DNA from: Muribaculaceae bacterium
Lineage (GTDB): Bacteria; Bacteroidota; Bacteroidia; Bacteroidales; Muribaculaceae
NCBI GenBank assembly: GCA_022509085.1
Contig: JAFLTW010000004.1
Span: 62,001 to 126,000 of the forward strand
DNA length: 64,000 bases
Direction: 5' to 3'
The notes below the pieces were generated by a model. The model searched no databases. It was not told the DNA's origin and worked only from the letters and a program-made list of their open reading frames with translations. A program made the translations under genes and the position numbers. Of the stretch, positions 1 through 64,000 are shown piece by piece (positions within the stretch are counted from its first letter, which is position 1; every line of letters begins with the position of its first letter).

Positions 1-984
1 CACCTGGCCGAGGGCGCCCAGTATGCCGCCGGAAAGAAGGGACTCACGGCCATCCACTTCACCGTGAGCCCCGAACACCGCAAGCTCGTGGAGACCAAGA
101 TTGAGGAAATCAAGGGGAGCCTCGAGAAAAAATACGGCGTGGAATTCGAGGTGTCGCTCAGCGAGCAGAAACCCGCTACCGACACCGTAGCCGCCCTCGA
201 CAACGGCGAACCCTACCGCGAGGAGGGAGTGCTCTTCTTCCGCCCGGGCGGCCACGGAGCCCTCATCGAAAACCTCAACGACATCGATGCCGACGTGGTG
301 TTCATCAAAAACATCGACAATGTGGTGCCCGACGAGAAACGCGACGTTACCAACACCTACAAGAAGGTGATCGGCGGTATCCTCGTGGGCCTGAAACAGA
401 AGGCCGACGAGTATTGCCACCTGCTCAAGAAAGGCGTCCCCGCGCCGGAAAAGCTCGCGGAGATGGAGAAATTCCTGCGGCTCAACCTCCACGTGGAAAA
501 TCCTGACTTCGCCTCACTCGACGATAAGGGGAAAGCCGAATTCCTCCTCGCCAAACTCAACCGCCCGATGAGGGTGGCCGGTATGGTGAAAAACGAAGGT
601 GAACCGGGCGGAGGTCCCTTCATAATCCGCGAAAAAGACGGCTCTACAAGCCTCCAGATCCTCGAGTCGACCCAGATTGACATGGACGACAAGAAGGCCG
701 TGAAAATGCTCAAGGAGTCGTCTCACTTCAACCCTGTCGACCTTGCCTGCGCCGTAAAAGACTTCGAAGGGAAACCCTTCCATCTGCCCGACTACGTAGA
801 CAGGGCCACAGGCTTCATCTCATCCAAGAGCCGTAAGGGCGTGGAATTCAAAGCCCTCGAGCTCCCCGGACTGTGGAATGGCGCCATGAGCAACTGGAAC
901 ACCATCTTCGTGGAAGTGCCCGCCGAGACCTTCAACCCCGTAAAGACCGTAAACGACCTCCTGCGCCCCGCCCACCAGGCCTGA
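1..984 (+). CDS. DUF4301 family protein, 5' end outside window
   Basis: The reading frame is open from base 1 to the TGA ending at 984, giving 327 visible residues; the true start lies upstream. The sequence matches my memory of the Bacteroidota DUF4301 family, a cytosolic protein of about 500 residues with no established function. Recognisable stretches are FFRPGGHGALIENLNDIDAD, which resembles sugar-nucleotidyltransferase-like folds, FIKNIDNVVPD, and the GGGPFIIREKDG segment. No signal peptide or membrane segment is visible in the part present. The next gene begins 22 bases downstream on the same strand, so they may be cotranscribed. The nucleotidyltransferase-like role is inference only. 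Confidence 0.75.
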   Translation, partial: HLAEGAQYAAGKKGLTAIHFTVSPEHRKLVETKIEEIKGSLEKKYGVEFEVSLSEQKPATDTVAALDNGEPYREEGVLFFRPGGHGALIENLNDIDADVVFIKNIDNVVPDEKRDVTNTYKKVIGGILVGLKQKADEYCHLLKKGVPAPEKLAEMEKFLRLNLHVENPDFASLDDKGKAEFLLAKLNRPMRVAGMVKNEGEPGGGPFIIREKDGSTSLQILESTQIDMDDKKAVKMLKESSHFNPVDLACAVKDFEGKPFHLPDYVDRATGFISSKSRKGVEFKALELPGLWNGAMSNWNTIFVEVPAETFNPVKTVNDLLRPAHQA

Positions 985-1006
985 TCCGCAGCTACCCGGA
1001 ACTCAA

Positions 1007-3130
1007 TTGGCAAGAACGCGACATCTCATAATCCTCATCACCATGCTTCTGCTCCTCCCCTTCACGGCGGGGAGCCAGGAGCTCTCTGACGTTACCCCTC
1101 CGGGCGAGGCCCCGGGTATGCAACCCGGGATGGTGGAGCAACAGACACCCCTCGCCTCCCCCGGCGAAACCGGCCAGGGCAATGGGCAAGATTCCGGGGA
1201 AAGCGCAGCGCGGAAGCCCGAGCGCCGAAGCACCGCCTGGACACTCGCTTTCCCTCTCGGCCAACACGTGGAAGCGGAAATCGACACAGCGCTATACAAC
1301 TACCAGCGCATCGCAATCCCCGCGATGTATTCCGACGCCATGGCCACAACGGGCAACCTCGGTACGGAGGCTCTCAACATGATGTATTTCCAACGCCCCG
1401 CTCCCTCACCTTTCTTCTTCGACCGCTCACTGGCCATCTGGCTTCCTAACGCCGACGCCCAGAAATTCTACAACGTCTACACCCCCATGACGTTGCTCGC
1501 CTATAATTTCGGCGGCAACCGCGACACCCACACCGACCGCCTCTCGGCACAGTTTGCCGGCAACGTAAACCGCCGAATCGGCGTGGCGGCGTTCATCGAC
1601 TACCTCTACTCAAAGGGCTGCTACGAAGACCAGGCCTCAAAAGACATCTCATACGGAGCCGACGTCTACTACACCGGCCACCGATATGAGATGCAGGTCC
1701 TGTTTAACGCCTTCAACTTCCTCAACAAGGAGAACGGCGGCATCGCCGACGACCTCTACATCACCGACCCTGCAGTGATCCAGGGCGGCGACGACCACGT
1801 TGAGACCAAGAGCATTCCCACCCGTCTTACCAACGCCTTCACAAGGATGACCGGCTCGCGACTATTCACAACACAGGCATTCAAGGTGGGTTTCTGGAAA
1901 GAGGAGGTGGTGAACGACACCCTCACGCGCGACATCTATGTCCCCGTCACCAAATTCATCTACTCCCTCGACTACCAGACCCGGCGCCACCGTTTCTGGA
2001 ACACCAACGCCGCAAGCGAGACCGAATTCTTCCGCGACACATACTTCAACCTCGGTGGCACAAACGACAACACATACTACTGGCATGTGGCCAACTCCAT
2101 CGGCATCGAGCTTATGGAGGGCTTCCAGAAATGGGCCAAGTTCGGCCTCTCGGCCTACGCCACTTACCAGATACGCCGCTACTCGCAGGTGACAGCCATG
2201 GACAACTATCAGGGCGTGGAGGGCGACACCGACCTGCTCACCCCCTTACCACCGGGCCTCGACATAGCCCCAAAGACCACCCAGAGCCTGCTATGGGTAG
2301 GAGGGCGACTCGAAAAGACACAGGGCAGCCTCATCCGATACTCGGCCGACGCAAAGTTCGGCCTCGTGGGTGAAGCCGCCGGCGAAATCGACATCAACGG
2401 TAGAATCGAGACCAACTTCAAGCTCCTGGGCGACACCGTGAAACTCGAGGCACACGGAGCCTTCAGCAACCTCGCTCCCTCCTGGCTGCTAAAGGAATAT
2501 ATCTCCAACCATTTCGTATGGCAGAACAACTTCGGCAAGATACGTAAATTCAGCGTCGGCGGCCAGCTGCTCGTCCCCTGGAGCAACACCACCCTCTCGG
2601 CCAACTTCGAGAGCGTACAAAACCTCGTCTACTTCAACCAATACGGTCTGCCGGCCCAGAACGGAGGCACCGTGGGCATCTTCGCAGCACGCATCCACCA
2701 GGAGCTCCACTTCGGCATATGGAACTGGAACAACACCGTGACCTACCAGGCCTCGACCAACCAGGACGTGCTCCCGCTGCCTGCCCTCTCCATCTACAGC
2801 AACATGTATCTGGGTTTCCGTCTCTTCAAGGTGCTAACACTGCAGGTGGGCGTAGACTGCGACTACTTTACCCGCTACCGAGGCATGATGTACCAGCCCG
2901 CTACCGCCTCATTCCACGTGCAGTCTACCGACAAGAACGTGGCCATCGCAGTGGGCAACTACCCTCTGATGAACGCTTACGTAACCGCCAAACTCTACAA
3001 AGTGCGCTTTTTCATTCTCTGGAGCCACGTGAATCAGGGATGGTTTTCCAAAAACTACTTCTCCATGCCTCACTATCCCATCGACCCGCGAAGGCTGCAA
3101 TTCGGCCTCTCTATCGACTTCGCAAACTAA
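1007..3130 (+). CDS. putative outer-membrane porin (Porin_10-like)
   Basis: This 707-residue protein starts at a TTG and has an N-terminal signal peptide with a basic n-region (MARTRH), a leucine-rich core and probable cleavage near AGSQ. An ATG at 1043 would remove the basic residues, so the TTG start is preferred. A short Pro/Ser-rich linker (about residues 25-65) leads into a long region of alternating aromatic/polar strands typical of a large beta-barrel, such as YYWHVANSIGIELME and FGLSAYATYQIRRY, ending in FGLSIDFAN with a near-terminal aromatic. Length and pattern fit the Bacteroidota putative porin family PF14121. Substrate is unknown. It sits just behind the DUF4301 gene. Confidence 0.75.
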   Translation: MARTRHLIILITMLLLLPFTAGSQELSDVTPPGEAPGMQPGMVEQQTPLASPGETGQGNGQDSGESAARKPERRSTAWTLAFPLGQHVEAEIDTALYNYQRIAIPAMYSDAMATTGNLGTEALNMMYFQRPAPSPFFFDRSLAIWLPNADAQKFYNVYTPMTLLAYNFGGNRDTHTDRLSAQFAGNVNRRIGVAAFIDYLYSKGCYEDQASKDISYGADVYYTGHRYEMQVLFNAFNFLNKENGGIADDLYITDPAVIQGGDDHVETKSIPTRLTNAFTRMTGSRLFTTQAFKVGFWKEEVVNDTLTRDIYVPVTKFIYSLDYQTRRHRFWNTNAASETEFFRDTYFNLGGTNDNTYYWHVANSIGIELMEGFQKWAKFGLSAYATYQIRRYSQVTAMDNYQGVEGDTDLLTPLPPGLDIAPKTTQSLLWVGGRLEKTQGSLIRYSADAKFGLVGEAAGEIDINGRIETNFKLLGDTVKLEAHGAFSNLAPSWLLKEYISNHFVWQNNFGKIRKFSVGGQLLVPWSNTTLSANFESVQNLVYFNQYGLPAQNGGTVGIFAARIHQELHFGIWNWNNTVTYQASTNQDVLPLPALSIYSNMYLGFRLFKVLTLQVGVDCDYFTRYRGMMYQPATASFHVQSTDKNVAIAVGNYPLMNAYVTAKLYKVRFFILWSHVNQGWFSKNYFSMPHYPIDPRRLQFGLSIDFAN

Positions 3131-3171
3131 AGACAGATGGATAATCAAAGCGAGACGAATAAAAAATGCAT

Positions 3172-3203
3172 ATTGTGTATATGGAGAAAAAATTGTAATT
3201 TTG
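3172..3203 (+). promoter_or_regulatory. Bacteroidota-type promoter for kbl
   Basis: ATTG at 3172-3175 is followed after 20 bases by TAATTTTG at 3196-3203, matching the primary sigma factor consensus TTTG-N19-21-TAnnTTTG at all -7 positions and three of four -33 positions. The expected transcription start is about 3210, leaving a leader of nearly 60 bases before the kbl ATG at 3268. Confidence 0.7.
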
Positions 3204-3267
3204 GAGGGTAAATCAAGACCCGCTTAAATCAGGATAAAACCGGAAAAAACAACTATAACACTATACC

Positions 3268-4461
3268 ATGAACACCAAATTCAAACAACACCTTCAGAAG
3301 GAACTCACCGACATCAAGGAAGCCGGACTCTACAAAAACGAACGTATCATCGTCACCCCGCAGAGGGCCGACATCGAAGTGGAAGGAAGCGACAAGGACG
3401 TGCTAAACTTCTGCGCCAACAACTACCTCGGCCTCTCCGACAACAAGCGCCTCATACAGGCCGCAAAAGACGCCCTCGACGCCAGAGGCTACGGCATGTC
3501 GTCCGTGCGCTTCATCTGCGGCACGCAAGACTATCATAAAGAACTCGAAAAAGCGATCTCCGACTATTTCAAAACGGAAGACACCATTCTCTACGCCGCC
3601 TGCTTCGACGCCAACGGCGGACTTTTCGAGCCCCTCTTCACCGAAGAGGACGCCATAATCTCCGATGCCCTCAACCACGCCTCCATCATCGACGGCGTGC
3701 GCCTCTGCAAGGCCAAGAGGTTCCGCTACGCCAACGCCGACATGGCCGACCTCGAACGCTGCCTCCAGGAAGCCAAGGACTGCCGCTTCAAGATAATCGC
3801 CACCGACGGCGTATTCTCAATGGACGGCAACGTTGCCCCGATGGACAAGATATGCGACCTGGCCGAGAAATATGACGCCCTGGTGATGGTAGACGAAAGC
3901 CACTCCGCAGGCGTCGTGGGCAAGACGGGTCACGGCGTGGCCGAGAAATTCGACTGCTACGGCCGCATCGACATCTTCACCGGCACCCTCGGCAAGTCGT
4001 TTGGCGGCGCCATGGGCGGCTTCACCACCGGTCCCAAGGAGATAATCGACATGCTCCGCCAGCGCTCCCGCCCCTACCTCTTCTCCAACTCACTCGCCCC
4101 CAGCATCGTCGGCGCCAGCATCGAGATGTTCCGCATGCTCGGCGAAAGCAATGAGCTCCACGACCGTCTGATGGAAAATGTGGAATACTTCCGCACCAAG
4201 ATGATCGAGGCGGGCTTCGACATCAAACCCACCCAGAGCGCCATCTGCGCCGTGATGCTCTACGACGCCAAACTCTCGCAAGACTTTGCGGCCGAGATGC
4301 AGAAAGAGGGCATCTACGTTACAGGTTTCTACTATCCCGTAGTGCCCAAAGGACAGGCCCGCATCCGTGTGCAGCTCTCAGCCGGCCACAACCGCGAGGA
4401 ACTCGACCGCGCCATCGCCGCTTTCATCAAGGTGGGCAAGAAACTCGGAGTGATCAAATAA
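3268..4461 (+). CDS. kbl: glycine C-acetyltransferase (2-amino-3-ketobutyrate CoA ligase)
   Basis: A 397-residue PLP enzyme of the alpha-oxoamine synthase family. It cleaves 2-amino-3-oxobutyrate with CoA to glycine and acetyl-CoA in the cytosol. Visible hallmarks are NNYLGLSDN near the N-terminus, the DALNHASIIDG segment, the DESHSAGVVG motif with the PLP-ring aspartate, and the Schiff-base lysine K243 in TGTLGKSFGGAMGGF. Full length matches the family. The next gene, 42 bases downstream, encodes the enzyme that makes its substrate, which distinguishes Kbl from the close relatives 8-amino-7-oxononanoate synthase (BioF) and serine palmitoyltransferase. It has its own promoter at 3172-3203. 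Confidence 0.95.
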   Translation: MNTKFKQHLQKELTDIKEAGLYKNERIIVTPQRADIEVEGSDKDVLNFCANNYLGLSDNKRLIQAAKDALDARGYGMSSVRFICGTQDYHKELEKAISDYFKTEDTILYAACFDANGGLFEPLFTEEDAIISDALNHASIIDGVRLCKAKRFRYANADMADLERCLQEAKDCRFKIIATDGVFSMDGNVAPMDKICDLAEKYDALVMVDESHSAGVVGKTGHGVAEKFDCYGRIDIFTGTLGKSFGGAMGGFTTGPKEIIDMLRQRSRPYLFSNSLAPSIVGASIEMFRMLGESNELHDRLMENVEYFRTKMIEAGFDIKPTQSAICAVMLYDAKLSQDFAAEMQKEGIYVTGFYYPVVPKGQARIRVQLSAGHNREELDRAIAAFIKVGKKLGVIK

Positions 4462-4503
4462 GACCAACTTAACCAACAAAGCAAGAACAGACAGACTGAG
4501 ACC

Positions 4504-5472
4504 ATGAAGAATATTCTGATTATCGGAGCCACAGGACAGATAGGGTCGGAACTCACCATGCGCCTGCGTAAGGAATATCCGCAGGGCACGGTGGTGGCAG
4601 GATACATCAAGGGAGCCGAACCCAAAGGCGAACTCCTGGAGAGCGGCCCCGCTGAGGAGGTGGACATCACCAACACCGACCAGATAGCCGGAGCCATCGA
4701 CAAGTATAAGATCGACACAATCTACAACCTCGCCGCCCTGCTGAGCGCCGTGGCCGAAGCCAGGCCCCAGCTCGCATGGAAGATCGGTGTGGGCGGCCTA
4801 TTCAACTGCCTCGAGATCTCTCGCGAAAAGGGCTGCGCCCTCTTCACCCCCTCTTCGATTGGCTCCTTCGGCACCGACACACCGAAATACAACACCCCGC
4901 AAGACACCCTGCAGCGCCCCTCGACCATCTACGGCGTCACCAAGGTGACCGGCGAGATGCTCTCCGACTACTACGCACGCCGATTCGGCGTTGATACCCG
5001 CTCGGTGCGGTTCCCGGGTCTGATTTCCTACGTGGCCCCTCCGGGCGGTGGAACCACCGACTATGCCGTAGACATCTACTACTCGGCCGTGAAGGGCGAG
5101 ACATTCGAGTGTCCACTCGAACCCGGCACCTTCATGGACATGATGTATATGCCCGACGCACTGCGCGCCGCCATAGAAATTATGGAGGCCGACCCCTCCA
5201 AACTCATCCACCGAAACTCCTTCAACATCGCATCGATGAGTTTCGACCCACAGATACTGTACAACAAGATAAAGGAATACGTGCCCGACTTCAAGATGAC
5301 CTACAAGCTCGACCCGCTGCGCCAGGCCATCGCTGACTCCTGGCCCGACAAACTCGACGACACCTGCGCGCGCGAGGAATGGGGCTGGAAGCCGGAGTAT
5401 GACCTCGACGCCATGACACGCGACATGCTCGAGCACCTCCGCAAGAAGTTGCTGGCACCCGCCACAACATGA
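4504..5472 (+). CDS. L-threonine 3-dehydrogenase, SDR type
   Basis: A 322-residue short-chain dehydrogenase/epimerase-fold enzyme. The N-terminal Rossmann motif GATGQIG (residues 8-14), the catalytic Y143-x3-K147 in TIYGVTKVTGE and the preceding serine (PSSIGSFG) are all present. The sequence closely resembles the non-zinc L-threonine dehydrogenases found in Bacteroidota and archaea, which oxidise L-threonine to 2-amino-3-ketobutyrate with NAD+. Placement directly after kbl supports that assignment over a generic sugar-nucleotide epimerase. Together the two genes convert threonine to glycine plus acetyl-CoA. The stop codon is one base from the ATG of the following efflux gene, implying one transcript. 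Confidence 0.88.
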   Translation: MKNILIIGATGQIGSELTMRLRKEYPQGTVVAGYIKGAEPKGELLESGPAEEVDITNTDQIAGAIDKYKIDTIYNLAALLSAVAEARPQLAWKIGVGGLFNCLEISREKGCALFTPSSIGSFGTDTPKYNTPQDTLQRPSTIYGVTKVTGEMLSDYYARRFGVDTRSVRFPGLISYVAPPGGGTTDYAVDIYYSAVKGETFECPLEPGTFMDMMYMPDALRAAIEIMEADPSKLIHRNSFNIASMSFDPQILYNKIKEYVPDFKMTYKLDPLRQAIADSWPDKLDDTCAREEWGWKPEYDLDAMTRDMLEHLRKKLLAPATT

Positions 5473-5473
5473 C

Positions 5474-6649
5474 ATGAACAAAAAAATCATTACCTACAGC
5501 TTGCTGGCCCTCCTGCTCTCGGCAGGAGGCGCCTGCAAGAAAGACGACAAGAAAGGCGCCGAGATGCCTCCCATGGAGGTGGACGTCGCCGAAGTGACCA
5601 CCGACTCCGTGATGATCTACAAGGAGTATCCCGGCCGGTTGAGAGCCACAAGTGTGGTGAACATCGTGGGCCGTGTAGACGGAACTCTCCTTTCGAAAAA
5701 CTACACCGACGGAGCCATCGTAAACAAAGGTCAGCTTCTCTTTACCATTGAAGATACACAATACCGCAACGCCGTGCAGCAGGCACAGGGACAGCTCGAC
5801 AACGCCATAAGCAGCACCGCCTACTCGTCGAAGCAGTATGAGGCCATGAAAAAAGCCCTGGAAAGCGACGCCGTTTCCCAGATGGAGGTGCTCCAGGCAA
5901 AAAGCTCCTATGAGGAGGGCGAGGCCTCGATAAAGACAGCCCGTGCCAACCTGCACACCGCCCAGACCAACCTGGGCTACTGCCGCATCACGGCCCCATT
6001 CACCGGGCGCATTACCGACGCCAGCTTCCAGGCGGGAGCCTACATAAGCGGCGAAGCAAGCCCCGTAGTGCTTGCCACTCTCTACGACAACTCCACATTC
6101 TACGCTGAGTTTTTCGTTGACGACCGCACCTTCATGCACATCAGCGGTCCCAATTCAAGCTCCGTGAAAGAGGGATACGAGATGATCCCCCTCAAGTTCA
6201 GCGACCCCCTGAAACATGACTACGTGGGCCGGTTCCATTACGTGGCCCCGGACGTAGATGCCGGAACGGGAACGATGAAACTCAACGCCGAGATAAAAAA
6301 CGAATATGACGAACTCAGAGACGGCATGTATGTGACCATCTCCCTCCCATATCAGAACGACCCGCATGCCATTCTGGTGGAAGACGCGGCCATCGGCACT
6401 GACCAGCGTGGTAAATACGTCTACGTGGTCAACGACAATGACGAGGTGGTCTACACCCCGATTACCATCGGCGAGCTCGCCTCGGGCAACCGCCGCATCG
6501 TGACCAAAGGGCTCAAGCCGGGTCAGAAATACGTAACCAAGGCCCTGCTCAAGGTGCGCGACGGCGCAAAGGTGAAACCGGTGGAAGCACAGCCCGCACA
6601 GTCAGGTATGCCGGAAGGGACTCAGGCAAAACCCGCCGAAACAAAGTAA
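5474..6649 (+). CDS. RND efflux periplasmic adaptor (MFP, AcrA/MexA-like)
   Basis: A 391-residue membrane fusion protein. The hydrophobic N-terminus ends in SAGGAC with Cys21, suggesting a lipoprotein, though the Gly at -3 makes the lipobox atypical. Order of domains: barrel-sandwich half (VVNIVGRVDGTLLSKNYTDGAIVNKGQLLFTIED), alpha-hairpin coiled coil (about residues 95-160), second lipoyl half with YCRITAPFTGRITDASFQAGAYI, then beta-barrel and membrane-proximal domains. The C-terminal tail is Pro/Glu/Lys-rich. It would link the inner-membrane pump at 6656 to an outer-membrane channel. It starts one base after the threonine dehydrogenase stop and ends six bases before the pump. Confidence 0.92.
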   Translation: MNKKIITYSLLALLLSAGGACKKDDKKGAEMPPMEVDVAEVTTDSVMIYKEYPGRLRATSVVNIVGRVDGTLLSKNYTDGAIVNKGQLLFTIEDTQYRNAVQQAQGQLDNAISSTAYSSKQYEAMKKALESDAVSQMEVLQAKSSYEEGEASIKTARANLHTAQTNLGYCRITAPFTGRITDASFQAGAYISGEASPVVLATLYDNSTFYAEFFVDDRTFMHISGPNSSSVKEGYEMIPLKFSDPLKHDYVGRFHYVAPDVDAGTGTMKLNAEIKNEYDELRDGMYVTISLPYQNDPHAILVEDAAIGTDQRGKYVYVVNDNDEVVYTPITIGELASGNRRIVTKGLKPGQKYVTKALLKVRDGAKVKPVEAQPAQSGMPEGTQAKPAETK

Positions 6650-6655
6650 GGCCCT

Positions 6656-9600
6656 ATGTTCTCGAAATTCTTCATAGAGAGGCCGATATTCGCTATCGTG
6701 CTCGCCGTGCTGATGGTGCTCGCCGGAGCGCTCACCGTCTTCACGCTCCCGATCGCGCAGTTTCCTGAGATCACTCCGCCCACCGTCTCCGTATCGGCCA
6801 CCTACCCCGGCGCCAATGCCGAGACCGTGGCCAACACCATCGCCGAACCCATAGAGGAACAGGTGAACGGTGTGGAAGATATGATGTACATGAGTTCGTC
6901 GTCGGGCTCCGACGGAAGCTACAACCTTACCATCACTTTCAAGCAGGGCACCGACCCCGATATTGCTGCTGTAAAGGTTCAGGACCGCGTTGCCATCGCC
7001 GAAGCCGTGCTCCCCTCCGTAGTGAAGGAGGAGGGCGTCACCGTGATGTCGCGCTCGAGCAACATCGTGATGTTTATCGCCCTGGAGAGCGAGAACGACG
7101 AATACGATGAGCTCTACCTTACCAACTACGCCAAGCTCAACATCGTAGACGAGCTGTCGCGTCTGGAGGGCGTGGGAGAGGTGAACGCATTCGGCGCCGG
7201 AGAATACTCCATGCGTATATGGCTCGACCCCATGAAGATGCATGCGCGCAACCTGACGCCCGCCGACGTGGTGGCGGCAGTGTCGGCCCAGAACATGGAG
7301 GTATCGGCCGGTTCCGTTGGCGCCCAACCCGCTCCTAACCACGACCCCTTCCAGATAACACTTACCACGGAGGGACGCCTCGTTACTCCCGAAGAATTCG
7401 GCAACATCATAATAAAGACAGGAGCCGACGGCCAGGGCATACTGAGGCTCAAAGACATAGCACGGCTCGACCTCGGCAGCCAGACCTATGCCGGCCGAGG
7501 CATGGTAGACGGCAAGGGAGCCGGTCTGCTGGGTGTGTACCAGCGCCCCGGAGCCAATGCCCTCGAAGTGGCAAAACGCGTGCAGGAGCGCATGGAGCAG
7601 CTCAAGCCATACTTCCCCAAAGGAATCGAATACAGGGTGATGATGAACACCACAGAATTCGTGGACGCCTCGATCGACGAGGTGCTCGTGACATTCCTTC
7701 TCACCATACTGATCGTGATGGTGGTGATTCTTATCTTCCTGCAAAACTGGCGAGCGGTGATCATACCGATGCTCACCATCCCGGTGTCGCTCATCGCAAC
7801 CTTCGCCGTGATGAAGCTGCTGGGCTTCTCGATCAACACCCTCACGCTTTTCGGCCTGGTGCTGGCCATCGCCATCGTGGTAGACGACGCCATCGTGGTG
7901 GTGGAAGACTGCGCGCGCATCGTAGACGAAGGAAAACTCGACAAACGCCTGGCGGCAGAGAAAGCCATGAAGGAGCTCACCGGCCCCATTGTGGGCGAAG
8001 TGCTCGTGCTCCTCTCCGTCTTTATCCCGACGGCCTTTATCAGCGGCATCACCGGTCAGCTCTACAAGCAGTTTGCCCTCACCATCGCCGTCTCGACCGC
8101 CTTCTCAGGCTTCAACGCACTGACCTTTACCCCCGCAATGTGTGCCCTCTTCCTGAAGAAGCGCACCAAGCCCACAACCTTCTTCTTCTACCGCTGGTTT
8201 AACAAAGGATTCGGTGCCACCCTTGAGCTCTACATGCGCATCGTGGGGACATTCCTCAAGAGACCAATCGTGGCTATCGTGGCCTACGTGGTGATCACAG
8301 CCGCAGCCTTCTATGGTTTCGTGAAGATGCCGAGCTCGTATGTGCCCGAAGAAGACATGGGCTACTTCATGGGCTCCGTGGAGCTGCCCACGGGTGCCTC
8401 GCTCGAGCGCACAACGGCCGTGCTGGAGCAGGTGAACGCAATGGTGAAGCAATTCCCGGAGGTAGACAACGTGATGGCCATCTCGGGCTTCTCGTTCATG
8501 GCCGGCGGCAACGGCAGCAATCTCGGTTCGCTCTTCATCACCCTCAAGCCCTGGAAGGAACGCAAGGGAAAGGGAGCTACGGCCGAGGCCCTGATCGAGA
8601 AATTCAACGAGATGTGCTACGGCATCCAGGAGGCCGAAGTGTTTGCCTTCAATCCCCCGGCCATACCGGGTCTGGGCGTGGCCGCAGGTCTGCAGATGCA
8701 GCTGCTCGACATCAACAATCTCGGAGCCATGCAGCTCAAGGACGCCCTCGAGCAGGTGGTTGAGGCCTCGAAGGGCAACAGCAAGATAGCATCCGTCACT
8801 TCGCTCTATGAGGGCGAGGTGCCCCAATACAAACTGAACTTCAACCGCAACAAGGTGGAGATGTACAACCTCTCTCTGGGCGACGTCTTCAGCACCCTCT
8901 CGGCCTATATGGGTGGCACCTTCATAAACGACTTCAATGAGTTCGGTAGGGTTTACCAGGTAAATCTCTCGGCCGATGCAGACGCAAGGGCTCGGATCGA
9001 CGACGTGATGAAACTGAGCATCCGCAACTCGGAAGGCTCGATGGTGCCCTTCTCATCCATAATGACGGTGGAGCCCAGCTTCGGGTCGCCGACCGTAAAC
9101 CGCTACAATATGTATCAGACGGCGCAGCTGACCGCCACACCGGCCCACGGCGTGAGTTCGTCGGACGGCATAAAGGCTATGGAGGAGCTGGTGCAGAGCG
9201 TGCTGGGCGACAACTACAGCTACGCATGGACAGGCGAGGCTTATCAGGAAACGCAGGGAGGGGTGACGATAGCCCTCGTGATCCTTTTCGCCGTAGTGAT
9301 CACCCTCCTGGTACTCGCGGCGCAGTATGAGAGCCTCACAGACCCCGTGGCCGTAATCATTTCGATGCCCACTGCCATCCTCGGCACGGTGATAGGTTGC
9401 CTCATCATGAGCCAGAGCATCAGCATCTACACCCAGATCGGCATTATCCTGCTGCTGGGACTCTCGGCAAAAAACGCCATCCTGATTGTGGAATATGCCG
9501 TCGACTTCAGGCGTCAGGGACTCGACATCCGCCATAGCGCGATCCAGGCCGGACGGATAAGGTTCCGCCCAATCATGATGACGGCGATGGCTTTCGTTTT

Positions 9601-9841
9601 CGGCGTGCTTCCAATGCTCTTCGCCACGGGAGCCGGCGCGGAGAGCCGCATATCGCTGGGCACGGCCGTTGTGTTCGGCATGTTTATCAACGCCGTGGTT
9701 GGTACGCTCTTCGTACCCAACTTCTGGGAGCTGCTCGAAAGATTCCGCGAGCGCTTCCTCACGGGCTTCCTCTCAACGCCGACTACGGCGCTCCCACCCG
9801 TCACCAAGCACAACGTCGACGAAATCCAAGACGATATATAA
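6656..9841 (+). CDS. RND multidrug efflux transporter, inner membrane (HAE1, AcrB-like)
   Basis: At 1061 residues this is a full-length HAE1-family proton/drug antiporter. It begins MFSKFFIERPIFAIVLAVLM (TM1), followed by the porter-domain pattern PTVSVSATYPGA and EEQVNGVEDMMYMSS. The proton-relay aspartates are D410-D411 in AIVVDDAIVVVED on TM4. A second RND repeat begins near FLKRPIVAIVAYVV, and the C-terminal TM cluster includes GLSAKNAILIVEYA and RFRPIMMTAMAFVFGVLPM. The Phe-rich porter loops suggest hydrophobic or amphiphilic substrates rather than metal ions. No TolC gene follows, so it must borrow an outer-membrane channel, possibly the one at 17033. Confidence 0.95.
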   Translation: MFSKFFIERPIFAIVLAVLMVLAGALTVFTLPIAQFPEITPPTVSVSATYPGANAETVANTIAEPIEEQVNGVEDMMYMSSSSGSDGSYNLTITFKQGTDPDIAAVKVQDRVAIAEAVLPSVVKEEGVTVMSRSSNIVMFIALESENDEYDELYLTNYAKLNIVDELSRLEGVGEVNAFGAGEYSMRIWLDPMKMHARNLTPADVVAAVSAQNMEVSAGSVGAQPAPNHDPFQITLTTEGRLVTPEEFGNIIIKTGADGQGILRLKDIARLDLGSQTYAGRGMVDGKGAGLLGVYQRPGANALEVAKRVQERMEQLKPYFPKGIEYRVMMNTTEFVDASIDEVLVTFLLTILIVMVVILIFLQNWRAVIIPMLTIPVSLIATFAVMKLLGFSINTLTLFGLVLAIAIVVDDAIVVVEDCARIVDEGKLDKRLAAEKAMKELTGPIVGEVLVLLSVFIPTAFISGITGQLYKQFALTIAVSTAFSGFNALTFTPAMCALFLKKRTKPTTFFFYRWFNKGFGATLELYMRIVGTFLKRPIVAIVAYVVITAAAFYGFVKMPSSYVPEEDMGYFMGSVELPTGASLERTTAVLEQVNAMVKQFPEVDNVMAISGFSFMAGGNGSNLGSLFITLKPWKERKGKGATAEALIEKFNEMCYGIQEAEVFAFNPPAIPGLGVAAGLQMQLLDINNLGAMQLKDALEQVVEASKGNSKIASVTSLYEGEVPQYKLNFNRNKVEMYNLSLGDVFSTLSAYMGGTFINDFNEFGRVYQVNLSADADARARIDDVMKLSIRNSEGSMVPFSSIMTVEPSFGSPTVNRYNMYQTAQLTATPAHGVSSSDGIKAMEELVQSVLGDNYSYAWTGEAYQETQGGVTIALVILFAVVITLLVLAAQYESLTDPVAVIISMPTAILGTVIGCLIMSQSISIYTQIGIILLLGLSAKNAILIVEYAVDFRRQGLDIRHSAIQAGRIRFRPIMMTAMAFVFGVLPMLFATGAGAESRISLGTAVVFGMFINAVVGTLFVPNFWELLERFRERFLTGFLSTPTTALPPVTKHNVDEIQDDI

Positions 9842-9859
9842 AACTGTGCATACAACGCG

Positions 9860-9892
9860 ACAGCTCCCCGCCTCATCGAAGCGGGGAGCTGT
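9860..9892. terminator. hairpin terminator between convergent genes
   Basis: A perfect 12-base-pair GC-rich stem (9860-9871 with 9881-9892) and 9-base loop lie between the pump stop at 9841 and the convergent HAD gene end at 9916. There is no long U-tract on either side, so it is a strong hairpin rather than a classical intrinsic terminator. It could serve both directions. Confidence 0.7.
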
Positions 9893-9915
9893 GATATTCT
9901 GATAGGCCGCACCTG

Positions 9916-10542
9916 CTATTGCAGCAGTCGTCGGCAGGCATTTTCAAATGAGTCTTCTCCGGAAGAGGTGATGCAAACTGTATGGATCCCGTGGGTGCCG
10001 GCCGAGGCGCAGTTGGCCTCCGAGTCGTCGAGGAAGACGGTCTCTTCCGCCTTGAGTCCGTAGCGGCTCAGCAGATGGCCGAAGATCTCCGGGTTAGGCT
10101 TGCACATCAGCTCCTGAAACGACACCACGATTCCGTCAAAGTAGTCATTGATGCTCTTGCCGTCTTGCCTGAAGGCTTTCGAAATCCAGTCGTTGTAGAA
10201 AATGGGATTGGTGTTTGAGAGTACGTAGGTCTTGTAGCCCTTGGCACGCACCTTCTCTATTGTGCGCAACCGCTCTACAGGCAACCCCGTGAGAAACTTC
10301 TCGAAGGCAACCTTAATGTCGGTGCATGTGGTGCCCTCCTTGCAGAGGGGTTTCAGTGAATCGTATAGTTCCGCGTCGCTCACCCTCCCCTCTTCGAGCA
10401 GCAGGAAAATACCCTTCTGCTCATATTCGCCGAGGATGCGGTCGGCCTCAACTATTCCGAGGTCCTCAAGCGCCTTGGCGGCGTGCTCACGCTTTATGTC
10501 GATTATCACCCCGCCGAGGTCGAATATAACGTTCTTTATCAT
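9916..10542 (-). CDS. HAD-superfamily phosphatase (HAD-IA, YihX-like)
   Basis: A 208-residue cytosolic haloacid-dehalogenase hydrolase. Motif I is VIFDLGGVI with nucleophile D8. Motif II is YVLSNTNPIF, the lysine motif is in LMCKPNPEIF, and motif IV is VFLDDSEANCASA. The cap domain between motifs I and II is helical, as in the alpha-D-glucose-1-phosphate phosphatase YihX group; the substrate cannot be fixed. The start is set at the ATG at 10542, whose ATGA overlaps the nth stop. An upstream in-frame extension to 10836 is a shadow of nth. It is the last gene of the pheS-nth operon. Confidence 0.88.
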   Translation of the reverse strand: MIKNVIFDLGGVIIDIKREHAAKALEDLGIVEADRILGEYEQKGIFLLLEEGRVSDAELYDSLKPLCKEGTTCTDIKVAFEKFLTGLPVERLRTIEKVRAKGYKTYVLSNTNPIFYNDWISKAFRQDGKSINDYFDGIVVSFQELMCKPNPEIFGHLLSRYGLKAEETVFLDDSEANCASAGTHGIHTVCITSSGEDSFENACRRLLQ

Positions 10543-11225
10543 TTCTTTCTCTTGTTTTTGTTTTTTGCCAACGAGGCGTTCTTCATCCTCTTTGGGTCCT
10601 TGTAGGCCTTGCAGTAGGCCGTCAGGCCGCAGTTGAGGCAGTCGGGGCGCAGGGCCTTGCATACATATCTGCCATGGAGAATGAGCCAATGATGGGCTTT
10701 CGGCAGTTTCTCCGCAGGGAAATGCCTCACAAGTTTTTTCTCCGTCTCGAGCGGATTTTTGGAATTGTCGGTCAGGCCGAGACGGTTGCTGACCCGAAAT
10801 ACGTGGGTATCGACGGCCATGGCAGCCTCTCCCCAAACAACGGCCAGCATCACGTTGGCCGTCTTGCGTCCAACTCCCGGGAGCTTCATCAGGGAGTCAA
10901 TGTCTCCGGGCACCTCACCCTCGAATTCATCCACGAGCATCCGGGCAGCCTTCAGCAGCGAGCGGGTCTTGTTGTTGGGGAAGGTGACGCTCTTTATATA
11001 CTGATACACCTCCTCTTCCGTAGCGGCGGCCAACACGGCCGGCGTTGGGTATGCCTCGAAGAGAGGAGGCGTGACGATGTTGACGCGCTTGTCGGTGCAC
11101 TGTGCAGAGAGGATTACGGCCAGCAGCAGATGGAACGGCGAGTCATAGTCGAGCTCCGTCTTGGGGTCGGGCATCGTGGCCTCAAACCACGCCGTGATAC
11201 CCTCCACGCGCTCCTTGATGGTCAT
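10539..11225 (-). CDS. nth: endonuclease III, base-excision repair glycosylase/AP lyase
   Basis: A 228-residue DNA glycosylase that removes oxidised pyrimidines and nicks the abasic site. The helix-hairpin-helix is LPGVGRKTANVML, with the catalytic lysine in GRKTA. The catalytic aspartate is in VDTHVFRVSNRLGL. The 4Fe-4S cluster ligands follow the family spacing C-x6-C-x2-C-x5-C (CKALRPDCLNCGLTAYC). A lysine-rich tail (KNKNKRKK) extends slightly beyond the E. coli enzyme. Its start overlaps the pheS stop by ATGA and its stop overlaps the HAD start, so all three are translationally coupled. Confidence 0.96.
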   Translation of the reverse strand: MTIKERVEGITAWFEATMPDPKTELDYDSPFHLLLAVILSAQCTDKRVNIVTPPLFEAYPTPAVLAAATEEEVYQYIKSVTFPNNKTRSLLKAARMLVDEFEGEVPGDIDSLMKLPGVGRKTANVMLAVVWGEAAMAVDTHVFRVSNRLGLTDNSKNPLETEKKLVRHFPAEKLPKAHHWLILHGRYVCKALRPDCLNCGLTAYCKAYKDPKRMKNASLAKNKNKRKK

Positions 11226-12244
11226 CGCGCGCAGTCGAATTCGTGGAGGAACCTCACATCGTTTTCGGAGAACATACGGAGGTCTTTGACACGGTATTTC
11301 AGGTTGGTGATACGCTCTATACCCATACCGAATGCATATCCGCTATACACCTCGGGGTCGATACCGCAGGCCTTGAGCACGTTGGGGTCGACCATACCGC
11401 AGCCCAGGATCTCCACCCAGCCGGTGCCTTTGCAGAAGGCGCAGCCTTCACCGCCGCATATGTTGCACGAGATGTCCATCTCTGCCGAAGGTTCCGTGAA
11501 GGGGAAATAGGAGGGACGAAGCCTTATCTTCGTCTCCGGACCGAACATCTCGCGGGCAAACTGCAGGAGCACCTGCCTGAGGTCGGCAAAGGATACGTTT
11601 TTGTCGATATACAGACCCTCCACCTGGTGGAAGAAGCAGTGTGCGCGGGCCGAGATTGCCTCGTTGCGGTATACACGCCCCGGGCAGACAATGCGGATGG
11701 GAGGCTGGGTCTTTTCCATTACGCGTGTCTGAACGCTTGAGGTATGGGTGCGCAGAAGCACGTCGACAGGGTTGCGCGAGATGAAGAATGTATCCTGCAT
11801 ATCACGTGCCGGATGGTCGGCCGGGAAGTTGAGCGAGGAGAAGACATGCCAGTCGTCTTCAATCTCCGGACCCTCGGCTATTGTGAAGCCCATGGATGCG
11901 AAAATGTTGAGCATTTCGCGCTTCACGAGCGAGAGTGGATGGCGTGTGCCGAAATGGCTCGGCGTAGCCGTACGCGTAAGGTCGAGCGTCTCGTCTTCGG
12001 TATCGGCGCTTGCCAGCTGGTCGCGCAAGGAGTTGATCTTCTCAGTAGCCAGGGTCTTCAGCTCGTTGATCTTCTGGCCGAGTTCACGTTTCTGCTCCGC
12101 AGCCACGTTGCGGAAGTCGGCCATAAGGGCGTTAAGCTCACCCTTCTTGCCGAGATATTTTATCCTCATCTGCTCCACATCCTGCAGAGTGGCGGCCGCC
12201 AGGGCGCTTACCTCCTGCCTCAGGGCTTCTATCTTCTCTAACAT
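11222..12244 (-). CDS. pheS: phenylalanyl-tRNA synthetase alpha subunit
   Basis: The 340-residue alpha subunit of the class II (alpha-beta)2 enzyme that charges tRNA-Phe. The N-terminal ~85 residues form the tRNA-binding coiled coil (LGKKGELNALMADFRN). Class II motifs follow: motif 1 at HPLSLVKREMLNIF, motif 2 at GRVYRNEAISARAHCFFHQVEGLYID, and motif 3 at YAFGMGIERITNLKY. GCGMVDPNVL contributes to the active site. The beta subunit gene pheT is not adjacent, unlike in many bacteria but as is common in Bacteroidota. Its promoter sits at 12288-12318. Confidence 0.97.
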   Translation of the reverse strand: MLEKIEALRQEVSALAAATLQDVEQMRIKYLGKKGELNALMADFRNVAAEQKRELGQKINELKTLATEKINSLRDQLASADTEDETLDLTRTATPSHFGTRHPLSLVKREMLNIFASMGFTIAEGPEIEDDWHVFSSLNFPADHPARDMQDTFFISRNPVDVLLRTHTSSVQTRVMEKTQPPIRIVCPGRVYRNEAISARAHCFFHQVEGLYIDKNVSFADLRQVLLQFAREMFGPETKIRLRPSYFPFTEPSAEMDISCNICGGEGCAFCKGTGWVEILGCGMVDPNVLKACGIDPEVYSGYAFGMGIERITNLKYRVKDLRMFSENDVRFLHEFDCAR

Positions 12245-12287
12245 AGGCTTATACCGTGTTCTAAATCTGTGTTCTTATATTTTACTG

Positions 12288-12318
12288 CAAAGTTAACAAA
12301 AAAAATCCTCTTGTCAAA
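12288..12318 (-). promoter_or_regulatory. pheS operon promoter
   Basis: Reading the minus strand, TTTG (12318-12315) is followed after 19 bases by TAACTTTG (12295-12288), a full match to the Bacteroidota consensus. The start would fall near 12281, about 37 bases before the pheS ATG. The -33 box lies inside the loop of the preceding operon's terminator hairpin. Confidence 0.8.
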
Positions 12319-12330
12319 AAGAGGATTTTT
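12298..12330 (-). terminator. intrinsic terminator of the efflux operon
   Basis: On the minus strand a 12-base-pair A/T-flanked stem containing ATCCTCTT/AAGAGGAT (12330-12319 with 12312-12301) with a 6-base loop runs into a tract of eight T. It lies about 75 bases after the stop of the PII-like gene at 12404 and ends the tetR-tolC-MFP-RND-PII transcript. Confidence 0.85.
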
Positions 12331-12403
12331 CAGGTATTGTTATGTATCCGAAAAGTCTCGGAAGGGTTTCACGTCAGCCGGCTGCACGCGGGGGTGCACT
12401 GCC

Positions 12404-12697
12404 TCAGATGGTTTCTTCTATAGTCCAGACGAAAGCCCTCAGGCCGAGGAGGGGTTTCCCCTCGTCGAGTTCGCGAAGGCGCTTGAGCAGCGGCTTGAGC
12501 TGGTGGTCTTCCACCATGGTGAGGATTGCCTGAGCCAGCGCGGGCCAGGCGTGGGTGCCATAGTGAGGTTCGCCGTCTTTGCTGCCGCGGCCCTGCACAT
12601 TGCCGAAGGCCGTGAAACCGCGGCAGTTGAGTCTTGTCAGGGCGTCGATGATGGCCTCATGGTGGGCTTGGTCGTAAGCTATGAATACGGATTTCAT
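12404..12697 (-). CDS. PII-like protein of an RND efflux operon
   Basis: A 97-residue soluble protein I recognise as a PII-superfamily member of the divergent group found beside metal or multidrug efflux genes (PII-NG type; annotated in Bacteroidota as P-II family regulator). The ferredoxin-like pattern is MKSVFIAYDQ (strand 1), GFTAFGNVQGRGSKDGEPHYGTHAWP (T-loop-like region), AILTMVEDHQLKPLLKRLREL, and a final GLRAFVWTIEE strand. The canonical uridylylation tyrosine context of GlnB is not visible. It starts 24 bases after the pump gene and is the last gene before the terminator, so it is made together with the pump. A ligand-sensing or pump-modulating role is inference. Confidence 0.8.
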   Translation of the reverse strand: MKSVFIAYDQAHHEAIIDALTRLNCRGFTAFGNVQGRGSKDGEPHYGTHAWPALAQAILTMVEDHQLKPLLKRLRELDEGKPLLGLRAFVWTIEETI

Positions 12698-12721
12698 GTC
12701 TTTGTCTGTTTAGGGGATGGT

Positions 12722-15700
12722 TTAGTTATCGCCGGCGGCATCCTTACGCTCTGCGGCCGCGAGTTTCCTGCGGAGCTTGCGACGCTGGGCTTTCACGCCG
12801 TTGCCTGCGAAGACGCAATAGAGCACGGGCACGAAGAGAAGCGTCAGGATTGTGGAGAAGGTGAGACCGCCGATAACGGCCGTACCCATAGGCCTCCACA
12901 TCTCTGCACCCTGTCCGGAGCCTACTGCCATAGGCACCATACCGAGGATTGTGGTGAGAGTGGTCATCACTACGGGACGCAGACGTGAGCGACCGCCGTC
13001 GATCACGGCATTGCGGATCGAGAGACCTCTCTCACGGTTGAGCGAGATGTAGTCGATGAGCACGATACCGTTTTTCACCACGATACCGATAAGCATGATG
13101 GCACCGATCATCGACATCACATTCAGGGTGTGTCCCGTGAGGAAGAGGATGATGAATACGCCCGAGAATGCGAAGAGCAGCGACGTCATGATGATGCCGG
13201 GGTAAGTGAGACTCTCGAACTGGGCAGCCATCACGATGTAGACGAGCACGATTATGAGCAGGCCGAGCATCATGAGGTCGGAGAAGGAGTCTTGCTGGTC
13301 TTCATAACTGCCGGAGATGCCCACGCTGATGCCGGCCGGGATCTCCATACGGTCAATCTCATATTCCGCAGCCTCCACGACGCTGCTCATCGGAGCACCG
13401 TCGACTACGGCCGATACCGTGATGAGACGCTCGCGGTCTTTACGCTCGATTGTAGGAGGTGTGAAGCGTTCCACAACCTTTCCCAGGTCTTTGATCTTCA
13501 CGCCCTGACCCGTGGGGGTCATCACGGTGATGTTCTCGATGTCTTCGATTGTGGTGCGCTGGTCGGGGGCATACATCACCTTGATGTCGTATTCCTCACC
13601 GTCTTCACGGAACTGGGAAGCCGTGGCGCCGTTGATACGGTTGCGCAGATATGTGGCAGCCGTGGCCAGGTTGAGCCCGTAGAGCGAGAGCTTCTCGCGG
13701 TCAAAGTCAACCTGATATTCGGGCTGATAGTCGGAACGTGAGATAGTGATGTCGGCCGTACCGGGAATGCCGCTCAGGGCCTGCTTGAGGCGTTGGGCCA
13801 CGGAGTCGGTCTCCTCGAAGTCGTAGCCGTAAATCTCGAAGTCCAACACACTCTGGCCACCCATACCGGAGCTTCGGCCACCGCCGACGTTGACCTGCAC
13901 CTTCTTGAATTCCGGGAAGTTTTCCTCGATGTCTTTACGCATGGAGGCGGCAATCTCCTTGATGCCACGCTCACGCTCGCCGGGGTCGGAGAGGCGGATG
14001 TTCATCGACGAGATGTGCGGACCGTTGTCTTGCAGCGAGGCGAAAGTGTTGTCGGAAGAGGCCGGACCCACAGTGTAGCTTATCACCTGGATTTCCGGAT
14101 AGTCGGCCCTCCACATGGAGTCGAGCCTTCCGATGGCGTCTTCGGCCTGCTCAACCCTCGAGCCAATCGGGAGCTCGAGGTTCACGCCGATGCGCGCATT
14201 ATCGTTGGTTGGGAAGAATTCCGTACCAACGTGTTTCATCAGGAAGAGCGAGCCCACGAAGATTCCGAGACAGACGATGATGGTGACGACCCTATGGCCC
14301 ACCACGATTCGGAGCAGGGAGGCATATGCATTGTCAAACTTGTCGAGAGCCTTCTCGATGGGACCGAAGAAGATCCTGTAGGCCTTGCTGTGGGAGTCGG
14401 TGTGCCTGAGCCACTGCGAGCAAAGCATCGGGGTGAGCGAGAGGGCACAGCCCGTGGAGATGATCATCATGATGGTGACCATCCAGCCCAGCTGGCGGAA
14501 AAGCACACCCGTCATACCCGTTACCAGAGTGAGCGGGAAGAACACCGCAATCAGCGTAAGCGTGGAGGCGATTACGGAGATGGCCACCTCGTTGGTGCCG
14601 TGGACGGCTGCCTGTTTCGGGTCCGCACCACGTTCTATGTGGGTCGTTACATTTTCAAGCACCACGATGGCATCGTCGACCACCATACCGATCGATATCG
14701 ACAACGCCGAGAGCGAGACGATGTTGAGCGAGTTGCCCGTGGCGTAAAGGTAGATAAACGAGGCAATCAGCGACACCGGGATGGTTATGATGATGATCAG
14801 GGTAGCCCTCCACTTGCCGAGGAAGACGAACACCACGATCATCACGAAGAGCAGCGCATAGAGCACGGTCTCCTCCAGCGAGGCGATCGTGTTTCGGATA
14901 TTGTCGGAGGTGTCGACAATCACACCCAACTTCACGTCGGATGGGAGGTTTTTCTGGAGTTTGGGAAGCATCTTCATCACCTGCTCCGATATGGCCACCG
15001 AGTTGGCGCCACTCTGCTTCTGGATGATGACGATGGCCCCCTCCTCGCCCATGATATAGGAGTGCTGGGTGCGCTCCTCGAGCGAGTCCACCACCTTTGC
15101 CACATCCTTGAGATAGACGATATGGCCGTTGTAGCTCCCCACGGGGAGGTTTTCCATCTGCGAGGAGGAGGTGAACTCACCCTGCACACGCAGGGCATAT
15201 GTGTTGGAGCCGATATCGAAGGAGCCGCCCGGCACATTGCGGTTTTCGTTGGCAATCACATTCGAGATCTGCTCCACGCTGAGGTTGTAGGCCTCAAGGC
15301 GCTTGGGATCGACATAGACGTGGATCTCCCTCTTCGGGGCACCTGAGATCGAAACCGAACCAACTCCGTCGATACGCGCCAGAGGATTGACTACGGCATC
15401 GTCGAGAATCTTGTAGAGGCCCGACATACTCTCCGTGGCCTGCACCGACAGCAGGCAGATGGGGATCATGTCGGTAGAGAACTTGAAGATAATGGGATTC
15501 TCCGCATCGTCGGGAAGCGAGGATTCCACCATGTCGAGCTTGTCTCTGACATCGTTGGTCAGCACGTCGATGTCGTAACCGTATTCAAACTCGAGCGTGA
15601 TCACGGAGGTGTTCTCACGGCTCTGCGAAGAGATATGCTTGAGATGCTCAACGGAGTTGAGTGTGTTCTCAAGCGGCTTGGTTACGTTCTGTTCTATATC

Positions 15701-15871
15701 CTCGGCACTCGCACCCGGATAGATAGTGATCACCATGATGGTGTTGGTGTCGATATCCGGATAGAGGTCGATTGGCAACTTTACCAGCGAAAACAGACCC
15801 AGGATAATGATGGCCACGAAGACGAGCGTGGTCATGACCGGGCGTTTTACCGCTGCACCGTATAATGACAT
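12722..15871 (-). CDS. RND efflux transporter, inner membrane (HAE1-type)
   Basis: A 1049-residue RND pump starting MSLYGAAVKRPVMTTLVFVAII (TM1). The porter domain follows with VITIYPGASAEDIEQNVTKPLE. TM4 carries the proton-relay pair D399-D400 in ISIGMVVDDAIVVLENV. The second half opens near VVGHRVVTIIVCLGIFVG and has the C-terminal signature IGIVVKNGIVLIDY and RLRPVVMTTLTTILGMVPM. It resembles the MexF/OqxB or YegO-like Bacteroidota branch more than the AcrB-like pump at 6656, and lacks the clear methionine-rich features of CusA. Genes for adaptor, channel, regulator and a PII-like protein are in the same operon, so this is a complete tripartite system. Confidence 0.95.
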   Translation of the reverse strand: MSLYGAAVKRPVMTTLVFVAIIILGLFSLVKLPIDLYPDIDTNTIMVITIYPGASAEDIEQNVTKPLENTLNSVEHLKHISSQSRENTSVITLEFEYGYDIDVLTNDVRDKLDMVESSLPDDAENPIIFKFSTDMIPICLLSVQATESMSGLYKILDDAVVNPLARIDGVGSVSISGAPKREIHVYVDPKRLEAYNLSVEQISNVIANENRNVPGGSFDIGSNTYALRVQGEFTSSSQMENLPVGSYNGHIVYLKDVAKVVDSLEERTQHSYIMGEEGAIVIIQKQSGANSVAISEQVMKMLPKLQKNLPSDVKLGVIVDTSDNIRNTIASLEETVLYALLFVMIVVFVFLGKWRATLIIIITIPVSLIASFIYLYATGNSLNIVSLSALSISIGMVVDDAIVVLENVTTHIERGADPKQAAVHGTNEVAISVIASTLTLIAVFFPLTLVTGMTGVLFRQLGWMVTIMMIISTGCALSLTPMLCSQWLRHTDSHSKAYRIFFGPIEKALDKFDNAYASLLRIVVGHRVVTIIVCLGIFVGSLFLMKHVGTEFFPTNDNARIGVNLELPIGSRVEQAEDAIGRLDSMWRADYPEIQVISYTVGPASSDNTFASLQDNGPHISSMNIRLSDPGERERGIKEIAASMRKDIEENFPEFKKVQVNVGGGRSSGMGGQSVLDFEIYGYDFEETDSVAQRLKQALSGIPGTADITISRSDYQPEYQVDFDREKLSLYGLNLATAATYLRNRINGATASQFREDGEEYDIKVMYAPDQRTTIEDIENITVMTPTGQGVKIKDLGKVVERFTPPTIERKDRERLITVSAVVDGAPMSSVVEAAEYEIDRMEIPAGISVGISGSYEDQQDSFSDLMMLGLLIIVLVYIVMAAQFESLTYPGIIMTSLLFAFSGVFIILFLTGHTLNVMSMIGAIMLIGIVVKNGIVLIDYISLNRERGLSIRNAVIDGGRSRLRPVVMTTLTTILGMVPMAVGSGQGAEMWRPMGTAVIGGLTFSTILTLLFVPVLYCVFAGNGVKAQRRKLRRKLAAAERKDAAGDN

Positions 15872-15923
15872 ATTCTGTGAATCTTATTATGCTTGTTTTT
15901 CCTAATTTTCGCTTTCTCTCCCT

Positions 15924-17003
15924 TTATTGCATCACACGCACTTCCATGCCGTTGGCAAGCTTGGCCTGGCCGCTCACCACCACCTCGTCGCCGTCCTGGA
16001 CACCTGAGATGATCTCATAGGTGGTGCCGATACGCTGGCCGAGCTCCACCTTATTGTAGCTCACCTTGCCGTCCTTATATACGTAGACGTACTGGTTGCC
16101 TGAACCGGGCTGCTTCACCACGGCCTTGTCGGGCACCACCACATGGCGCTCCTCGCCGAAATTGAAAGTAACGCGTCCGAACATGCCCGGGAGCACCCGG
16201 CTGTTGGCATTGGGAAGCGTAATCTCGATGCCGAAGGTTCGGCTGTTGGTGTCGATGGTGGGCGAGATCATGGTTACCGTCCCCTCGAACTCCTCGTCGC
16301 CATACGTGTCGAAAGTGCAGGCCACCTTCATACCCTTCTTTACCTTGGAGTATTCGCTCTCGGAGATGTTGCACACCACCTTTACGGGGTTTACCTTTGC
16401 TATGGTGAGAATGGGAAGGGCGCCGGTCATGTCACCCGGGTCGTAGTTTCGTGCCGTCACCACACCGCTGATAGGGGCTGTAAGCACGGTGTTCTCCCTG
16501 GCGTTTTTCAGCGTCCTCTCTGCAGATGCGAGCGAGTTTTTGGCCGTGATAAGCTGTGTCTCCATGGCGTCGACATTCTGCTTGGTGCCTCCGCCGATCT
16601 TATACAGCTGGAGGGCGCGGTCGTAGTTGGTCTGCACGTTGTCGAGATTGGCGCGGGCGTTGGCCACCTGAGTCTCATAGGTTACGATGTTGACGTCGTC
16701 GAGCACCACGAGTTTCTGTCCTGCGGCCACGTTCATACCCTCGTCCACATAGATTTCCTTGATGCGGTTGGGCATCGAGGAGGAGATATTGTTTATGAGG
16801 TCGGCATCTACCGAAGAGGTGTATACCCCCTTCTGCATCACATCGCTCTCATACACCTTTTCAATCTTAACGAGAGGGGCCTCGTCTTCCTTCTCGGTCT
16901 GCGGGCCCTGGGCCTTGTCTCCTTTGGAGCATGAGACCATCAGCACTCCGGCCATGGCAGCAACGGCAAAGAGGCTGCCTGCGAATTTCATTTTCTTTAT
17001 CAT
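15924..17003 (-). CDS. RND efflux periplasmic adaptor lipoprotein
   Basis: A 359-residue membrane fusion protein. A signal peptide ends in the lipobox MVSC (Cys25), so it is a lipoprotein anchored in the inner membrane. After it come a lipoyl half (NRIKEIYVDEGMNVAAGQKLVVLDD), a coiled-coil hairpin (about residues 115-170), the second lipoyl half (NTVLTAPISGVVTARNYDPGDMTG), a beta-barrel and a membrane-proximal C-terminal domain ending GQAKLANGMEVRVMQ. It bridges the pump (52 bases downstream) and the TolC-type channel (29 bases upstream). Confidence 0.94.
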   Translation of the reverse strand: MIKKMKFAGSLFAVAAMAGVLMVSCSKGDKAQGPQTEKEDEAPLVKIEKVYESDVMQKGVYTSSVDADLINNISSSMPNRIKEIYVDEGMNVAAGQKLVVLDDVNIVTYETQVANARANLDNVQTNYDRALQLYKIGGGTKQNVDAMETQLITAKNSLASAERTLKNARENTVLTAPISGVVTARNYDPGDMTGALPILTIAKVNPVKVVCNISESEYSKVKKGMKVACTFDTYGDEEFEGTVTMISPTIDTNSRTFGIEITLPNANSRVLPGMFGRVTFNFGEERHVVVPDKAVVKQPGSGNQYVYVYKDGKVSYNKVELGQRIGTTYEIISGVQDGDEVVVSGQAKLANGMEVRVMQ

Positions 17004-17032
17004 TGTGTTTTAATCTTTTTTTCGAATCGGGA

Positions 17033-18400
17033 TTATTTTGCGGGGTTGATGAAGTCCTCCTTACCGAGCAGGAGGTCGAGTTCTGAGGAGGAAACGAGGA
17101 AATTATAGATCGACTGGTAGTAGGCCAGCTGGGCCGTGGTGTTGGCCAGTTCGCTGTCGCGCAGGTCGAGATAGGAGGCTGCCCCGATCTCGAAGCTCTT
17201 CTGCATTATCTCGTGGGCCTTGGCGGCCTGCTTCATGCTCTCCTGGCTTGAGGCAATCTGCTCTGCCTCGCGGTTGATGTTGTCGAGGGCGAGCTCCACC
17301 TGCATATTGAGCGAGTTGACGAGATACTCACGTTGGAATTCGATCTCCTTAAGCTGCACCTCAGCCTGCTTCACGGCATGGTAGCGTGCTCCGCCGCTGA
17401 AGATGGGTATGCTCAGGCCAAGCCCCACGTTGGAGTAGGGATTGAACTCCAGACCCTTGAAGGGACTGCCGTTGCTCAGCGAGAGCCAGCTTACGTTGTA
17501 GGAAAGTCCCAGAGTGGGAATGTAGGCGAACTTACGCAGCGTCACCGTCTTCTCGAGCATCTTGCGCTGGAGGTCGAGGGAGCGTAGCGAGCTGTTGTTG
17601 CTTATATTGTCGCCGGCTCCGAGGGGATAGGCATACATGTCGCGCTGCATCTCGGCCAGGGTGACGTTGGGCATAATGTCTACGGCATAGTCCATACCCA
17701 TGAGCACCTTCAGGGAGAGCTGACACTGCTTGATGGCGATGTCGGCCTGCAGGAGTTCTGGCTCTATATTCTTAAGGGCTACCGACGAGCGGAGCACATC
17801 GTATTCGGAGGCCGTACCGTAGTCGAACTGCTGCTTGTAGAGGTCGGCGTTGAATTTGGCGATGTCATAGTTGTCTTGAAGCACATCACGGGAGGCGATT
17901 GCCAGCATCAGGGCATAATAGGCCTTGTTGACCTGGTCAATCAGATCGAGCTTCGAGGAGCGGGCCGTCTCGAGCGCCGAGAGGATCTGCACGTCGCTTA
18001 TCTGGATGCTCTTCCAAAGCGACGGGGAGATGATGGGCATCTGGGCGGCAAAACCGAAATTCCACGTGTTCTGGCTGCCCACTCTCAGACTCTGGCTCTC
18101 GCCTCCGAGGTTCATCCTCATGGTCTGCAGGTCGATGGTGCGCTGGTAGGCTCCTGAGAAGTCGATGCTGGGAAAGAGAGCTCCCTGAATCTCCTTCTTC
18201 GAGTAGTCGAGGCGTTTCACTTCAAGGTCGGCCACCCTTATGGTCGGATTGTCTTGCAGGGCGATTGCGATGCATTCCTCACGCGAAATGCGCAGAGGAG
18301 AGCCTGCACTGACGCTGTCGGGCTCCTGAGCGAAGGCTCCGCCGCAGGAGAGTGCTCCGCAGGCAACGGCGATAGCCAGGCTTTTAGCTGAAATTTTCAT
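17033..18400 (-). CDS. TolC family outer-membrane efflux channel
   Basis: A 455-residue outer-membrane factor with a signal peptide (probable cleavage GAFA-QE near residue 25). It shows the two-fold repeat of TolC/OprM proteins: LRISREECIAIALQDNPTIRVADLEVKR opens the first repeat and NPYSNVGLGLSIPIFSGGARYHAVKQAEVQLKE marks the second, each followed by long amphipathic helices. The C-terminal helix includes FEIGAASYLDLRDSELANTTAQLAYYQS, a typical feature. It supplies the outer-membrane duct for the pump at 12722 and may also serve the channel-less pump at 6656. Confidence 0.94.
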   Translation of the reverse strand: MKISAKSLAIAVACGALSCGGAFAQEPDSVSAGSPLRISREECIAIALQDNPTIRVADLEVKRLDYSKKEIQGALFPSIDFSGAYQRTIDLQTMRMNLGGESQSLRVGSQNTWNFGFAAQMPIISPSLWKSIQISDVQILSALETARSSKLDLIDQVNKAYYALMLAIASRDVLQDNYDIAKFNADLYKQQFDYGTASEYDVLRSSVALKNIEPELLQADIAIKQCQLSLKVLMGMDYAVDIMPNVTLAEMQRDMYAYPLGAGDNISNNSSLRSLDLQRKMLEKTVTLRKFAYIPTLGLSYNVSWLSLSNGSPFKGLEFNPYSNVGLGLSIPIFSGGARYHAVKQAEVQLKEIEFQREYLVNSLNMQVELALDNINREAEQIASSQESMKQAAKAHEIMQKSFEIGAASYLDLRDSELANTTAQLAYYQSIYNFLVSSSELDLLLGKEDFINPAK

Positions 18401-18435
18401 TAATATCTGTAGTGTTTTTATAATTTTAGAAGGAA

Positions 18436-19083
18436 TCAGTCAGTCACTTTCAGTTCGCCCTGGAGGGCACCCGTGAGTTTGTCGAGCATACCCATGCCTT
18501 TCGGGCTGGCTATACTTCTGAGGAAAGCGAGGGTTATGGTGTCGTAGACACGTTGCAGGGTGATGTCGGACGGGAAGAATTCCTCCATTCGCTTGAAGCC
18601 CTCCATCTGGATACTCATCATGCGAATCTGCACACTATAGTCTACGTCAGGGCGGAAGACACCTTGCCTCACACCACGGCGAAAGATTTCCATCATCTTC
18701 TCATAGCGCCCTTCCCTGCTATGCTCATAGTCGGCACGGCGGTCTTTATAGAGACGGTCCATGTCGTGAAAAAAACTGACACTCATGCGGCCCATAAGGT
18801 CGCGGTTGTATTTGAACACCTCTACCAGGGCCTCGAGCACGTTGTCGTAGCGGGAAAAGACCTCAGAGATAAACTCCTGGGCCTGGCGCTCGTTGGCATC
18901 GAGAACAGCCTTGATCATCTCCGACTTGGAGTGGAAGATCTCATAGAGGGTACGCTTCGACATGCCGAGGCGTGTGGCCACCGAGTCCATGGTGGTGGCC
19001 TTCAGACCATTCTCCATTATTATGGGCACAATCCGGCGCAGAAGCTCCTGGGAGTCCTTATCCTTAGAATCGGTGTGTTGCAT
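18436..19083 (-). CDS. TetR family transcriptional regulator of the efflux operon
   Basis: A 215-residue regulator, first gene of the operon. The N-terminal helix-turn-helix is ELLRRIVPIIMENGLKATTMDSVATRLGMSKRTLYEIFHSKSEMIKAVL, the standard TetR DNA-binding domain. The rest is an all-helical ligand/dimer domain with no recognisable ligand motif. I place the start at the ATG at 19083 because an upstream in-frame ATG would begin almost at the predicted transcription start and add about 22 residues not seen in the family. A 36-base perfect palindrome at 19160-19195, over the promoter, is the probable operator, implying autoregulation. Confidence 0.93.
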   Translation of the reverse strand: MQHTDSKDKDSQELLRRIVPIIMENGLKATTMDSVATRLGMSKRTLYEIFHSKSEMIKAVLDANERQAQEFISEVFSRYDNVLEALVEVFKYNRDLMGRMSVSFFHDMDRLYKDRRADYEHSREGRYEKMMEIFRRGVRQGVFRPDVDYSVQIRMMSIQMEGFKRMEEFFPSDITLQRVYDTITLAFLRSIASPKGMGMLDKLTGALQGELKVTD

Positions 19084-19137
19084 TGCTAAAACGGTCGTAT
19101 AGCTGTCGTAAAGCTGTCTTCCTGTAGAAAACCGGTG

Positions 19138-19145
19138 CAAAGTTA
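19138..19145 (-). promoter_or_regulatory. -7 box of the tetR/efflux operon promoter
   Basis: TAACTTTG on the minus strand matches the -7 consensus exactly. No TTTG occurs at the -33 position; that place (about 19165-19168) is AT-only and lies inside the palindrome 19160-19195. The start would be near 19131, 48 bases before the tetR ATG. Confidence 0.65.
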
Positions 19146-19159
19146 GCAATAAAAATGCT

Positions 19160-19195
19160 TATATAAAACTTTTTTGGCCAAAAAAGTTTTATATA
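19160..19195. promoter_or_regulatory. 36-base perfect palindrome, probable TetR operator
   Basis: Bases 19160-19177 are exactly the reverse complement of 19178-19195, with no spacer; the centre is TGGCCA and the arms read TATATAAAACTTTTT. It covers the -33 region of the efflux operon promoter and lies 77 bases upstream of the regulator's start. A hairpin terminator for the ATPase gene on its other side is the alternative, but the stem is AT-rich with no loop and no adjacent T-tract, which favours protein binding. Confidence 0.75.
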
Positions 19196-19255
19196 CCTCC
19201 GTAAAGTCTTCCAGGGAATGCAAAAAGAGCATACCCTCCCTGGTCTCGTTACGAA

Positions 19256-20467
19256 TTACAGGGGGGCCGACCGGAGAAGGAATGAGCGGAGTGAGATATG
19301 TTTTATTCCTTCATCCGTCGCACTATCCAGCAGAGGGGTGAGAGAAATGACATATTTGGGATAATTGTTCTTTATTTCCTTCAAATTACCAAACTCACGC
19401 CTGTAGGTTTCATCTCCGGCAATAAGATAAGCCACTTGAATATAGACGGGATCATGGCCGCTTCGTTGGGCCACAAAGTCAATTTCCTTTCCATTTAACT
19501 GACCGACCGTCACTTCATATCCTAAATATATAAGATGATTATATACAGAGTTCTCTATTGCTTTTTCAATGTCTAACGCTCTTTTGGCTCGCAACAGAGA
19601 GTTTCTGATTCCTAAATCCTGAAAATAATATTTATCATTACTTTCAAACAGTCTTTTACCATGAATGTCGTATCTCACAACCTTCTTTATCGTATATGAT
19701 TCCTGTAGATATTCAAGATAATTCAGAATCAACCCTGCGGAAATGGTATTGTCTTGTGCCTTCATGTATTTCGATATATTTGAGGCGGAGATAAGCTTTC
19801 CCGTATTGTCGGCAAGATAACTGACAAGATTATTCAAAAACTGCACATTACGAATCTTATTTCGCATGACTACATCTTTAAGCAACACCGTGCTCAACAC
19901 ATCGCTTTGATATTCCAAGGCATCATCTTCATTCAAACCTGTTCTTAATAACCCTGGTAATCCTCCAAATATCAGATACTTACTAATTGTATCTTCGGAA
20001 TCCTCCAGATTGTGGAACTCCAGGAACTCAGCATAAGTTAAGGATTGAATGTAGATCTCCTTATAACGACCTCCTATCAGGGTGCTCAGCTCGGTGCTCA
20101 GCATTTTCGAGTTGGAGCCCGTAACGATGATTTCTATATTTTCCTCCTCATAGTAGGCTCGCAAGGATTTCTCAAATTCATCAATATTTTGAACCTCATC
20201 GATCAAAATGTAATTCTTATTTCCGGGTCTTAAATTGGCATCAATATAGGAGTTTAACTCAGTATAGTCGGTGATACCATCGAAAGTTCTCTTTTCCTTG
20301 TCAATAAAAATTATATGATTCGAACTGTCGGCTTCCAACATCGCCTTAAGGCTGCGTAACATATAACTCTTGCCAACTCGTCGTTGTCCGGTAAGAATTA
20401 TCAATGTGTCACGGTTGAAGTAATGTTCGATTTTGGCTAAATAATGACGGCGTGGTATGATTTTCAT
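19256..20467 (-). CDS. AAA ATPase with DUF4143-type C-terminal domain
   Basis: A 403-residue protein of the AAA_14/DUF4143 type. Walker A is GQRRVGKS (residues 27-34), Walker B is YILIDEVQ (residues 86-93), and a sensor-like VTGSNSKML follows. The C-terminal half contains a DUF4143-like nuclease-fold region ending in NGKEIDFVAQRSG and VYIQVAYLI, an E-D-x-Q arrangement reminiscent of PD-(D/E)xK folds. Function is unknown; such proteins are widespread and mobile. The gene is much richer in A+T than its neighbours, has its own promoter (20491-20521), and sits directly behind rpoC, consistent with recent acquisition. Confidence 0.9.
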   Translation of the reverse strand: MKIIPRRHYLAKIEHYFNRDTLIILTGQRRVGKSYMLRSLKAMLEADSSNHIIFIDKEKRTFDGITDYTELNSYIDANLRPGNKNYILIDEVQNIDEFEKSLRAYYEEENIEIIVTGSNSKMLSTELSTLIGGRYKEIYIQSLTYAEFLEFHNLEDSEDTISKYLIFGGLPGLLRTGLNEDDALEYQSDVLSTVLLKDVVMRNKIRNVQFLNNLVSYLADNTGKLISASNISKYMKAQDNTISAGLILNYLEYLQESYTIKKVVRYDIHGKRLFESNDKYYFQDLGIRNSLLRAKRALDIEKAIENSVYNHLIYLGYEVTVGQLNGKEIDFVAQRSGHDPVYIQVAYLIAGDETYRREFGNLKEIKNNYPKYVISLTPLLDSATDEGIKHISLRSFLLRSAPL

Positions 20468-20490
20468 AACTTATAAATGATAAACAAACG

Positions 20491-20521
20491 CAAAATTAAT
20501 ATTTTATCACGTATAAACAAT
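20491..20521 (-). promoter_or_regulatory. promoter of the AAA ATPase gene
   Basis: On the minus strand ATTG (20521-20518), a 19-base spacer and TAATTTTG (20498-20491) form a near-consensus promoter. The predicted start is about 17 bases before the ATG at 20467, a very short leader. Confidence 0.6.
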
Positions 20522-20614
20522 AAAAATTTTTCAATTTATAGATTCCCTGCCATTAATTCCTCATTCACGTCAAAAGCTGTCATGATTTAAGTAATCTAAA
20601 AAAGCCTTGCAATG

Positions 20615-20643
20615 AAAAAGGGAACGCCCTGAGGCATTCCCTT
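20615..20643 (-). terminator. intrinsic terminator after rpoC
   Basis: On the minus strand a stem AAGGGAA...TTCCCTT with an inner GCC/GGC extension (one mismatch) and CTGA-type tetraloop is followed by five T. It starts about 30 bases past the rpoC stop and ends the ribosomal/polymerase supercluster. Confidence 0.75.
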
Positions 20644-20672
20644 CCCGTATTATACCAATTATGGAGTATGGA

Positions 20673-24968
<4,296 letters not shown>

Positions 24969-25003
24969 CTGTAATATTCCTTATTCCTTGTTAGCTGATT
25001 GAA

Positions 25004-28000
25004 TTATTCGAGGGTGATGCTGAGACCGAGGCCCTGGAGCTCGTGGAGGAGCACGTTGAGACTCTCGGGAATGCCGGGGGTAGGCATGGGTTCACCCTTT
25101 ACGATAGCCTCATAGGCCTTGCTGCGGCCCACGACGTCGTCGCTCTTGATGGTGAGGATTTCCTGGAGGATATGGCTTGCGCCGAAGGCCTCGAGAGCCC
25201 AGACCTCCATCTCACCGAAGCGCTGGCCACCGAACTGGGCCTTACCGCCGAGGGGCTGCTGAGTGATGAGGGAGTACGGACCGATGGAACGTGCGTGCAT
25301 CTTGTCCTCAACCATATGGCCGAGCTTAAGCATATAGATGACGCCGACGGTGGCGGGCTGGTCGAAGCGGTCGCCTGTGCCGCCATCGTAGAGGTATGTC
25401 TTGCCGTAGCGCGGCACACCTGCCTTGTCGGTCCACTCGTTCAGGTCGTCGAGCGAGGCTCCGTCGAAGATGGGAGTGGCAAATTTCACGTCAAGTTCCC
25501 TGCCGGCCCAGCCGAGCACCGTCTCGAAGATCTGGCCCAGGTTCATACGCGAGGGCACGCCAAGCGGGTTGAGGACGATGTCGACGGGAGTTCCGTCTTC
25601 GAGGAATGGCATATCTTCCTGGCGCACCACGCGCGAGACGATACCCTTGTTGCCGTGGCGGCCTGCCATCTTGTCGCCCACACCGATCTTGCGCTTCTTG
25701 GCGATGTATACCTTGGCCATCTGCATGATTCCGGAGGGGAGCTCATCGCCGATGGTGATGTCGAATTTCTTGCGTTTCAGCTCACTGTCGATCTCCTTGC
25801 TCTTGCGGAGATAGTTGGTGATGAGCTGGCTCACCATATTGTTGATACGCTCGTCGTCGGTCCAGCCCGAGAGGTTTACCGTCTCATAGTCGAGACCGTT
25901 GAAGAGGGGCTTGTTGAATTTCTTGCCCTTCTCGATCACGTCGACGCCGAGGAAGTCTTTCACGCCCTTCGAGGTCTTGCCCTCGAGGAGGGAGACGAGT
26001 TTGGAGACCATGAGGTCTTTAAGCTCGGCCTGCTTGTCTTCATACTGCTCGTCGAGGAGCGGGAGCTGGGCGTTGGCGCTCTTCTTGCTCGTCTTCTTCT
26101 TGACAGCGCGCGAGAAGAGGCTCGTGCCGATAACCACACCCTTCAGCGAGGGAGAAGCCTTGAGGGAGGCATCCTTCACGTCGCCGGCCTTGTCGCCGAA
26201 GATAGCGCGGAGGAGTTTCTCCTCGGGGGTGGGATCGCTCTCACCCTTGGGTGTGATCTTACCGATCATGATGTCGCCGGGGACCACGTGGGCGCCGATG
26301 CGAATGATACCGCGTTCGTCGAGGTCTTTCGTAGCGTCTTCGCTCACATTGGGTATGTCGGAGGTAAGCTCTTCCATACCGCGCTTCGTCTCGCGCACCT
26401 CGAGTGTGTATTCATCCACATGGACAGAGGTGAGGATATCCTCGCGCACCATGCGTTCGTTGAGCACGATAGCATCCTCATAGTTGTAACCCTTCCAGGG
26501 CATGAACGCCACCTTAAGGTTGCGGCCGAGGGCGAGCTCGCCGTTCTGGGTGGAGTAACCTTCGGTAAGGATCTCCCCTTTCTTGACACGGTCTCCCTTA
26601 CGGCAGATGGGACGGAGGTCGATTGTGGTGCCCTGGTTGGTGCGGCGGAACTTAGGCAGCTCGTACACCTTGAGGGCCGGCTCGAAGCTCACGAATTCCT
26701 CGTCTTCAGTGCGGTCGTAGAGGATGCGGATCTGGGTAGCGTCCACGTAATCTATCGTACCGTCGCCTTCGGCCATGATCTGGGTGCGGCTGTCCTTGAT
26801 AAGCTGGCCTTCGATGCCGGTACCTACAATGGGAGCTTCGGGGCAGAGAAGGGGTACAGCCTGACGCATCATGTTGGAGCCCATGAGGGCACGGTTGGCG
26901 TCGTCGTGTTCAAGGAACGGGATGAGCGAGGCAGCGATAGAGGCAATCTGCACGGGCGATACGTCCATGAGTTCCACCTGTTCGGGAGCCACGATAGGGA
27001 AGTCGGCATCCTCGCGGGCCTTCACGCGGTTGCGGATGAATGTGCCGTCGTCGTTGAGGGGTGCGTTGCCCTGGGCTATCACCTTACCTTCCTCAAGCTC
27101 GGCGGTGAGATAGGTCACGTCGCCGTTGTCGAGGTCTACCTTTCCGTCGTCAACACGGCGGTAGGGAGTCTCGATAAAGCCGAGGTTATTGATTTTGGCG
27201 TATACGCAGAGGGATGAGATCAGACCGATGTTGGGACCCTCGGGGGTTTCGATGGGGCAGAGACGGCCATAGTGGGTATAGTGAACGTCGCGCACCTCAA
27301 AACCGGCCCTTTCGCGCGAGAGACCGCCGGGGCCAAGGGCCGACATACGGCGTTTGTGAGTGATCTCGGCCAGAGGGTTGGTCTGGTCCATGAACTGGGA
27401 GAGGGCGTTGGTGCCGAAGAAGGTGTTGATGACCGACGAGATAGTCTTCGCATTGATAAGGTCGATGGGAGTGAACACCTCGTTGTCGCGCACGTTCATA
27501 CGCTCACGGATAGTGCGGGCCATACGTGAGAGACCGACGCCAAACTGGTTGTAGAGCTGTTCGCCAACCGTGCGCACGCGGCGGTTGCTGAGGTGGTCGA
27601 TATCGTCTACCACACTCTTGGCGTTTATGAGCTCTATGAGATATTTAATGATCTCGACAATGTCTTCCTTGGTGAGCACCTTCACGCTCATGGGAGTGTC
27701 GAGGTTGAGTTTCTTATTGATCCTGAATCGACCTACCTCACCGAGGTCGTACCTCTTTTCGGAGAAGAAGAGGTTGTGGATAGCCTCGCGGGCCGAAGCC
27801 TCGTCGGGGGCATCGGCGTTGCGGAGCTGGCGGTAGATATACTGGATGGCCTCGATCTGGGAGTTGGAGGGGTCTTTCTGGAGGGTGTTGAAGATGATGG
27901 AATAGTCGGTGGTATTGACGTTTTCCTTCTCGAACATGACGGTCTGCACCCCGGAGTTCATGATGCTCTGGATGTCTTCCTCGCGGAGCTGGCTGCCACG

Positions 28001-28819
28001 TTCCACCACGATTTCCGTACGCTCATAGGAGTTCACCTCACCCGTGTCTGAGTCGACATGGTCTTCCATCCATGAGTGGACGATACGGGAGGCAAGCTTA
28101 CGGCCTACGTTGTTTTTGAGATTGGTCTTTGTCACCTTCACCTCTTCGGCCAGGTCGAAGATCTTGATGATCTCGTTGTCAGATTCGAAACCTATAGCGC
28201 GGAGCAGAGTGGTGACGGGGAGTTTCTTCTTACGGTCGATGTAAGCGTACATCACGTTGTTGATGTCGCTTGCGAACTCAATCCAGCTGCCGCGGAAGGG
28301 AATGATACGGGCGGAATAGAGTTTTACACCGTTGGCATGAGTAGTCTGGCCGAAAAAGACGCCCGGGGAGCGGTGTAACTGGCTCACCACCACGCGTTCG
28401 GCACCGTTTATGATGAATGTTCCCTGTTCCGTCATGTAGGGTATCGGGCCCAGGTAAACATCCTGAATAGTAGTGTCGAAATCTTCGTGGTCAGGGTCTG
28501 TACAATAAAGTTTCAGTTTAGCCTTGAGGGGGACACTGTAAGTGAGGCCCCTGCGGAGGCATTCCTCTACCGTGTAGCGTGGAGGCTCGATATAATAGTC
28601 GAGAAACTCAAGCACGAAATTATTGCGTGTGTCGGCAATAGGGAAATTCTCGGCGAAGACTTTGTAGAGGCCTTCGTTTTTCCTCTGTTCGGGAGGAGTG
28701 TCAAGCTGCAGGAAGTCGCGGAACGATTGCAGTTGGACTTCGAGAAAATCGGGGAAAGGTAGCGGATTTTTAATCGATGCGAAATTGACCCGCGGTTTTT
28801 CGGTTAAATTAACTGCCAT
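25004..28819 (-). CDS. rpoB: RNA polymerase beta subunit
   Basis: The 1271-residue beta subunit. I start it at the ATG at 28819 ([15 protein letters not shown]), since the upstream in-frame ATG at 28852 adds 11 residues not expected in the family. The rifampicin-binding region [40 protein letters not shown] is wild-type in appearance. Other conserved parts are [37 protein letters not shown] and the C-terminal [25 protein letters not shown] possible attenuator hairpin lies between rplL and this gene. Confidence 0.99.
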
Positions 28820-28973
28820 TTGGAAAATTGAGTGAAATAAAGTTGGCTTCAATGTCGCGATTGTGGGATGTAGTCGGAGCTATCAACCCTGGGATAAAAT
28901 TCTGAACAAGAAGCAACTGAATAAGCAAAAAAGTATCCCGGAAAGAGTTAAGGAGAGTAAAAAAGACATAAAA

Positions 28974-29009
28974 TAGGTTAAGAACCCCGGGATGGAGGTC
29001 CTTAACCTA
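28974..29009 (-). terminator. attenuator-like hairpin between rplL and rpoB
   Basis: On the minus strand, TAGGTTAAG (29009-29001) pairs perfectly with CTTAACCTA (28982-28974) across an 18-base loop, followed by a T-rich stretch. It begins about 20 bases past the rplL stop and 155 bases before rpoB, the position where many bacteria partly terminate to make more ribosomal protein than polymerase subunits. Confidence 0.6.
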
Positions 29010-29028
29010 CTGTGAATAGGGTCAGATA

Positions 29029-29403
29029 TTATTTGAGTTCAACTTCTGCGCCGGCTTCTTGGAGTTGTTTCATGAGGCCTTCAGCTTCAGCTTTGGGAAG
29101 ACCTTCCTTAACAACGCTGGGAGCGCCGTCGACGAGTTCCTTAGCCTCCTTGAGGCCGAGACCGGTGAGTTCCTTAACGAGTTTCACTACAGCGAGCTTG
29201 CTGGCGCCGGCTGCCTTGAGAACTACGTCGAAGTTTGTCTTTTCCTCTTCAGCGGGTGCACCTGCGGCGGGGCCTGCGGCAACAGCTACGGCAGCAGCTG
29301 CGGGTTCGATGCCATATTCATCCTTGAGGATAGCTGCGAGTTCGTTGACTTCCTTTACAGTGAGGTTTACTAACTGTTCTGCAAATGCTTTCAAATCTGC
29401 CAT
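29029..29403 (-). CDS. rplL: 50S ribosomal protein L7/L12
   Basis: A 124-residue stalk protein present as dimers on L10. The N-terminal dimerisation helices ([20 protein letters not shown]), an Ala/Gly/Pro-rich hinge (about residues 37-53) and the C-terminal factor-binding domain ([35 protein letters not shown]) are in the expected order and length. The final AEVELK is typical. It follows rplJ by 33 bases. Confidence 0.99.
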
Positions 29404-29436
29404 TGTAATATTCTGTTTTTTGATTTTTTAACGGGT

Positions 29437-29958
29437 TTATTCTTTGTTGGAAAGGGTTTCCAGGATGCCATGAAGTTTGGTGGCACCGCTTTGGAGAGCG
29501 CCGACGACGTTCTTTGCCGGGGATTGGAGCAGAGCCACAATGTCGGCGATGAGTTCGTTTTTGCTCTTGATGTTGGCAAGGGTTTCCAACGAAGCCTCAC
29601 CCACATATACAGTTTCCTCTACATAAGCGCCTTTGAGAGCGGGGATGGTCTCTTTCTTTTCGCGGAACTTTTTGATCAGTTTGGCGGGAGCGTTGCCCAC
29701 GTTGCTGAGCATAAGGGTAGTTTCGCCATGAAGGAGGTCGTAGAGTTCGGAGTAGTCTTTATCGCTTGCCTCGAGAGCTTTTTTGAGAAGAGTATTCTTC
29801 ACGCAAAGCATCTTGATCTGGTCGTTGAAGCATGCGCGACGCAGAGCGCTTGTTTTCTCGGCGTTGAGACCGGCGGTAGTGGTTAGGTAAACGCAAGCAT
29901 ATTCGTTGAGCGTTTTGCCAATCATCTCAATAGCCGTAGCTTTATCTTCTTTTTTCAT
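29437..29958 (-). CDS. rplJ: 50S ribosomal protein L10
   Basis: A 173-residue protein that anchors the L7/L12 stalk to 23S rRNA. The N-terminal domain (MKKEDKATAIEMIGKTLNEYACVYLTTTAGL...LRRACFNDQIKMLCVKNTLLKKAL) is followed by the helical tail that binds L7/L12 dimers (VVGALQSGATKLHGILETLSNKE). In many bacteria the L10-L12 complex represses its own leader; the short gap from rplA (23 bases) suggests any such site lies within rplA or upstream. Confidence 0.98.
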   Translation of the reverse strand: MKKEDKATAIEMIGKTLNEYACVYLTTTAGLNAEKTSALRRACFNDQIKMLCVKNTLLKKALEASDKDYSELYDLLHGETTLMLSNVGNAPAKLIKKFREKKETIPALKGAYVEETVYVGEASLETLANIKSKNELIADIVALLQSPAKNVVGALQSGATKLHGILETLSNKE

Positions 29959-29981
29959 AATGCCTTAGAATATTTAGATGA

Positions 29982-30677
29982 TTATTCCACCACAGACTTC
30001 GGGTCTACCTTGAGGCCCGGGCTCATAGTGCTTGAAACGTAAATGCTCTTGATGTAAGTGCCCTTGGCGGTTGCAGGTTTCAGCTTGATAAGCGTCTGCA
30101 CGAATTCGCGTGCATTGTCTACCATAGCTTCGGGGGCGAAGGAAGCCTTACCGATAGAGGCGTGAACGATACCGGTCTTGTCTACCTTGAAATCGATCTT
30201 ACCCTGTTTCACTTCCTTAACGGCCTTAGCAACGTCTTGGGTTACGGTGCCGCTCTTGGGGTTAGGCATCAGGCCGCGCGGACCGAGAATCCTACCCAAG
30301 GGGCCGAGTTTACCCATCACGGAGGGCTGAGTGATGATCACGTCGACATCTGTCCAGCCATCTTTGATTTTCTGGATATACTCATCGAGACCGACATAGT
30401 CGGCACCTGCTTCCTTAGCGGCTGCTTCAGCGTCGGGGTTGCAGAGCACGAGAACGCGTACCTGCTTACCGGTGCCGTGGGGAAGAGAAACGACGCCACG
30501 AACCATCTGGTCGGCCTTACGGGGATCCACGCCAAGGCGGACATCAATGTCGAATGAGGAGTCGAACTTTGTAAAAGTAATCTCTTTTACTTTCTCGGCG
30601 GCCTCTGCCAGAGTGTAAACTTTACCGGCTTCAATCTTCGACAGAGCTAACTTTTGATTTTTTGTCAGTTTTCCCAT
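29982..30677 (-). CDS. rplA: 50S ribosomal protein L1
   Basis: A 231-residue primary 23S rRNA binding protein of the L1 stalk. Conserved segments include [53 protein letters not shown] and [20 protein letters not shown]. Length is typical. In E. coli L1 represses the rplKA message through a site in its leader; whether that applies here is not visible. It follows rplK by 17 bases. Confidence 0.99.
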
Positions 30678-30694
30678 TGTTAAAATTGAAGTTT

Positions 30695-31138
30695 TTAGTT
30701 CAGTTCAGGGAAATCCCCTTTTACGGTGATACCCATGCTTCTGGCCGTGCCGGCAACCATACGCATCGCCGAGCCAATAGTAAAACAGTTCAAATCAGGC
30801 ATCTTGTCTTTAGCAATTTCCTGTACCTGGTCCCAGGTTACTTCGGCTACCTTTGTACGGTTAGGTTGAGCCGAACCGCTTTTGATTTTGGCAGCGTCCT
30901 TAAGCTGGATAGCCACCGGGGGAGTCTTTACTACGAAGTCGAACGACTTATCGGTGTAGTAAGTGATGACAACCGGGAGCACTTTACCAGCCTTGTCCTG
31001 GGTGCGGGCGTTGAATTGCTTACAAAATTCCATGATATTGATACCCTTGGAACCGAGAGCGGGACCAACGGGGGGTGAGGGGTTAGCTGCACCGCCTTTT
31101 ATCTGCAATTTGATCTGTCCAGCAATTTCTTTAGCCAT
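30695..31138 (-). CDS. rplK: 50S ribosomal protein L11
   Basis: A 147-residue protein of the GTPase-associated centre. The N-terminal [37 protein letters not shown] is the thiostrepton-region signature, and the C-terminal rRNA-binding domain ends with [18 protein letters not shown]. It follows nusG after an 88-base spacer, the largest gap inside this cluster upstream of rplL, in which I see no clear promoter. Confidence 0.99.
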
Positions 31139-31226
31139 TTGTAACTGTTAATTAAAAATGTTTCAGGCATCAGCCGATTCTCGAGCGGACCGTAACAGAG
31201 GCGCTTTTGAGGCGCCATGCCAGCCG

Positions 31227-31778
31227 TCAAACCTTTTCTACCTGCGAATATTCCAACTCAAGATCGGTGGGGCGACCGAAAATCTTCACCTCCACTTTCA
31301 GTTTCTGCTTCTCTGCGCTGACCTCTTTCACGGTAGCCGCAAAACCGCTGAAGGCACCGGAGGTGACCTTTACGGGTTCGCCTACAATGAAATCGATCAC
31401 AGTGTTTTCATCGGGGTCTGCAAGTTCGTCGGCCGCACCCATCATGCGCATCACCTCGCTTTCGCGCAGGGGTTCGGGTTGGGCACCCTTAGCCCTTCCG
31501 CGAAGGAAGTCGATTACGTTGGTGGTGTTGCGGAGTTCGTAAGCCACTTCTCCAGTGAGAAAAGCCTTAATGAAGACATAACCGGAATAGAGGGTACGCT
31601 CCTTGATCACCTTCTTCCCTCCGCGAGTGGTGTAAACCTTTTCGGTGGGAATAAGCACCTGAGAAACATACTCACCTAAATCCGTGTTGCGGATAGCCGC
31701 GTCAAGGACTTCCTTAACTTTAGCTTCCTTACCTGAAATGGCACGCAGGACGTACCACTTTTGTTCTCTGTCAGACAT
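31227..31778 (-). CDS. nusG: transcription antitermination/termination factor NusG
   Basis: A 183-residue NusG. The NGN domain opens with EQKWYVLRAISGKEAKVKEVLDAAI and contains LIPTEKVYTTRGGKKVIKERTLYSGYVFI. A linker follows, then the KOW domain (FIVGEPVKVTSGAFSGFAATVKEVSAEKQKLKVEVKIFGR). Bacteroidota also carry NusG paralogs (UpxY/LoaP types) in capsule operons, but placement between secE and rplK identifies this as the housekeeping NusG. It follows secE by 20 bases. Confidence 0.98.
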   Translation of the reverse strand: MSDREQKWYVLRAISGKEAKVKEVLDAAIRNTDLGEYVSQVLIPTEKVYTTRGGKKVIKERTLYSGYVFIKAFLTGEVAYELRNTTNVIDFLRGRAKGAQPEPLRESEVMRMMGAADELADPDENTVIDFIVGEPVKVTSGAFSGFAATVKEVSAEKQKLKVEVKIFGRPTDLELEYSQVEKV

Positions 31779-31798
31779 CTGCGCTTTGGCTTTGAGCT

Positions 31799-31990
31799 TT
31801 AAGAACCGATACTGTAAATCAACTGCATGAGACGCTCGAAGATCCAGTCGATAATCATAATGACGAATGCAATGACGATGGAAGCAATCAGAACGAGCAC
31901 CGCACTATTGATCAACTGTTTCTGAGTTGGCCAAGAAACCTTATAACGAAGTTCGTTATATGATTCCTGAATATCCTTGAATAATTTCAT
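31799..31990 (-). CDS. secE: preprotein translocase subunit SecE
   Basis: A 63-residue minimal SecE with one C-terminal transmembrane helix (LINSAVLVLIASIVIAFVIMIIDWIFERLM). The amphipathic helix before it carries the conserved ELRYKVSWPTQKQL motif. It stabilises SecY in the inner membrane. Position between tRNA-Trp and nusG is the standard one. Confidence 0.98.
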   Translation of the reverse strand: MKLFKDIQESYNELRYKVSWPTQKQLINSAVLVLIASIVIAFVIMIIDWIFERLMQLIYSIGS

Positions 31991-32007
31991 CTTTTGGGTA
32001 TATTTTG

Positions 32008-32080
32008 CACGGGAAGAGAGGCTCGAACTCCCGACACCTGGTTTTGGAGACCAGTGCTCTACCGACTGAGCTATTCCCGT
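32008..32080 (-). tRNA. tRNA-Trp (anticodon CCA)
   Basis: A 73-nt cloverleaf on the minus strand. The acceptor ACGGGAA/TTCCCGT pairs fully, with discriminator G. The anticodon arm CTGGT-CTCCAAA-ACCAG gives anticodon CCA, and the T arm contains GTTCGAG. CCA is not encoded. It lies between tuf and secE. Confidence 0.97.
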
Positions 32081-32084
32081 GAAT

Positions 32085-32127
32085 AGCAGGAACCTTACTT
32101 CTTAGACGAGATTATAAGGTTCCTGCT
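32085..32127 (-). other. inverted repeat between tuf and tRNA-Trp
   Basis: Bases 32085-32097 and 32115-32127 are perfect 13-base inverted repeats with a 17-base loop, ending four bases before the tRNA-Trp 5' end. No T-tract follows. It may be an RNA-processing stem or a partial attenuator between tuf and the downstream genes. Confidence 0.55.
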
Positions 32128-32169
32128 TGAAAGGTTTATCTTAAGGGAGTGACTAAGACTCCGTGCAGA

Positions 32170-33357
32170 TTAGTCTTCGTAGACCTGAGTGATCTGGCCT
32201 GAACCAACGGTGCGGCCACCTTCACGGATTGCGAAACGGAGACCCGGGTCGCAAGCTACGGGAGTGATGAGCTTAACATCGATTTCCACGTTATCGCCAG
32301 GCATAACCATCTCGATACCTTCGGGAAGCGTGATTTCGCCGGTTACGTCGAGAGTACGGATGTAGAACTGGGGACGATATTTATTGTGGAACGGGGTGTG
32401 GCGGCCACCTTCTTCTTTCTTCAGGATGTAAACCTGAGCCTTGAAGTGATCGTGGGGCTGAACCTTACCCGGGTGGCAGATAACCATACCACGACGGATT
32501 TCGTTCTTATCGATACCGCGGAGGAGGAGACCTACGTTGTCACCAGCCTCGCCCTGATCGAGCAGCTTGCGGAACATTTCAACACCGGTTACAACAGACT
32601 TCTTGTCTGCACCGAGGCCGAGGATCTGAACTTCGTCGCCGACTTTGATGATACCGGTTTCGATACGGCCGGTAGCAACTGTACCACGACCTGTGATGGA
32701 GAATACGTCTTCAACAGGCATGAGGAACGGTTTGTCAACGTCGCGCGGGGGAAGGGGGATCCAGTTGTCAACGGCGTCCATAAGCTCAGTCACCTTGTCA
32801 ACCCATTCCTTTTCGCCGTTGAGGGCGCCGAGGGCAGAGCCGCGGATAACGGGAGTGTTGTCGCCGTCGTATTCATACTGTGAAAGAAGATCACGCATGT
32901 CCATTTCAACGAGCTCGAGCATTTCTTCATCGTCTACCATGTCGCACTTGTTCATGAAGACAACGAGACGGGGAACGTTCACCTGGCGGGCCAGGAGGAT
33001 GTGTTCGCGAGTCTGGGGCATCGGACCGTCGGTAGCGGCAACTACGATGATAGCACCGTCCATCTGGGCAGCACCGGTTACCATGTTCTTCACATAGTCG
33101 GCGTGACCCGGGCAGTCAACGTGAGCGTAGTGGCGGTTGGCAGTCTGATATTCTACGTGAGCAGTGTTGATAGTGATACCACGTTCTTTCTCTTCCGGAG
33201 CGTTGTCGATGGAGTCGAATGAACGGATTTCAGAAAGGCCCTGTTCTGCGAGCACCTTGGTGATAGCAGCGGTGAGGGTGGTCTTGCCGTGGTCCACGTG
33301 ACCAATCGTACCGATGTTCACGTGCGGTTTCGTTCTTTCAAATTTTTCTTTAGCCAT
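32170..33357 (-). CDS. tuf: elongation factor Tu
   Basis: A 395-residue EF-Tu, the GTPase that delivers aminoacyl-tRNA to the ribosome. G1 is GHVDHGKT, switch I contains [14 protein letters not shown]3 is [13 protein letters not shown]4 is NKCDMVDD and G5 is SALGAL. Domains 2 and 3 are complete, ending [16 protein letters not shown]. It follows four tRNA genes in the order known from the E. coli tufB operon and has an upstream leader of 60 bases after tRNA-Thr. Confidence 0.99.
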
Positions 33358-33417
33358 AGTTGCTAGTAAGTATTTTTATTTTTGTTTATTTACTTTTTCT
33401 CGTCGAGGAGATGAATT

Positions 33418-33492
<75 letters not shown>

Positions 33493-33506
33493 TTATATTT
33501 TTCTTG

Positions 33507-33579
33507 AGCGATGAACGAGGTTCGAACTCGCGACCCTTAGCTTGGAAGGCTAATGCTCTACCAACTGAGCTACCATCGC
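33507..33579 (-). tRNA. tRNA-Gly (anticodon TCC)
   Basis: A 73-nt minus-strand cloverleaf. The acceptor GCGATGG/TCATCGC includes one G-T pair. The anticodon arm TTAGC-CTTCCAA-GCTAA gives TCC, and the T loop is TTCGAAC. No encoded CCA. Confidence 0.96.
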
Positions 33580-33591
33580 ATTAGGAAGGAG

Positions 33592-33674
33592 TGGGCGCGG
33601 ATGGATTCGAACCACCGAAGGTATCAACCAGCAGATTTACAGTCTGCCCCATTTGGCCACTCTGGAACACGCCC
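33592..33674 (-). tRNA. tRNA-Tyr (anticodon GTA)
   Basis: An 83-nt minus-strand cloverleaf with the long variable arm of bacterial tRNA-Tyr. The acceptor GGGCGTG/CGCGCCC has one T-G pair. The anticodon arm GCAGA-CTGTAAA-TCTGC gives GTA. Confidence 0.97.
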
Positions 33675-33728
33675 GGAATTATTTGTTGCAATATTTTCAA
33701 TCTTGTGCTGACGCTTCAGCAGATTTTG

Positions 33729-33802
33729 AGCCTCTTGTCGGATTCGAACCAACGACCCCGAGATTACAAATCACGTGCTCTGGCCAACTGAGCTAAAGAG
33801 GC
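33729..33802 (-). tRNA. tRNA-Thr (anticodon TGT)
   Basis: A 74-nt minus-strand cloverleaf and first gene of the cluster. The acceptor GCCTCTT/AAGAGGC is perfect. The anticodon loop TTTGTAA gives TGT. The anticodon stem CGTGA/TCTCG has a central T-T opposition that I recall being usual for this tRNA in the order. Confidence 0.94.
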
Positions 33803-33844
33803 ATTGTTTTCACGCACGCAATATGGTCGTCCGCAAATCGAGTG

Positions 33845-33875
33845 CAAAGTTAACACTTATTTTTTATTCTGCAAA
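33845..33875 (-). promoter_or_regulatory. promoter of the tRNA-tuf-secE-nusG-rpl-rpoBC cluster
   Basis: On the minus strand TTTG (33875-33872), 19 bases, then TAACTTTG (33852-33845): a full consensus match. The start near 33838 leaves about 36 bases before the first tRNA. No other strong promoter was found upstream of secE or rplK, so this may drive much of the cluster. Confidence 0.8.
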
Positions 33876-33932
33876 ATTTATGCCTACATTTTTTCACTTT
33901 TTTATATAAGCATTGAAATTTTGCCGTATTTT

Positions 33933-35783
33933 TCACTCAACGGTGACCGATTTTGCCAGGTTGCGAGGCATATCCACGTTCTTCCCCTTATTGATGGCTA
34001 TATAATAGGATATAAGCTGGAGGGGTATGCTCGTGATGATCGGCGAGAGACATTCAGACACCTTAGGCACCTCGAGCACATGGTCGGCAATCTCGCTGAT
34101 AAGGTCGTCGCCTTCGGTTACGACGGCGATGATGCTGCCGCCGCGGGCCTTTACCTGTTGCACATTGTTTACAATCTTGTCGTAAAGGTGGTCTTTGGGT
34201 GCGATGATCACCGACGGCATCTCCTCGTCGATCAGGGCGATGGGCCCATGCTTCATCTCGGCGGCCGGGTAGCCCTCGGCATGGACGTAAGAGATTTCCT
34301 TAAGTTTAAGGGCACCTTCGAGAGCCACGGGATATGAATAACCGCGACCGAGATAAAGGAAGTTGCGGGCATACGTATAGATCAGCGACATCTGCTTCAC
34401 CTTCTCGTTGAGCGATTTCAGGATTCCCTCCACCTTGTCGGGGATTGTGAGAATCTCCTTACCGATTTCCTCAATCTGATGTGGTGTCATTGTGCCTCTT
34501 AGCTGGGCGATGCTTAGGGCGAGCATAGTGAGCACCATCACCTGGCCTGTAAAGGCCTTTGTGGATGCTACCCCGATTTCAGGACCCACATGGATATACG
34601 TACCCGAGTCGGTTTCGCGGGGAATAGAGCTACCCACCACGTTGCTCACACCGTAGACGAACGCACCCATACCCTTAGCGATCTTGATGGCGGCCAGGGT
34701 GTCGGCCGTCTCGCCGCTCTGGGAGATTGCGATAACGATATCCGTATCATAGATTACAGGTTTGCTGTAGCGGAACTCGCTGGCATATTCCACGGCCACG
34801 GGGATATGGCACATATCCTGGAGCAGGTATTTGCCGATGAGGGCGGCATGCCATGAGGTGCCGCATGCCACGATGACAAACCTACGGGCCTTGAGGAACT
34901 GCTCCTTATTATCGAGGACACCGTTGAGCATCACCTGCTTGCCGCCGTCGACCACCCTGCCGCGTATGCAGTCGAGGAGGGTCTTCGGCTGCTCGAAGAT
35001 CTCCTTGAGCATGAAGTGGGGATATCCGCCCTTCTCGAGCTGGGAGATGGAAAGCTGGAGGGTCTTGACGTCAATCTTCGCCTTCTCGTTTTCGAGAGTG
35101 ACGAGCTGGAGGGGTTTGCCGCGTTGGAGTATGGCGATTTCCTCATCCTTAAGGTAGACCACATCCTTGGTGTATTCCACAATGGGTGTGGCATCGGAAG
35201 CGAGGAGGAACTCACCGTCGCCGATACCGATTACGAGCGGAGAACTCTTACGGGCGGCGATAATCGTGTCGGGTTTGTCTTTTTCCACTACAGCGATGGC
35301 GTAGGCGCCTACCACTTCCTTGAGGGCTTCGCGCACGGCATCGAGCAGCGAGCAGTTGTTGTGTACCTTAATATATTCAATGAGCTGCACGAGCACCTCC
35401 GTATCGGTTTCCGACTGGAAAGTGCACCCTTGCTGTATGAGGGCATCCTTGAGGATCTGGTAGTTTTCGATCGTTCCGTTATGCACGAGGGCCAGATTAC
35501 CGTCTTCGCTGTAATGGGGATGGGCATTATGGTCGGAGGGTTCGCCGTGGGTAGCCCAGCGGGTATGCGCGATACCTACCACTGCGGAATCCGTATTCTT
35601 GTCTTCGCAATAGGATTCAAGGTTGGCCACCTTTCCTTTGGCTTTAAACACGCTTAGCTTACCTTTATCGTCGACGAGGGCGATACCGGCGCTGTCGTAG
35701 CCGCGGTATTCCAGGCGGTGGAGGCCTTTGATCAAAACGTCGTATACATTACCGGAACCGATGTATCCTACAATTCCACACAT
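33933..35783 (-). CDS. glmS: glutamine-fructose-6-phosphate aminotransferase (isomerizing)
   Basis: A 616-residue enzyme making glucosamine-6-phosphate for peptidoglycan and lipid A. The N-terminal glutaminase uses Cys2 (MCGIVGYIG), with RWATHGEPSDHNAHPH and the LVHNGTIENY motif. Two SIS isomerase domains follow (IVACGTSWHAAL, then SQSGETADTLAAI and LGRGYSYPVALEGALKLKEISYVHAE). The end NLAKSVTVE is the conserved catalytic tail. No glmS ribozyme is visible. A noncoding RNA gene with its own terminator lies upstream, and a TAACTTTG -7 box occurs between that terminator and the ATG. Confidence 0.99.
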   Translation of the reverse strand: MCGIVGYIGSGNVYDVLIKGLHRLEYRGYDSAGIALVDDKGKLSVFKAKGKVANLESYCEDKNTDSAVVGIAHTRWATHGEPSDHNAHPHYSEDGNLALVHNGTIENYQILKDALIQQGCTFQSETDTEVLVQLIEYIKVHNNCSLLDAVREALKEVVGAYAIAVVEKDKPDTIIAARKSSPLVIGIGDGEFLLASDATPIVEYTKDVVYLKDEEIAILQRGKPLQLVTLENEKAKIDVKTLQLSISQLEKGGYPHFMLKEIFEQPKTLLDCIRGRVVDGGKQVMLNGVLDNKEQFLKARRFVIVACGTSWHAALIGKYLLQDMCHIPVAVEYASEFRYSKPVIYDTDIVIAISQSGETADTLAAIKIAKGMGAFVYGVSNVVGSSIPRETDSGTYIHVGPEIGVASTKAFTGQVMVLTMLALSIAQLRGTMTPHQIEEIGKEILTIPDKVEGILKSLNEKVKQMSLIYTYARNFLYLGRGYSYPVALEGALKLKEISYVHAEGYPAAEMKHGPIALIDEEMPSVIIAPKDHLYDKIVNNVQQVKARGGSIIAVVTEGDDLISEIADHVLEVPKVSECLSPIITSIPLQLISYYIAINKGKNVDMPRNLAKSVTVE

Positions 35784-35826
35784 AATATGTCAGATGAAAA
35801 ATTGTCTAAAATTGAAAAATAATCTG

Positions 35827-35834
35827 CAAAGTTA
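35827..35834 (-). promoter_or_regulatory. -7 box upstream of glmS
   Basis: TAACTTTG on the minus strand lies 44 bases before the glmS ATG and immediately after the T-tract of the upstream RNA terminator. No TTTG is present at the right distance; that position falls inside the terminator stem. Confidence 0.5.
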
Positions 35835-35835
35835 C

Positions 35836-35861
35836 AAAAAAATGGCAAATAACTTGCCATT
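35836..35861 (-). terminator. intrinsic terminator of the noncoding RNA upstream of glmS
   Basis: On the minus strand, AATGGCAA (35861-35854) pairs perfectly with TTGCCATT (35848-35841) over a 5-base loop and runs into seven T. No protein-coding gene precedes it for more than 550 bases, so it terminates the noncoding transcript. Confidence 0.8.
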
Positions 35862-36157
35862 TCGCATGTAAAATATGTTAACGGGATTTTTGTGTCTTCA
35901 TATTGCCGGATATTCGGAGAGGGTTGGGTGTGGGAGTGTTTTCATGGTAGATAAAAGGCAGGTATCTTTGTACTCAATCTCTATAATATAAATCTCAATT
36001 CAGGCTTAACTATCGATAAGGCATAGATTTCTCACGGCATTAGATTTGATGTCAGAGGATAACCTTATCCCTTCCCTCTCCGAATATTCAATCCGGCGTC
36101 GGATTCACGTCAGATTGTAGAAATTAATCTAAAATCTTATCAACGCTCACGCGTTTA
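35836..36157 (-). ncRNA. candidate ~320-nt noncoding RNA
   Basis: The 657-base gap between glmS and the lipoprotein gene at 36441 has no credible protein gene but carries a full transcription unit on the minus strand. A full-consensus promoter lies at 36195-36164 and an intrinsic terminator at 35861-35836. The predicted RNA opens with a small hairpin AACGC-GTGA-GCGTT (36155-36142, GNRA-type loop). Its middle is closed by a long-range helix: 36097-36074 pairs with 35923-35905 over 19 bases, broken by one 5-base bulge, enclosing about 150 bases. An inner GGATA/TATCC hairpin is also visible. I see no RNase P, tmRNA or SRP RNA signatures. The closed-helix shape vaguely resembles 6S RNA, but the class is unknown. 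Confidence 0.7.
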
Positions 36158-36163
36158 TGACGG

Positions 36164-36195
36164 CAAAGGTAATGCAAAAAACCGCAATATCCAAA
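36164..36195 (-). promoter_or_regulatory. consensus promoter of the noncoding RNA
   Basis: TTTG (36195-36192), exactly 20 bases, then TACCTTTG (36171-36164) on the minus strand: a full match to the Bacteroidota consensus. The expected start is near 36157, which is just where a compact hairpin begins. Confidence 0.8.
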
Positions 36196-36343
36196 TAAAA
36201 AATATCTTTTTGCCAAACATACCGGAATGTTAAAATAACAAATCGGGAGAAACGCTATACAACGGCAAGTCAAACCCACTTTAGAATGACAAAATGCAAG
36301 CAAGAGTGAGAAGAATGCTAAAACACCATATGTTATAAAACAT

Positions 36344-36383
36344 ATTTGAGTCCTCAAAGCAGACGTGCCTTGAGGACTCAAAT
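36344..36383 (-). terminator. hairpin terminator after the lipoprotein gene
   Basis: A perfect 14-base-pair stem (36344-36357 with 36370-36383) and 12-base loop starts 58 bases past the stop of the gene at 36441. The following minus-strand sequence is T-rich (ATGTTTTAT), so termination is plausible. Confidence 0.7.
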
Positions 36384-36440
36384 TTATGGTAAATGGTGAT
36401 ATTCTTCAGAAATCCATCACCAGCGATGGGTCGAATCTCA

Positions 36441-36938
36441 TCAGAAATCCTTCACCTGAACGGTGTCGACGGCACCGGCAATCACGCCGTTGGCGGAGTC
36501 GGGAATGGCTTCTTCCAGACCGGCAGCATCGGGGCCTGCGGTAGGCAGAGTATAGCCGGCGGGAGCCGTAAATTCGATAAGACCCGCATATTTGGCGATT
36601 TTCTCCAGGTCGTCGGTGCTGAACTTATTGAGAGGAGTGGCGGCGATGCAAGCGCGATAGACGCCGACGTAGGGATAATCCGTGGCAAGTTTAGCCAGGC
36701 CTTCCTTAGCTTCGGCAAGGTTGTCACCGTTGATCTGCATGTCAAGATACTTCTGGGCGTCTTCGGCATATGCTCCCACATACTCTATCATATGGGAATA
36801 ATCTGACGAAGAGAGTTCCTCATTGTTTTCAATCTTCTGGGCAAGCGCCTTGTCTTGATCGGAAGATCCATCCTGGCAGGAGGAGAAAGCTATGGCAGCG
36901 AAAAGAGCCATAACGCACAAAATTCCAAATTTCTTCAT
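36441..36938 (-). CDS. uncharacterised lipoprotein
   Basis: A 165-residue protein with a signal peptide and lipobox (FSSC, Cys21). The mature part is acidic and mostly helical (DQDKALAQKIENNEELSSSDYSHMIEYVGAYAEDAQKYLDM), then a Pro/Ala-rich C-terminal segment. I do not recognise a family. It lies 56 bases after the NYN gene, probably at the end of the ilvE-HD-NYN transcript, and is followed by a hairpin. Periplasmic or outer-membrane anchoring is likely; function is unknown. Confidence 0.8.
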   Translation of the reverse strand: MKKFGILCVMALFAAIAFSSCQDGSSDQDKALAQKIENNEELSSSDYSHMIEYVGAYAEDAQKYLDMQINGDNLAEAKEGLAKLATDYPYVGVYRACIAATPLNKFSTDDLEKIAKYAGLIEFTAPAGYTLPTAGPDAAGLEEAIPDSANGVIAGAVDTVQVKDF

Positions 36939-36994
36939 AATTATAGGTGTTTATAGTTAGAGTCGGATTCTTAGGTTTTAAATAGAGTCTGAGG

Positions 36995-37684
36995 TCAGAA
37001 CGTGTCGCCAAGTCCTTCGGTTTGAGAGTCGCGGAGTTTGTAGAGGAGTTTCTTCTTCAGTTTAGGATCCTCATCGATGATGTTGGAAAGTTCCCAATGA
37101 TGTCCGGCCTCCTCCTTTAGAAGCGGAGAAGTGGCGTCTACGTCAGTGAGGTTCCATGTAAGCAATACGGTCTTGATCTTGAGGGCCTTGAGCTTGCGCA
37201 CGAGCATCTCATGGTCGGCATCGCCCGTTATGAGCACCACATAGTCAAACTTACGGAAGGTTGCCAGTTCGTAAGCCTCGAGGGCAAACCATACGTCTAC
37301 CCCTTTCTCGATCACCTGCACCTGACCGTCTTTCTCCACTTCGCGCAGGTGTTTATAGTGGAAAATCACATCGTTTTCTATCAACGTGTCTTCAAACTTC
37401 CTCTCATTATAGAGGAGGTGTTTGTCGTAGGCATCCTTCACCCGGTAACGACCACGGAAATAGTGGGCTTCCGTAATCTGGCAGTCGGAGGGATTCACCC
37501 CTTCCTCGCGCGCCAGGCGGCTGCTGATAAACTCAAACAGGGAGCGCACGCGGATAATGGAGCTCTCCACTGCCTTGAGAGCCCGGTTTACCTTGGCGTA
37601 ATAACCGCCATCAATAAAGACACCTATCGAGAGATAACCTTGCATATTCTTATAACGCACGAGGCGCATCATTGGTTTTGGCAT
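36995..37684 (-). CDS. NYN domain protein (LabA/DUF88-like)
   Basis: A 229-residue protein with a PIN-like NYN nuclease fold. The N-terminal strand IGVFIDGGYYAKV carries the first acidic residue, KGVDVWFALEAYELA a middle one, and YVVLITGDADHEMLVRKLKALKIKTVLL the third, the pattern expected for metal-dependent RNA cleavage. A charged C-terminal helix follows (DPKLKKKLLYKLRD). The start is uncertain: the first ATG (37684) overlaps the HD gene stop by 16 bases, and later ATGs at 37672, 37669 and 37645 are possible. RNA processing is a reasonable but unproven role. Confidence 0.85.
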   Translation of the reverse strand: MPKPMMRLVRYKNMQGYLSIGVFIDGGYYAKVNRALKAVESSIIRVRSLFEFISSRLAREEGVNPSDCQITEAHYFRGRYRVKDAYDKHLLYNERKFEDTLIENDVIFHYKHLREVEKDGQVQVIEKGVDVWFALEAYELATFRKFDYVVLITGDADHEMLVRKLKALKIKTVLLTWNLTDVDATSPLLKEEAGHHWELSNIIDEDPKLKKKLLYKLRDSQTEGLGDTF

Positions 37685-38235
37685 AGTTCCTTTTGGAGCT
37701 TGAGGAAACGGTCGAATGCATCAGGCCCGTGTCGCCTCATGGAGGCCTCTACCCTTTCCGGAGTTTTTTCGGCCGTAGGGTCGCCCGATTTGGAGAAAAA
37801 CTTATCGGCATAACAGATTATCTTTTCTTCAATCGATTCCGGCAGGTAATCGCCGGGAGGCAGGGGCAGATGCTGGGTGATGATATCTTGCCGGGTGATG
37901 CCGGAGCCCGTATGGCGTTCGCACACACGGGCAAACCTTTCGTCAAGCCCCTCCCCTCTCAATATTTCGGCTCCTGCGATGCCATGGCAGATATAAGGCA
38001 ACGAGCCGTGGCAATGGATAGAGGGAGCGTCACACTTCACGATGCCGATATCGTGGAGCATAGCGGCATCATAGACAAACTGAAGGTCGGGCGCCGATTC
38101 CGGTCCGCTATACTCCCGGGCTATGGAGAGTGCCTTTTGGGCCACCATCCGAGAATGTGTGATGAGGAGCCTTTTGAGCTCCTCATCCGTTATGTATCTG
38201 TCGATAATATCGTTTACAAACGCAGACTCGTTCAT
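37669..38235 (-). CDS. HD domain phosphohydrolase
   Basis: A 188-residue cytosolic protein with the metal-binding HD motif in DAAMLHDIGIVKCD and an upstream histidine in LLITHSRMVAQKAL. More histidines (ICHGIAGAEIL, VCERHTGSG) complete the expected H-HD-H pattern. Length and order suit the small HD family that hydrolyses phosphomonoesters or nucleotides. Its start shares one base with the ilvE stop, and it overlaps the NYN gene, so the three genes are translationally linked. Substrate unknown. Confidence 0.88.
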   Translation of the reverse strand: MNESAFVNDIIDRYITDEELKRLLITHSRMVAQKALSIAREYSGPESAPDLQFVYDAAMLHDIGIVKCDAPSIHCHGSLPYICHGIAGAEILRGEGLDERFARVCERHTGSGITRQDIITQHLPLPPGDYLPESIEEKIICYADKFFSKSGDPTAEKTPERVEASMRRHGPDAFDRFLKLQKELCQNQ

Positions 38236-39269
38236 CAGTCGAACTCAATGATTTCGCACCAGCCGTGGGTATCGGGTTCCTCGCCGTATTGGATAGCGCG
38301 GAGCTTGTTGTAGAGCTGTGTTGTACGTTCGCCGGCCTCTTCGGTAAACTTGTATACCTTACCGGTGTCGAGGTCGTCAATCTGGGATATCGGGGAGCAG
38401 ACGGCAGCCGTACCGCAGGCGGAAGCCTCCTCGAAGGTTTCGAGTTCCTCCACGGGGATGTGGCGTTGTTCCACCTCCATACCGAGGTCTTTAGCCAGCT
38501 GGCGAAGGCTCATGTTGGTGATGGAGGGAAGGATTGACTCGGAGTGGGGCGTCACATACTTGTTGCCCTTGATGCCGAAGAAATTGGCAGCTCCGCATTC
38601 GTCGAGATACTTCTTTTCTTTCGGGTCGAGATACAGCATCACACTATAACCGAGGTCGTGGGCTTTCTCGCCGGCCACGAGGGATGCGCCATAGTTGCCA
38701 CCCACCTTGATGGAGCCTGTGCCTTTCGGAGCCACACGGTCATATTCGCGGCTCATGCACACCTTTGTGGGCTTGAAACCTTCCTTAAAGTAGGGACCAA
38801 CGGGTGTTACGAGCATCATCACCATAAACTCCTTAGCCGGTTTCACACCAATAAGGGGAGTGATACCGATTTCGAGGGGACGGATGTAGAGAGATGCGCC
38901 ACTGCCGTAGGGAGGGATAAAGCGTTCATTAAGTTTCACTACCTTGCGCACCATGTCGCAGAAGAGTTCCACGGGCATGGGTTGCATTTTGGTGCCTTCT
39001 GCGGAGCGGATAAAGCGCTTGGCATTCTCTTCCATGCGGAAGATACGCACCTTCCCGTCCTTGCCACGGAAAGCCTTCAGGCCCTCGAAAGATTCCTGTC
39101 CGTAGTGGAGACAGCTTGCAGCGATATGAATAGGGATAAACTCTGAGTCGCTCACTTCGATCGGGCCCCACTTGCCATCCTTATACGTGCAGCGGACATT
39201 GTAGTCGGTTTTCGTATAGGAGAACGTGAGGTTTTTCCAATCGAGATCGGGGATGTTCTTGTTGCTCAT
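38235..39269 (-). CDS. ilvE: branched-chain amino acid aminotransferase
   Basis: A 344-residue PLP class IV aminotransferase catalysing the last step of Leu, Ile and Val synthesis, or their deamination. Conserved stretches: LHYGQESFEGLKAFRGKDGKVRIFR, RPLEIG, and the Schiff-base lysine in GTGSIKVGGNYGASLVAGEKA. The C-terminal part has LDECGAANFFGIKG and EASACGTAAVCSPI, matching the long BCAT group rather than D-amino-acid transaminase. No other branched-chain biosynthesis gene is nearby. No clear promoter was found in the 40 bases upstream. Confidence 0.95.
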   Translation of the reverse strand: MSNKNIPDLDWKNLTFSYTKTDYNVRCTYKDGKWGPIEVSDSEFIPIHIAASCLHYGQESFEGLKAFRGKDGKVRIFRMEENAKRFIRSAEGTKMQPMPVELFCDMVRKVVKLNERFIPPYGSGASLYIRPLEIGITPLIGVKPAKEFMVMMLVTPVGPYFKEGFKPTKVCMSREYDRVAPKGTGSIKVGGNYGASLVAGEKAHDLGYSVMLYLDPKEKKYLDECGAANFFGIKGNKYVTPHSESILPSITNMSLRQLAKDLGMEVEQRHIPVEELETFEEASACGTAAVCSPISQIDDLDTGKVYKFTEEAGERTTQLYNKLRAIQYGEEPDTHGWCEIIEFD

Positions 39270-39309
39270 TTCTTGTTGTTTGGTATTATTTAAGGTTTAT
39301 AATTCGGTA

Positions 39310-39639
39310 TTATACGGCCACCTTGCAGGTGATGTCGCCTGCCTTGATGATATAGATTCCGTGGGTCGGCACCGCAAACTGATAAGACCCCGGAGCGAGG
39401 GAGTCTTCGGCGATACGGCTGCCGAGGATAGAGAAGATCTTGATATTGACATGTTTGGATGTGTTGACATAGATTACTCCACCGCCGGCGCGGATTTCGA
39501 GCTCGGCATCCGAAGCCACATGCGGAGCCGTAATCTTCTCCACCTTAACCGGTTCCCAGCCTTTAGCGTGGGCATTGGCAGGAGATATGGCACCGAGCAG
39601 GGCCATACACGAAACGATAATGCCAAAGCGTCTTCTCAT
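39310..39639 (-). CDS. small secreted protein with T9SS-like C-terminal tail
   Basis: A 109-residue protein with a signal peptide (MRRRFGIIVSCMALLGAISPANA). After a linker of about 30 residues it consists almost entirely of a C-terminal-domain-like sandwich: GGVIYVNTSKHVNIKIFSILGSRI, SLAPGSYQFAVPTHGIYIIKAG and a final TCKVAV. This resembles type IX secretion sorting tails without any cargo. The start is taken at the ATG at 39639; an in-frame extension to 39888 runs into the neighbouring gene and lacks a signal sequence. Function unknown. Confidence 0.7.
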   Translation of the reverse strand: MRRRFGIIVSCMALLGAISPANAHAKGWEPVKVEKITAPHVASDAELEIRAGGGVIYVNTSKHVNIKIFSILGSRIAEDSLAPGSYQFAVPTHGIYIIKAGDITCKVAV

Positions 39640-39674
39640 ACTGAAACCGGGTATTGGTATGATATAAAGAAAAA

Positions 39675-39705
39675 GCAAAGTTACAAAAAAATCTTGTAAC
39701 TTTGC
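39675..39705 (-). terminator. intrinsic terminator with embedded -7 box
   Basis: A perfect 12-base inverted repeat (39675-39686 with 39694-39705) is followed on the minus strand by TTTTTCTTT, about 30 bases past the stop of the gene at 39734. The distal arm reads TAACTTTG on the minus strand, so it could double as the -7 box for the gene starting at 39639, 37 bases further. Confidence 0.7.
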
Positions 39706-39733
39706 CTTTATTGTGGAATGAGCAATAAATTTT

Positions 39734-40012
39734 TTATTCCGTATCTTGCCGGTCGGTAAATTCGGCAGCTGAATCGGGGGTGTCGGCGGGTTCATCGATA
39801 GGATGCACGGTAAGTCCGGCAGCCTGGTCGAGAACGTCAGTCTGTGAGACGCCTTCAGTTTCGGGGGTCCACATTTCGGGCGCGGCACCCTTCTCCACGT
39901 TCACCACACTTGCATTCTCGTAGGCGCGGTCGCTATTATCGCAGGCTACGAAGGCAAGGCAAAGGGAGAAGCCGAGGGTCAGACCGGAGAGAGCGCGAAT
40001 AAAAGAGTTCAT
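39734..40012 (-). CDS. small acidic lipoprotein
   Basis: A 92-residue protein with a signal peptide and lipobox (AFVAC, Cys24). The mature part is short, acidic and low in complexity (EKGAAPEMWTPETEGVSQTDVLDQAAG, ending SAAEFTDRQDTE), without a recognised domain. It begins 20 bases after the rpsA stop, so it may be expressed from the rpsA promoter, and is followed by a strong terminator. The signal and lipobox support it as a real gene. Confidence 0.7.
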   Translation of the reverse strand: MNSFIRALSGLTLGFSLCLAFVACDNSDRAYENASVVNVEKGAAPEMWTPETEGVSQTDVLDQAAGLTVHPIDEPADTPDSAAEFTDRQDTE

Positions 40013-40032
40013 TGCTTCAACGGGGATTCGTT

Positions 40033-41811
40033 TTACTTGCCTTCCGACTTAAGCTGCTCCTTAAGGGCCTGGAGAGACTCGAGGTCGCCAAGGGTAGTTT
40101 TCTCGATAGCGGGAGCGCCTTCTACGGCTGCTTCCTTGCGGGGAGCGCGCTGTGCGCGTTCGGCGCGACGTTCGGCGCGGTTGGCGTCTTCAGCGATACG
40201 GCTGTGGCTGACGATGATGCGCTTGCTGTCTTTATTGAACTCGATCACCTTAAAGTCGAGGGTCTCACCCTTCTGGGCCTGGGTTCCGTCTTCCTTAACG
40301 AGGTGTTTGGGAGTGGCGAAACCTTCCACACCCTGAGCGAGGGAAACGAGGGCACCCTTGTCTACCATATCGGTGATTGTACCCTTATGGATAGAGCCGA
40401 GAGTGAAGACGTTTTCAAAGTCGTTCCAGGGATTGTCTTCGAGCTGCTTGTGGCCGAGGGAGAGACGACGGTTGTCCTTGTCGATCTCGAGCACCTGCAC
40501 TTCGATTTCGTTACCGATAGAAGTGAACTCGGAGGGGTGTTTGATCTTCTTGGTCCAGGAAAGGTCGGAGATATGGATAAGACCGTCGACACCTTCTTCG
40601 ATTTCAACGAACACGCCGAAATTGGTGAAGTTGCGTACGCGGGCGGTATGCTTGCTGCCGATGGCATACTTCTCTTCGATATTCTCCCAGGGATCGGGAC
40701 GGAGCTGCTTAAGGCCGAGCGACATCTTGCGTTCGTCGCGGTCGATGGTGAGAACCACGCATTCCACGTCGTCGCCAACCTTCAGGAAGTCCTGGGCGCT
40801 GCGGAGGTGCTGGCTCCAGCTCATCTCGCTCACGTGGATAAGGCCTTCAACACCGGGCTGCACTTCAACGAATGCACCGTAGTCGGTCATAACCACTACC
40901 TTACCCTTGATCTTGTCGCCTACCTTCACATCCTCGCTGAGGGAATCCCAGGGGTGCGGGAGGAGCTGCTTGAGACCGAGAGCGATGCGCTTCTTCTCGT
41001 TGTCGAAATCGATGATAACGACCTTGATGTCCTGGTCGAGCTCAACCACCTCGTGAGGATCGCTTACGCGGCCCCAGCTAAGGTCGGTGATATGCACGAG
41101 ACCGTCAACGCCGCCGAGGTCGACGAATACACCGTAGTTGGTGATATTCTTAACCTTACCTTCGAGCACCTGGCCCTTCTCGAGCTTGGAGATGATTTCC
41201 TTCTTCTGGGCTTCGAGTTCGGCTTCGATAAGAGCCTTATGGCTCACTACAACGTTCTTATATTCCTGATTGATCTTGACAACCTTGAATTCCATTGTCT
41301 TATCAACGAAGATATCGTAGTCGCGGATGGGGCGCACGTCGATCTGTGAACCCGGGAGGAAAGCATCCATACCGAACACGTCGACAATCATACCGCCCTT
41401 AGTGCGGCTCTTGACGTAGCCCTTGATAATTTCGTTGTTTTCGAGAGCCTGGTTAACGCGGTCCCAAGAGCGGGTTTCGCAGGCTTTCTTGTGGGAGAGG
41501 CTCAGCTGGCCGTTGCGGTCTTCGAGCGCATCGACGTAAACGTCGACTTCGTCGCCCACCTTAAGGTCCGGATTGTAGCGGAATTCGCTCACCGGGATGA
41601 TAGCGTCAGACTTCATGCCGATATCGACACGCACTTCACGCTTTGAGATGGATTTAACCTTACCGGTTACGATTTCGTTTTCTTTAGCTGTCTTAAGAGT
41701 TTCGTCGTAGATTTTGGTTTGCTCTTCGCGGCTCTTCGAACCAGCTGTTTCGCCTTTTTCATAGGCATCCCAATCGAAATCAGCGATAGGGGTTTGAATT
41801 TTGTCTGTCAT
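40033..41811 (-). CDS. rpsA: 30S ribosomal protein S1
   Basis: A 592-residue protein with six S1 RNA-binding repeats, each a GxxxxGxVxxIxxxGxxVxxxxxxGLxHxSxxxW-like unit (for example GQVLEGKVKNITNYGVFVDLGGVDGLVHITDLSW). It binds mRNA leader sequences at the ribosome, important in Bacteroidota where Shine-Dalgarno pairing is weak. The C-terminal tail is basic/alanine-rich, with NRAERRAERAQRAPRKEAAVEG. It has its own consensus promoter (41875-41906). Confidence 0.98.
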   Translation of the reverse strand: MTDKIQTPIADFDWDAYEKGETAGSKSREEQTKIYDETLKTAKENEIVTGKVKSISKREVRVDIGMKSDAIIPVSEFRYNPDLKVGDEVDVYVDALEDRNGQLSLSHKKACETRSWDRVNQALENNEIIKGYVKSRTKGGMIVDVFGMDAFLPGSQIDVRPIRDYDIFVDKTMEFKVVKINQEYKNVVVSHKALIEAELEAQKKEIISKLEKGQVLEGKVKNITNYGVFVDLGGVDGLVHITDLSWGRVSDPHEVVELDQDIKVVIIDFDNEKKRIALGLKQLLPHPWDSLSEDVKVGDKIKGKVVVMTDYGAFVEVQPGVEGLIHVSEMSWSQHLRSAQDFLKVGDDVECVVLTIDRDERKMSLGLKQLRPDPWENIEEKYAIGSKHTARVRNFTNFGVFVEIEEGVDGLIHISDLSWTKKIKHPSEFTSIGNEIEVQVLEIDKDNRRLSLGHKQLEDNPWNDFENVFTLGSIHKGTITDMVDKGALVSLAQGVEGFATPKHLVKEDGTQAQKGETLDFKVIEFNKDSKRIIVSHSRIAEDANRAERRAERAQRAPRKEAAVEGAPAIEKTTLGDLESLQALKEQLKSEGK

Positions 41812-41874
41812 TAAAAGTTAATAAATAGAGTTAATAAATCACGTTATGAACTGCTACACTACGCAGTTTCGGCG

Positions 41875-41906
41875 CAAAATTACAAAAAATTGCGCAAACC
41901 ACCAAA
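41875..41906 (-). promoter_or_regulatory. rpsA promoter
   Basis: TTTG (41906-41903), 20 bases, TAATTTTG (41882-41875) on the minus strand: a full consensus match. Predicted start near 41868 and a leader of about 57 bases before the rpsA ATG at 41811. Confidence 0.8.
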
Positions 41907-41953
41907 AAAAGTTGAGAGTTTAGAATTTAGGCCGCGGAGAAGATTGGGGCGGT

Positions 41954-42706
41954 TCAGTTTTTAGAGAACTTCTTGTAGGCTGCCGCCATGCGGGTATGGT
42001 AGCCGCGTCGCGCGTAGCTCGGGCCGTTATAGGCGCGCGAGAACTTGGCCCACTCCCTGTTGCGCAGATACTTCACCATCCCGGTGTTCTCGATAAATCG
42101 GGCGAAGAGTTCCAGCTGACTCAATTCGGAGTAAGACATCTTCTCCACAAACTCCTCGATCGTCTTGCATCCGCAGAGCTTATAGTTGAAGCCTCCGATC
42201 TGGAACATACCCCAGAAAGTACCCATGTCGGCACCCTGTGCGTTCTTATGGCGCGCGTTGGTGAGCTGGGTCCATTCCTTCAGCGCGTACCCCTTTAGCC
42301 CCGGGGGTACCTTGGCGCTTTTGTCGGGAGCCTTCGATACGGCCTTCGAGGCATGCTGGCGATACATCGAGGGGTCAAAATTCACCACGGGCACGCCCGG
42401 GGCCCAGAAGCCCTTCATAGCGGCGCCGGCCTCGATGGCCACGACGGCCTTCATGGCTGCCACCTCCACGTTCAGTTCGGCGGCTACGAGGCGGAAGTCC
42501 TCATCGGTAAGGCTTTCGTAGCGTGAAAGGCTGTCGGCGCGGGCAGCCTCGATGGAGTCGGCCCTGATAGCGGCCTGACGGGCAGAATCGGCAGCGGCCT
42601 GCTCCCCGGGCGAGGGAGAGCCGGACGACGTGCCGCAGGCTGCGGCGGCACTCAAAGCGATGCCGGCCACAAAGGCCGGCACCGCGAATGCCGTTAAGCG
42701 TCTCAT
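41954..42706 (-). CDS. N-acetylmuramidase-like lipoprotein
   Basis: A 250-residue lipoprotein (signal peptide, AAAC, Cys24) with an Ala/Asp/Ser-rich linker to about residue 65. The rest resembles the N-acetylmuramidase domain PF11860 (DUF3380) known from phage endolysins: LNVEVAAMKAVVAIEAGA, GFWAPGVPVVNFDPSMYRQH, and MGTFWGMFQIGGFNYKLCG. The expected catalytic glutamate is the one in AIEAG. It would cut glycan strands of peptidoglycan from the membrane. Its ATG overlaps the pepD stop (ATGA), implying coupled translation. Confidence 0.8.
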   Translation of the reverse strand: MRRLTAFAVPAFVAGIALSAAAACGTSSGSPSPGEQAAADSARQAAIRADSIEAARADSLSRYESLTDEDFRLVAAELNVEVAAMKAVVAIEAGAAMKGFWAPGVPVVNFDPSMYRQHASKAVSKAPDKSAKVPPGLKGYALKEWTQLTNARHKNAQGADMGTFWGMFQIGGFNYKLCGCKTIEEFVEKMSYSELSQLELFARFIENTGMVKYLRNREWAKFSRAYNGPSYARRGYHTRMAAAYKKFSKN

Positions 42707-44160
42707 ATAGAGGCTACTTTTTCAAGCACCTTGCAGAGATGGCGATAGAACTTTTCTACTGTGGGGATAAGGAGTTTCTCATCGGGAGAATGCACGCCTC
42801 TCATCGTCGGACCCATGCTCACCATGTCGAGGTGAGGATACTTCGAAAGGAAGAGACCGCACTCCAGACCGGCATGGATAGCCTTGATTTCGGGTTTCAC
42901 GCCGTAAAGCTCCTCATAGGCCTCTGCCGTGATCTTCATGATGCGGCTCTCGAGGTTGGGCGCCCAGCCCGGGTAACCGTCGCTATGGTCAACGGCAGCA
43001 CCTGCGAGTTCGAAATGGGCCTCAACCTGGCCTGCCATATCCATCTTACGGCTCTCTACGGAGGAGCGCTGCGAGGTGGTAACCACAATCTTGTCGTCGC
43101 CCTCCATCTTCACGGCAGCGAGATTGGTTGAGGTTTCCACGAGGTTCTCGAGGTCACGGCTCATGGAGTAGACACCGTGGGGAGCGGAATAGATGGAGCG
43201 GACCAGAGCGAGAGACGTAGCACTGTCGATGCAGAACTCCGGACGTTCGATCTCGTTGATTTCCAGCTTCATGTTGGGCTCCAGACCCTTATATTCGTTA
43301 CGGATGGCATCGGCATATTCATTGAGAGCCTTCACTACCTCATCCTTATGGTCGCTGAGCACGCCGAATTCGGCGCTTGCCTCGCGCGGAATAGCGTTGC
43401 GGAGGTTGCCGCCGCGGATACCGCTCACCTCTACGGGATACTTCTTGGAGCAATCCCAGATAAAGCGGGAGATGAGCTTGTTGGCGTTGGCACGGCCCAG
43501 ATGGATATCGCCGCCGCTGTGGCCGCCGAGCAGACCGGACACCTCGATATGGAAATATGTGAAATTGGTGGGAGCCATGCTCTTCTTGTAGGTAAAGACA
43601 GCGGTGGTGTCGATACCGCCTGCGCAGCCTACGAAGATCTCACCGTCGTCTTCCGAGTCAAGGTTGAGGAGCATCGTGCCGGTGATCATGTCAGATCCCA
43701 GGTTTTCAGCTCCTTCCAGACCGATTTCCTCATTCACGGTGAAGAGGGCCTCAAGCGGACCGTGTTCGAGCGTATTGTCGATCATCACCGCCAGAGCACC
43801 GGCCATACCGATACCGTTGTCGGCACCGAGAGTAGTGCCGCGGGCCTTTACCCACTCACCGTCGATATAGGTCTCGATGGGGTCTTTAAGGAAATCGTGC
43901 TTCACATCCGAATTCTTCTCGGCTACCATGTCCATATGGGCCTGCATCACGATAGTGGGGGCATTCTCGTGGCCTTTCGTGGCCGGCTTCTTCATAAGCA
44001 CATTGCCTACGGCGTCGGTCTTCACCTCGATACCGTTCTTTCCGGCAAAATCGAGAAGATAGGCGCGAATCTGGTCCTCATGCTTGGAGGGGCGGGGCAC
44101 CTTGGTGATTTCGTCAAAACAGCGCCAGATTAATTCCGGCTTAAGATCTTTAACTTCCAT
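42703..44160 (-). CDS. pepD: aminoacyl-histidine dipeptidase (peptidase D, M20 family)
   Basis: A 485-residue cytosolic zinc dipeptidase. The first metal motif is IVMQAHMDMVAE, the bridging aspartate is in TLGADNGIGMAGAL, and the catalytic glutamate pair is in FTVNEEIGLEGAENL. LNLDSEDDGEIFVGCAGG and the HSGGDIHLGRANANKLISR dimerisation segment are as in PepD/CN-hydrolase members. The last metal histidine is near MGPTMRGVHSPDEKL. Coupling to a muramidase downstream suggests joint use in cell-wall peptide recycling, which is inference. Confidence 0.95.
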   Translation of the reverse strand: MEVKDLKPELIWRCFDEITKVPRPSKHEDQIRAYLLDFAGKNGIEVKTDAVGNVLMKKPATKGHENAPTIVMQAHMDMVAEKNSDVKHDFLKDPIETYIDGEWVKARGTTLGADNGIGMAGALAVMIDNTLEHGPLEALFTVNEEIGLEGAENLGSDMITGTMLLNLDSEDDGEIFVGCAGGIDTTAVFTYKKSMAPTNFTYFHIEVSGLLGGHSGGDIHLGRANANKLISRFIWDCSKKYPVEVSGIRGGNLRNAIPREASAEFGVLSDHKDEVVKALNEYADAIRNEYKGLEPNMKLEINEIERPEFCIDSATSLALVRSIYSAPHGVYSMSRDLENLVETSTNLAAVKMEGDDKIVVTTSQRSSVESRKMDMAGQVEAHFELAGAAVDHSDGYPGWAPNLESRIMKITAEAYEELYGVKPEIKAIHAGLECGLFLSKYPHLDMVSMGPTMRGVHSPDEKLLIPTVEKFYRHLCKVLEKVASI

Positions 44161-44195
44161 GATATAGTTTTTTGGTTATGGACTAAACAGTGTGC

Positions 44196-44227
44196 CAAAA
44201 GTAGCCATTTTTATTAACCCCACCAAA
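44196..44227 (-). promoter_or_regulatory. pepD promoter
   Basis: TTTG (44227-44224), 20 bases, TACTTTTG (44203-44196) on the minus strand. Predicted start near 44189, about 29 bases before the pepD ATG at 44160. Confidence 0.8.
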
Positions 44228-44269
44228 TTTAATTGAATAAATATAGTATTTTAACCATTTTTTAGTTTT

Positions 44270-44306
44270 CCGATATGGTAATATCGGCAAAATTTCGTTA
44301 ATTTTG
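44270..44306 (+). promoter_or_regulatory. promoter -7 box with upstream inverted repeat, for the 44337 operon
   Basis: TAATTTTG at 44299-44306 is a full -7 match, but the -33 place has no TTTG. Instead CCGATAT (44270-44276) and ATATCGG (44281-44287) form an inverted repeat with a 4-base centre across that place. A regulator binding there could replace the missing -33 contact. The ATG follows at 44337. Confidence 0.55.
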
Positions 44307-44336
44307 CGTTTCAAATAAAACATCAGAAAAAATCAG

Positions 44337-44957
44337 ATGAAAAAGACACAGATGTATGCCGCCCTCGGCATATTGGCATTGACAGCGCTTGGTGCATGTG
44401 GCGGAGGCAACGACGCCAAGCAGCCGGCTGCCGGCAAGAAAGCCTTGGCCCCGACGCAGCTTGCCACGGGTACTCTGCCCAACTACAGGATAATCAACTA
44501 CGACAGCATAGTGAGCAACTACAATCTCGGCATCGACTTCAAGGAGCAGCTTATGAGGCTTCAGAACAACTACGACGCCGAGGAGAGAAAGCTGGGCAAC
44601 AGTTTCCAGAGCCGTTACAACAGCTTCATGCAGAAGCAGGACAAGCTGTCGCAGGAAAGAGTCCAGCTTCCCAGCGAGGTGGACGCCCTGCAGAAGGAGG
44701 GAGAGCAGCTGCAGAACTACTATCAGCAGTCGCAGCAGTCGCTCCAGAAGTTGCAGCTCGAGATACAGAAGACCATGATGGAAAATTCGCAGACCATCAT
44801 GGATTCCCTGCAAAACTTCCTCCAGGAATATGTGGCGGTTCACGGCTACGAGGCCATCTTTTTCTCTGAATCGGCCCCTTACTACAACCCCGCGCTCGAC
44901 GTAACAAACGAAGTGGTAGAAGGACTCAATGCCCGATACAACAAGGTTAAGAAATAA
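44337..44957 (+). CDS. OmpH/Skp family lipoprotein
   Basis: A 206-residue lipoprotein (LGAC, Cys21). The mature protein begins with a short strand (YRIINYDSIVSNYNLGIDF) and is dominated by a long coiled coil (about residues 75-160, Gln-rich: QLQNYYQQSQQSLQKLQLEIQK), then a C-terminal strand-helix (YEAIFFSESAPYYNPALDVTNEVVEGLNARY). This is the Skp/OmpH jellyfish-chaperone layout, which holds unfolded outer-membrane proteins in the periplasm. Lipidation is unlike E. coli Skp. It heads an operon that ends with an LptD-like barrel, a plausible client. Confidence 0.88.
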   Translation: MKKTQMYAALGILALTALGACGGGNDAKQPAAGKKALAPTQLATGTLPNYRIINYDSIVSNYNLGIDFKEQLMRLQNNYDAEERKLGNSFQSRYNSFMQKQDKLSQERVQLPSEVDALQKEGEQLQNYYQQSQQSLQKLQLEIQKTMMENSQTIMDSLQNFLQEYVAVHGYEAIFFSESAPYYNPALDVTNEVVEGLNARYNKVKK

Positions 44958-45022
44958 CCTCAACGAATAGCGAAGACGCGGCGGGTGGCTCCACGGGGTC
45001 TCCCGCCGTTGGAGTATATTAT

Positions 45023-46249
45023 ATGATAGAAGACAACATAATAGACAGAGAGGCCAACGAACGCACCGTGTTGGTCGGGCTCGTTACCAAAAACCTCACC
45101 GAAGCGAAGGTGAAGGAATATCTCGACGAGCTTGATTTTCTGGCACGCACCGCCGGTGCGGAGCCCGAAAAACAGTTTGTGCAGAAGCTGGAGTATCCCA
45201 ACCCAAGAACCTATGTGGGCACCGGTAAGCTCCAGGAGATCCGCCAGTATGTGGAAGACCACGACATAGGACTCATCATTTTCGACGACGACCTCTCGGC
45301 CAAGCAGGTGAGCAACATAGAGCGCGAGCTCAAGATCAAGATATTAGACCGCACGAGTCTTATCCTCGACATCTTCGCCAAGAGGGCGCAGACCGCCACG
45401 GCACGCACACAGGTAGAGCTGGCTCAATACCAGTATCTCCTTCCGCGCCTGACACGTATGTGGACCCACCTCGAGCGGCAGCGCGGCGGCATCGGTATGC
45501 GTGGTCCCGGCGAGACCCAGATAGAGACCGACCGACGCATAATCCTCGACAGGATCTCTCGCCTCAAGGATGAGCTCAAGCTCATCGACCGCCAGAAAAG
45601 CATCCAGCGGAAAAACCGCGGTAAACTGACGAGGGTTGCCCTGGTGGGCTACACCAACGTGGGCAAATCGACGATAATGAATCTCTTGAGCAAGAGCGAC
45701 GTATTTGCCGAAAACAAACTCTTCGCCACCCTCGACACCACCGTAAGGAAAGTGACGATAGAAAATCTCCCCTTCCTGCTCACCGATACGGTAGGCTTCA
45801 TCCGGAAGCTGCCCCACCATCTCGTGGACTCCTTCAAGTCGACCCTCGACGAAGTGAGAGAGGCAGACCTGCTGCTGCACGTGGTAGACATCAGCCATCC
45901 CGGCTTCGAGGAGCAGATCGAGGTAGTCAACAAGACGCTGACAGACGTCTGCAACGGCAGCGAGAAACCGATGATCATGGTGTTCAACAAGATCGACGCC
46001 TTCAGCCATGTGGAGAAAGATCCCGACGACCTCACTCCGGCCACCCGCGAAAACATACCCCTCTCGGAATTCGAGAAGACATGGATGGCAAAGATGGACA
46101 ACAACTGCGTCTTCATGTCGGCCAGGGAGCACACCAATGTCGATGCCCTCAAACAGATCCTCTACCTCAAGGCTCGCGAGATACACGCCGAGCGCTTCCC
46201 CTACAACGACTTCTTATACCAGACCTATGACGACGACACCGAACTATAA
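45023..46249 (+). CDS. hflX: GTPase HflX
   Basis: A 408-residue ribosome-associated GTPase. The N-terminal HflX domain includes NPRTYVGTGKLQEI and FDDDLSAKQVSNIERELKIKILDRTSLILDIFA. Then comes the hallmark GMRGPGETQIETDRR linker and coiled coil. The G domain has G1 GYTNVGKS (209-216), G3 DTVGF and G4 NKID. HflX splits stalled ribosomes after heat or antibiotic stress. The start codon lies 65 bases after the OmpH-like gene; the 3' end overlaps the DUF4954 gene by 23 bases in another frame. Confidence 0.97.
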   Translation: MIEDNIIDREANERTVLVGLVTKNLTEAKVKEYLDELDFLARTAGAEPEKQFVQKLEYPNPRTYVGTGKLQEIRQYVEDHDIGLIIFDDDLSAKQVSNIERELKIKILDRTSLILDIFAKRAQTATARTQVELAQYQYLLPRLTRMWTHLERQRGGIGMRGPGETQIETDRRIILDRISRLKDELKLIDRQKSIQRKNRGKLTRVALVGYTNVGKSTIMNLLSKSDVFAENKLFATLDTTVRKVTIENLPFLLTDTVGFIRKLPHHLVDSFKSTLDEVREADLLLHVVDISHPGFEEQIEVVNKTLTDVCNGSEKPMIMVFNKIDAFSHVEKDPDDLTPATRENIPLSEFEKTWMAKMDNNCVFMSAREHTNVDALKQILYLKAREIHAERFPYNDFLYQTYDDDTEL

Positions 46250-48041
46250 GCCGGAGAGCCCGCAAGTACCCGCTGCGGCCGAGGCCTTCTGCGGCAAGCG
46301 GCAGGGCCCGGCATGGTGGGACAAGCAGCAGCTCGAGCGCCAGGGATGCACGGCCACCGACTGGAGCCGCGTCACCCTTCACCCCGACACCGACCTCAGC
46401 CTAATCCGAAACGTAGACTTCGAGGGAGACTGCAGCGTGGGGAAACTCGACGCCGTGGACTATCCCGGCAGCGGACTCCGTAACGTGAGGCTCATCGACA
46501 CCCACGTAGGCGACGGCGCCTCGATACGCAACGTAGGGGGCTGGATCAAGAACGCCGTCATCGGCAACGAAGTGACCATCGACAACGTTGGTCGCATCGA
46601 GTTCGAGCCCGAGGCCACCTGCGGACTCGGACTCCAGGTATCGGTGCTCGACGAGACGGGTTCGCGGCCGGTGCCCATCTACCCCGGGCTTACGGCCCAG
46701 AGCGCCACACTCATGGCACGCGACCCCAAGCTGGCAGAGGACTCACTCATTCCGCAGACAGTGGCCTACTGTGAAGAGAGAGCCATGAGTCCGCGCATCG
46801 GCGACAAAGCCGTGATACGCGACAGCGGCACCCTTTTCAACGTAGCCGTAGGGCGCGAGGTAACGATAGAGGGAGCCCGAAGGCTCGCCAACGGAATGAT
46901 CGTAAACAACGCCGCTCCCGGACGTCCCCTTGCCTTCGTGGGAGCGGGCGTAGACGCCGACGGCTTCATCGTGGAAGACGGCTCCGTAGACTCCGGCGCC
47001 ACCCTGCGCAACGTCTATGTCGGCCAGGGCGTCAGCATCGGGAAAGGTTTCACGGCCCACGACTCCCTCTTCTTCGCCAACTGCAGCATGGAAAACGGCG
47101 AGGCATGCGCCGTGCTCGGAGGTCCCTATTCCGTAAGCATGCACAAGGGAACGCTGCTGATAGGGGTGCAGACATCGTTTATGAACGCGGGCAGCTCGTC
47201 AAACCAGAGCAACCACATGTATAAGCTCGGCCCGGTGCATTGGGGGCTGCTGGAGCGGGGCGTCAAGACCAGCTCCAACTCCTACCTGATGCACGGTGCT
47301 TCCATAGGCGCCTTCTCCCTGCTTATGGGCGACCACAAGACTCATCCAGACTCTACCGAATTCCCCTTCTCCTACCTCTTCGGCGACGACAAGGGAGCAA
47401 CGGTGGTGGTGCCCGGCATGATGCTTCGCTCGTGCGGGCTGATGCGCGACGAGATGAAATGGCCCACACGCGACCGTCGGCTCAAGCGTAAACTGCCTAT
47501 GCACGACCGCATAATATTCGAGGTGCTCAACCCTTACACCGTAAGCCGTATCCTCACAGCCCTCGACACCATAGCCGAACTGCTCCACCTTCAGGCCGAC
47601 GACGACCGCTACATAAGGTATAAAGGCATGAAATTCAGCAAGGCCTCGCTCGAGAGAGCCCGGCAGCTCTACACCCTCGCCGTGTTCAAATACCTTCACA
47701 GCAAGCTCCCCGACGGGCAGTTTCCCGAGGGAGAGCCGCAGCAGAGTGTCGGCGAGCCTGCCGAATGGCTCGACCTCTCCGGGCTTATCCTGACCCGCGA
47801 CACCCTGGACCGCGCGCGGAACGCAGCGACCGTTGAGGAGCGCGAGGAAATATTCACCGAGGCATTCGAGCGTTATCCCGAACTCGAGAGAGAATGGATA
47901 ATGCAAAGGTTTGACTCCACCTGGAGAGTGGAGCCCGAGCGCATACGCATCTATGCCGAAGACTTCGACAACATAGTGGAAGAAGACCGCGCCGGCTATC
48001 GCGAGTCGCTCCTGGCTGAGGCCGAGATGCTTAAACTATAA
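46227..48041 (+). CDS. DUF4954 family protein, left-handed beta-helix
   Basis: A 604-residue protein. I set the start at the ATG at 46227, inside the hflX end; the frame remains open further upstream only as a shadow. Residues ~55-320 contain imperfect hexapeptide-like turns (VGDGASIRNVGGWIKNAVIGNEVTIDNVG, VYVGQGVSIGKGF) typical of UDP-GlcNAc acyltransferase-like beta-helices, including SSNQSNHMYKLGPVHWGLLERGVKTSSNSY. The C-terminal 200 residues are helical. DUF4954 is Bacteroidota-specific with no assigned reaction. Sitting between HflX and the LptD-like protein, it could serve an envelope sugar or lipid step, but that is inference. Confidence 0.88.
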   Translation: MTTTPNYKPESPQVPAAAEAFCGKRQGPAWWDKQQLERQGCTATDWSRVTLHPDTDLSLIRNVDFEGDCSVGKLDAVDYPGSGLRNVRLIDTHVGDGASIRNVGGWIKNAVIGNEVTIDNVGRIEFEPEATCGLGLQVSVLDETGSRPVPIYPGLTAQSATLMARDPKLAEDSLIPQTVAYCEERAMSPRIGDKAVIRDSGTLFNVAVGREVTIEGARRLANGMIVNNAAPGRPLAFVGAGVDADGFIVEDGSVDSGATLRNVYVGQGVSIGKGFTAHDSLFFANCSMENGEACAVLGGPYSVSMHKGTLLIGVQTSFMNAGSSSNQSNHMYKLGPVHWGLLERGVKTSSNSYLMHGASIGAFSLLMGDHKTHPDSTEFPFSYLFGDDKGATVVVPGMMLRSCGLMRDEMKWPTRDRRLKRKLPMHDRIIFEVLNPYTVSRILTALDTIAELLHLQADDDRYIRYKGMKFSKASLERARQLYTLAVFKYLHSKLPDGQFPEGEPQQSVGEPAEWLDLSGLILTRDTLDRARNAATVEEREEIFTEAFERYPELEREWIMQRFDSTWRVEPERIRIYAEDFDNIVEEDRAGYRESLLAEAEMLKL

Positions 48042-48104
48042 AGCGGCACGCATAGATAGCTCCACAGAGAGTAAGAAAGACAAAAGAACAGACACACCGA
48101 GAGA

Positions 48105-50975
48105 TTGAAACGATACGTAGTCCACATATTCATCACCCTGCTCGCCATCGGCCTCGCCATAGCGGGCAGTTCGGGTGGTCCGGAACTCCGGAGCGCCCCA
48201 GAGGGTGACGCGCAGGACAGTATCGCCACCATCCTCCCCTACCCGGCCGACAGCCTCGCTCCCGACTCCCTGCGCAGGCAGATGCTTGAGGCTGTGGAGA
48301 CCATCGACGACACCCTCGACAGCATAGAGAGTGCCGTGGAAGACCGCCTCGACTCCCTGCAGGCCGGTCGCAGCCGTATATCCAAGATTGACCGCAAGAA
48401 CTCCGACATCAACTCTACGGTAACGTTCAAGGCCTCCGACTCGCTCGTGCTCGTAGGGCGCAACAACGCCTTCCTTTACGGCGAGGGAGAGGTGGACTAC
48501 GGAGAATTCAACCTCAACTCGCAAAACATATCGATGGACCTCGACAATTCCACCGTCTACGCCTCCGGCGTGAGAGACTCGATTGGCGAGCTCCACGGCA
48601 ACCCCGTGTTCAAAGACAAAAGCGGCGAGTACGAAAGCGAGACGATGAGCTACAACTTCAAGACGGAGAAAGGCTACATCACCAATATCGTGACCCAACA
48701 GGGAGAGGGATATCTTACGGGCGGCGCAACCAAGAAGAACGCCGACGGATCATACTTCCTGGAAAACGGTCGCTACACCACCTGCGACGACCACGATCAC
48801 CCACACTTTTACTTCAACATCACCAAAGGGAAGATGCGGCCGGGCAAAGACGTCGTGACCGGGCCGGCCTATATGGTGCTCGCCGACGTGCCGCTGCCGC
48901 TGGCACTCCCCTTCGGCTACTTTCCCTTCTCGAAAAACTACTCCAGCGGCATCATCTTCCCTTCGTTTGGCGAAGACTACAACCGCGGCTTCTTTATGCG
49001 CAACGGCGGCTACTACTTCGCCTTCAGCGACTACGTGGACCTTGCGCTGACGGGCGAGATCTACACCAAGGGGTCTTGGGGGGTCACGGGGCAGTCTACC
49101 TACGTGAAACGCTACCGTTTCCGGGGTAACTTCAACATCTCATACCTTACGACTGTGACAGGCGACAAGGGAACTCCCGACTACTCCAAGCAGACCAACT
49201 TCCAGGTGATCTGGAGTCACACGCAAGACACCAAGGCCAACCCCAATCTCTCCTTCTCTGCCTCCGTCAACTTCACCACCTCAGGCTACACGCGCAACGA
49301 CCTCAACTCATACTACAGCTCGGCCTTCACCGAAAACACCAAATCATCTACCGTAAGCCTCGGCTACCGGTTTCCCGGCACGAAATGGGCCATCGCCGCC
49401 ACGGCCAACATAGCCCAGAGGACACAAGACTCCACCCTTGCCGTCTCCTTCCCCAACATCAACATCACCATGTCGCAGACGGCCCCCTTCAAGCGCAAGC
49501 GGTCAGTGGGAGGAGAGAGATGGTATGAGAAGATAAGAATGAGCTACTCCGGCCAGTTTCAGAACTCCCTCACCGCACAGCAGAACGAATTCTTCAAGAA
49601 GAGCCTGATCAAGGACTGGCGTAACGGCATGAAGCACTCCGTGCCCATATCAGCCACCTTCTCCCTCTTCAAATACGTCAACATCTCGCCCTCCGTCACC
49701 CTCAACGACAGGATGTACACCTCAAAGATAAAGCGCGATTGGGACCCCAACGCTCAGACCGAGGTTGCCGACACAGTCTACGGCTTCTACAACGTCTTCG
49801 ACTTCAATGCCGCAATCTCGCTCGACACCAAGATCTACGGCTTCTGGAAACCGATGAAATTCCTGGGCGACAAGGTGCAGATGATACGCCATGTGCTCAC
49901 ACCCACTGTCTCCTTCTCATGGGCACCCGATTTCGGAGCACCCGGCTGGGGCTACTACGGTTCCTACAGCTACACCAACGCCAACGGCCAGGAAGTGACC
50001 CGCGACTACAGCTACTTCCAGCACGGCCTCTTCGGCACTCCCTCGCGCGGCAAGACCGGCATACTCTCCGTCAACCTTGCCAACAACCTCGAGATGAAAG
50101 TGAAAAGCGAGAGCGATTCAACCGGGGTGAAGAAAATCTCGCTCATCGAGAACTTCTCGATCGGCCAGAGCTACAACTTCGCCGCCGACTCACTCAACTG
50201 GAGCAACCTCAACACAAGCATCATGCTCAGGCTTGTGAAAAACTTCAACCTCTCGCTCTCTGCCACCTGGGATCCCTATATCTACCGCCTCAACGCCAAC
50301 GGTTCGCCCGTGAGGGTCAACATCCCCCGCTGGAAGGCTGGCAAAGGATGGGTGAAGCTCTCATCCACGGGCACATCGTTCTCCTACACTTTCAACAACG
50401 ATACCTTCCGCAAGAAAAAGAAAGAAGACACCGGGACTCCCACAGGCACGGACACCGACTTTCCCGACGAAGACTACCCCTTTGGCGAGACACCCGGAGA
50501 ATTCCCCGACGGAGTGCAGGAAAACTCCGAAGACTTCTCCCTGCGCGCCGAGGAGCGACGGCAACGGAAGCGACAGGTAGACAACAGCTCCGACGCCGAC
50601 GGCTACTCCAAATGGGAATGCCCATGGAGCCTTACGCTCAACTACTCCGTAAGCTACGGTTACGGCGACTTCGACTACGACAAGATGGACTATCGGGGCA
50701 AATTCTTCCAGAACCTCTCCATCTCGGGCAATATCCGGCCCACGAAAAACTGGAGTTTCACGGCTTCGATGTCTTACAACTTCGACACCAAGAAGATAGC
50801 TTACATGAACTGCTCGATAACGCGCGACCTCCACTGCTTCACGATGACGGCATCGTTCGTGCCCGTCGGGCCGTATAAATCCTACACCTTCCACATCGCC
50901 GTGAAATCCTCCCTGCTCAAAGACCTCAAGTATGACAAGCGCTCCTCCAGCTCCAACGGTATCCAGTGGTATTAA
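48105..50975 (+). CDS. LPS-assembly protein LptD-like outer-membrane barrel
   Basis: A 956-residue protein starting at a TTG, with a signal peptide (MKRYVVHIFITLLAIGLAIAG). Residues ~100-230 form an OstA-like beta-jellyroll (TVTFKASDSLVLVGRNNAFLYGEGEVDYGEFNLNSQNISMD, then GYITNIVTQQGEGYLTGG and YFLENGRYTTCDDHDHPHFYF). The conserved LPLALPFGYFP and SGIIFPSFGED segments lead into a barrel of alternating aromatic strands. An acidic insertion (about 770-830) precedes the last strands. It would insert LPS in the outer membrane. The Cys residues in TTCDDHD may take part in a disulfide. Confidence 0.9.
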   Translation: MKRYVVHIFITLLAIGLAIAGSSGGPELRSAPEGDAQDSIATILPYPADSLAPDSLRRQMLEAVETIDDTLDSIESAVEDRLDSLQAGRSRISKIDRKNSDINSTVTFKASDSLVLVGRNNAFLYGEGEVDYGEFNLNSQNISMDLDNSTVYASGVRDSIGELHGNPVFKDKSGEYESETMSYNFKTEKGYITNIVTQQGEGYLTGGATKKNADGSYFLENGRYTTCDDHDHPHFYFNITKGKMRPGKDVVTGPAYMVLADVPLPLALPFGYFPFSKNYSSGIIFPSFGEDYNRGFFMRNGGYYFAFSDYVDLALTGEIYTKGSWGVTGQSTYVKRYRFRGNFNISYLTTVTGDKGTPDYSKQTNFQVIWSHTQDTKANPNLSFSASVNFTTSGYTRNDLNSYYSSAFTENTKSSTVSLGYRFPGTKWAIAATANIAQRTQDSTLAVSFPNINITMSQTAPFKRKRSVGGERWYEKIRMSYSGQFQNSLTAQQNEFFKKSLIKDWRNGMKHSVPISATFSLFKYVNISPSVTLNDRMYTSKIKRDWDPNAQTEVADTVYGFYNVFDFNAAISLDTKIYGFWKPMKFLGDKVQMIRHVLTPTVSFSWAPDFGAPGWGYYGSYSYTNANGQEVTRDYSYFQHGLFGTPSRGKTGILSVNLANNLEMKVKSESDSTGVKKISLIENFSIGQSYNFAADSLNWSNLNTSIMLRLVKNFNLSLSATWDPYIYRLNANGSPVRVNIPRWKAGKGWVKLSSTGTSFSYTFNNDTFRKKKKEDTGTPTGTDTDFPDEDYPFGETPGEFPDGVQENSEDFSLRAEERRQRKRQVDNSSDADGYSKWECPWSLTLNYSVSYGYGDFDYDKMDYRGKFFQNLSISGNIRPTKNWSFTASMSYNFDTKKIAYMNCSITRDLHCFTMTASFVPVGPYKSYTFHIAVKSSLLKDLKYDKRSSSSNGIQWY

Positions 50976-50979
50976 GGAG

Positions 50980-50998
50980 GAGAAAAGGCTTCTCCTTA
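50980..50998 (+). terminator. hairpin after the LptD-like gene
   Basis: AGGAGAA (50980-50986) pairs with TTCTCCT (50992-50998) over a 5-base loop, starting 5 bases past the stop, followed by TATTATTAT. A weak but well-placed intrinsic terminator. Confidence 0.6.
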
Positions 50999-51089
50999 TT
51001 ATTATAGAGGGATTATCATAGAGGGATGGCTGGAAAGGATTCTGAAGCTTAGAAAGTGGGAAAGGTAAAAGTTAAAAGGGGAATTAAAA

Positions 51090-51121
51090 TTTGGTAATTT
51101 GGAAATTATGCATTAATTTTG
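51090..51121 (+). promoter_or_regulatory. consensus promoter for the secreted protein at 51175
   Basis: TTTG (51090-51093), exactly 20 bases, TAATTTTG (51114-51121). Predicted start near 51128, with an A/T-rich leader of about 47 bases. Confidence 0.82.
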
Positions 51122-51174
51122 TTGGGAAATAAATAAAAATGCAATAATATCTCTGACCTTTATAAATAATTATT

Positions 51175-52908
51175 ATGAAAAAATCATTACTATTTTTATC
51201 AGCGGTATCGATGTTTGCCGTGAATGCGGCGGCCGATGCCCCCTCAGAAATGTACGACCAGGACGTGGTCGGTATCTCGTCCAACGGACGCTGGACCGCA
51301 GCCGACATCTCGGAGGGCGCCGTGGTGATCACAGACCGTGAAACCGGGGAGGAATGGGTTTATTACGGTGATGGCGGCCTTCGTTATTATGATATAAGCC
51401 CCCGTAAAGCCGTTTCCGACAACGGTATTGTAGTAGGTTCGACTTCCACCTCCAACGGCGCATACTGGGAAAACGGCGTTTGGACCGTTTTAAAGACCCC
51501 CAACCCCCAATGGATAATGAACGCCAAGAGCATCACACCCGACGGCAGTGTGATTTGCGGCGGCATTGGCGGCGATGAATTCAGCGTCTACGCCGAAAAC
51601 ATCATGCTCCTGCCGGCCATTTGGCACAGGCTGCCTCAGGGTGGGTACGATGACCCTGTGGCGCTCCCCCACCCCGAACTCGACCTGACGGGAAGAGTGC
51701 CTCAATATGTCACCGCCATCTCGATAAGCGACGACGGCAAGACCGTAGCCGGACAAATCCGCGACTACTACGGCCTCAAGATGGAGCCCGTGATCTACAA
51801 ATGCGACGATTCCGGCAACTGGACCTACACCCGTCCCGCACAGGACCTTCTGAATCCCCGCAACATAAAATTCCCGCACTGGCCCGGTGAGCTCGCCGAC
51901 GAATACATGATGCCCGTACAGGAGCAGTATATGACTGACGCCCAGATTGAAGCTTTCACAGTCGCCTATGAGAACTATATCTACGGAGGATATCAGGGAC
52001 GCGAGCCGCAGTATGAAGACTTCATGACCCCCGAGGCCATTGAGGCCTACAACAAGGCTTATAAGGAATATATGGATGTTTACGTGCCTTGGGAAAGGGA
52101 ATTCAACGCCTTCATGGAGAGCTATTACGATTATGCCGACTCCGGCGCTCAGTTCGTATTCAACAGCGGATTGCTGACCCCCGACGGCAAATATTTCGTC
52201 TCCAACGCCACGATAGCCGGCCGCGGCTACGCTATCGTGATAATCGACACCGAGACCGGGGAATACAGTATTTTCAACGGCAACCGCTCCGTGCAGTTCG
52301 ACTACATCACTGCCGACTATTCAATCCTCGGCCATACGGGAGCACTCGGCTCCGACACGGGTTCGCCGCAAGGCTACATCTTCCCGCAGATGCAGACGCA
52401 GGCCGTAGCCATCGAAGACTATATCGCGCAGAAAAATTCATTCCTTGGCCAATGGATGGAAGACAACCTCGTGCATGAGGTAATAATGGGACTTGGCTCC
52501 ACCAGCATCTACGACACCCGCGAAATGCTCTGCACGGGTGCCCTCGCCGGTACGCCCGACCTTACCTACATCGTCTTCAGGAACAGCACATGGTCTTGGG
52601 ACGACTGGACAGGCCCGATGGGCTCCATCTCCTACGTGCTCCCCATGGACTGGGACGGAGTTGAGGAGAGCGGTGTTGAGGAGATTGCCGAGAGCGCCCC
52701 GGCTGCTATAAGCGTAGAAAATGGCGGTCTGATCCGCGTGGAGGGCGACTATGCTACACTCGACATCTACGATATCGCCGGCACGAAGGTATTCACGGCC
52801 CTCAATCCCAAAGGCAGCGTTGCCACCGGACTTTCGGGAGGCCTCTACATAATAAAAGCTGCCACCGCAAGCGGTGACAGCCAGACACTCAAAGTAAGGA
52901 TCAGATAA
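51175..52908 (+). CDS. secreted protein with T9SS-type sorting tail
   Basis: A 577-residue protein with a signal peptide (MKKSLLFLSAVSMFAVNAAA). The body has HAF-repeat or propeller-like motifs about displayed or hidden state: VVGISSNGRWTAADIS, KAVSDNGIVVGSTSTSNGAYWENG, SITPDGSVICGG and AISISDDGKTVAGQIRDYYG, which look like repeated strands of a beta-propeller. The C-terminal ~75 residues (DYATLDIYDIAGTKVF, SGGLYIIKAATASGDSQTLKVRIR) fit a type IX secretion type A sorting domain. Predicted surface-exposed or secreted; ligand unknown. Its stop overlaps the convergent gene by 8 bases. Confidence 0.85.
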   Translation: MKKSLLFLSAVSMFAVNAAADAPSEMYDQDVVGISSNGRWTAADISEGAVVITDRETGEEWVYYGDGGLRYYDISPRKAVSDNGIVVGSTSTSNGAYWENGVWTVLKTPNPQWIMNAKSITPDGSVICGGIGGDEFSVYAENIMLLPAIWHRLPQGGYDDPVALPHPELDLTGRVPQYVTAISISDDGKTVAGQIRDYYGLKMEPVIYKCDDSGNWTYTRPAQDLLNPRNIKFPHWPGELADEYMMPVQEQYMTDAQIEAFTVAYENYIYGGYQGREPQYEDFMTPEAIEAYNKAYKEYMDVYVPWEREFNAFMESYYDYADSGAQFVFNSGLLTPDGKYFVSNATIAGRGYAIVIIDTETGEYSIFNGNRSVQFDYITADYSILGHTGALGSDTGSPQGYIFPQMQTQAVAIEDYIAQKNSFLGQWMEDNLVHEVIMGLGSTSIYDTREMLCTGALAGTPDLTYIVFRNSTWSWDDWTGPMGSISYVLPMDWDGVEESGVEEIAESAPAAISVENGGLIRVEGDYATLDIYDIAGTKVFTALNPKGSVATGLSGGLYIIKAATASGDSQTLKVRIR

Positions 52909-54781
52909 CGACCTTTCTGACCGTGACATTGCCCGCGGCGTCAGCCACGCGCACCACATACATTCCGGCGTTGAGACCCACGGTCTCGGCGCCGGATGCT
53001 TTTGCAGCCAGCTGGCCGTCGAGGGTATAGACTGAACAGTCAGCGTATTCGCCTTCAATCTTAAGACCTCCGCGCAGCGGAAGAATGCGCACGTCAGATT
53101 CAGCAACCTTGCCTACCGATGTGTAATCGAACATGTGGAATTTCGCAGCGTTGGAGATCTCACCGGTCTTACCATTAAGTAGCAGAACGATGATGTCGCT
53201 CTTGTCAATGTCGTTGATGTAGGCAGTGCGAAGGGTCGTGGCATAGGTGTACTCCTTATCCGCTTCGAAACTGGCAGGAAGACTCTCGGCAATCCCGTCG
53301 CAGTCTTTGATTATGCGTGCCACCTCATCGAAATACCAGTTGACATACGCTCCCTTTTTCTCCCAACCGCCGTAGTCGGCATTAAGACCCGAGAAATAAT
53401 TGGTCTGAGTGTACGGACCCAAATGATCTTCGGTAGCAACGAATGCCAGACGGAAATCGTCGCCCTCGTAAGGCAGCTTAAACCTTACGGTCGCCTCCAC
53501 GTTCATCTCGCGCGGAGTGGCGGGGTCGTAAGAGGCTTTTACATCAATATCGGCAAAAGACTCCACATCTTTTGTCTCGTTATAATAAGCCTCAAGCTCG
53601 GCCTTCGATGGCATCATGATCTTTGACCGGTTCACGATACATCCCGGAAATCCGTAAGGCTCGTATTCCTGAAGGAAACTCATATAGGAGGAAACCTGCA
53701 TCTCGTCGCCCTGATGCACCGCGATGCCGATAAAGCCGTCGTCGCCATACTTCTCCTTCATATAGTCCATACCTACGATTCCCAACGGACAGTTGCCGCA
53801 CCATGTGCCTGTCCATTCCTCCACTACAAAGGCTTTCTTATAGCCGTCTTTTACACAGCTTAGCCAGCCTGTTATCTCACTTGACTCCGTCTTTTCGGCT
53901 GCCTCTCCGTTGACACTGCCTACGGAGATGTTCAGAGGCAAATTGATGCCCTCTTCATCGGTAGATATGCCTTCGATGACAAACTGGGCCGACGCCCCCT
54001 GAGCGAGCGGTTCGGGCATCCTGAATGTAGCTGTGGCGTTCTGGCCGTTGCCCACCGTATAATTCAGCATAAACTCATTCGCCACAACCGAACCGTTGTT
54101 GGAGACGATGGCTTTGGCGGGAAATTTCTGTCCGGGCCTTACGTTGCTTGCCATTTCGAGTTCCGAAAGAGCCAGATTATATTTCGGCAGATTGTCACCC
54201 TCAATCACGAGCTGTATGCAGACAGAACCATAGGCGGCTCCAATATGGTCCCACACTCCTCCATATGATACATTGTCAGCCATACGGTTGGCGGTGGGCA
54301 CGTCGTCTATGCCGATGGGATAGTCTCCCTGATTGGCGCGTACCTGATAACCCGCATAGAAACCGTTGCCGTCAATTGTGAAGGGAGTGGTGAGTTCTAT
54401 CTCGTTCCATCCTTCCTGCACGGTAATCGGAGCATCCTGCGAATACGACGGGTTGTCCATCAACGTACGCGAGAAATAGACAGTCAGCTGGCGAGCCGAC
54501 ATCCTGCCTACGCCAATTCTCACACGCGTAACCTTGGCACCCTTCCAAGTGGCCGCTGTAGAGGCTGGTACCTGAATGGCGGCCTTATATGTCCCGGCAC
54601 CCTGAGTAAGCGCACTCGAATAACCCTTGCAGTAACCGAATACCAGGAATTCGTCGGCAGAGGCAGCGGCAGTAGTGCTGCGCACCTGCGACCGGGAATT
54701 ACGAATCCAGGACGCTGAATGAGCCATTGACGACACTGCAAACGAGGACACAATGGCTAAAAACAATAAAATTTTCTTCAT
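52901..54781 (-). CDS. Omp28-like thioredoxin-fold surface protein with sorting tail
   Basis: A 626-residue protein with a signal peptide (MKKILLFLAIVSSFAVSSMA). The N-terminal 200 residues form a beta-sandwich, followed by an Ig/CARDB-like region (RPGQKFPAKAIVSNNGSVVANEFMLNYTVGNG). Around residue 320, VVEEWTGTWCGNCPLGIVGMDYMKEKYGD gives a thioredoxin-like CGNC site, as in Omp28-related proteins. The end (DCSVYTLDGQLAAK, GLNAGMYVVRVADAAGNVTVRKVVI) is a T9SS type A tail. It may be a surface disulfide or adhesin protein; the redox role is not proven. Confidence 0.85.
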   Translation of the reverse strand: MKKILLFLAIVSSFAVSSMAHSASWIRNSRSQVRSTTAAASADEFLVFGYCKGYSSALTQGAGTYKAAIQVPASTAATWKGAKVTRVRIGVGRMSARQLTVYFSRTLMDNPSYSQDAPITVQEGWNEIELTTPFTIDGNGFYAGYQVRANQGDYPIGIDDVPTANRMADNVSYGGVWDHIGAAYGSVCIQLVIEGDNLPKYNLALSELEMASNVRPGQKFPAKAIVSNNGSVVANEFMLNYTVGNGQNATATFRMPEPLAQGASAQFVIEGISTDEEGINLPLNISVGSVNGEAAEKTESSEITGWLSCVKDGYKKAFVVEEWTGTWCGNCPLGIVGMDYMKEKYGDDGFIGIAVHQGDEMQVSSYMSFLQEYEPYGFPGCIVNRSKIMMPSKAELEAYYNETKDVESFADIDVKASYDPATPREMNVEATVRFKLPYEGDDFRLAFVATEDHLGPYTQTNYFSGLNADYGGWEKKGAYVNWYFDEVARIIKDCDGIAESLPASFEADKEYTYATTLRTAYINDIDKSDIIVLLLNGKTGEISNAAKFHMFDYTSVGKVAESDVRILPLRGGLKIEGEYADCSVYTLDGQLAAKASGAETVGLNAGMYVVRVADAAGNVTVRKVVI

Positions 54782-54810
54782 AAAAGGTCAGATTAGAAAT
54801 TATTTTCCTA

Positions 54811-54842
54811 CAAATATATAATTAATTGCCCGAAATAGCAAA
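54811..54842 (-). promoter_or_regulatory. consensus promoter of the Omp28-like gene
   Basis: TTTG (54842-54839), 20 bases, TATATTTG (54818-54811) on the minus strand; predicted start near 54804, a leader of about 23 bases. Confidence 0.78.
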
Positions 54843-54862
54843 TATTATCAGAAAAACACAAC

Positions 54863-55588
54863 TTATCTGGCAAGTGCGTTATCTATCTGGTCAGCAATCT
54901 GCACCATACCGCGGCTGTCGGGATGAAGCGACATCTTTTCGATATCATGCAGTTGAACATACCCCACACCATAATGATCCGCTATCTTGACAGTGGATTC
55001 CTTCACATCTTCAGAGATCTCATCGTTGATGATCACAAGAACCTCCGCCTCCGGATAGCGCTCCTTCAGGTTAGACACCACGTATGCCGCAGCCGGGCGG
55101 TAGGAATAGAGGTCGGCGTCGGACCAACCGCTCCATATGTAATCACCCAACGGCGCCTCCGCCCATGCGTCGTTGGTGCCACCAAATAGGAAAATAATGT
55201 CGGGATTGCCGAGTCGCCCCACACGTGTGGCGAAAGAGCGGTCGGAATAGTCGGCTCCGCCGTAGCCCGTATTGCACACCGTTGCGCCGCTGTAGGAGTC
55301 GTTGGCTTCCAGTTCATAGCCGTGGCGGTCAATGTAGATCTGCCACCACGTCTGTTCCGGACGCGTCACGTCAGTGGGGCGCCCTTCCTTGGGAACCGGT
55401 TTATACCATGCGATGTAGCCTTCGGGAATAAAGCCCTCGAATGTGGAATAGGAATCGCCGAGAATCGACACCCTCTTGGGAGTCGCAGCGGCTTCTTCGA
55501 CGTTGGGCACGGAAGTTGTGGAATTCTGTGCGCAGGCTGAGAAAGCCACGAGCACACATGCCGAAAATATAGATATTATTGACTTCAT
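54863..55588 (-). CDS. SGNH/GDSL hydrolase lipoprotein
   Basis: A 241-residue lipoprotein (AFSAC, Cys19). Block I is RVSILGDSYSTFEGF with the catalytic serine of GDS. A glycine oxyanion position lies in the YGGADYSDRSF region, and block III is FLFGGTNDAW. The C-terminal catalytic dyad is SLHPDSRGM, in the order H-x-D rather than the usual D-x-x-H, so the exact acid is uncertain. It would deacylate carbohydrate or lipid esters in the periplasm or on the surface. The start is the ATG at 55588; the in-frame extension to 55774 belongs to the divergent gene's antisense. Confidence 0.85.
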   Translation of the reverse strand: MKSIISIFSACVLVAFSACAQNSTTSVPNVEEAAATPKRVSILGDSYSTFEGFIPEGYIAWYKPVPKEGRPTDVTRPEQTWWQIYIDRHGYELEANDSYSGATVCNTGYGGADYSDRSFATRVGRLGNPDIIFLFGGTNDAWAEAPLGDYIWSGWSDADLYSYRPAAAYVVSNLKERYPEAEVLVIINDEISEDVKESTVKIADHYGVGYVQLHDIEKMSLHPDSRGMVQIADQIDNALAR

Positions 55589-55589
55589 A

Positions 55590-55623
55590 ATTGCATATAT
55601 TTTTCGTAAAATTAGTAATTTTG
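55590..55623 (+). promoter_or_regulatory. probable promoter of the pseudouridine synthase gene
   Basis: ATTG (55590-55593), 22 bases, TAATTTTG (55616-55623). The -7 box is perfect, the spacer slightly long. Predicted start near 55630, only about 14 bases before the ATG at 55644. Confidence 0.55.
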
Positions 55624-55643
55624 CGATAAAGACCAAAAACAAG

Positions 55644-56552
55644 ATGAACAAAGAGAGAAACCGCGGCGCCTTCACGCCCGATAAGATAGCGATGAGGGTC
55701 AACAGAGCCGGGGAGGAAGTCAGGCTCATCGATTTCCTCGAGCAGACTTTTGCAGATGCCAAGCGCAACGACATAAAGAAATGGCTAAAATACGGCCACG
55801 TGAAGGCCGACGGACAGGTGACGAGCGCCTTCGACTATCCCCTTGCGCCCGGAGCAGAGGTGGAGCTCAACTTCAGCAGGCCTTTCGTGACCTTTCACCA
55901 CCACAGGCTCGAGCTCGTGTATGAAGACGACGACATCATCGTGGTCAACAAGGGCTACGGCCTGCTGTCGGTAGGCACCGGAGCGCCCTCCACGGGCAAA
56001 CCGGGCAAACCGCAGGAGACAGCCTACAACATATTGAAAGACTATGTTAAGGCCAAGAATCCGGCCAACAAGATATTTGTGGTGCATCGGCTCGACCGCC
56101 ACACCTCGGGCCTTATGATGTTTGCCAAATCGGCCGAGATGCAGGAAGCCATGCAGCACAACTGGAACAATATGGTGATCTCGCGCAAATACGTGGCTCT
56201 TGTAGAGGGCATCGTGGAGCAGGACGAAGGTGAGATAAGGAGCATGCTCGAGGAGAACAGTGCCTTCAAGGTGTACTCGAGCAAGGAGGGCACGGGGAAG
56301 ATGGCCGTGACGCGCTACAAGGTGTTGCGCCGATTTCAGGGCAACACGCTCGTGGAGTTCGAGCTCGACACGGGGCGCAAGAACCAGATAAGGGTTCACG
56401 CCTCCGACATGGGTCATCCAATAGTTGGCGACGTGAAATACGGCGGCCACGTGTCGCGTCTTCACCGTCTTGCGCTCCATGCGCAGACCTTGCGTTTTGC
56501 CCACCCGCGTACTCGCCGCGACATGCATTTCGTTTCAGACATTCCGTGGTAG
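55644..56552 (+). CDS. RluA-family pseudouridine synthase
   Basis: A 302-residue rRNA-modifying enzyme. An N-terminal S4-like domain (VRLIDFLEQTFADAKRNDIKKWLKYGHVKADGQ) precedes the catalytic domain with IFVVHRLDRHTSGLMMFAKS, whose Asp is the nucleophile, and ends with ELDTGRKNQIRVHASDMGHPIVGD and RLHRLALHAQTLRF. The start is the ATG at 55644; an in-frame extension upstream is antisense to the esterase signal peptide. It modifies uridines in 23S rRNA or tRNA; the exact site cannot be assigned. An AlkZ-like gene follows after 8 bases. Confidence 0.94.
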   Translation: MNKERNRGAFTPDKIAMRVNRAGEEVRLIDFLEQTFADAKRNDIKKWLKYGHVKADGQVTSAFDYPLAPGAEVELNFSRPFVTFHHHRLELVYEDDDIIVVNKGYGLLSVGTGAPSTGKPGKPQETAYNILKDYVKAKNPANKIFVVHRLDRHTSGLMMFAKSAEMQEAMQHNWNNMVISRKYVALVEGIVEQDEGEIRSMLEENSAFKVYSSKEGTGKMAVTRYKVLRRFQGNTLVEFELDTGRKNQIRVHASDMGHPIVGDVKYGGHVSRLHRLALHAQTLRFAHPRTRRDMHFVSDIPW

Positions 56553-56560
56553 TGGGAGCT

Positions 56561-57292
56561 ATGAGGATACTTACGATTGACGACCTTGAAGGGGCGGCGC
56601 TGAAGTATGGGCTTCTCCCCTTCTTCCGCAACAACATAAAGGGTTTCTCGATAGAGGAGATGACCCCGCCGGCGCTCATCTTCGGCGGCAACGACGATGA
56701 AGGGTGCTGGGAATGGAAAGGACCCGTGATAAGGCGTCGCACCACCATGTATGGCAAGTTCTTCCGGAGGAAGGCCGGCTTCGTAAGCCGTGAGCTGATA
56801 CCCTACTTCCTGAAGATGAGGCGCGATAGCGGAATTGTAACGCCGGGGTCGACCGATGAGATGATCTTCGACATCATCAGCATCAACGACCGCATGACAT
56901 CCACCGAGCTGAGGGAGACACTTATAGGCAAACCGAAAAGACGCACAGCCTACGACCTCCCGGAACTGGAGGCAACCTCGGATCCCGGCTTTAACCTAAC
57001 CTCAGAAAAGGGAGCCGGGAAGCCTTCGCGCCACACCCTTGAGGGGCCTTTGCAGCGTCTCCAGATGGGCGGCCACGTATGCATCTCCGACTTCCGCTAC
57101 AAGCAGACGCGCCGCGGGGAGCGCTACGGGTGGGGCGTGGCTGAATACTCAACGCCGGAAATGCTCTTCGAGAGCAGCGAGCTGCACACCGACCTTACGC
57201 CCGGGGAATGCCGCGACTATATCATAGAGTATGTAGGAAGCCGCTTTCCTTCCGCATCGGCCGATGGGATAGGCAGGCTGATAAGGATGTAG
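56561..57292 (+). CDS. AlkZ-like winged-helix protein
   Basis: A 243-residue cytosolic protein that resembles Bacteroidota proteins annotated AlkZ-related (HTH_42/YcaQ DNA glycosylase-like). Recognisable parts are FGGNDDEGCWEWKGPVIR, YGKFFRRKAGFVSRELIPYFLKMRR and the MTSTELRETLIGKPKRRTAYDLPELEA helix-turn-helix-like region. The Q-x-[QD] active-site motif of true AlkZ enzymes is not evident. The start is the ATG at 56561, preceded by GGGAG at the expected distance, rather than the GTG at 56546. It is probably cotranscribed with the pseudouridine synthase gene. Function is uncertain. Confidence 0.65.
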   Translation: MRILTIDDLEGAALKYGLLPFFRNNIKGFSIEEMTPPALIFGGNDDEGCWEWKGPVIRRRTTMYGKFFRRKAGFVSRELIPYFLKMRRDSGIVTPGSTDEMIFDIISINDRMTSTELRETLIGKPKRRTAYDLPELEATSDPGFNLTSEKGAGKPSRHTLEGPLQRLQMGGHVCISDFRYKQTRRGERYGWGVAEYSTPEMLFESSELHTDLTPGECRDYIIEYVGSRFPSASADGIGRLIRM

Positions 57293-57320
57293 GCAAAGCC
57301 ACCGTAATTGCACAAGAATA

Positions 57321-57352
57321 GCGGACCGCGCCAGGAGACTGACGCGGTCCGT
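57321..57352. terminator. bidirectional hairpin terminator
   Basis: CGGACCGCG (57322-57330) and CGCGGTCCG (57343-57351) form a perfect stem, extended by a G-T pair, between convergent genes ending at 57292 and 57373. On the plus strand it is followed by AATAGTTTT. Confidence 0.75.
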
Positions 57353-57372
57353 AATAGTTTTCTTGGAGGTTC

Positions 57373-57912
57373 TTAGAAGGAATAGTAGAAACCGAGACGG
57401 ATATCGTTCCAGTTGAAGATATTCCAAGTGAACTGGTTGCTCTTTGCGTAGAGACCTGTAGCTTTGTCGGTAGCTCCTTCCCAACCGAGCTGGCCGAGAT
57501 GAGCCACGAGGCTCCAATGGCTGTTGACGTTGAACGCAACACCGGGACGGAGACCGATTTCATATACGAAACCTGCGTCCTGACCCTTACCTTTCTGTAC
57601 GCCGAAACCTACACGGCCGTCGCAGAAGAACTGCACCTTATTGTCGGCAAGGTGAGCGAATTTATACCTTGCGTAGGGAAGGATCTCGAAAACGTTTACG
57701 TCGTAGCCGGATGCATAGCCGTAGTCATATTCCAGGATACCGCCGAAGGTCCACTTTTCGTTGAAGCTGTAGCCAACTTCGGGAGCGATAACGACTGTGG
57801 TTTCGTTGTGGGTGGCATTACGGCTGAAACCTACCTGACCGCCGAAATAGAACTGAGCGGAAGCCGTAAGAGAAGCAACTGCCATAAAGGCAACAAGTAA
57901 TAATTTTTTCAT
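57373..57912 (-). CDS. small outer-membrane beta-barrel protein
   Basis: A 179-residue protein with a signal peptide (MKKLLLVAFMAVASLTASAQ). Eight or so amphipathic strands follow (FYFGGQVGFSRN, VVIAPEVGYSF, WTFGGILEYDYGY, ILPYARYKFAHL, VQFFCDGRVGFGV, YEIGLRPGVAFN, WSLVAHLGQLGW), ending NDIRLGFYYSF with a C-terminal Phe as in OmpX/OmpA-like barrels. Function unknown; small barrels of this kind often act in adhesion or stress resistance. It has its own consensus promoter. Confidence 0.88.
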   Translation of the reverse strand: MKKLLLVAFMAVASLTASAQFYFGGQVGFSRNATHNETTVVIAPEVGYSFNEKWTFGGILEYDYGYASGYDVNVFEILPYARYKFAHLADNKVQFFCDGRVGFGVQKGKGQDAGFVYEIGLRPGVAFNVNSHWSLVAHLGQLGWEGATDKATGLYAKSNQFTWNIFNWNDIRLGFYYSF

Positions 57913-57951
57913 GATGATGTGAAATTATGAGTTAGTATATGATTCTGCTTG

Positions 57952-57983
57952 CAAATTTAAGATTTTTTTAGTTAAAAACCAAA
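57952..57983 (-). promoter_or_regulatory. consensus promoter of the beta-barrel gene
   Basis: TTTG (57983-57980), 20 bases, TAAATTTG (57959-57952) on the minus strand, with predicted start near 57945 and a leader of about 33 bases. Confidence 0.8.
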
Positions 57984-58000
57984 AATTGTTAAAACTCATA

Positions 58001-58031
58001 TTTAATTTTCTGAATGAATTTTATAATTTTG
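58001..58031 (+). promoter_or_regulatory. probable promoter of the alcohol dehydrogenase gene
   Basis: TTTA (58001-58004), 19 bases, TAATTTTG (58024-58031). The -7 box is perfect and the -33 box matches three of four. The leader would be about 23 bases. Confidence 0.6.
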
Positions 58032-58060
58032 TCATTTAAAACCACAAAGCAACGAATACC

Positions 58061-59230
58061 ATGAACGATTTTAGATTCTACACCCCCACAAGATACATTT
58101 TCGGTCGCGATGCCCAAAAACATGTAGGCGAAATGTCTGCCTCACTGCTCGGGAACAGAGTGCTGCTGGTTTTCGGCCGGAATTCCGCACGCAAATCCGG
58201 TCTTCTCGACCAGGTGGAAGACTCACTGAGAAAACATGGCGTGGAGTTCTTTGAGTTCGGTGGCATCAGGCCTAACCCTACCGACGGTCCGGTAAGACTC
58301 GGTATCGGGCTTTGCCGGGATGAGGGAGTTACCGGAATCCTTGCCGTAGGGGGAGGTTCCGCAATCGACACGGCTAAAGCCATAGCAGCCGGAGCTCTCT
58401 ACGATGGAGATTTCTGGGATTTCTACTCCGGCAAGGCAGTCCCCGACAAAGCCCTTCCCATTGGGGTAGTGCTCACAATCCCGGCAGCCGGAAGCGAGGG
58501 TTCGGGCAACTCCGTTATCACACGCGAGGAGGACCTCCGCAAGGTTTCGATAAGGACCGAACACGTGTTGCGTCCCGTGTTTGCCCTTGTGAATCCGGAG
58601 CTGACATACACGTTGCCTCCCTATCAGACTGCTTGCGGCATCGTAGACATGATGGCCCATATCTTCGAGAGATATTTCACACCTACGGCAGGAGTGCAGG
58701 TAACCGACAGAATCAGCGAAGGACTCCTCAAGGCCATCATAGAGGAGGCCCCGAAGGTATTGTCAGATCCCACGGCATACGACCCGAGAGCCAACATCAT
58801 GTGGGCCGGTACGCTTGCCCATAACGGAGTGTGCGGCTGCGGGAAGGCTGAAGACTGGAGCAGCCACGGCATGGAGCATGAGCTTTCGGCGCTATACGAT
58901 GTGGCGCATGGAGCCGGACTCGCCGTCATAATGCCGGCCTATATGACATTTATGGCTGAACATAAACCCGAAAGAGTGGCAATGATGGCGCGCAACGTAT
59001 TCGGAATAAATGAAAAAGACGAGGTGCAGGCAGCCCGAAAAGGGATCGAGGCTCTCAAGGACTTTTTCCGATCCATCGGTATGCCGGTGACCTATTCCGA
59101 ACTCGGATTGAAGGAAGTGGACATTCCTCTCATGGTAAGAAAACTCCATGAAACCAAGGGGAGCCCGATGGGAGCTTATTATCCGCTTACTGAAAAAGAG
59201 ACAACCGAAATATACAATATCCCGAGGTAA
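58061..59230 (+). CDS. iron-containing alcohol dehydrogenase (butanol dehydrogenase-like)
   Basis: A 389-residue group III alcohol dehydrogenase of the BDH/YqhD type. The nucleotide-binding GGGSAIDTAKAIA motif is in the N-terminal domain. The metal ligands are expected in GIVDMMAHIFERYF (Asp and His) and the C-terminal EDWSSHGMEHELSALYDVAHGAGLAV (His residues), so the iron or zinc site appears complete. It would reduce aldehydes using NAD(P)H in fermentation or detoxification. Substrate is not fixed by sequence. The gene ends 7 bases from the convergent methyltransferase. Confidence 0.93.
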   Translation: MNDFRFYTPTRYIFGRDAQKHVGEMSASLLGNRVLLVFGRNSARKSGLLDQVEDSLRKHGVEFFEFGGIRPNPTDGPVRLGIGLCRDEGVTGILAVGGGSAIDTAKAIAAGALYDGDFWDFYSGKAVPDKALPIGVVLTIPAAGSEGSGNSVITREEDLRKVSIRTEHVLRPVFALVNPELTYTLPPYQTACGIVDMMAHIFERYFTPTAGVQVTDRISEGLLKAIIEEAPKVLSDPTAYDPRANIMWAGTLAHNGVCGCGKAEDWSSHGMEHELSALYDVAHGAGLAVIMPAYMTFMAEHKPERVAMMARNVFGINEKDEVQAARKGIEALKDFFRSIGMPVTYSELGLKEVDIPLMVRKLHETKGSPMGAYYPLTEKETTEIYNIPR

Positions 59231-59237
59231 TTAGGCC

Positions 59238-60020
59238 TTATTTTCGGAAGGTCCATAGCGCAATAGCTGCAGCCGCCCCCACATTGAGCGAGTCAACGCC
59301 GTAATGCATGGGGATACGGATCACGACATCGGAGCCGTCGATAACCTTCTGCGGAAGTCCGTAGCCTTCGCTTCCAAGAAGCAAGGCATATCGTTCGTCG
59401 GCATCGACCGAGAAATCCTCGAGAGACACACTGCGTTCAGTCAGGGCCATACTCACGGATTTGAATCCGGTCTCCTTGAGAAGCCCGGCGACGTCGGGGA
59501 CCATGGCCCAGGGAATTCGGAAAACAGTACCCATCGACACCCTTATCACCCTACGGTTCAGGGGGTCGCAGGAAGTGGAGGAAAGTATCACGGCATCATA
59601 GCCCAGAGCAGCCGCTGTGCGGAATATCACACCAACGTTGGTGGAATCGCAGACATCGTAGACCACGCAGACTCTCTTTGCCCCGGAGAGCAGGGACGCC
59701 GCGTCCAAGGGTTCCGGGCGTTTCATTGCACACAGGACGCCGCGCGTGAGTGTGTAGCCTGTGATAGACGCGAGCAGCTCTCGGGAACCCGTAAATACAG
59801 TCATATCCGGGGAGCGCGAGATTACATCCGCGGCATCTCCCTCTATATGCTTTCTCTCGCAAAGAAACGAAAGGGGCTTCAAGCCGGAATCGAGAGCGGT
59901 GGAAATCACCTTCGGGCTTTCAGCCACGAAGATGTCGCTGCGCCGCATCTCACGGTCGGTCAGGCCTACGTAGGGTGCAATTCCGGGGGCAGCAAGGTCT
60001 GAGATTTCTTGAATCTTCAT
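59238..60020 (-). CDS. SpoU/TrmH family RNA 2'-O-methyltransferase
   Basis: A 260-residue SPOUT methyltransferase. The N-terminal substrate-binding part (FVAESPKVISTALDSGLKPLSFLCER) precedes the trefoil-knot domain: VYDVCDSTNVGVIFRTAAALG (motif 1), YALLLGSEGYGLPQ (motif 2) and IRIPMHYGVDSLNVGAAAAIALW (motif 3). SAM binds in the knot. Substrate may be 23S rRNA or tRNA; the class is clear, the target is not. The promoter at 60029-60060 predicts a nearly leaderless transcript. Confidence 0.93.
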   Translation of the reverse strand: MKIQEISDLAAPGIAPYVGLTDREMRRSDIFVAESPKVISTALDSGLKPLSFLCERKHIEGDAADVISRSPDMTVFTGSRELLASITGYTLTRGVLCAMKRPEPLDAASLLSGAKRVCVVYDVCDSTNVGVIFRTAAALGYDAVILSSTSCDPLNRRVIRVSMGTVFRIPWAMVPDVAGLLKETGFKSVSMALTERSVSLEDFSVDADERYALLLGSEGYGLPQKVIDGSDVVIRIPMHYGVDSLNVGAAAAIALWTFRK

Positions 60021-60028
60021 TTACGTTG

Positions 60029-60060
60029 CAAAGTTAACCATAAAAAGGGAAGTCTACAAT
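60029..60060 (-). promoter_or_regulatory. promoter of the methyltransferase gene
   Basis: ATTG (60060-60057), 20 bases, TAACTTTG (60036-60029) on the minus strand. The predicted start, near 60022, is only a base or two from the ATG at 60020, so the mRNA may be leaderless or nearly so. Confidence 0.65.
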
Positions 60061-60097
60061 AAAAAGAAAGTCAAGGCCGTTAATTATACAAAGTTTG

Positions 60098-60172
60098 GAT
60101 TCATTAGCTCAGCTGGTTTAGAGCGCCTCCTTGACAGGGAGGAGGTCACTGGTTCGAATCCAGTATGGATCA
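60098..60172 (+). tRNA. tRNA-Val (anticodon GAC)
   Basis: A 75-nt cloverleaf. The acceptor GATTCAT/ATGGATC has one T-G pair, with discriminator A. The anticodon arm CCTCC-TTGACAG-GGAGG gives GAC, and the T arm is ACTGG-TTCGAAT-CCAGT. CCA is not encoded. It is followed by an intrinsic terminator. Confidence 0.96.
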
Positions 60173-60180
60173 CAAAGCAA

Positions 60181-60230
60181 CAAATCGCAAGCACCGGTAA
60201 TCGGCAACTTGCGATTTGTCTATTTTTTTT
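60181..60230 (+). terminator. intrinsic terminator after tRNA-Val
   Basis: CAAATCGCAAG (60181-60191) pairs perfectly with CTTGCGATTTG (60208-60218), followed by TCTATTTTTTTT. A classic intrinsic terminator 9 bases past the tRNA. Confidence 0.88.
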
Positions 60231-60256
60231 CACCGTCAAAACTGACGGTTTTAAGG

Positions 60257-60454
60257 TCAGATTCCTGAAGCCTGGGCGGCGGGGCTTACGCTCACGAAGA
60301 CAATGGCGGCTGCAACGAAGAATACCGTCAACCACACTGCTACAGATGTCTTCCGCCACTTTTCGGGAAGGAAAAACAGCATAGTCTTGGGATTGAAGAT
60401 AGCGATAAGGAAATATATTCCTACAAAAGTGGCTATAAAAAACAGAGCTTGCAT
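60257..60454 (-). CDS. small two-helix membrane protein
   Basis: A 65-residue protein with two hydrophobic segments: MQALFFIATFVGIYFLIAIF (residues 1-20) and VAVWLTVFFVAAAIVFVSVSP (about 38-58), joined by a basic loop (NPKTMLFFLPEKWRKTS). The positive loop predicts a cytoplasmic hairpin. It is 88 bases after the hydrolase gene in the same direction. I do not recognise a family; the composition and spacing make it more likely real than chance. Confidence 0.6.
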   Translation of the reverse strand: MQALFFIATFVGIYFLIAIFNPKTMLFFLPEKWRKTSVAVWLTVFFVAAAIVFVSVSPAAQASGI

Positions 60455-60542
60455 AATATCAAATTTTTAAGGTTTATACTGTCAGTAAAAAAGACTCTGC
60501 CCGCAGGAGCGGAATCTTTATGATATAAACGCCCCGCAAGTC

Positions 60543-61223
60543 TTAATTGTTTAACGCCTCGAACGCCATTTGCGCCCTCCCGAGCGGGTCGGAGAAATGA
60601 TTGCCGGGCACCCAACGGAATTCCGTAGCCACGCCTGCCGCTTTCAGACGGTCAACAATCGCCAGAGTATTCATACCCACACTCCGGAATGCCTTGATAT
60701 GGGCCTTCGGTTCCTCCTCCCCCAGCAGGAAGAATGCCTTGCCGGTTTTGGCCGGGACTTTTTCAGCATCAAACCACTCCATAAAGCCCGGAAACCAGAA
60801 AGACCCTGACATACATCCTATGGAGGCGAAGAGGTCACATTGCATCCATTGCCAAAGCGTGAAGAGACCCGACAGCGACACCCCGATGAGGTTGCGAACT
60901 CCTACCGGCTCGAGGCCGGCATCCTTCTCCAGTTGCGGCACGATGGTGCCCGAGAGTTGCTTCAGAAACTCCGGAGCCTTTCCGCCGAAAGGCGGGGCAT
61001 CATGGGTCTCGCCCGGCTCAGGCCATGGGGTAAGACTGTCGTTCCACAGCTGTGCGGGGATATAGACAACCACTACATTACCCTTTGAAACATCTGCCAT
61101 TCTCGTGAGCCAGTCAGCCTCAAGCGGCAAGACAGCAGGATAAATCAGATAAGTGATTTTAGCTGAACCGGAGGCAGCTCTCACAAGGTCGCAACTGTAT
61201 TCTCCAAATTTAAACGTTTCCAT
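60543..61223 (-). CDS. alpha/beta hydrolase (esterase D-like)
   Basis: A 226-residue cytosolic alpha/beta hydrolase. The nucleophile elbow is LIGVSLSGLFTLW with Ser116, the second Gly of the usual GxSxG being Ser. The acid is probably in the FFLLGEEEP region and the histidine in WVPGNHFSDP. The fold matches enterochelin esterase/esterase D-like enzymes and may act on thioesters. It starts 7 bases after the GNAT stop, in an operon with the adenylation enzyme, so it may release or edit an activated amino-acyl product. That link is inference. Confidence 0.82.
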   Translation of the reverse strand: METFKFGEYSCDLVRAASGSAKITYLIYPAVLPLEADWLTRMADVSKGNVVVVYIPAQLWNDSLTPWPEPGETHDAPPFGGKAPEFLKQLSGTIVPQLEKDAGLEPVGVRNLIGVSLSGLFTLWQWMQCDLFASIGCMSGSFWFPGFMEWFDAEKVPAKTGKAFFLLGEEEPKAHIKAFRSVGMNTLAIVDRLKAAGVATEFRWVPGNHFSDPLGRAQMAFEALNN

Positions 61224-61230
61224 AAATTCC

Positions 61231-61680
61231 TCAGTTATTTCTAAGTTTCATCATGTCGGGAAGGTCGCCAAAACCGAGCGACTCGTAAAGTCCGCGTCCC
61301 TGCTCAGTGGTTTCGAGGTATATCTTGCCGCATCCGAGCCCTCTCGCCTCATCCACGAGATTGCGCACGATGGCATGTCCCACTCCCCTCTCGCGGAAAG
61401 AATCGCGCACATATATATTCATAAGATAGGCACATCGGCCGGAAGGATTGTCTGGCGAAGGGAGCTCATCTCCGAGACATATGGATCCGCAGCCTCCCTC
61501 CATTCCGTCAATCTCGGCGATAATGGCTCGGTGGGAGCCGTCCGGTATGTGCTGCTCGTAATAATTCCTGTTTGCTTCAAGGAGTGCGCCGTCAGGCACA
61601 ATGCCGAAGACGTGCTGAATCACCTCACTTCTCCATTGCATGAGCTTGTCGATATCATATACCCGGCGCAGTGTAATCAT
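61231..61680 (-). CDS. GNAT family N-acetyltransferase
   Basis: A 149-residue GNAT enzyme. The acetyl-CoA loop is in RDSFRERGVGHAIVRNLVDEA (R-x-x-G-V-G), with the splayed strands before it (IIAEIDGMEGGCGSICLG) and the C-terminal IYLETTEQGRGLYESLGF. It transfers an acyl group from CoA to an amine; the acceptor is unknown. Its start overlaps the adenylation gene's stop by ATGA, so they are translationally coupled. Confidence 0.9.
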   Translation of the reverse strand: MITLRRVYDIDKLMQWRSEVIQHVFGIVPDGALLEANRNYYEQHIPDGSHRAIIAEIDGMEGGCGSICLGDELPSPDNPSGRCAYLMNIYVRDSFRERGVGHAIVRNLVDEARGLGCGKIYLETTEQGRGLYESLGFGDLPDMMKLRNN

Positions 61681-63122
61681 TTGTAATCCCCCTCCTTGAG
61701 GACGACCGGAAGAGAGTCAAAGTCCACTTTCCCGCGGTCGGTAAGCGGTATCCTGTGAAGCGCGACATAAAACTCCGGAAGCATAAAATCAGTGAGTTGC
61801 GAGGCGAGCCAATGTCTGAGCTCGGAGAGTGTGAAACCCGGGGTTGGGACAATATAGGCCACAAGGTAGTGGAGTCCGGACTCATCTTTGCAGGCTCTCA
61901 CGATACCGCGGTCGATTTCAGGGAAGGCATTCAGCACGTTTTCAACCTCCTCGGGTTCTACCCTTCGGCCGAGAATCATCACCTGGTCGTCTTTGCGGTG
62001 AATAAACACAAAGTTGCCGTCGGGCAGGCGATATCCCATGTCACCGCTACGATAGAGCCGTTTTCCGTCAGACATCGTGACATAGTTTTTCCCTTCGGGA
62101 GGATTACCGAGGTAACCCCTTCCGACCCCCTCTCCCATTATACATATCTCTCCTACGGAACCGTCTGCCATCTCGTTGAGATCATCGTCCATTATCCTTA
62201 CGTCGACACCCTCCACCGGCTTGCCTACAGGGAATGTCCCGTCTTCGAGCGGAGTGGCGTTGTCGATTCTGTAGTAGTTGGAACAGACGGTTGTTTCGGA
62301 AGGGCCGTAAGTGTTGTAGATTCTCAGTCCGCGGTCTTTAAGGTTGCTTATATAATTGGCCCTCACCACGTCGCCGCCGCTTACGATAAGCTTGACGGAT
62401 GGTGACAGAAGTTCTGCCCGTGCGTTCACGTCGGCGATAAGGTATGGGAAAGCATCGAGGACGGTGACTTCATGGCGCCGGCAGAAGTCCATCAGCAAGG
62501 GTAATGGCCCGTCATGTATTCCCGAATCGGGGATTGCGAGCGCGGCACCATTAAGCAATGTTGCGAACACCTCCTCCACGAAGATGTCGAACGAGCATAC
62601 GGAGTATTGAAGCATCACGTCGCCCGGGCCGATTTTCATCTCTTTCCCGAAGGCGTGGGCATAATTAACTACGGAATGATTTTCTATCATCACTCCCTTG
62701 GGACGTCCGGTAGTGCCTGAGGTATATAGCACGTAAGCGAGACCCTCAGGTGTGGAGCGGTCGGGGAAGTCCGGAGCATCCATCACGGGATTACGGCAGA
62801 AATTATCGTCAATAATAAGTTCTATTCCTGCATTGCGCATCATGTAGTCGCGTCTTTCAGCGGGGAGAGAGGGTTCGGCAGGAACATAGGCGGCTCCGCT
62901 CTTTAGCACGGCGAGCATAGCCGCAATCTGGTTGATGCCGTGGCTCATCACGATGCCGATAAACTCATAGTGACAATCCGCAAATTTTGCCATCAGTCCG
63001 TTGACAAGCCTGTCAAGTTCGGCAAAAGTAACGCTGCGGCCATCCTCCCTGACTGCGATAGCCTCGGGCTGTAGAAGCACTTGCCGCTTGAAACAACTGT
63101 AAATGGTAAGAGTGTTCTTCAT
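61677..63122 (-). CDS. stand-alone amino-acid adenylation enzyme
   Basis: A 481-residue ANL-superfamily enzyme of the NRPS A-domain type. A3 is YTSGTTGRPKG (133-143). A4 is SFDIFVEE with Asp179, the residue that binds the amino group of amino-acid substrates. A5 is NTYGPSETT (270-278), A7 YRSGD (357-361), A8 is in IHRKDDQVMILGRRVEPEEVE, and A10 keeps the catalytic lysine K465 in PLTDRGKVD. No carrier-protein or condensation domain is attached, and the enzyme stops where a PCP would begin. DltA-like D-alanine activation is one alternative, but no DltB/C/D homologs are near. Confidence 0.88.
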   Translation of the reverse strand: MKNTLTIYSCFKRQVLLQPEAIAVREDGRSVTFAELDRLVNGLMAKFADCHYEFIGIVMSHGINQIAAMLAVLKSGAAYVPAEPSLPAERRDYMMRNAGIELIIDDNFCRNPVMDAPDFPDRSTPEGLAYVLYTSGTTGRPKGVMIENHSVVNYAHAFGKEMKIGPGDVMLQYSVCSFDIFVEEVFATLLNGAALAIPDSGIHDGPLPLLMDFCRRHEVTVLDAFPYLIADVNARAELLSPSVKLIVSGGDVVRANYISNLKDRGLRIYNTYGPSETTVCSNYYRIDNATPLEDGTFPVGKPVEGVDVRIMDDDLNEMADGSVGEICIMGEGVGRGYLGNPPEGKNYVTMSDGKRLYRSGDMGYRLPDGNFVFIHRKDDQVMILGRRVEPEEVENVLNAFPEIDRGIVRACKDESGLHYLVAYIVPTPGFTLSELRHWLASQLTDFMLPEFYVALHRIPLTDRGKVDFDSLPVVLKEGDYK

Positions 63123-63168
63123 AGTATTTTAACATTCCGCCCGGCCCTCGGGTTCAAAACCATGATAC

Positions 63169-64000
63169 CTATTTGAAAAGGGCGTCGGCAGTTACCTCGT
63201 TCTGAATCATGTTCCACTGAGGGTTGTGGAGCACTCCGTCCATGGTGATCATTGTCAGATGGAGAGCTTTACGAGTGCCGGTAGTTTCCCGAAATTGCTC
63301 TTTGCGTGTCAGCATGGTTTCCATATAGGCAGGTGTGATAGCGTAAGCTCCCAACGAGAATTTAATCTCACACAGGTTGATCACTTCGTCGCGGCGGTCA
63401 ATCACGAGATCAATTTGTGCCTTTTTTCTGCCCTTCTCCTCGTCTGTCCAAGAATAGATTGAAGTCTGAATACCCGATATTCCGAGTGCCTCTTTTATCT
63501 GATAGGTGTGATGAAGACAAACCTGCTCAAAGGCGTAACCTGCCCATGAGCGATGGGCTGGAGAGTCTATACGGGTAGACCAATAGTTTTCAGACCCGTT
63601 ACCCGAATCTTTAACATGTTTTAGGTAAAACAAGGTATAAAGGTCGGTTAACTGAAACAGATTGCCCTTTTTCTTCCTCCCGAATGCCATGTATTCGCGA
63701 ATAAAGTCACAGGTCTTGAGATTGGTCAATACCTCCGTAAGTTTACCGCCCTCGTTAAGATTCAGTTCAGTCCTTATCTCCCGGCGAGTGAGCCCCTCAG
63801 CTTTGGATGCGAGGAGTTCCACTACATGTCGGTAGATTTCGGAATCATTAAAAAGAGACTTGAACAGTGTATCGTATTCCTGACGCAGTTCGCCTTTATC
63901 GTGAAAAAACAGATGGTCGATATTTTGTGGCAGGCTCAATCCTTTCTTCATCTTTGAAAGGTAGAACGGGACACCGCCCACAGCCATATAGCATTCCACG
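63169..64000 (-). CDS. C-terminal part of AAA ATPase (ATPase_2/DUF234-like), 5' end outside window
   Basis: The frame is open to the window edge, giving 277 visible codons; the Walker motifs must lie beyond. The visible part starts in MECYMAVGGVPFYLSKMKKGLSLPQNIDHLFF, the lid segment of ATP-binding proteins of the DUF234 class. A winged helix follows (ASKAEGLTRREIRTELNLNEGGKLTEVLTNLKTCDFIREY), then a nuclease-like C-terminal fold with KAQIDLVIDRRDEVINLCEIKFS, which has the D-x(n)-E-x-K pattern of PD-(D/E)xK domains. Relatives are common and mobile with unknown function. It ends 46 bases before the adenylation gene start. Confidence 0.85.
   Translation of the reverse strand, partial: VECYMAVGGVPFYLSKMKKGLSLPQNIDHLFFHDKGELRQEYDTLFKSLFNDSEIYRHVVELLASKAEGLTRREIRTELNLNEGGKLTEVLTNLKTCDFIREYMAFGRKKKGNLFQLTDLYTLFYLKHVKDSGNGSENYWSTRIDSPAHRSWAGYAFEQVCLHHTYQIKEALGISGIQTSIYSWTDEEKGRKKAQIDLVIDRRDEVINLCEIKFSLGAYAITPAYMETMLTRKEQFRETTGTRKALHLTMITMDGVLHNPQWNMIQNEVTADALFK

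Follow-up and report, generated by a model that had tools for sequence, protein, structure and literature searches.

A stand-alone noncoding RNA gene upstream of glmS in Muribaculaceae, a probable multi-site sponge of FopS small RNAs

FopS is a central multicopy small RNA (sRNA) family of gut Bacteroides, which shuts polysaccharide-uptake loci. In the excerpted text of the work on Bacteroides thetaiotaomicron, the 5′ seed of FopS is described as pairing with the start region of susC mRNA and blocking translation, and RbpB as antagonising FopS, with titration named as one possible way (PMC11697453); the same excerpts give GibS (RF04182) a seed, R1, in common with FopS, and the words sponge and decoy do not occur in them (0 occurrences). 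According to excerpts of another paper, GibS is induced by N-acetylglucosamine, and sponges are mentioned there as a general class only (PMC7366714). No description of an sRNA sponge in Bacteroidota was found in the open-access PMC papers searched, and a natural FopS-titrating RNA would add an anti-repressor layer that is so far known there only as the protein RbpB.

The window, i.e. the whole 64-kb stretch of DNA that was analyzed, carries a candidate for such an RNA between glmS and a lipoprotein gene. As a sequence-only reading of this DNA had claimed, protein genes are absent from the gap, at least convincing ones: the single minus-strand frame listed there, an 85-aa TTG frame at 36124-36381, crosses the promoter of the RNA gene. 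The same reading had placed here a complete, independent gene for a noncoding RNA of roughly 320 nt on the minus strand, with a promoter, a hairpin with a GNRA loop at the predicted start and a 19-pair long-range helix with one 5-base bulge, all of which we recovered (Table 1); in the minimum-energy fold, the long-range, or closing, helix consists of 6+13 pairs, with the bulge on the 5′ side. The terminator and its T run also lie where they had been placed, but the fold gives nine pairs rather than the eight reported. A real noncoding RNA gene is present at this locus, and its product is predicted to be structured, with a folding energy of -82.3 compared with a mean of -59.5 (sd 4.75, z -4.81) for dinucleotide shuffles, none of which (0/100) was as low. 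Five genes for tRNAs and one for elongation factor Tu lie on the other side of glmS (33421-33802, 32008-32080); many contigs of relatives end shortly past glmS, perhaps at this cluster.

Table 1. Parts of the RNA gene and its downstream neighbour, in window coordinates
Feature	Position	Strand	Details and basis
Promoter	36164..36195	-	TTTG 36195-36192, 20 bases, TACCTTTG 36171-36164; A/T-rich upstream stretch; read from sequence
5′ hairpin AACGC-GUGA-GCGUU, GUGA (GNRA) loop	about 36141..36155	-	Predicted transcript start; sequence and fold
Closing helix, 5′ arm, with 5-base bulge	36074..36097	-	Minimum-energy fold; shuffle pairing test
Predicted FopS site 1, UCCUCUGACAUCAAAUCUAAUGCCGUGAGAAAUC	36026..36065, core 36059-36026	-	Duplexes with own FopS-a and FopS-b
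Candidate third FopS site, AGUUAAGCCUGAAU	36001..36018	-	Fits FopS-b segment GGUUAACU, absent from FopS-a
Predicted FopS site 2, ACCUGCCUUUUAUCUACCAUGAAAACACU	35935..35963	-	Duplexes with FopS-a and FopS-b (35960-35933 for FopS-b)
Closing helix, 3′ arm	35905..35923	-	Minimum-energy fold; shuffle pairing test
Intrinsic terminator (9-pair stem, T run)	35836..35861	-	Sequence and fold
glmS, downstream neighbour, outside the RNA gene	33933..35783	-	Name from earlier note and protein sequence

The Rfam search proposed in the sequence-only reading was run on the window, and at cut-offs it placed no family at the RNA. With E up to 10 around the RNA, there were sub-threshold matches only, the best of which fell on a perfect long hairpin (36344-36383) behind the lipoprotein gene and outside the RNA; this hairpin, matched below threshold by microRNA families on both strands, is probably the terminator of the lipoprotein gene. 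By eye, the kept repeats of the RNA are not GGA motifs of the CsrB type. A direct DNA search of 61 relatives with the window RNA returned the RNA itself and short chance matches only, and members could not be set apart from shuffles when pairs of RNAs were aligned locally with permissive gaps; such RNAs escape family searches because only antisense seeds and helix pairing are kept.

The suggestion of a 6S-like RNA, which would bind RNA polymerase, agrees with the length of about 320 nt, the long closing helix and the open core, and two compact relatives have TATCTTTG in the core. It is nevertheless barely credible: RF00013 gave no match, and RF01685 matched the window's own genome only off this locus, at E 9.65, both models being weak in this phylum (in a Bacteroides control genome RF00013 gave no match and RF01685 remained below cut-off). 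Moreover, the RNA is laid out as a 5′ hairpin, a closing helix, an open core with repeats and a separate terminator, which differs from one 6S rod, and the core is accounted for by complementarity to FopS.

This complementarity emerged from R2, a 43-position sequence model of the kept core, which is based on 11 compact RNAs including that of the window (alignment A4, 11 rows, with L059, L050, L082, L081 and L079 left out) and was run on 111 genomes of the genus. Besides the RNAs, R2 picked out one 25.5-bit place elsewhere in nearly every one of the 111 genomes, and the opposite strand of this place is a 68-nt gene with its own promoter and terminator. Scanned with Rfam, such places yielded FopS (RF04319) in 7/7 loci, at 63-68 bits against a cut-off of 56, with GibS (RF04182) below cut-off only. 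Since the opposite-strand places of R2 are FopS genes, the glmS-linked RNA has in its core the antisense of the 5′ portion of FopS; a first reading of the core as a protein-binding repeat was dropped once R2 had led to FopS. The complementarity was out of the earlier reader's sight because the FopS genes sit elsewhere in the genome. By RF04319, the window genome has two of them over the cut-off of 56 bits, FopS-a (66.2) and FopS-b (74.2), and a third, FopS-c, below it (46.1).

For two FopS paralogues, complementarity between the window RNA and sRNAs of the same genome exceeds chance. FopS-a pairs with site 1 at -38.4 kcal/mol when a 34-nt seed is used and at -42.1 with 42 nt, and with site 2 at -26.5 kcal/mol, the corresponding values for FopS-b being -30.6 and -23.2 kcal/mol. 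Shuffled RNAs gave a mean best duplex of -18.0 (sd 2.4) with FopS-a and -16.7 (sd 2.1) with FopS-b; for both paralogues, the best and the second-best duplex were each reached by 0/200 RNA shuffles, and 0/100 shuffled FopS seeds attained the observed duplexes. FopS-c showed no significant site on the window RNA, with 20/200 shuffles as good. The stretch AGUUAAGCCUGAAU, which is a candidate site only, pairs with FopS-b at -19.9 kcal/mol over 36018-35975. The sites can be opened at a modest cost (6.0 and 4.1 kcal/mol), as can the seeds of FopS-a (7.6) and FopS-b (1.4), so that by a rough sum net pairing is favourable. When 788 stretches of 325 nt, taken from both strands of the 64-kb DNA, were ranked, the window RNA came first, the next value being -30.1; other low-energy stretches (at about 46990 and 63352, minus strand) were rejected, as they lie in or beside protein frames unlike susC.

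Every antisense site necessarily reads FopS-like on the opposite strand, as it would if the locus were a decayed plus-strand cluster of FopS genes with a minus strand that merely looks antisense. We consider this highly improbable. At its cut-off RF04319 matches nothing in the window, nor does it up to E 10 within 35780-36440 on either strand, and the promoter, terminator and closing helix are all on the minus strand. Departures from perfect antisense favour changes that keep G-U pairs, 84 vs 16 (with 14 vs 5 positions open to such changes), alongside 146 transversions; because the sequences are related, this supports the minus-strand reading weakly.

Relatives were surveyed through glmS, which was recovered in 92 of the 111 genus genomes, and the upstream DNA of all 92 was taken (94 loci, two genomes having two each). 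An RNA gene of this kind was counted upstream of glmS in 24/92 genomes, while the remaining 68 have glmS without a counted copy. In the pairing test, the FopS seeds of the window genome were applied to every locus, with the other strand as a control: 16/94 loci scored below every one of the 94 controls (lowest control -29.2), and at -25 kcal/mol 28/94 loci passed on the RNA strand vs 5/94 controls, so a few of the weaker members may be due to chance. Four loci that reach a site at -25 (L101, L051, L092 and L103) were left out of the 24, two others (L021 and L089) were members by motif at first and then failed the energy limit, and a viral contig (L074) was dismissed as a chance match. The leave-one-out motif score of the window was 28.4 on the RNA strand and 5.9 on the other, the highest other-strand score over the 94 loci being 20.5; L044, at 23.3, is probably a chance match in coding sequence. 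A script found a TAnnTTTG-type promoter box before the RNA in 22/24 loci, and in the other two the box lies beyond the stretch given, as was seen for one of them, L056. Relatives of the NYN protein or the lipoprotein, the upstream neighbours in the window, are on the same strand in 19/24 RNA loci; in the 70 loci without the RNA, the NYN relative is present in 31 and the lipoprotein relative in 24.

FopS genes over the cut-off were found in all 22 RNA-bearing genomes searched (22 of the 24 counted members), and the shorter FopS-a kind (64-68 bits) in 19 of these 22; it was not seen in the nearest relative (G105), in G083 or in G089, three genomes with assembly completeness of 75-88%. In G084 and G094, FopS-type genes form tandem pairs (L187 and L190) about 250-280 bases apart.

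The nearest relative, with a glmS 90% identical to that of the window, has a compact RNA (L075) with its parts in the same order, but with a GAGA loop in the 5′ hairpin and a closing helix of quite different sequence around the same core words. Between the two RNAs, the FopS sites keep 57/81 bases, compared with 116/244 for the rest and 14/43 for the helix arms, and AGUUAAGCCUGAAU keeps 14/18. In the core, GAGATTGAGTA (about 36000-35980) is also kept, outside any strong FopS site. The latter would fit an RNA with another job, such as protein binding, in which FopS pairing switches the RNA and not the reverse, and the same FopS duplexes would be expected in that case. We regard this as rather unlikely, since the RNA lacks a protein-coding frame that FopS could repress, little is kept outside the sites and the helix, and several sites exceed the need of one switch: in 22/24 members, at least one seed has multiple sites at or below -22, the other two members (L019 and L033) showing one.

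Compensatory changes are seen in the closing helix where it can be aligned. In ten relatives with an alignable inner helix (six distinct rows, the window excluded), 96.7% of cells pair and 6/10 pairs have changed on both sides (0/500 shuffles), and sliding the partner strand destroys the signal; the count of pair types is ordinary (167/500 shuffles). When flank pairing in each of the 24 members was compared with that in 200 shuffles, 11 members, including the window, scored 0 and 14 scored 5 or fewer, while the 10 failures (more than 5/200) arose partly because flanks were cut mechanically.

Eight genomes have a long, well-kept RNA of about 470-700 nt upstream of glmS; other genomes have compact ones. 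An exact 21-base signature searched in 84,980 species genomes occurs in what we take to be only the same eight. R1, a structure model of the 5′ part of the long RNAs, matched 8/111 genus genomes and had one match (E 0.026) in 295 genomes of the order; it gave none in 31 sources including the window, which it therefore missed. A motif test, in which one of the four motifs had been picked after the likeness was noticed, gave 0/3000 (z 5.2) for the window and, for other compact RNAs, 1 (L015), 84 (L033), 307 (L019), 567 (L011), 623 (L023) and 1341 (L021) of 3000; 4/6 of the latter were not significant and 5/6 were at 84/3000 or more. Only some compact RNAs are thus tied to the long ones by this test.

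The position next to glmS had raised the possibility of glmS control by readthrough. The T run of the RNA terminator adjoins a TAACTTTG box (35842-35826), which probably serves glmS as a promoter element, so that the terminator of the RNA and the promoter of glmS touch; L063 is similar. A cis-acting leader or attenuator could thus operate by readthrough, or by the RNA terminator interfering with the adjoining promoter. Within the gap upstream of glmS, however, there is no Rfam match to the glmS ribozyme or another known glmS leader, and most genus genomes have glmS without the RNA. In G007 (L064), the RNA match (contig positions 4080-4251) and glmS (470-2311), both on the minus strand, are separated by another gene, which by eye resembles a membrane acyltransferase; the RNA is therefore an independent unit. 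In addition, related RNAs occur at other loci in six genomes. Readthrough as a conserved mechanism is not supported by these comparisons, and we find a cis-acting role very unlikely.

The RNAs in these six genus genomes, none of which is among the 24 counted members, form a second group (L182, L183, L184, L185, L188 and L191 in G065, G028, G092, G103, G101 and G100, respectively) that lies away from glmS and has a kept stretch ATCAATATTTGCGTAAA..CTCTATCTTTGAAACTAATACC, with CTCTATCTTTGAAACTAATACC as the core. Their best FopS-a sites lie between -27.1 and -33.9, 4/6 of these RNAs have two sites, and no Rfam match is above E 0.2. A search of 295 order genomes with R3, the model of this group, gave three matches of 20-22 bits but no clear member. 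In 119 genomes of the family, R2 at E 2e-5, a strict limit that misses known members such as G110, found two places, both in the genus; G112 contributed one of the two, which is its FopS locus. With the models used, the RNA family appears only in this genus.

Taken together, the anatomy of the gene, the pairing beyond chance, the kept sites and the covariation of the helix in relatives make it likely that this stand-alone RNA of about 320 nt is a multi-site sponge, or target mimic, of FopS sRNAs. If expressed, it would offer FopS antisense sites, predicted to be kept in an open loop by the closing helix, which FopS would bind in place of susC-type mRNA starts; bound FopS would be held or degraded, and its targets would be derepressed once it is titrated. 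An abundant RNA with several such sites would compete with susC mRNAs for FopS. More tentatively, and short of calling it probable, we propose that these RNAs are genus-specific, fast-evolving, dedicated antagonists of FopS, each with several target mimics, some matched to a paralogue (site 1 to FopS-a, AGUUAAGCCUGAAU to FopS-b), set between helix arms that drift in sequence while their pairing stays. GibS could be bound by the RNA too, since seed R1 is common to GibS and FopS, and a tie to amino sugars may exist through GibS or glmS. If this is true, the RNA would tune repression of polysaccharide-uptake genes, and might do so in coordination with amino-sugar synthesis in those cases in which it adjoins glmS. 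The prediction names sites and paralogues, so that direct mutational tests are possible in cultivable relatives. Judging by the open-access papers searched, the RNA represents a new family, absent from Rfam, and would also be new to this phylum as a sponge.

Comparison with known systems sets the RNA apart in several respects. Like the susC-type targets of FopS, it has an antisense to the FopS seed, including a ACCAUGAAAAC-type stretch that resembles an mRNA start; unlike FopS and susC mRNA, it has several sites, a closing helix and a transcription unit of its own, and it has no protein frame. It would be an RNA counterpart of RbpB: both would counteract FopS, the RNA by base pairing and RbpB as an RRM protein. 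In Proteobacteria, sRNA sponges include SroC, 3′ETS-leuZ and the chbBC trap for ChiX. As these are generally described, the RNA would be alike in pairing with, and titrating, a regulatory sRNA, and would differ in having a gene to itself and in presenting several sites between two helix arms.
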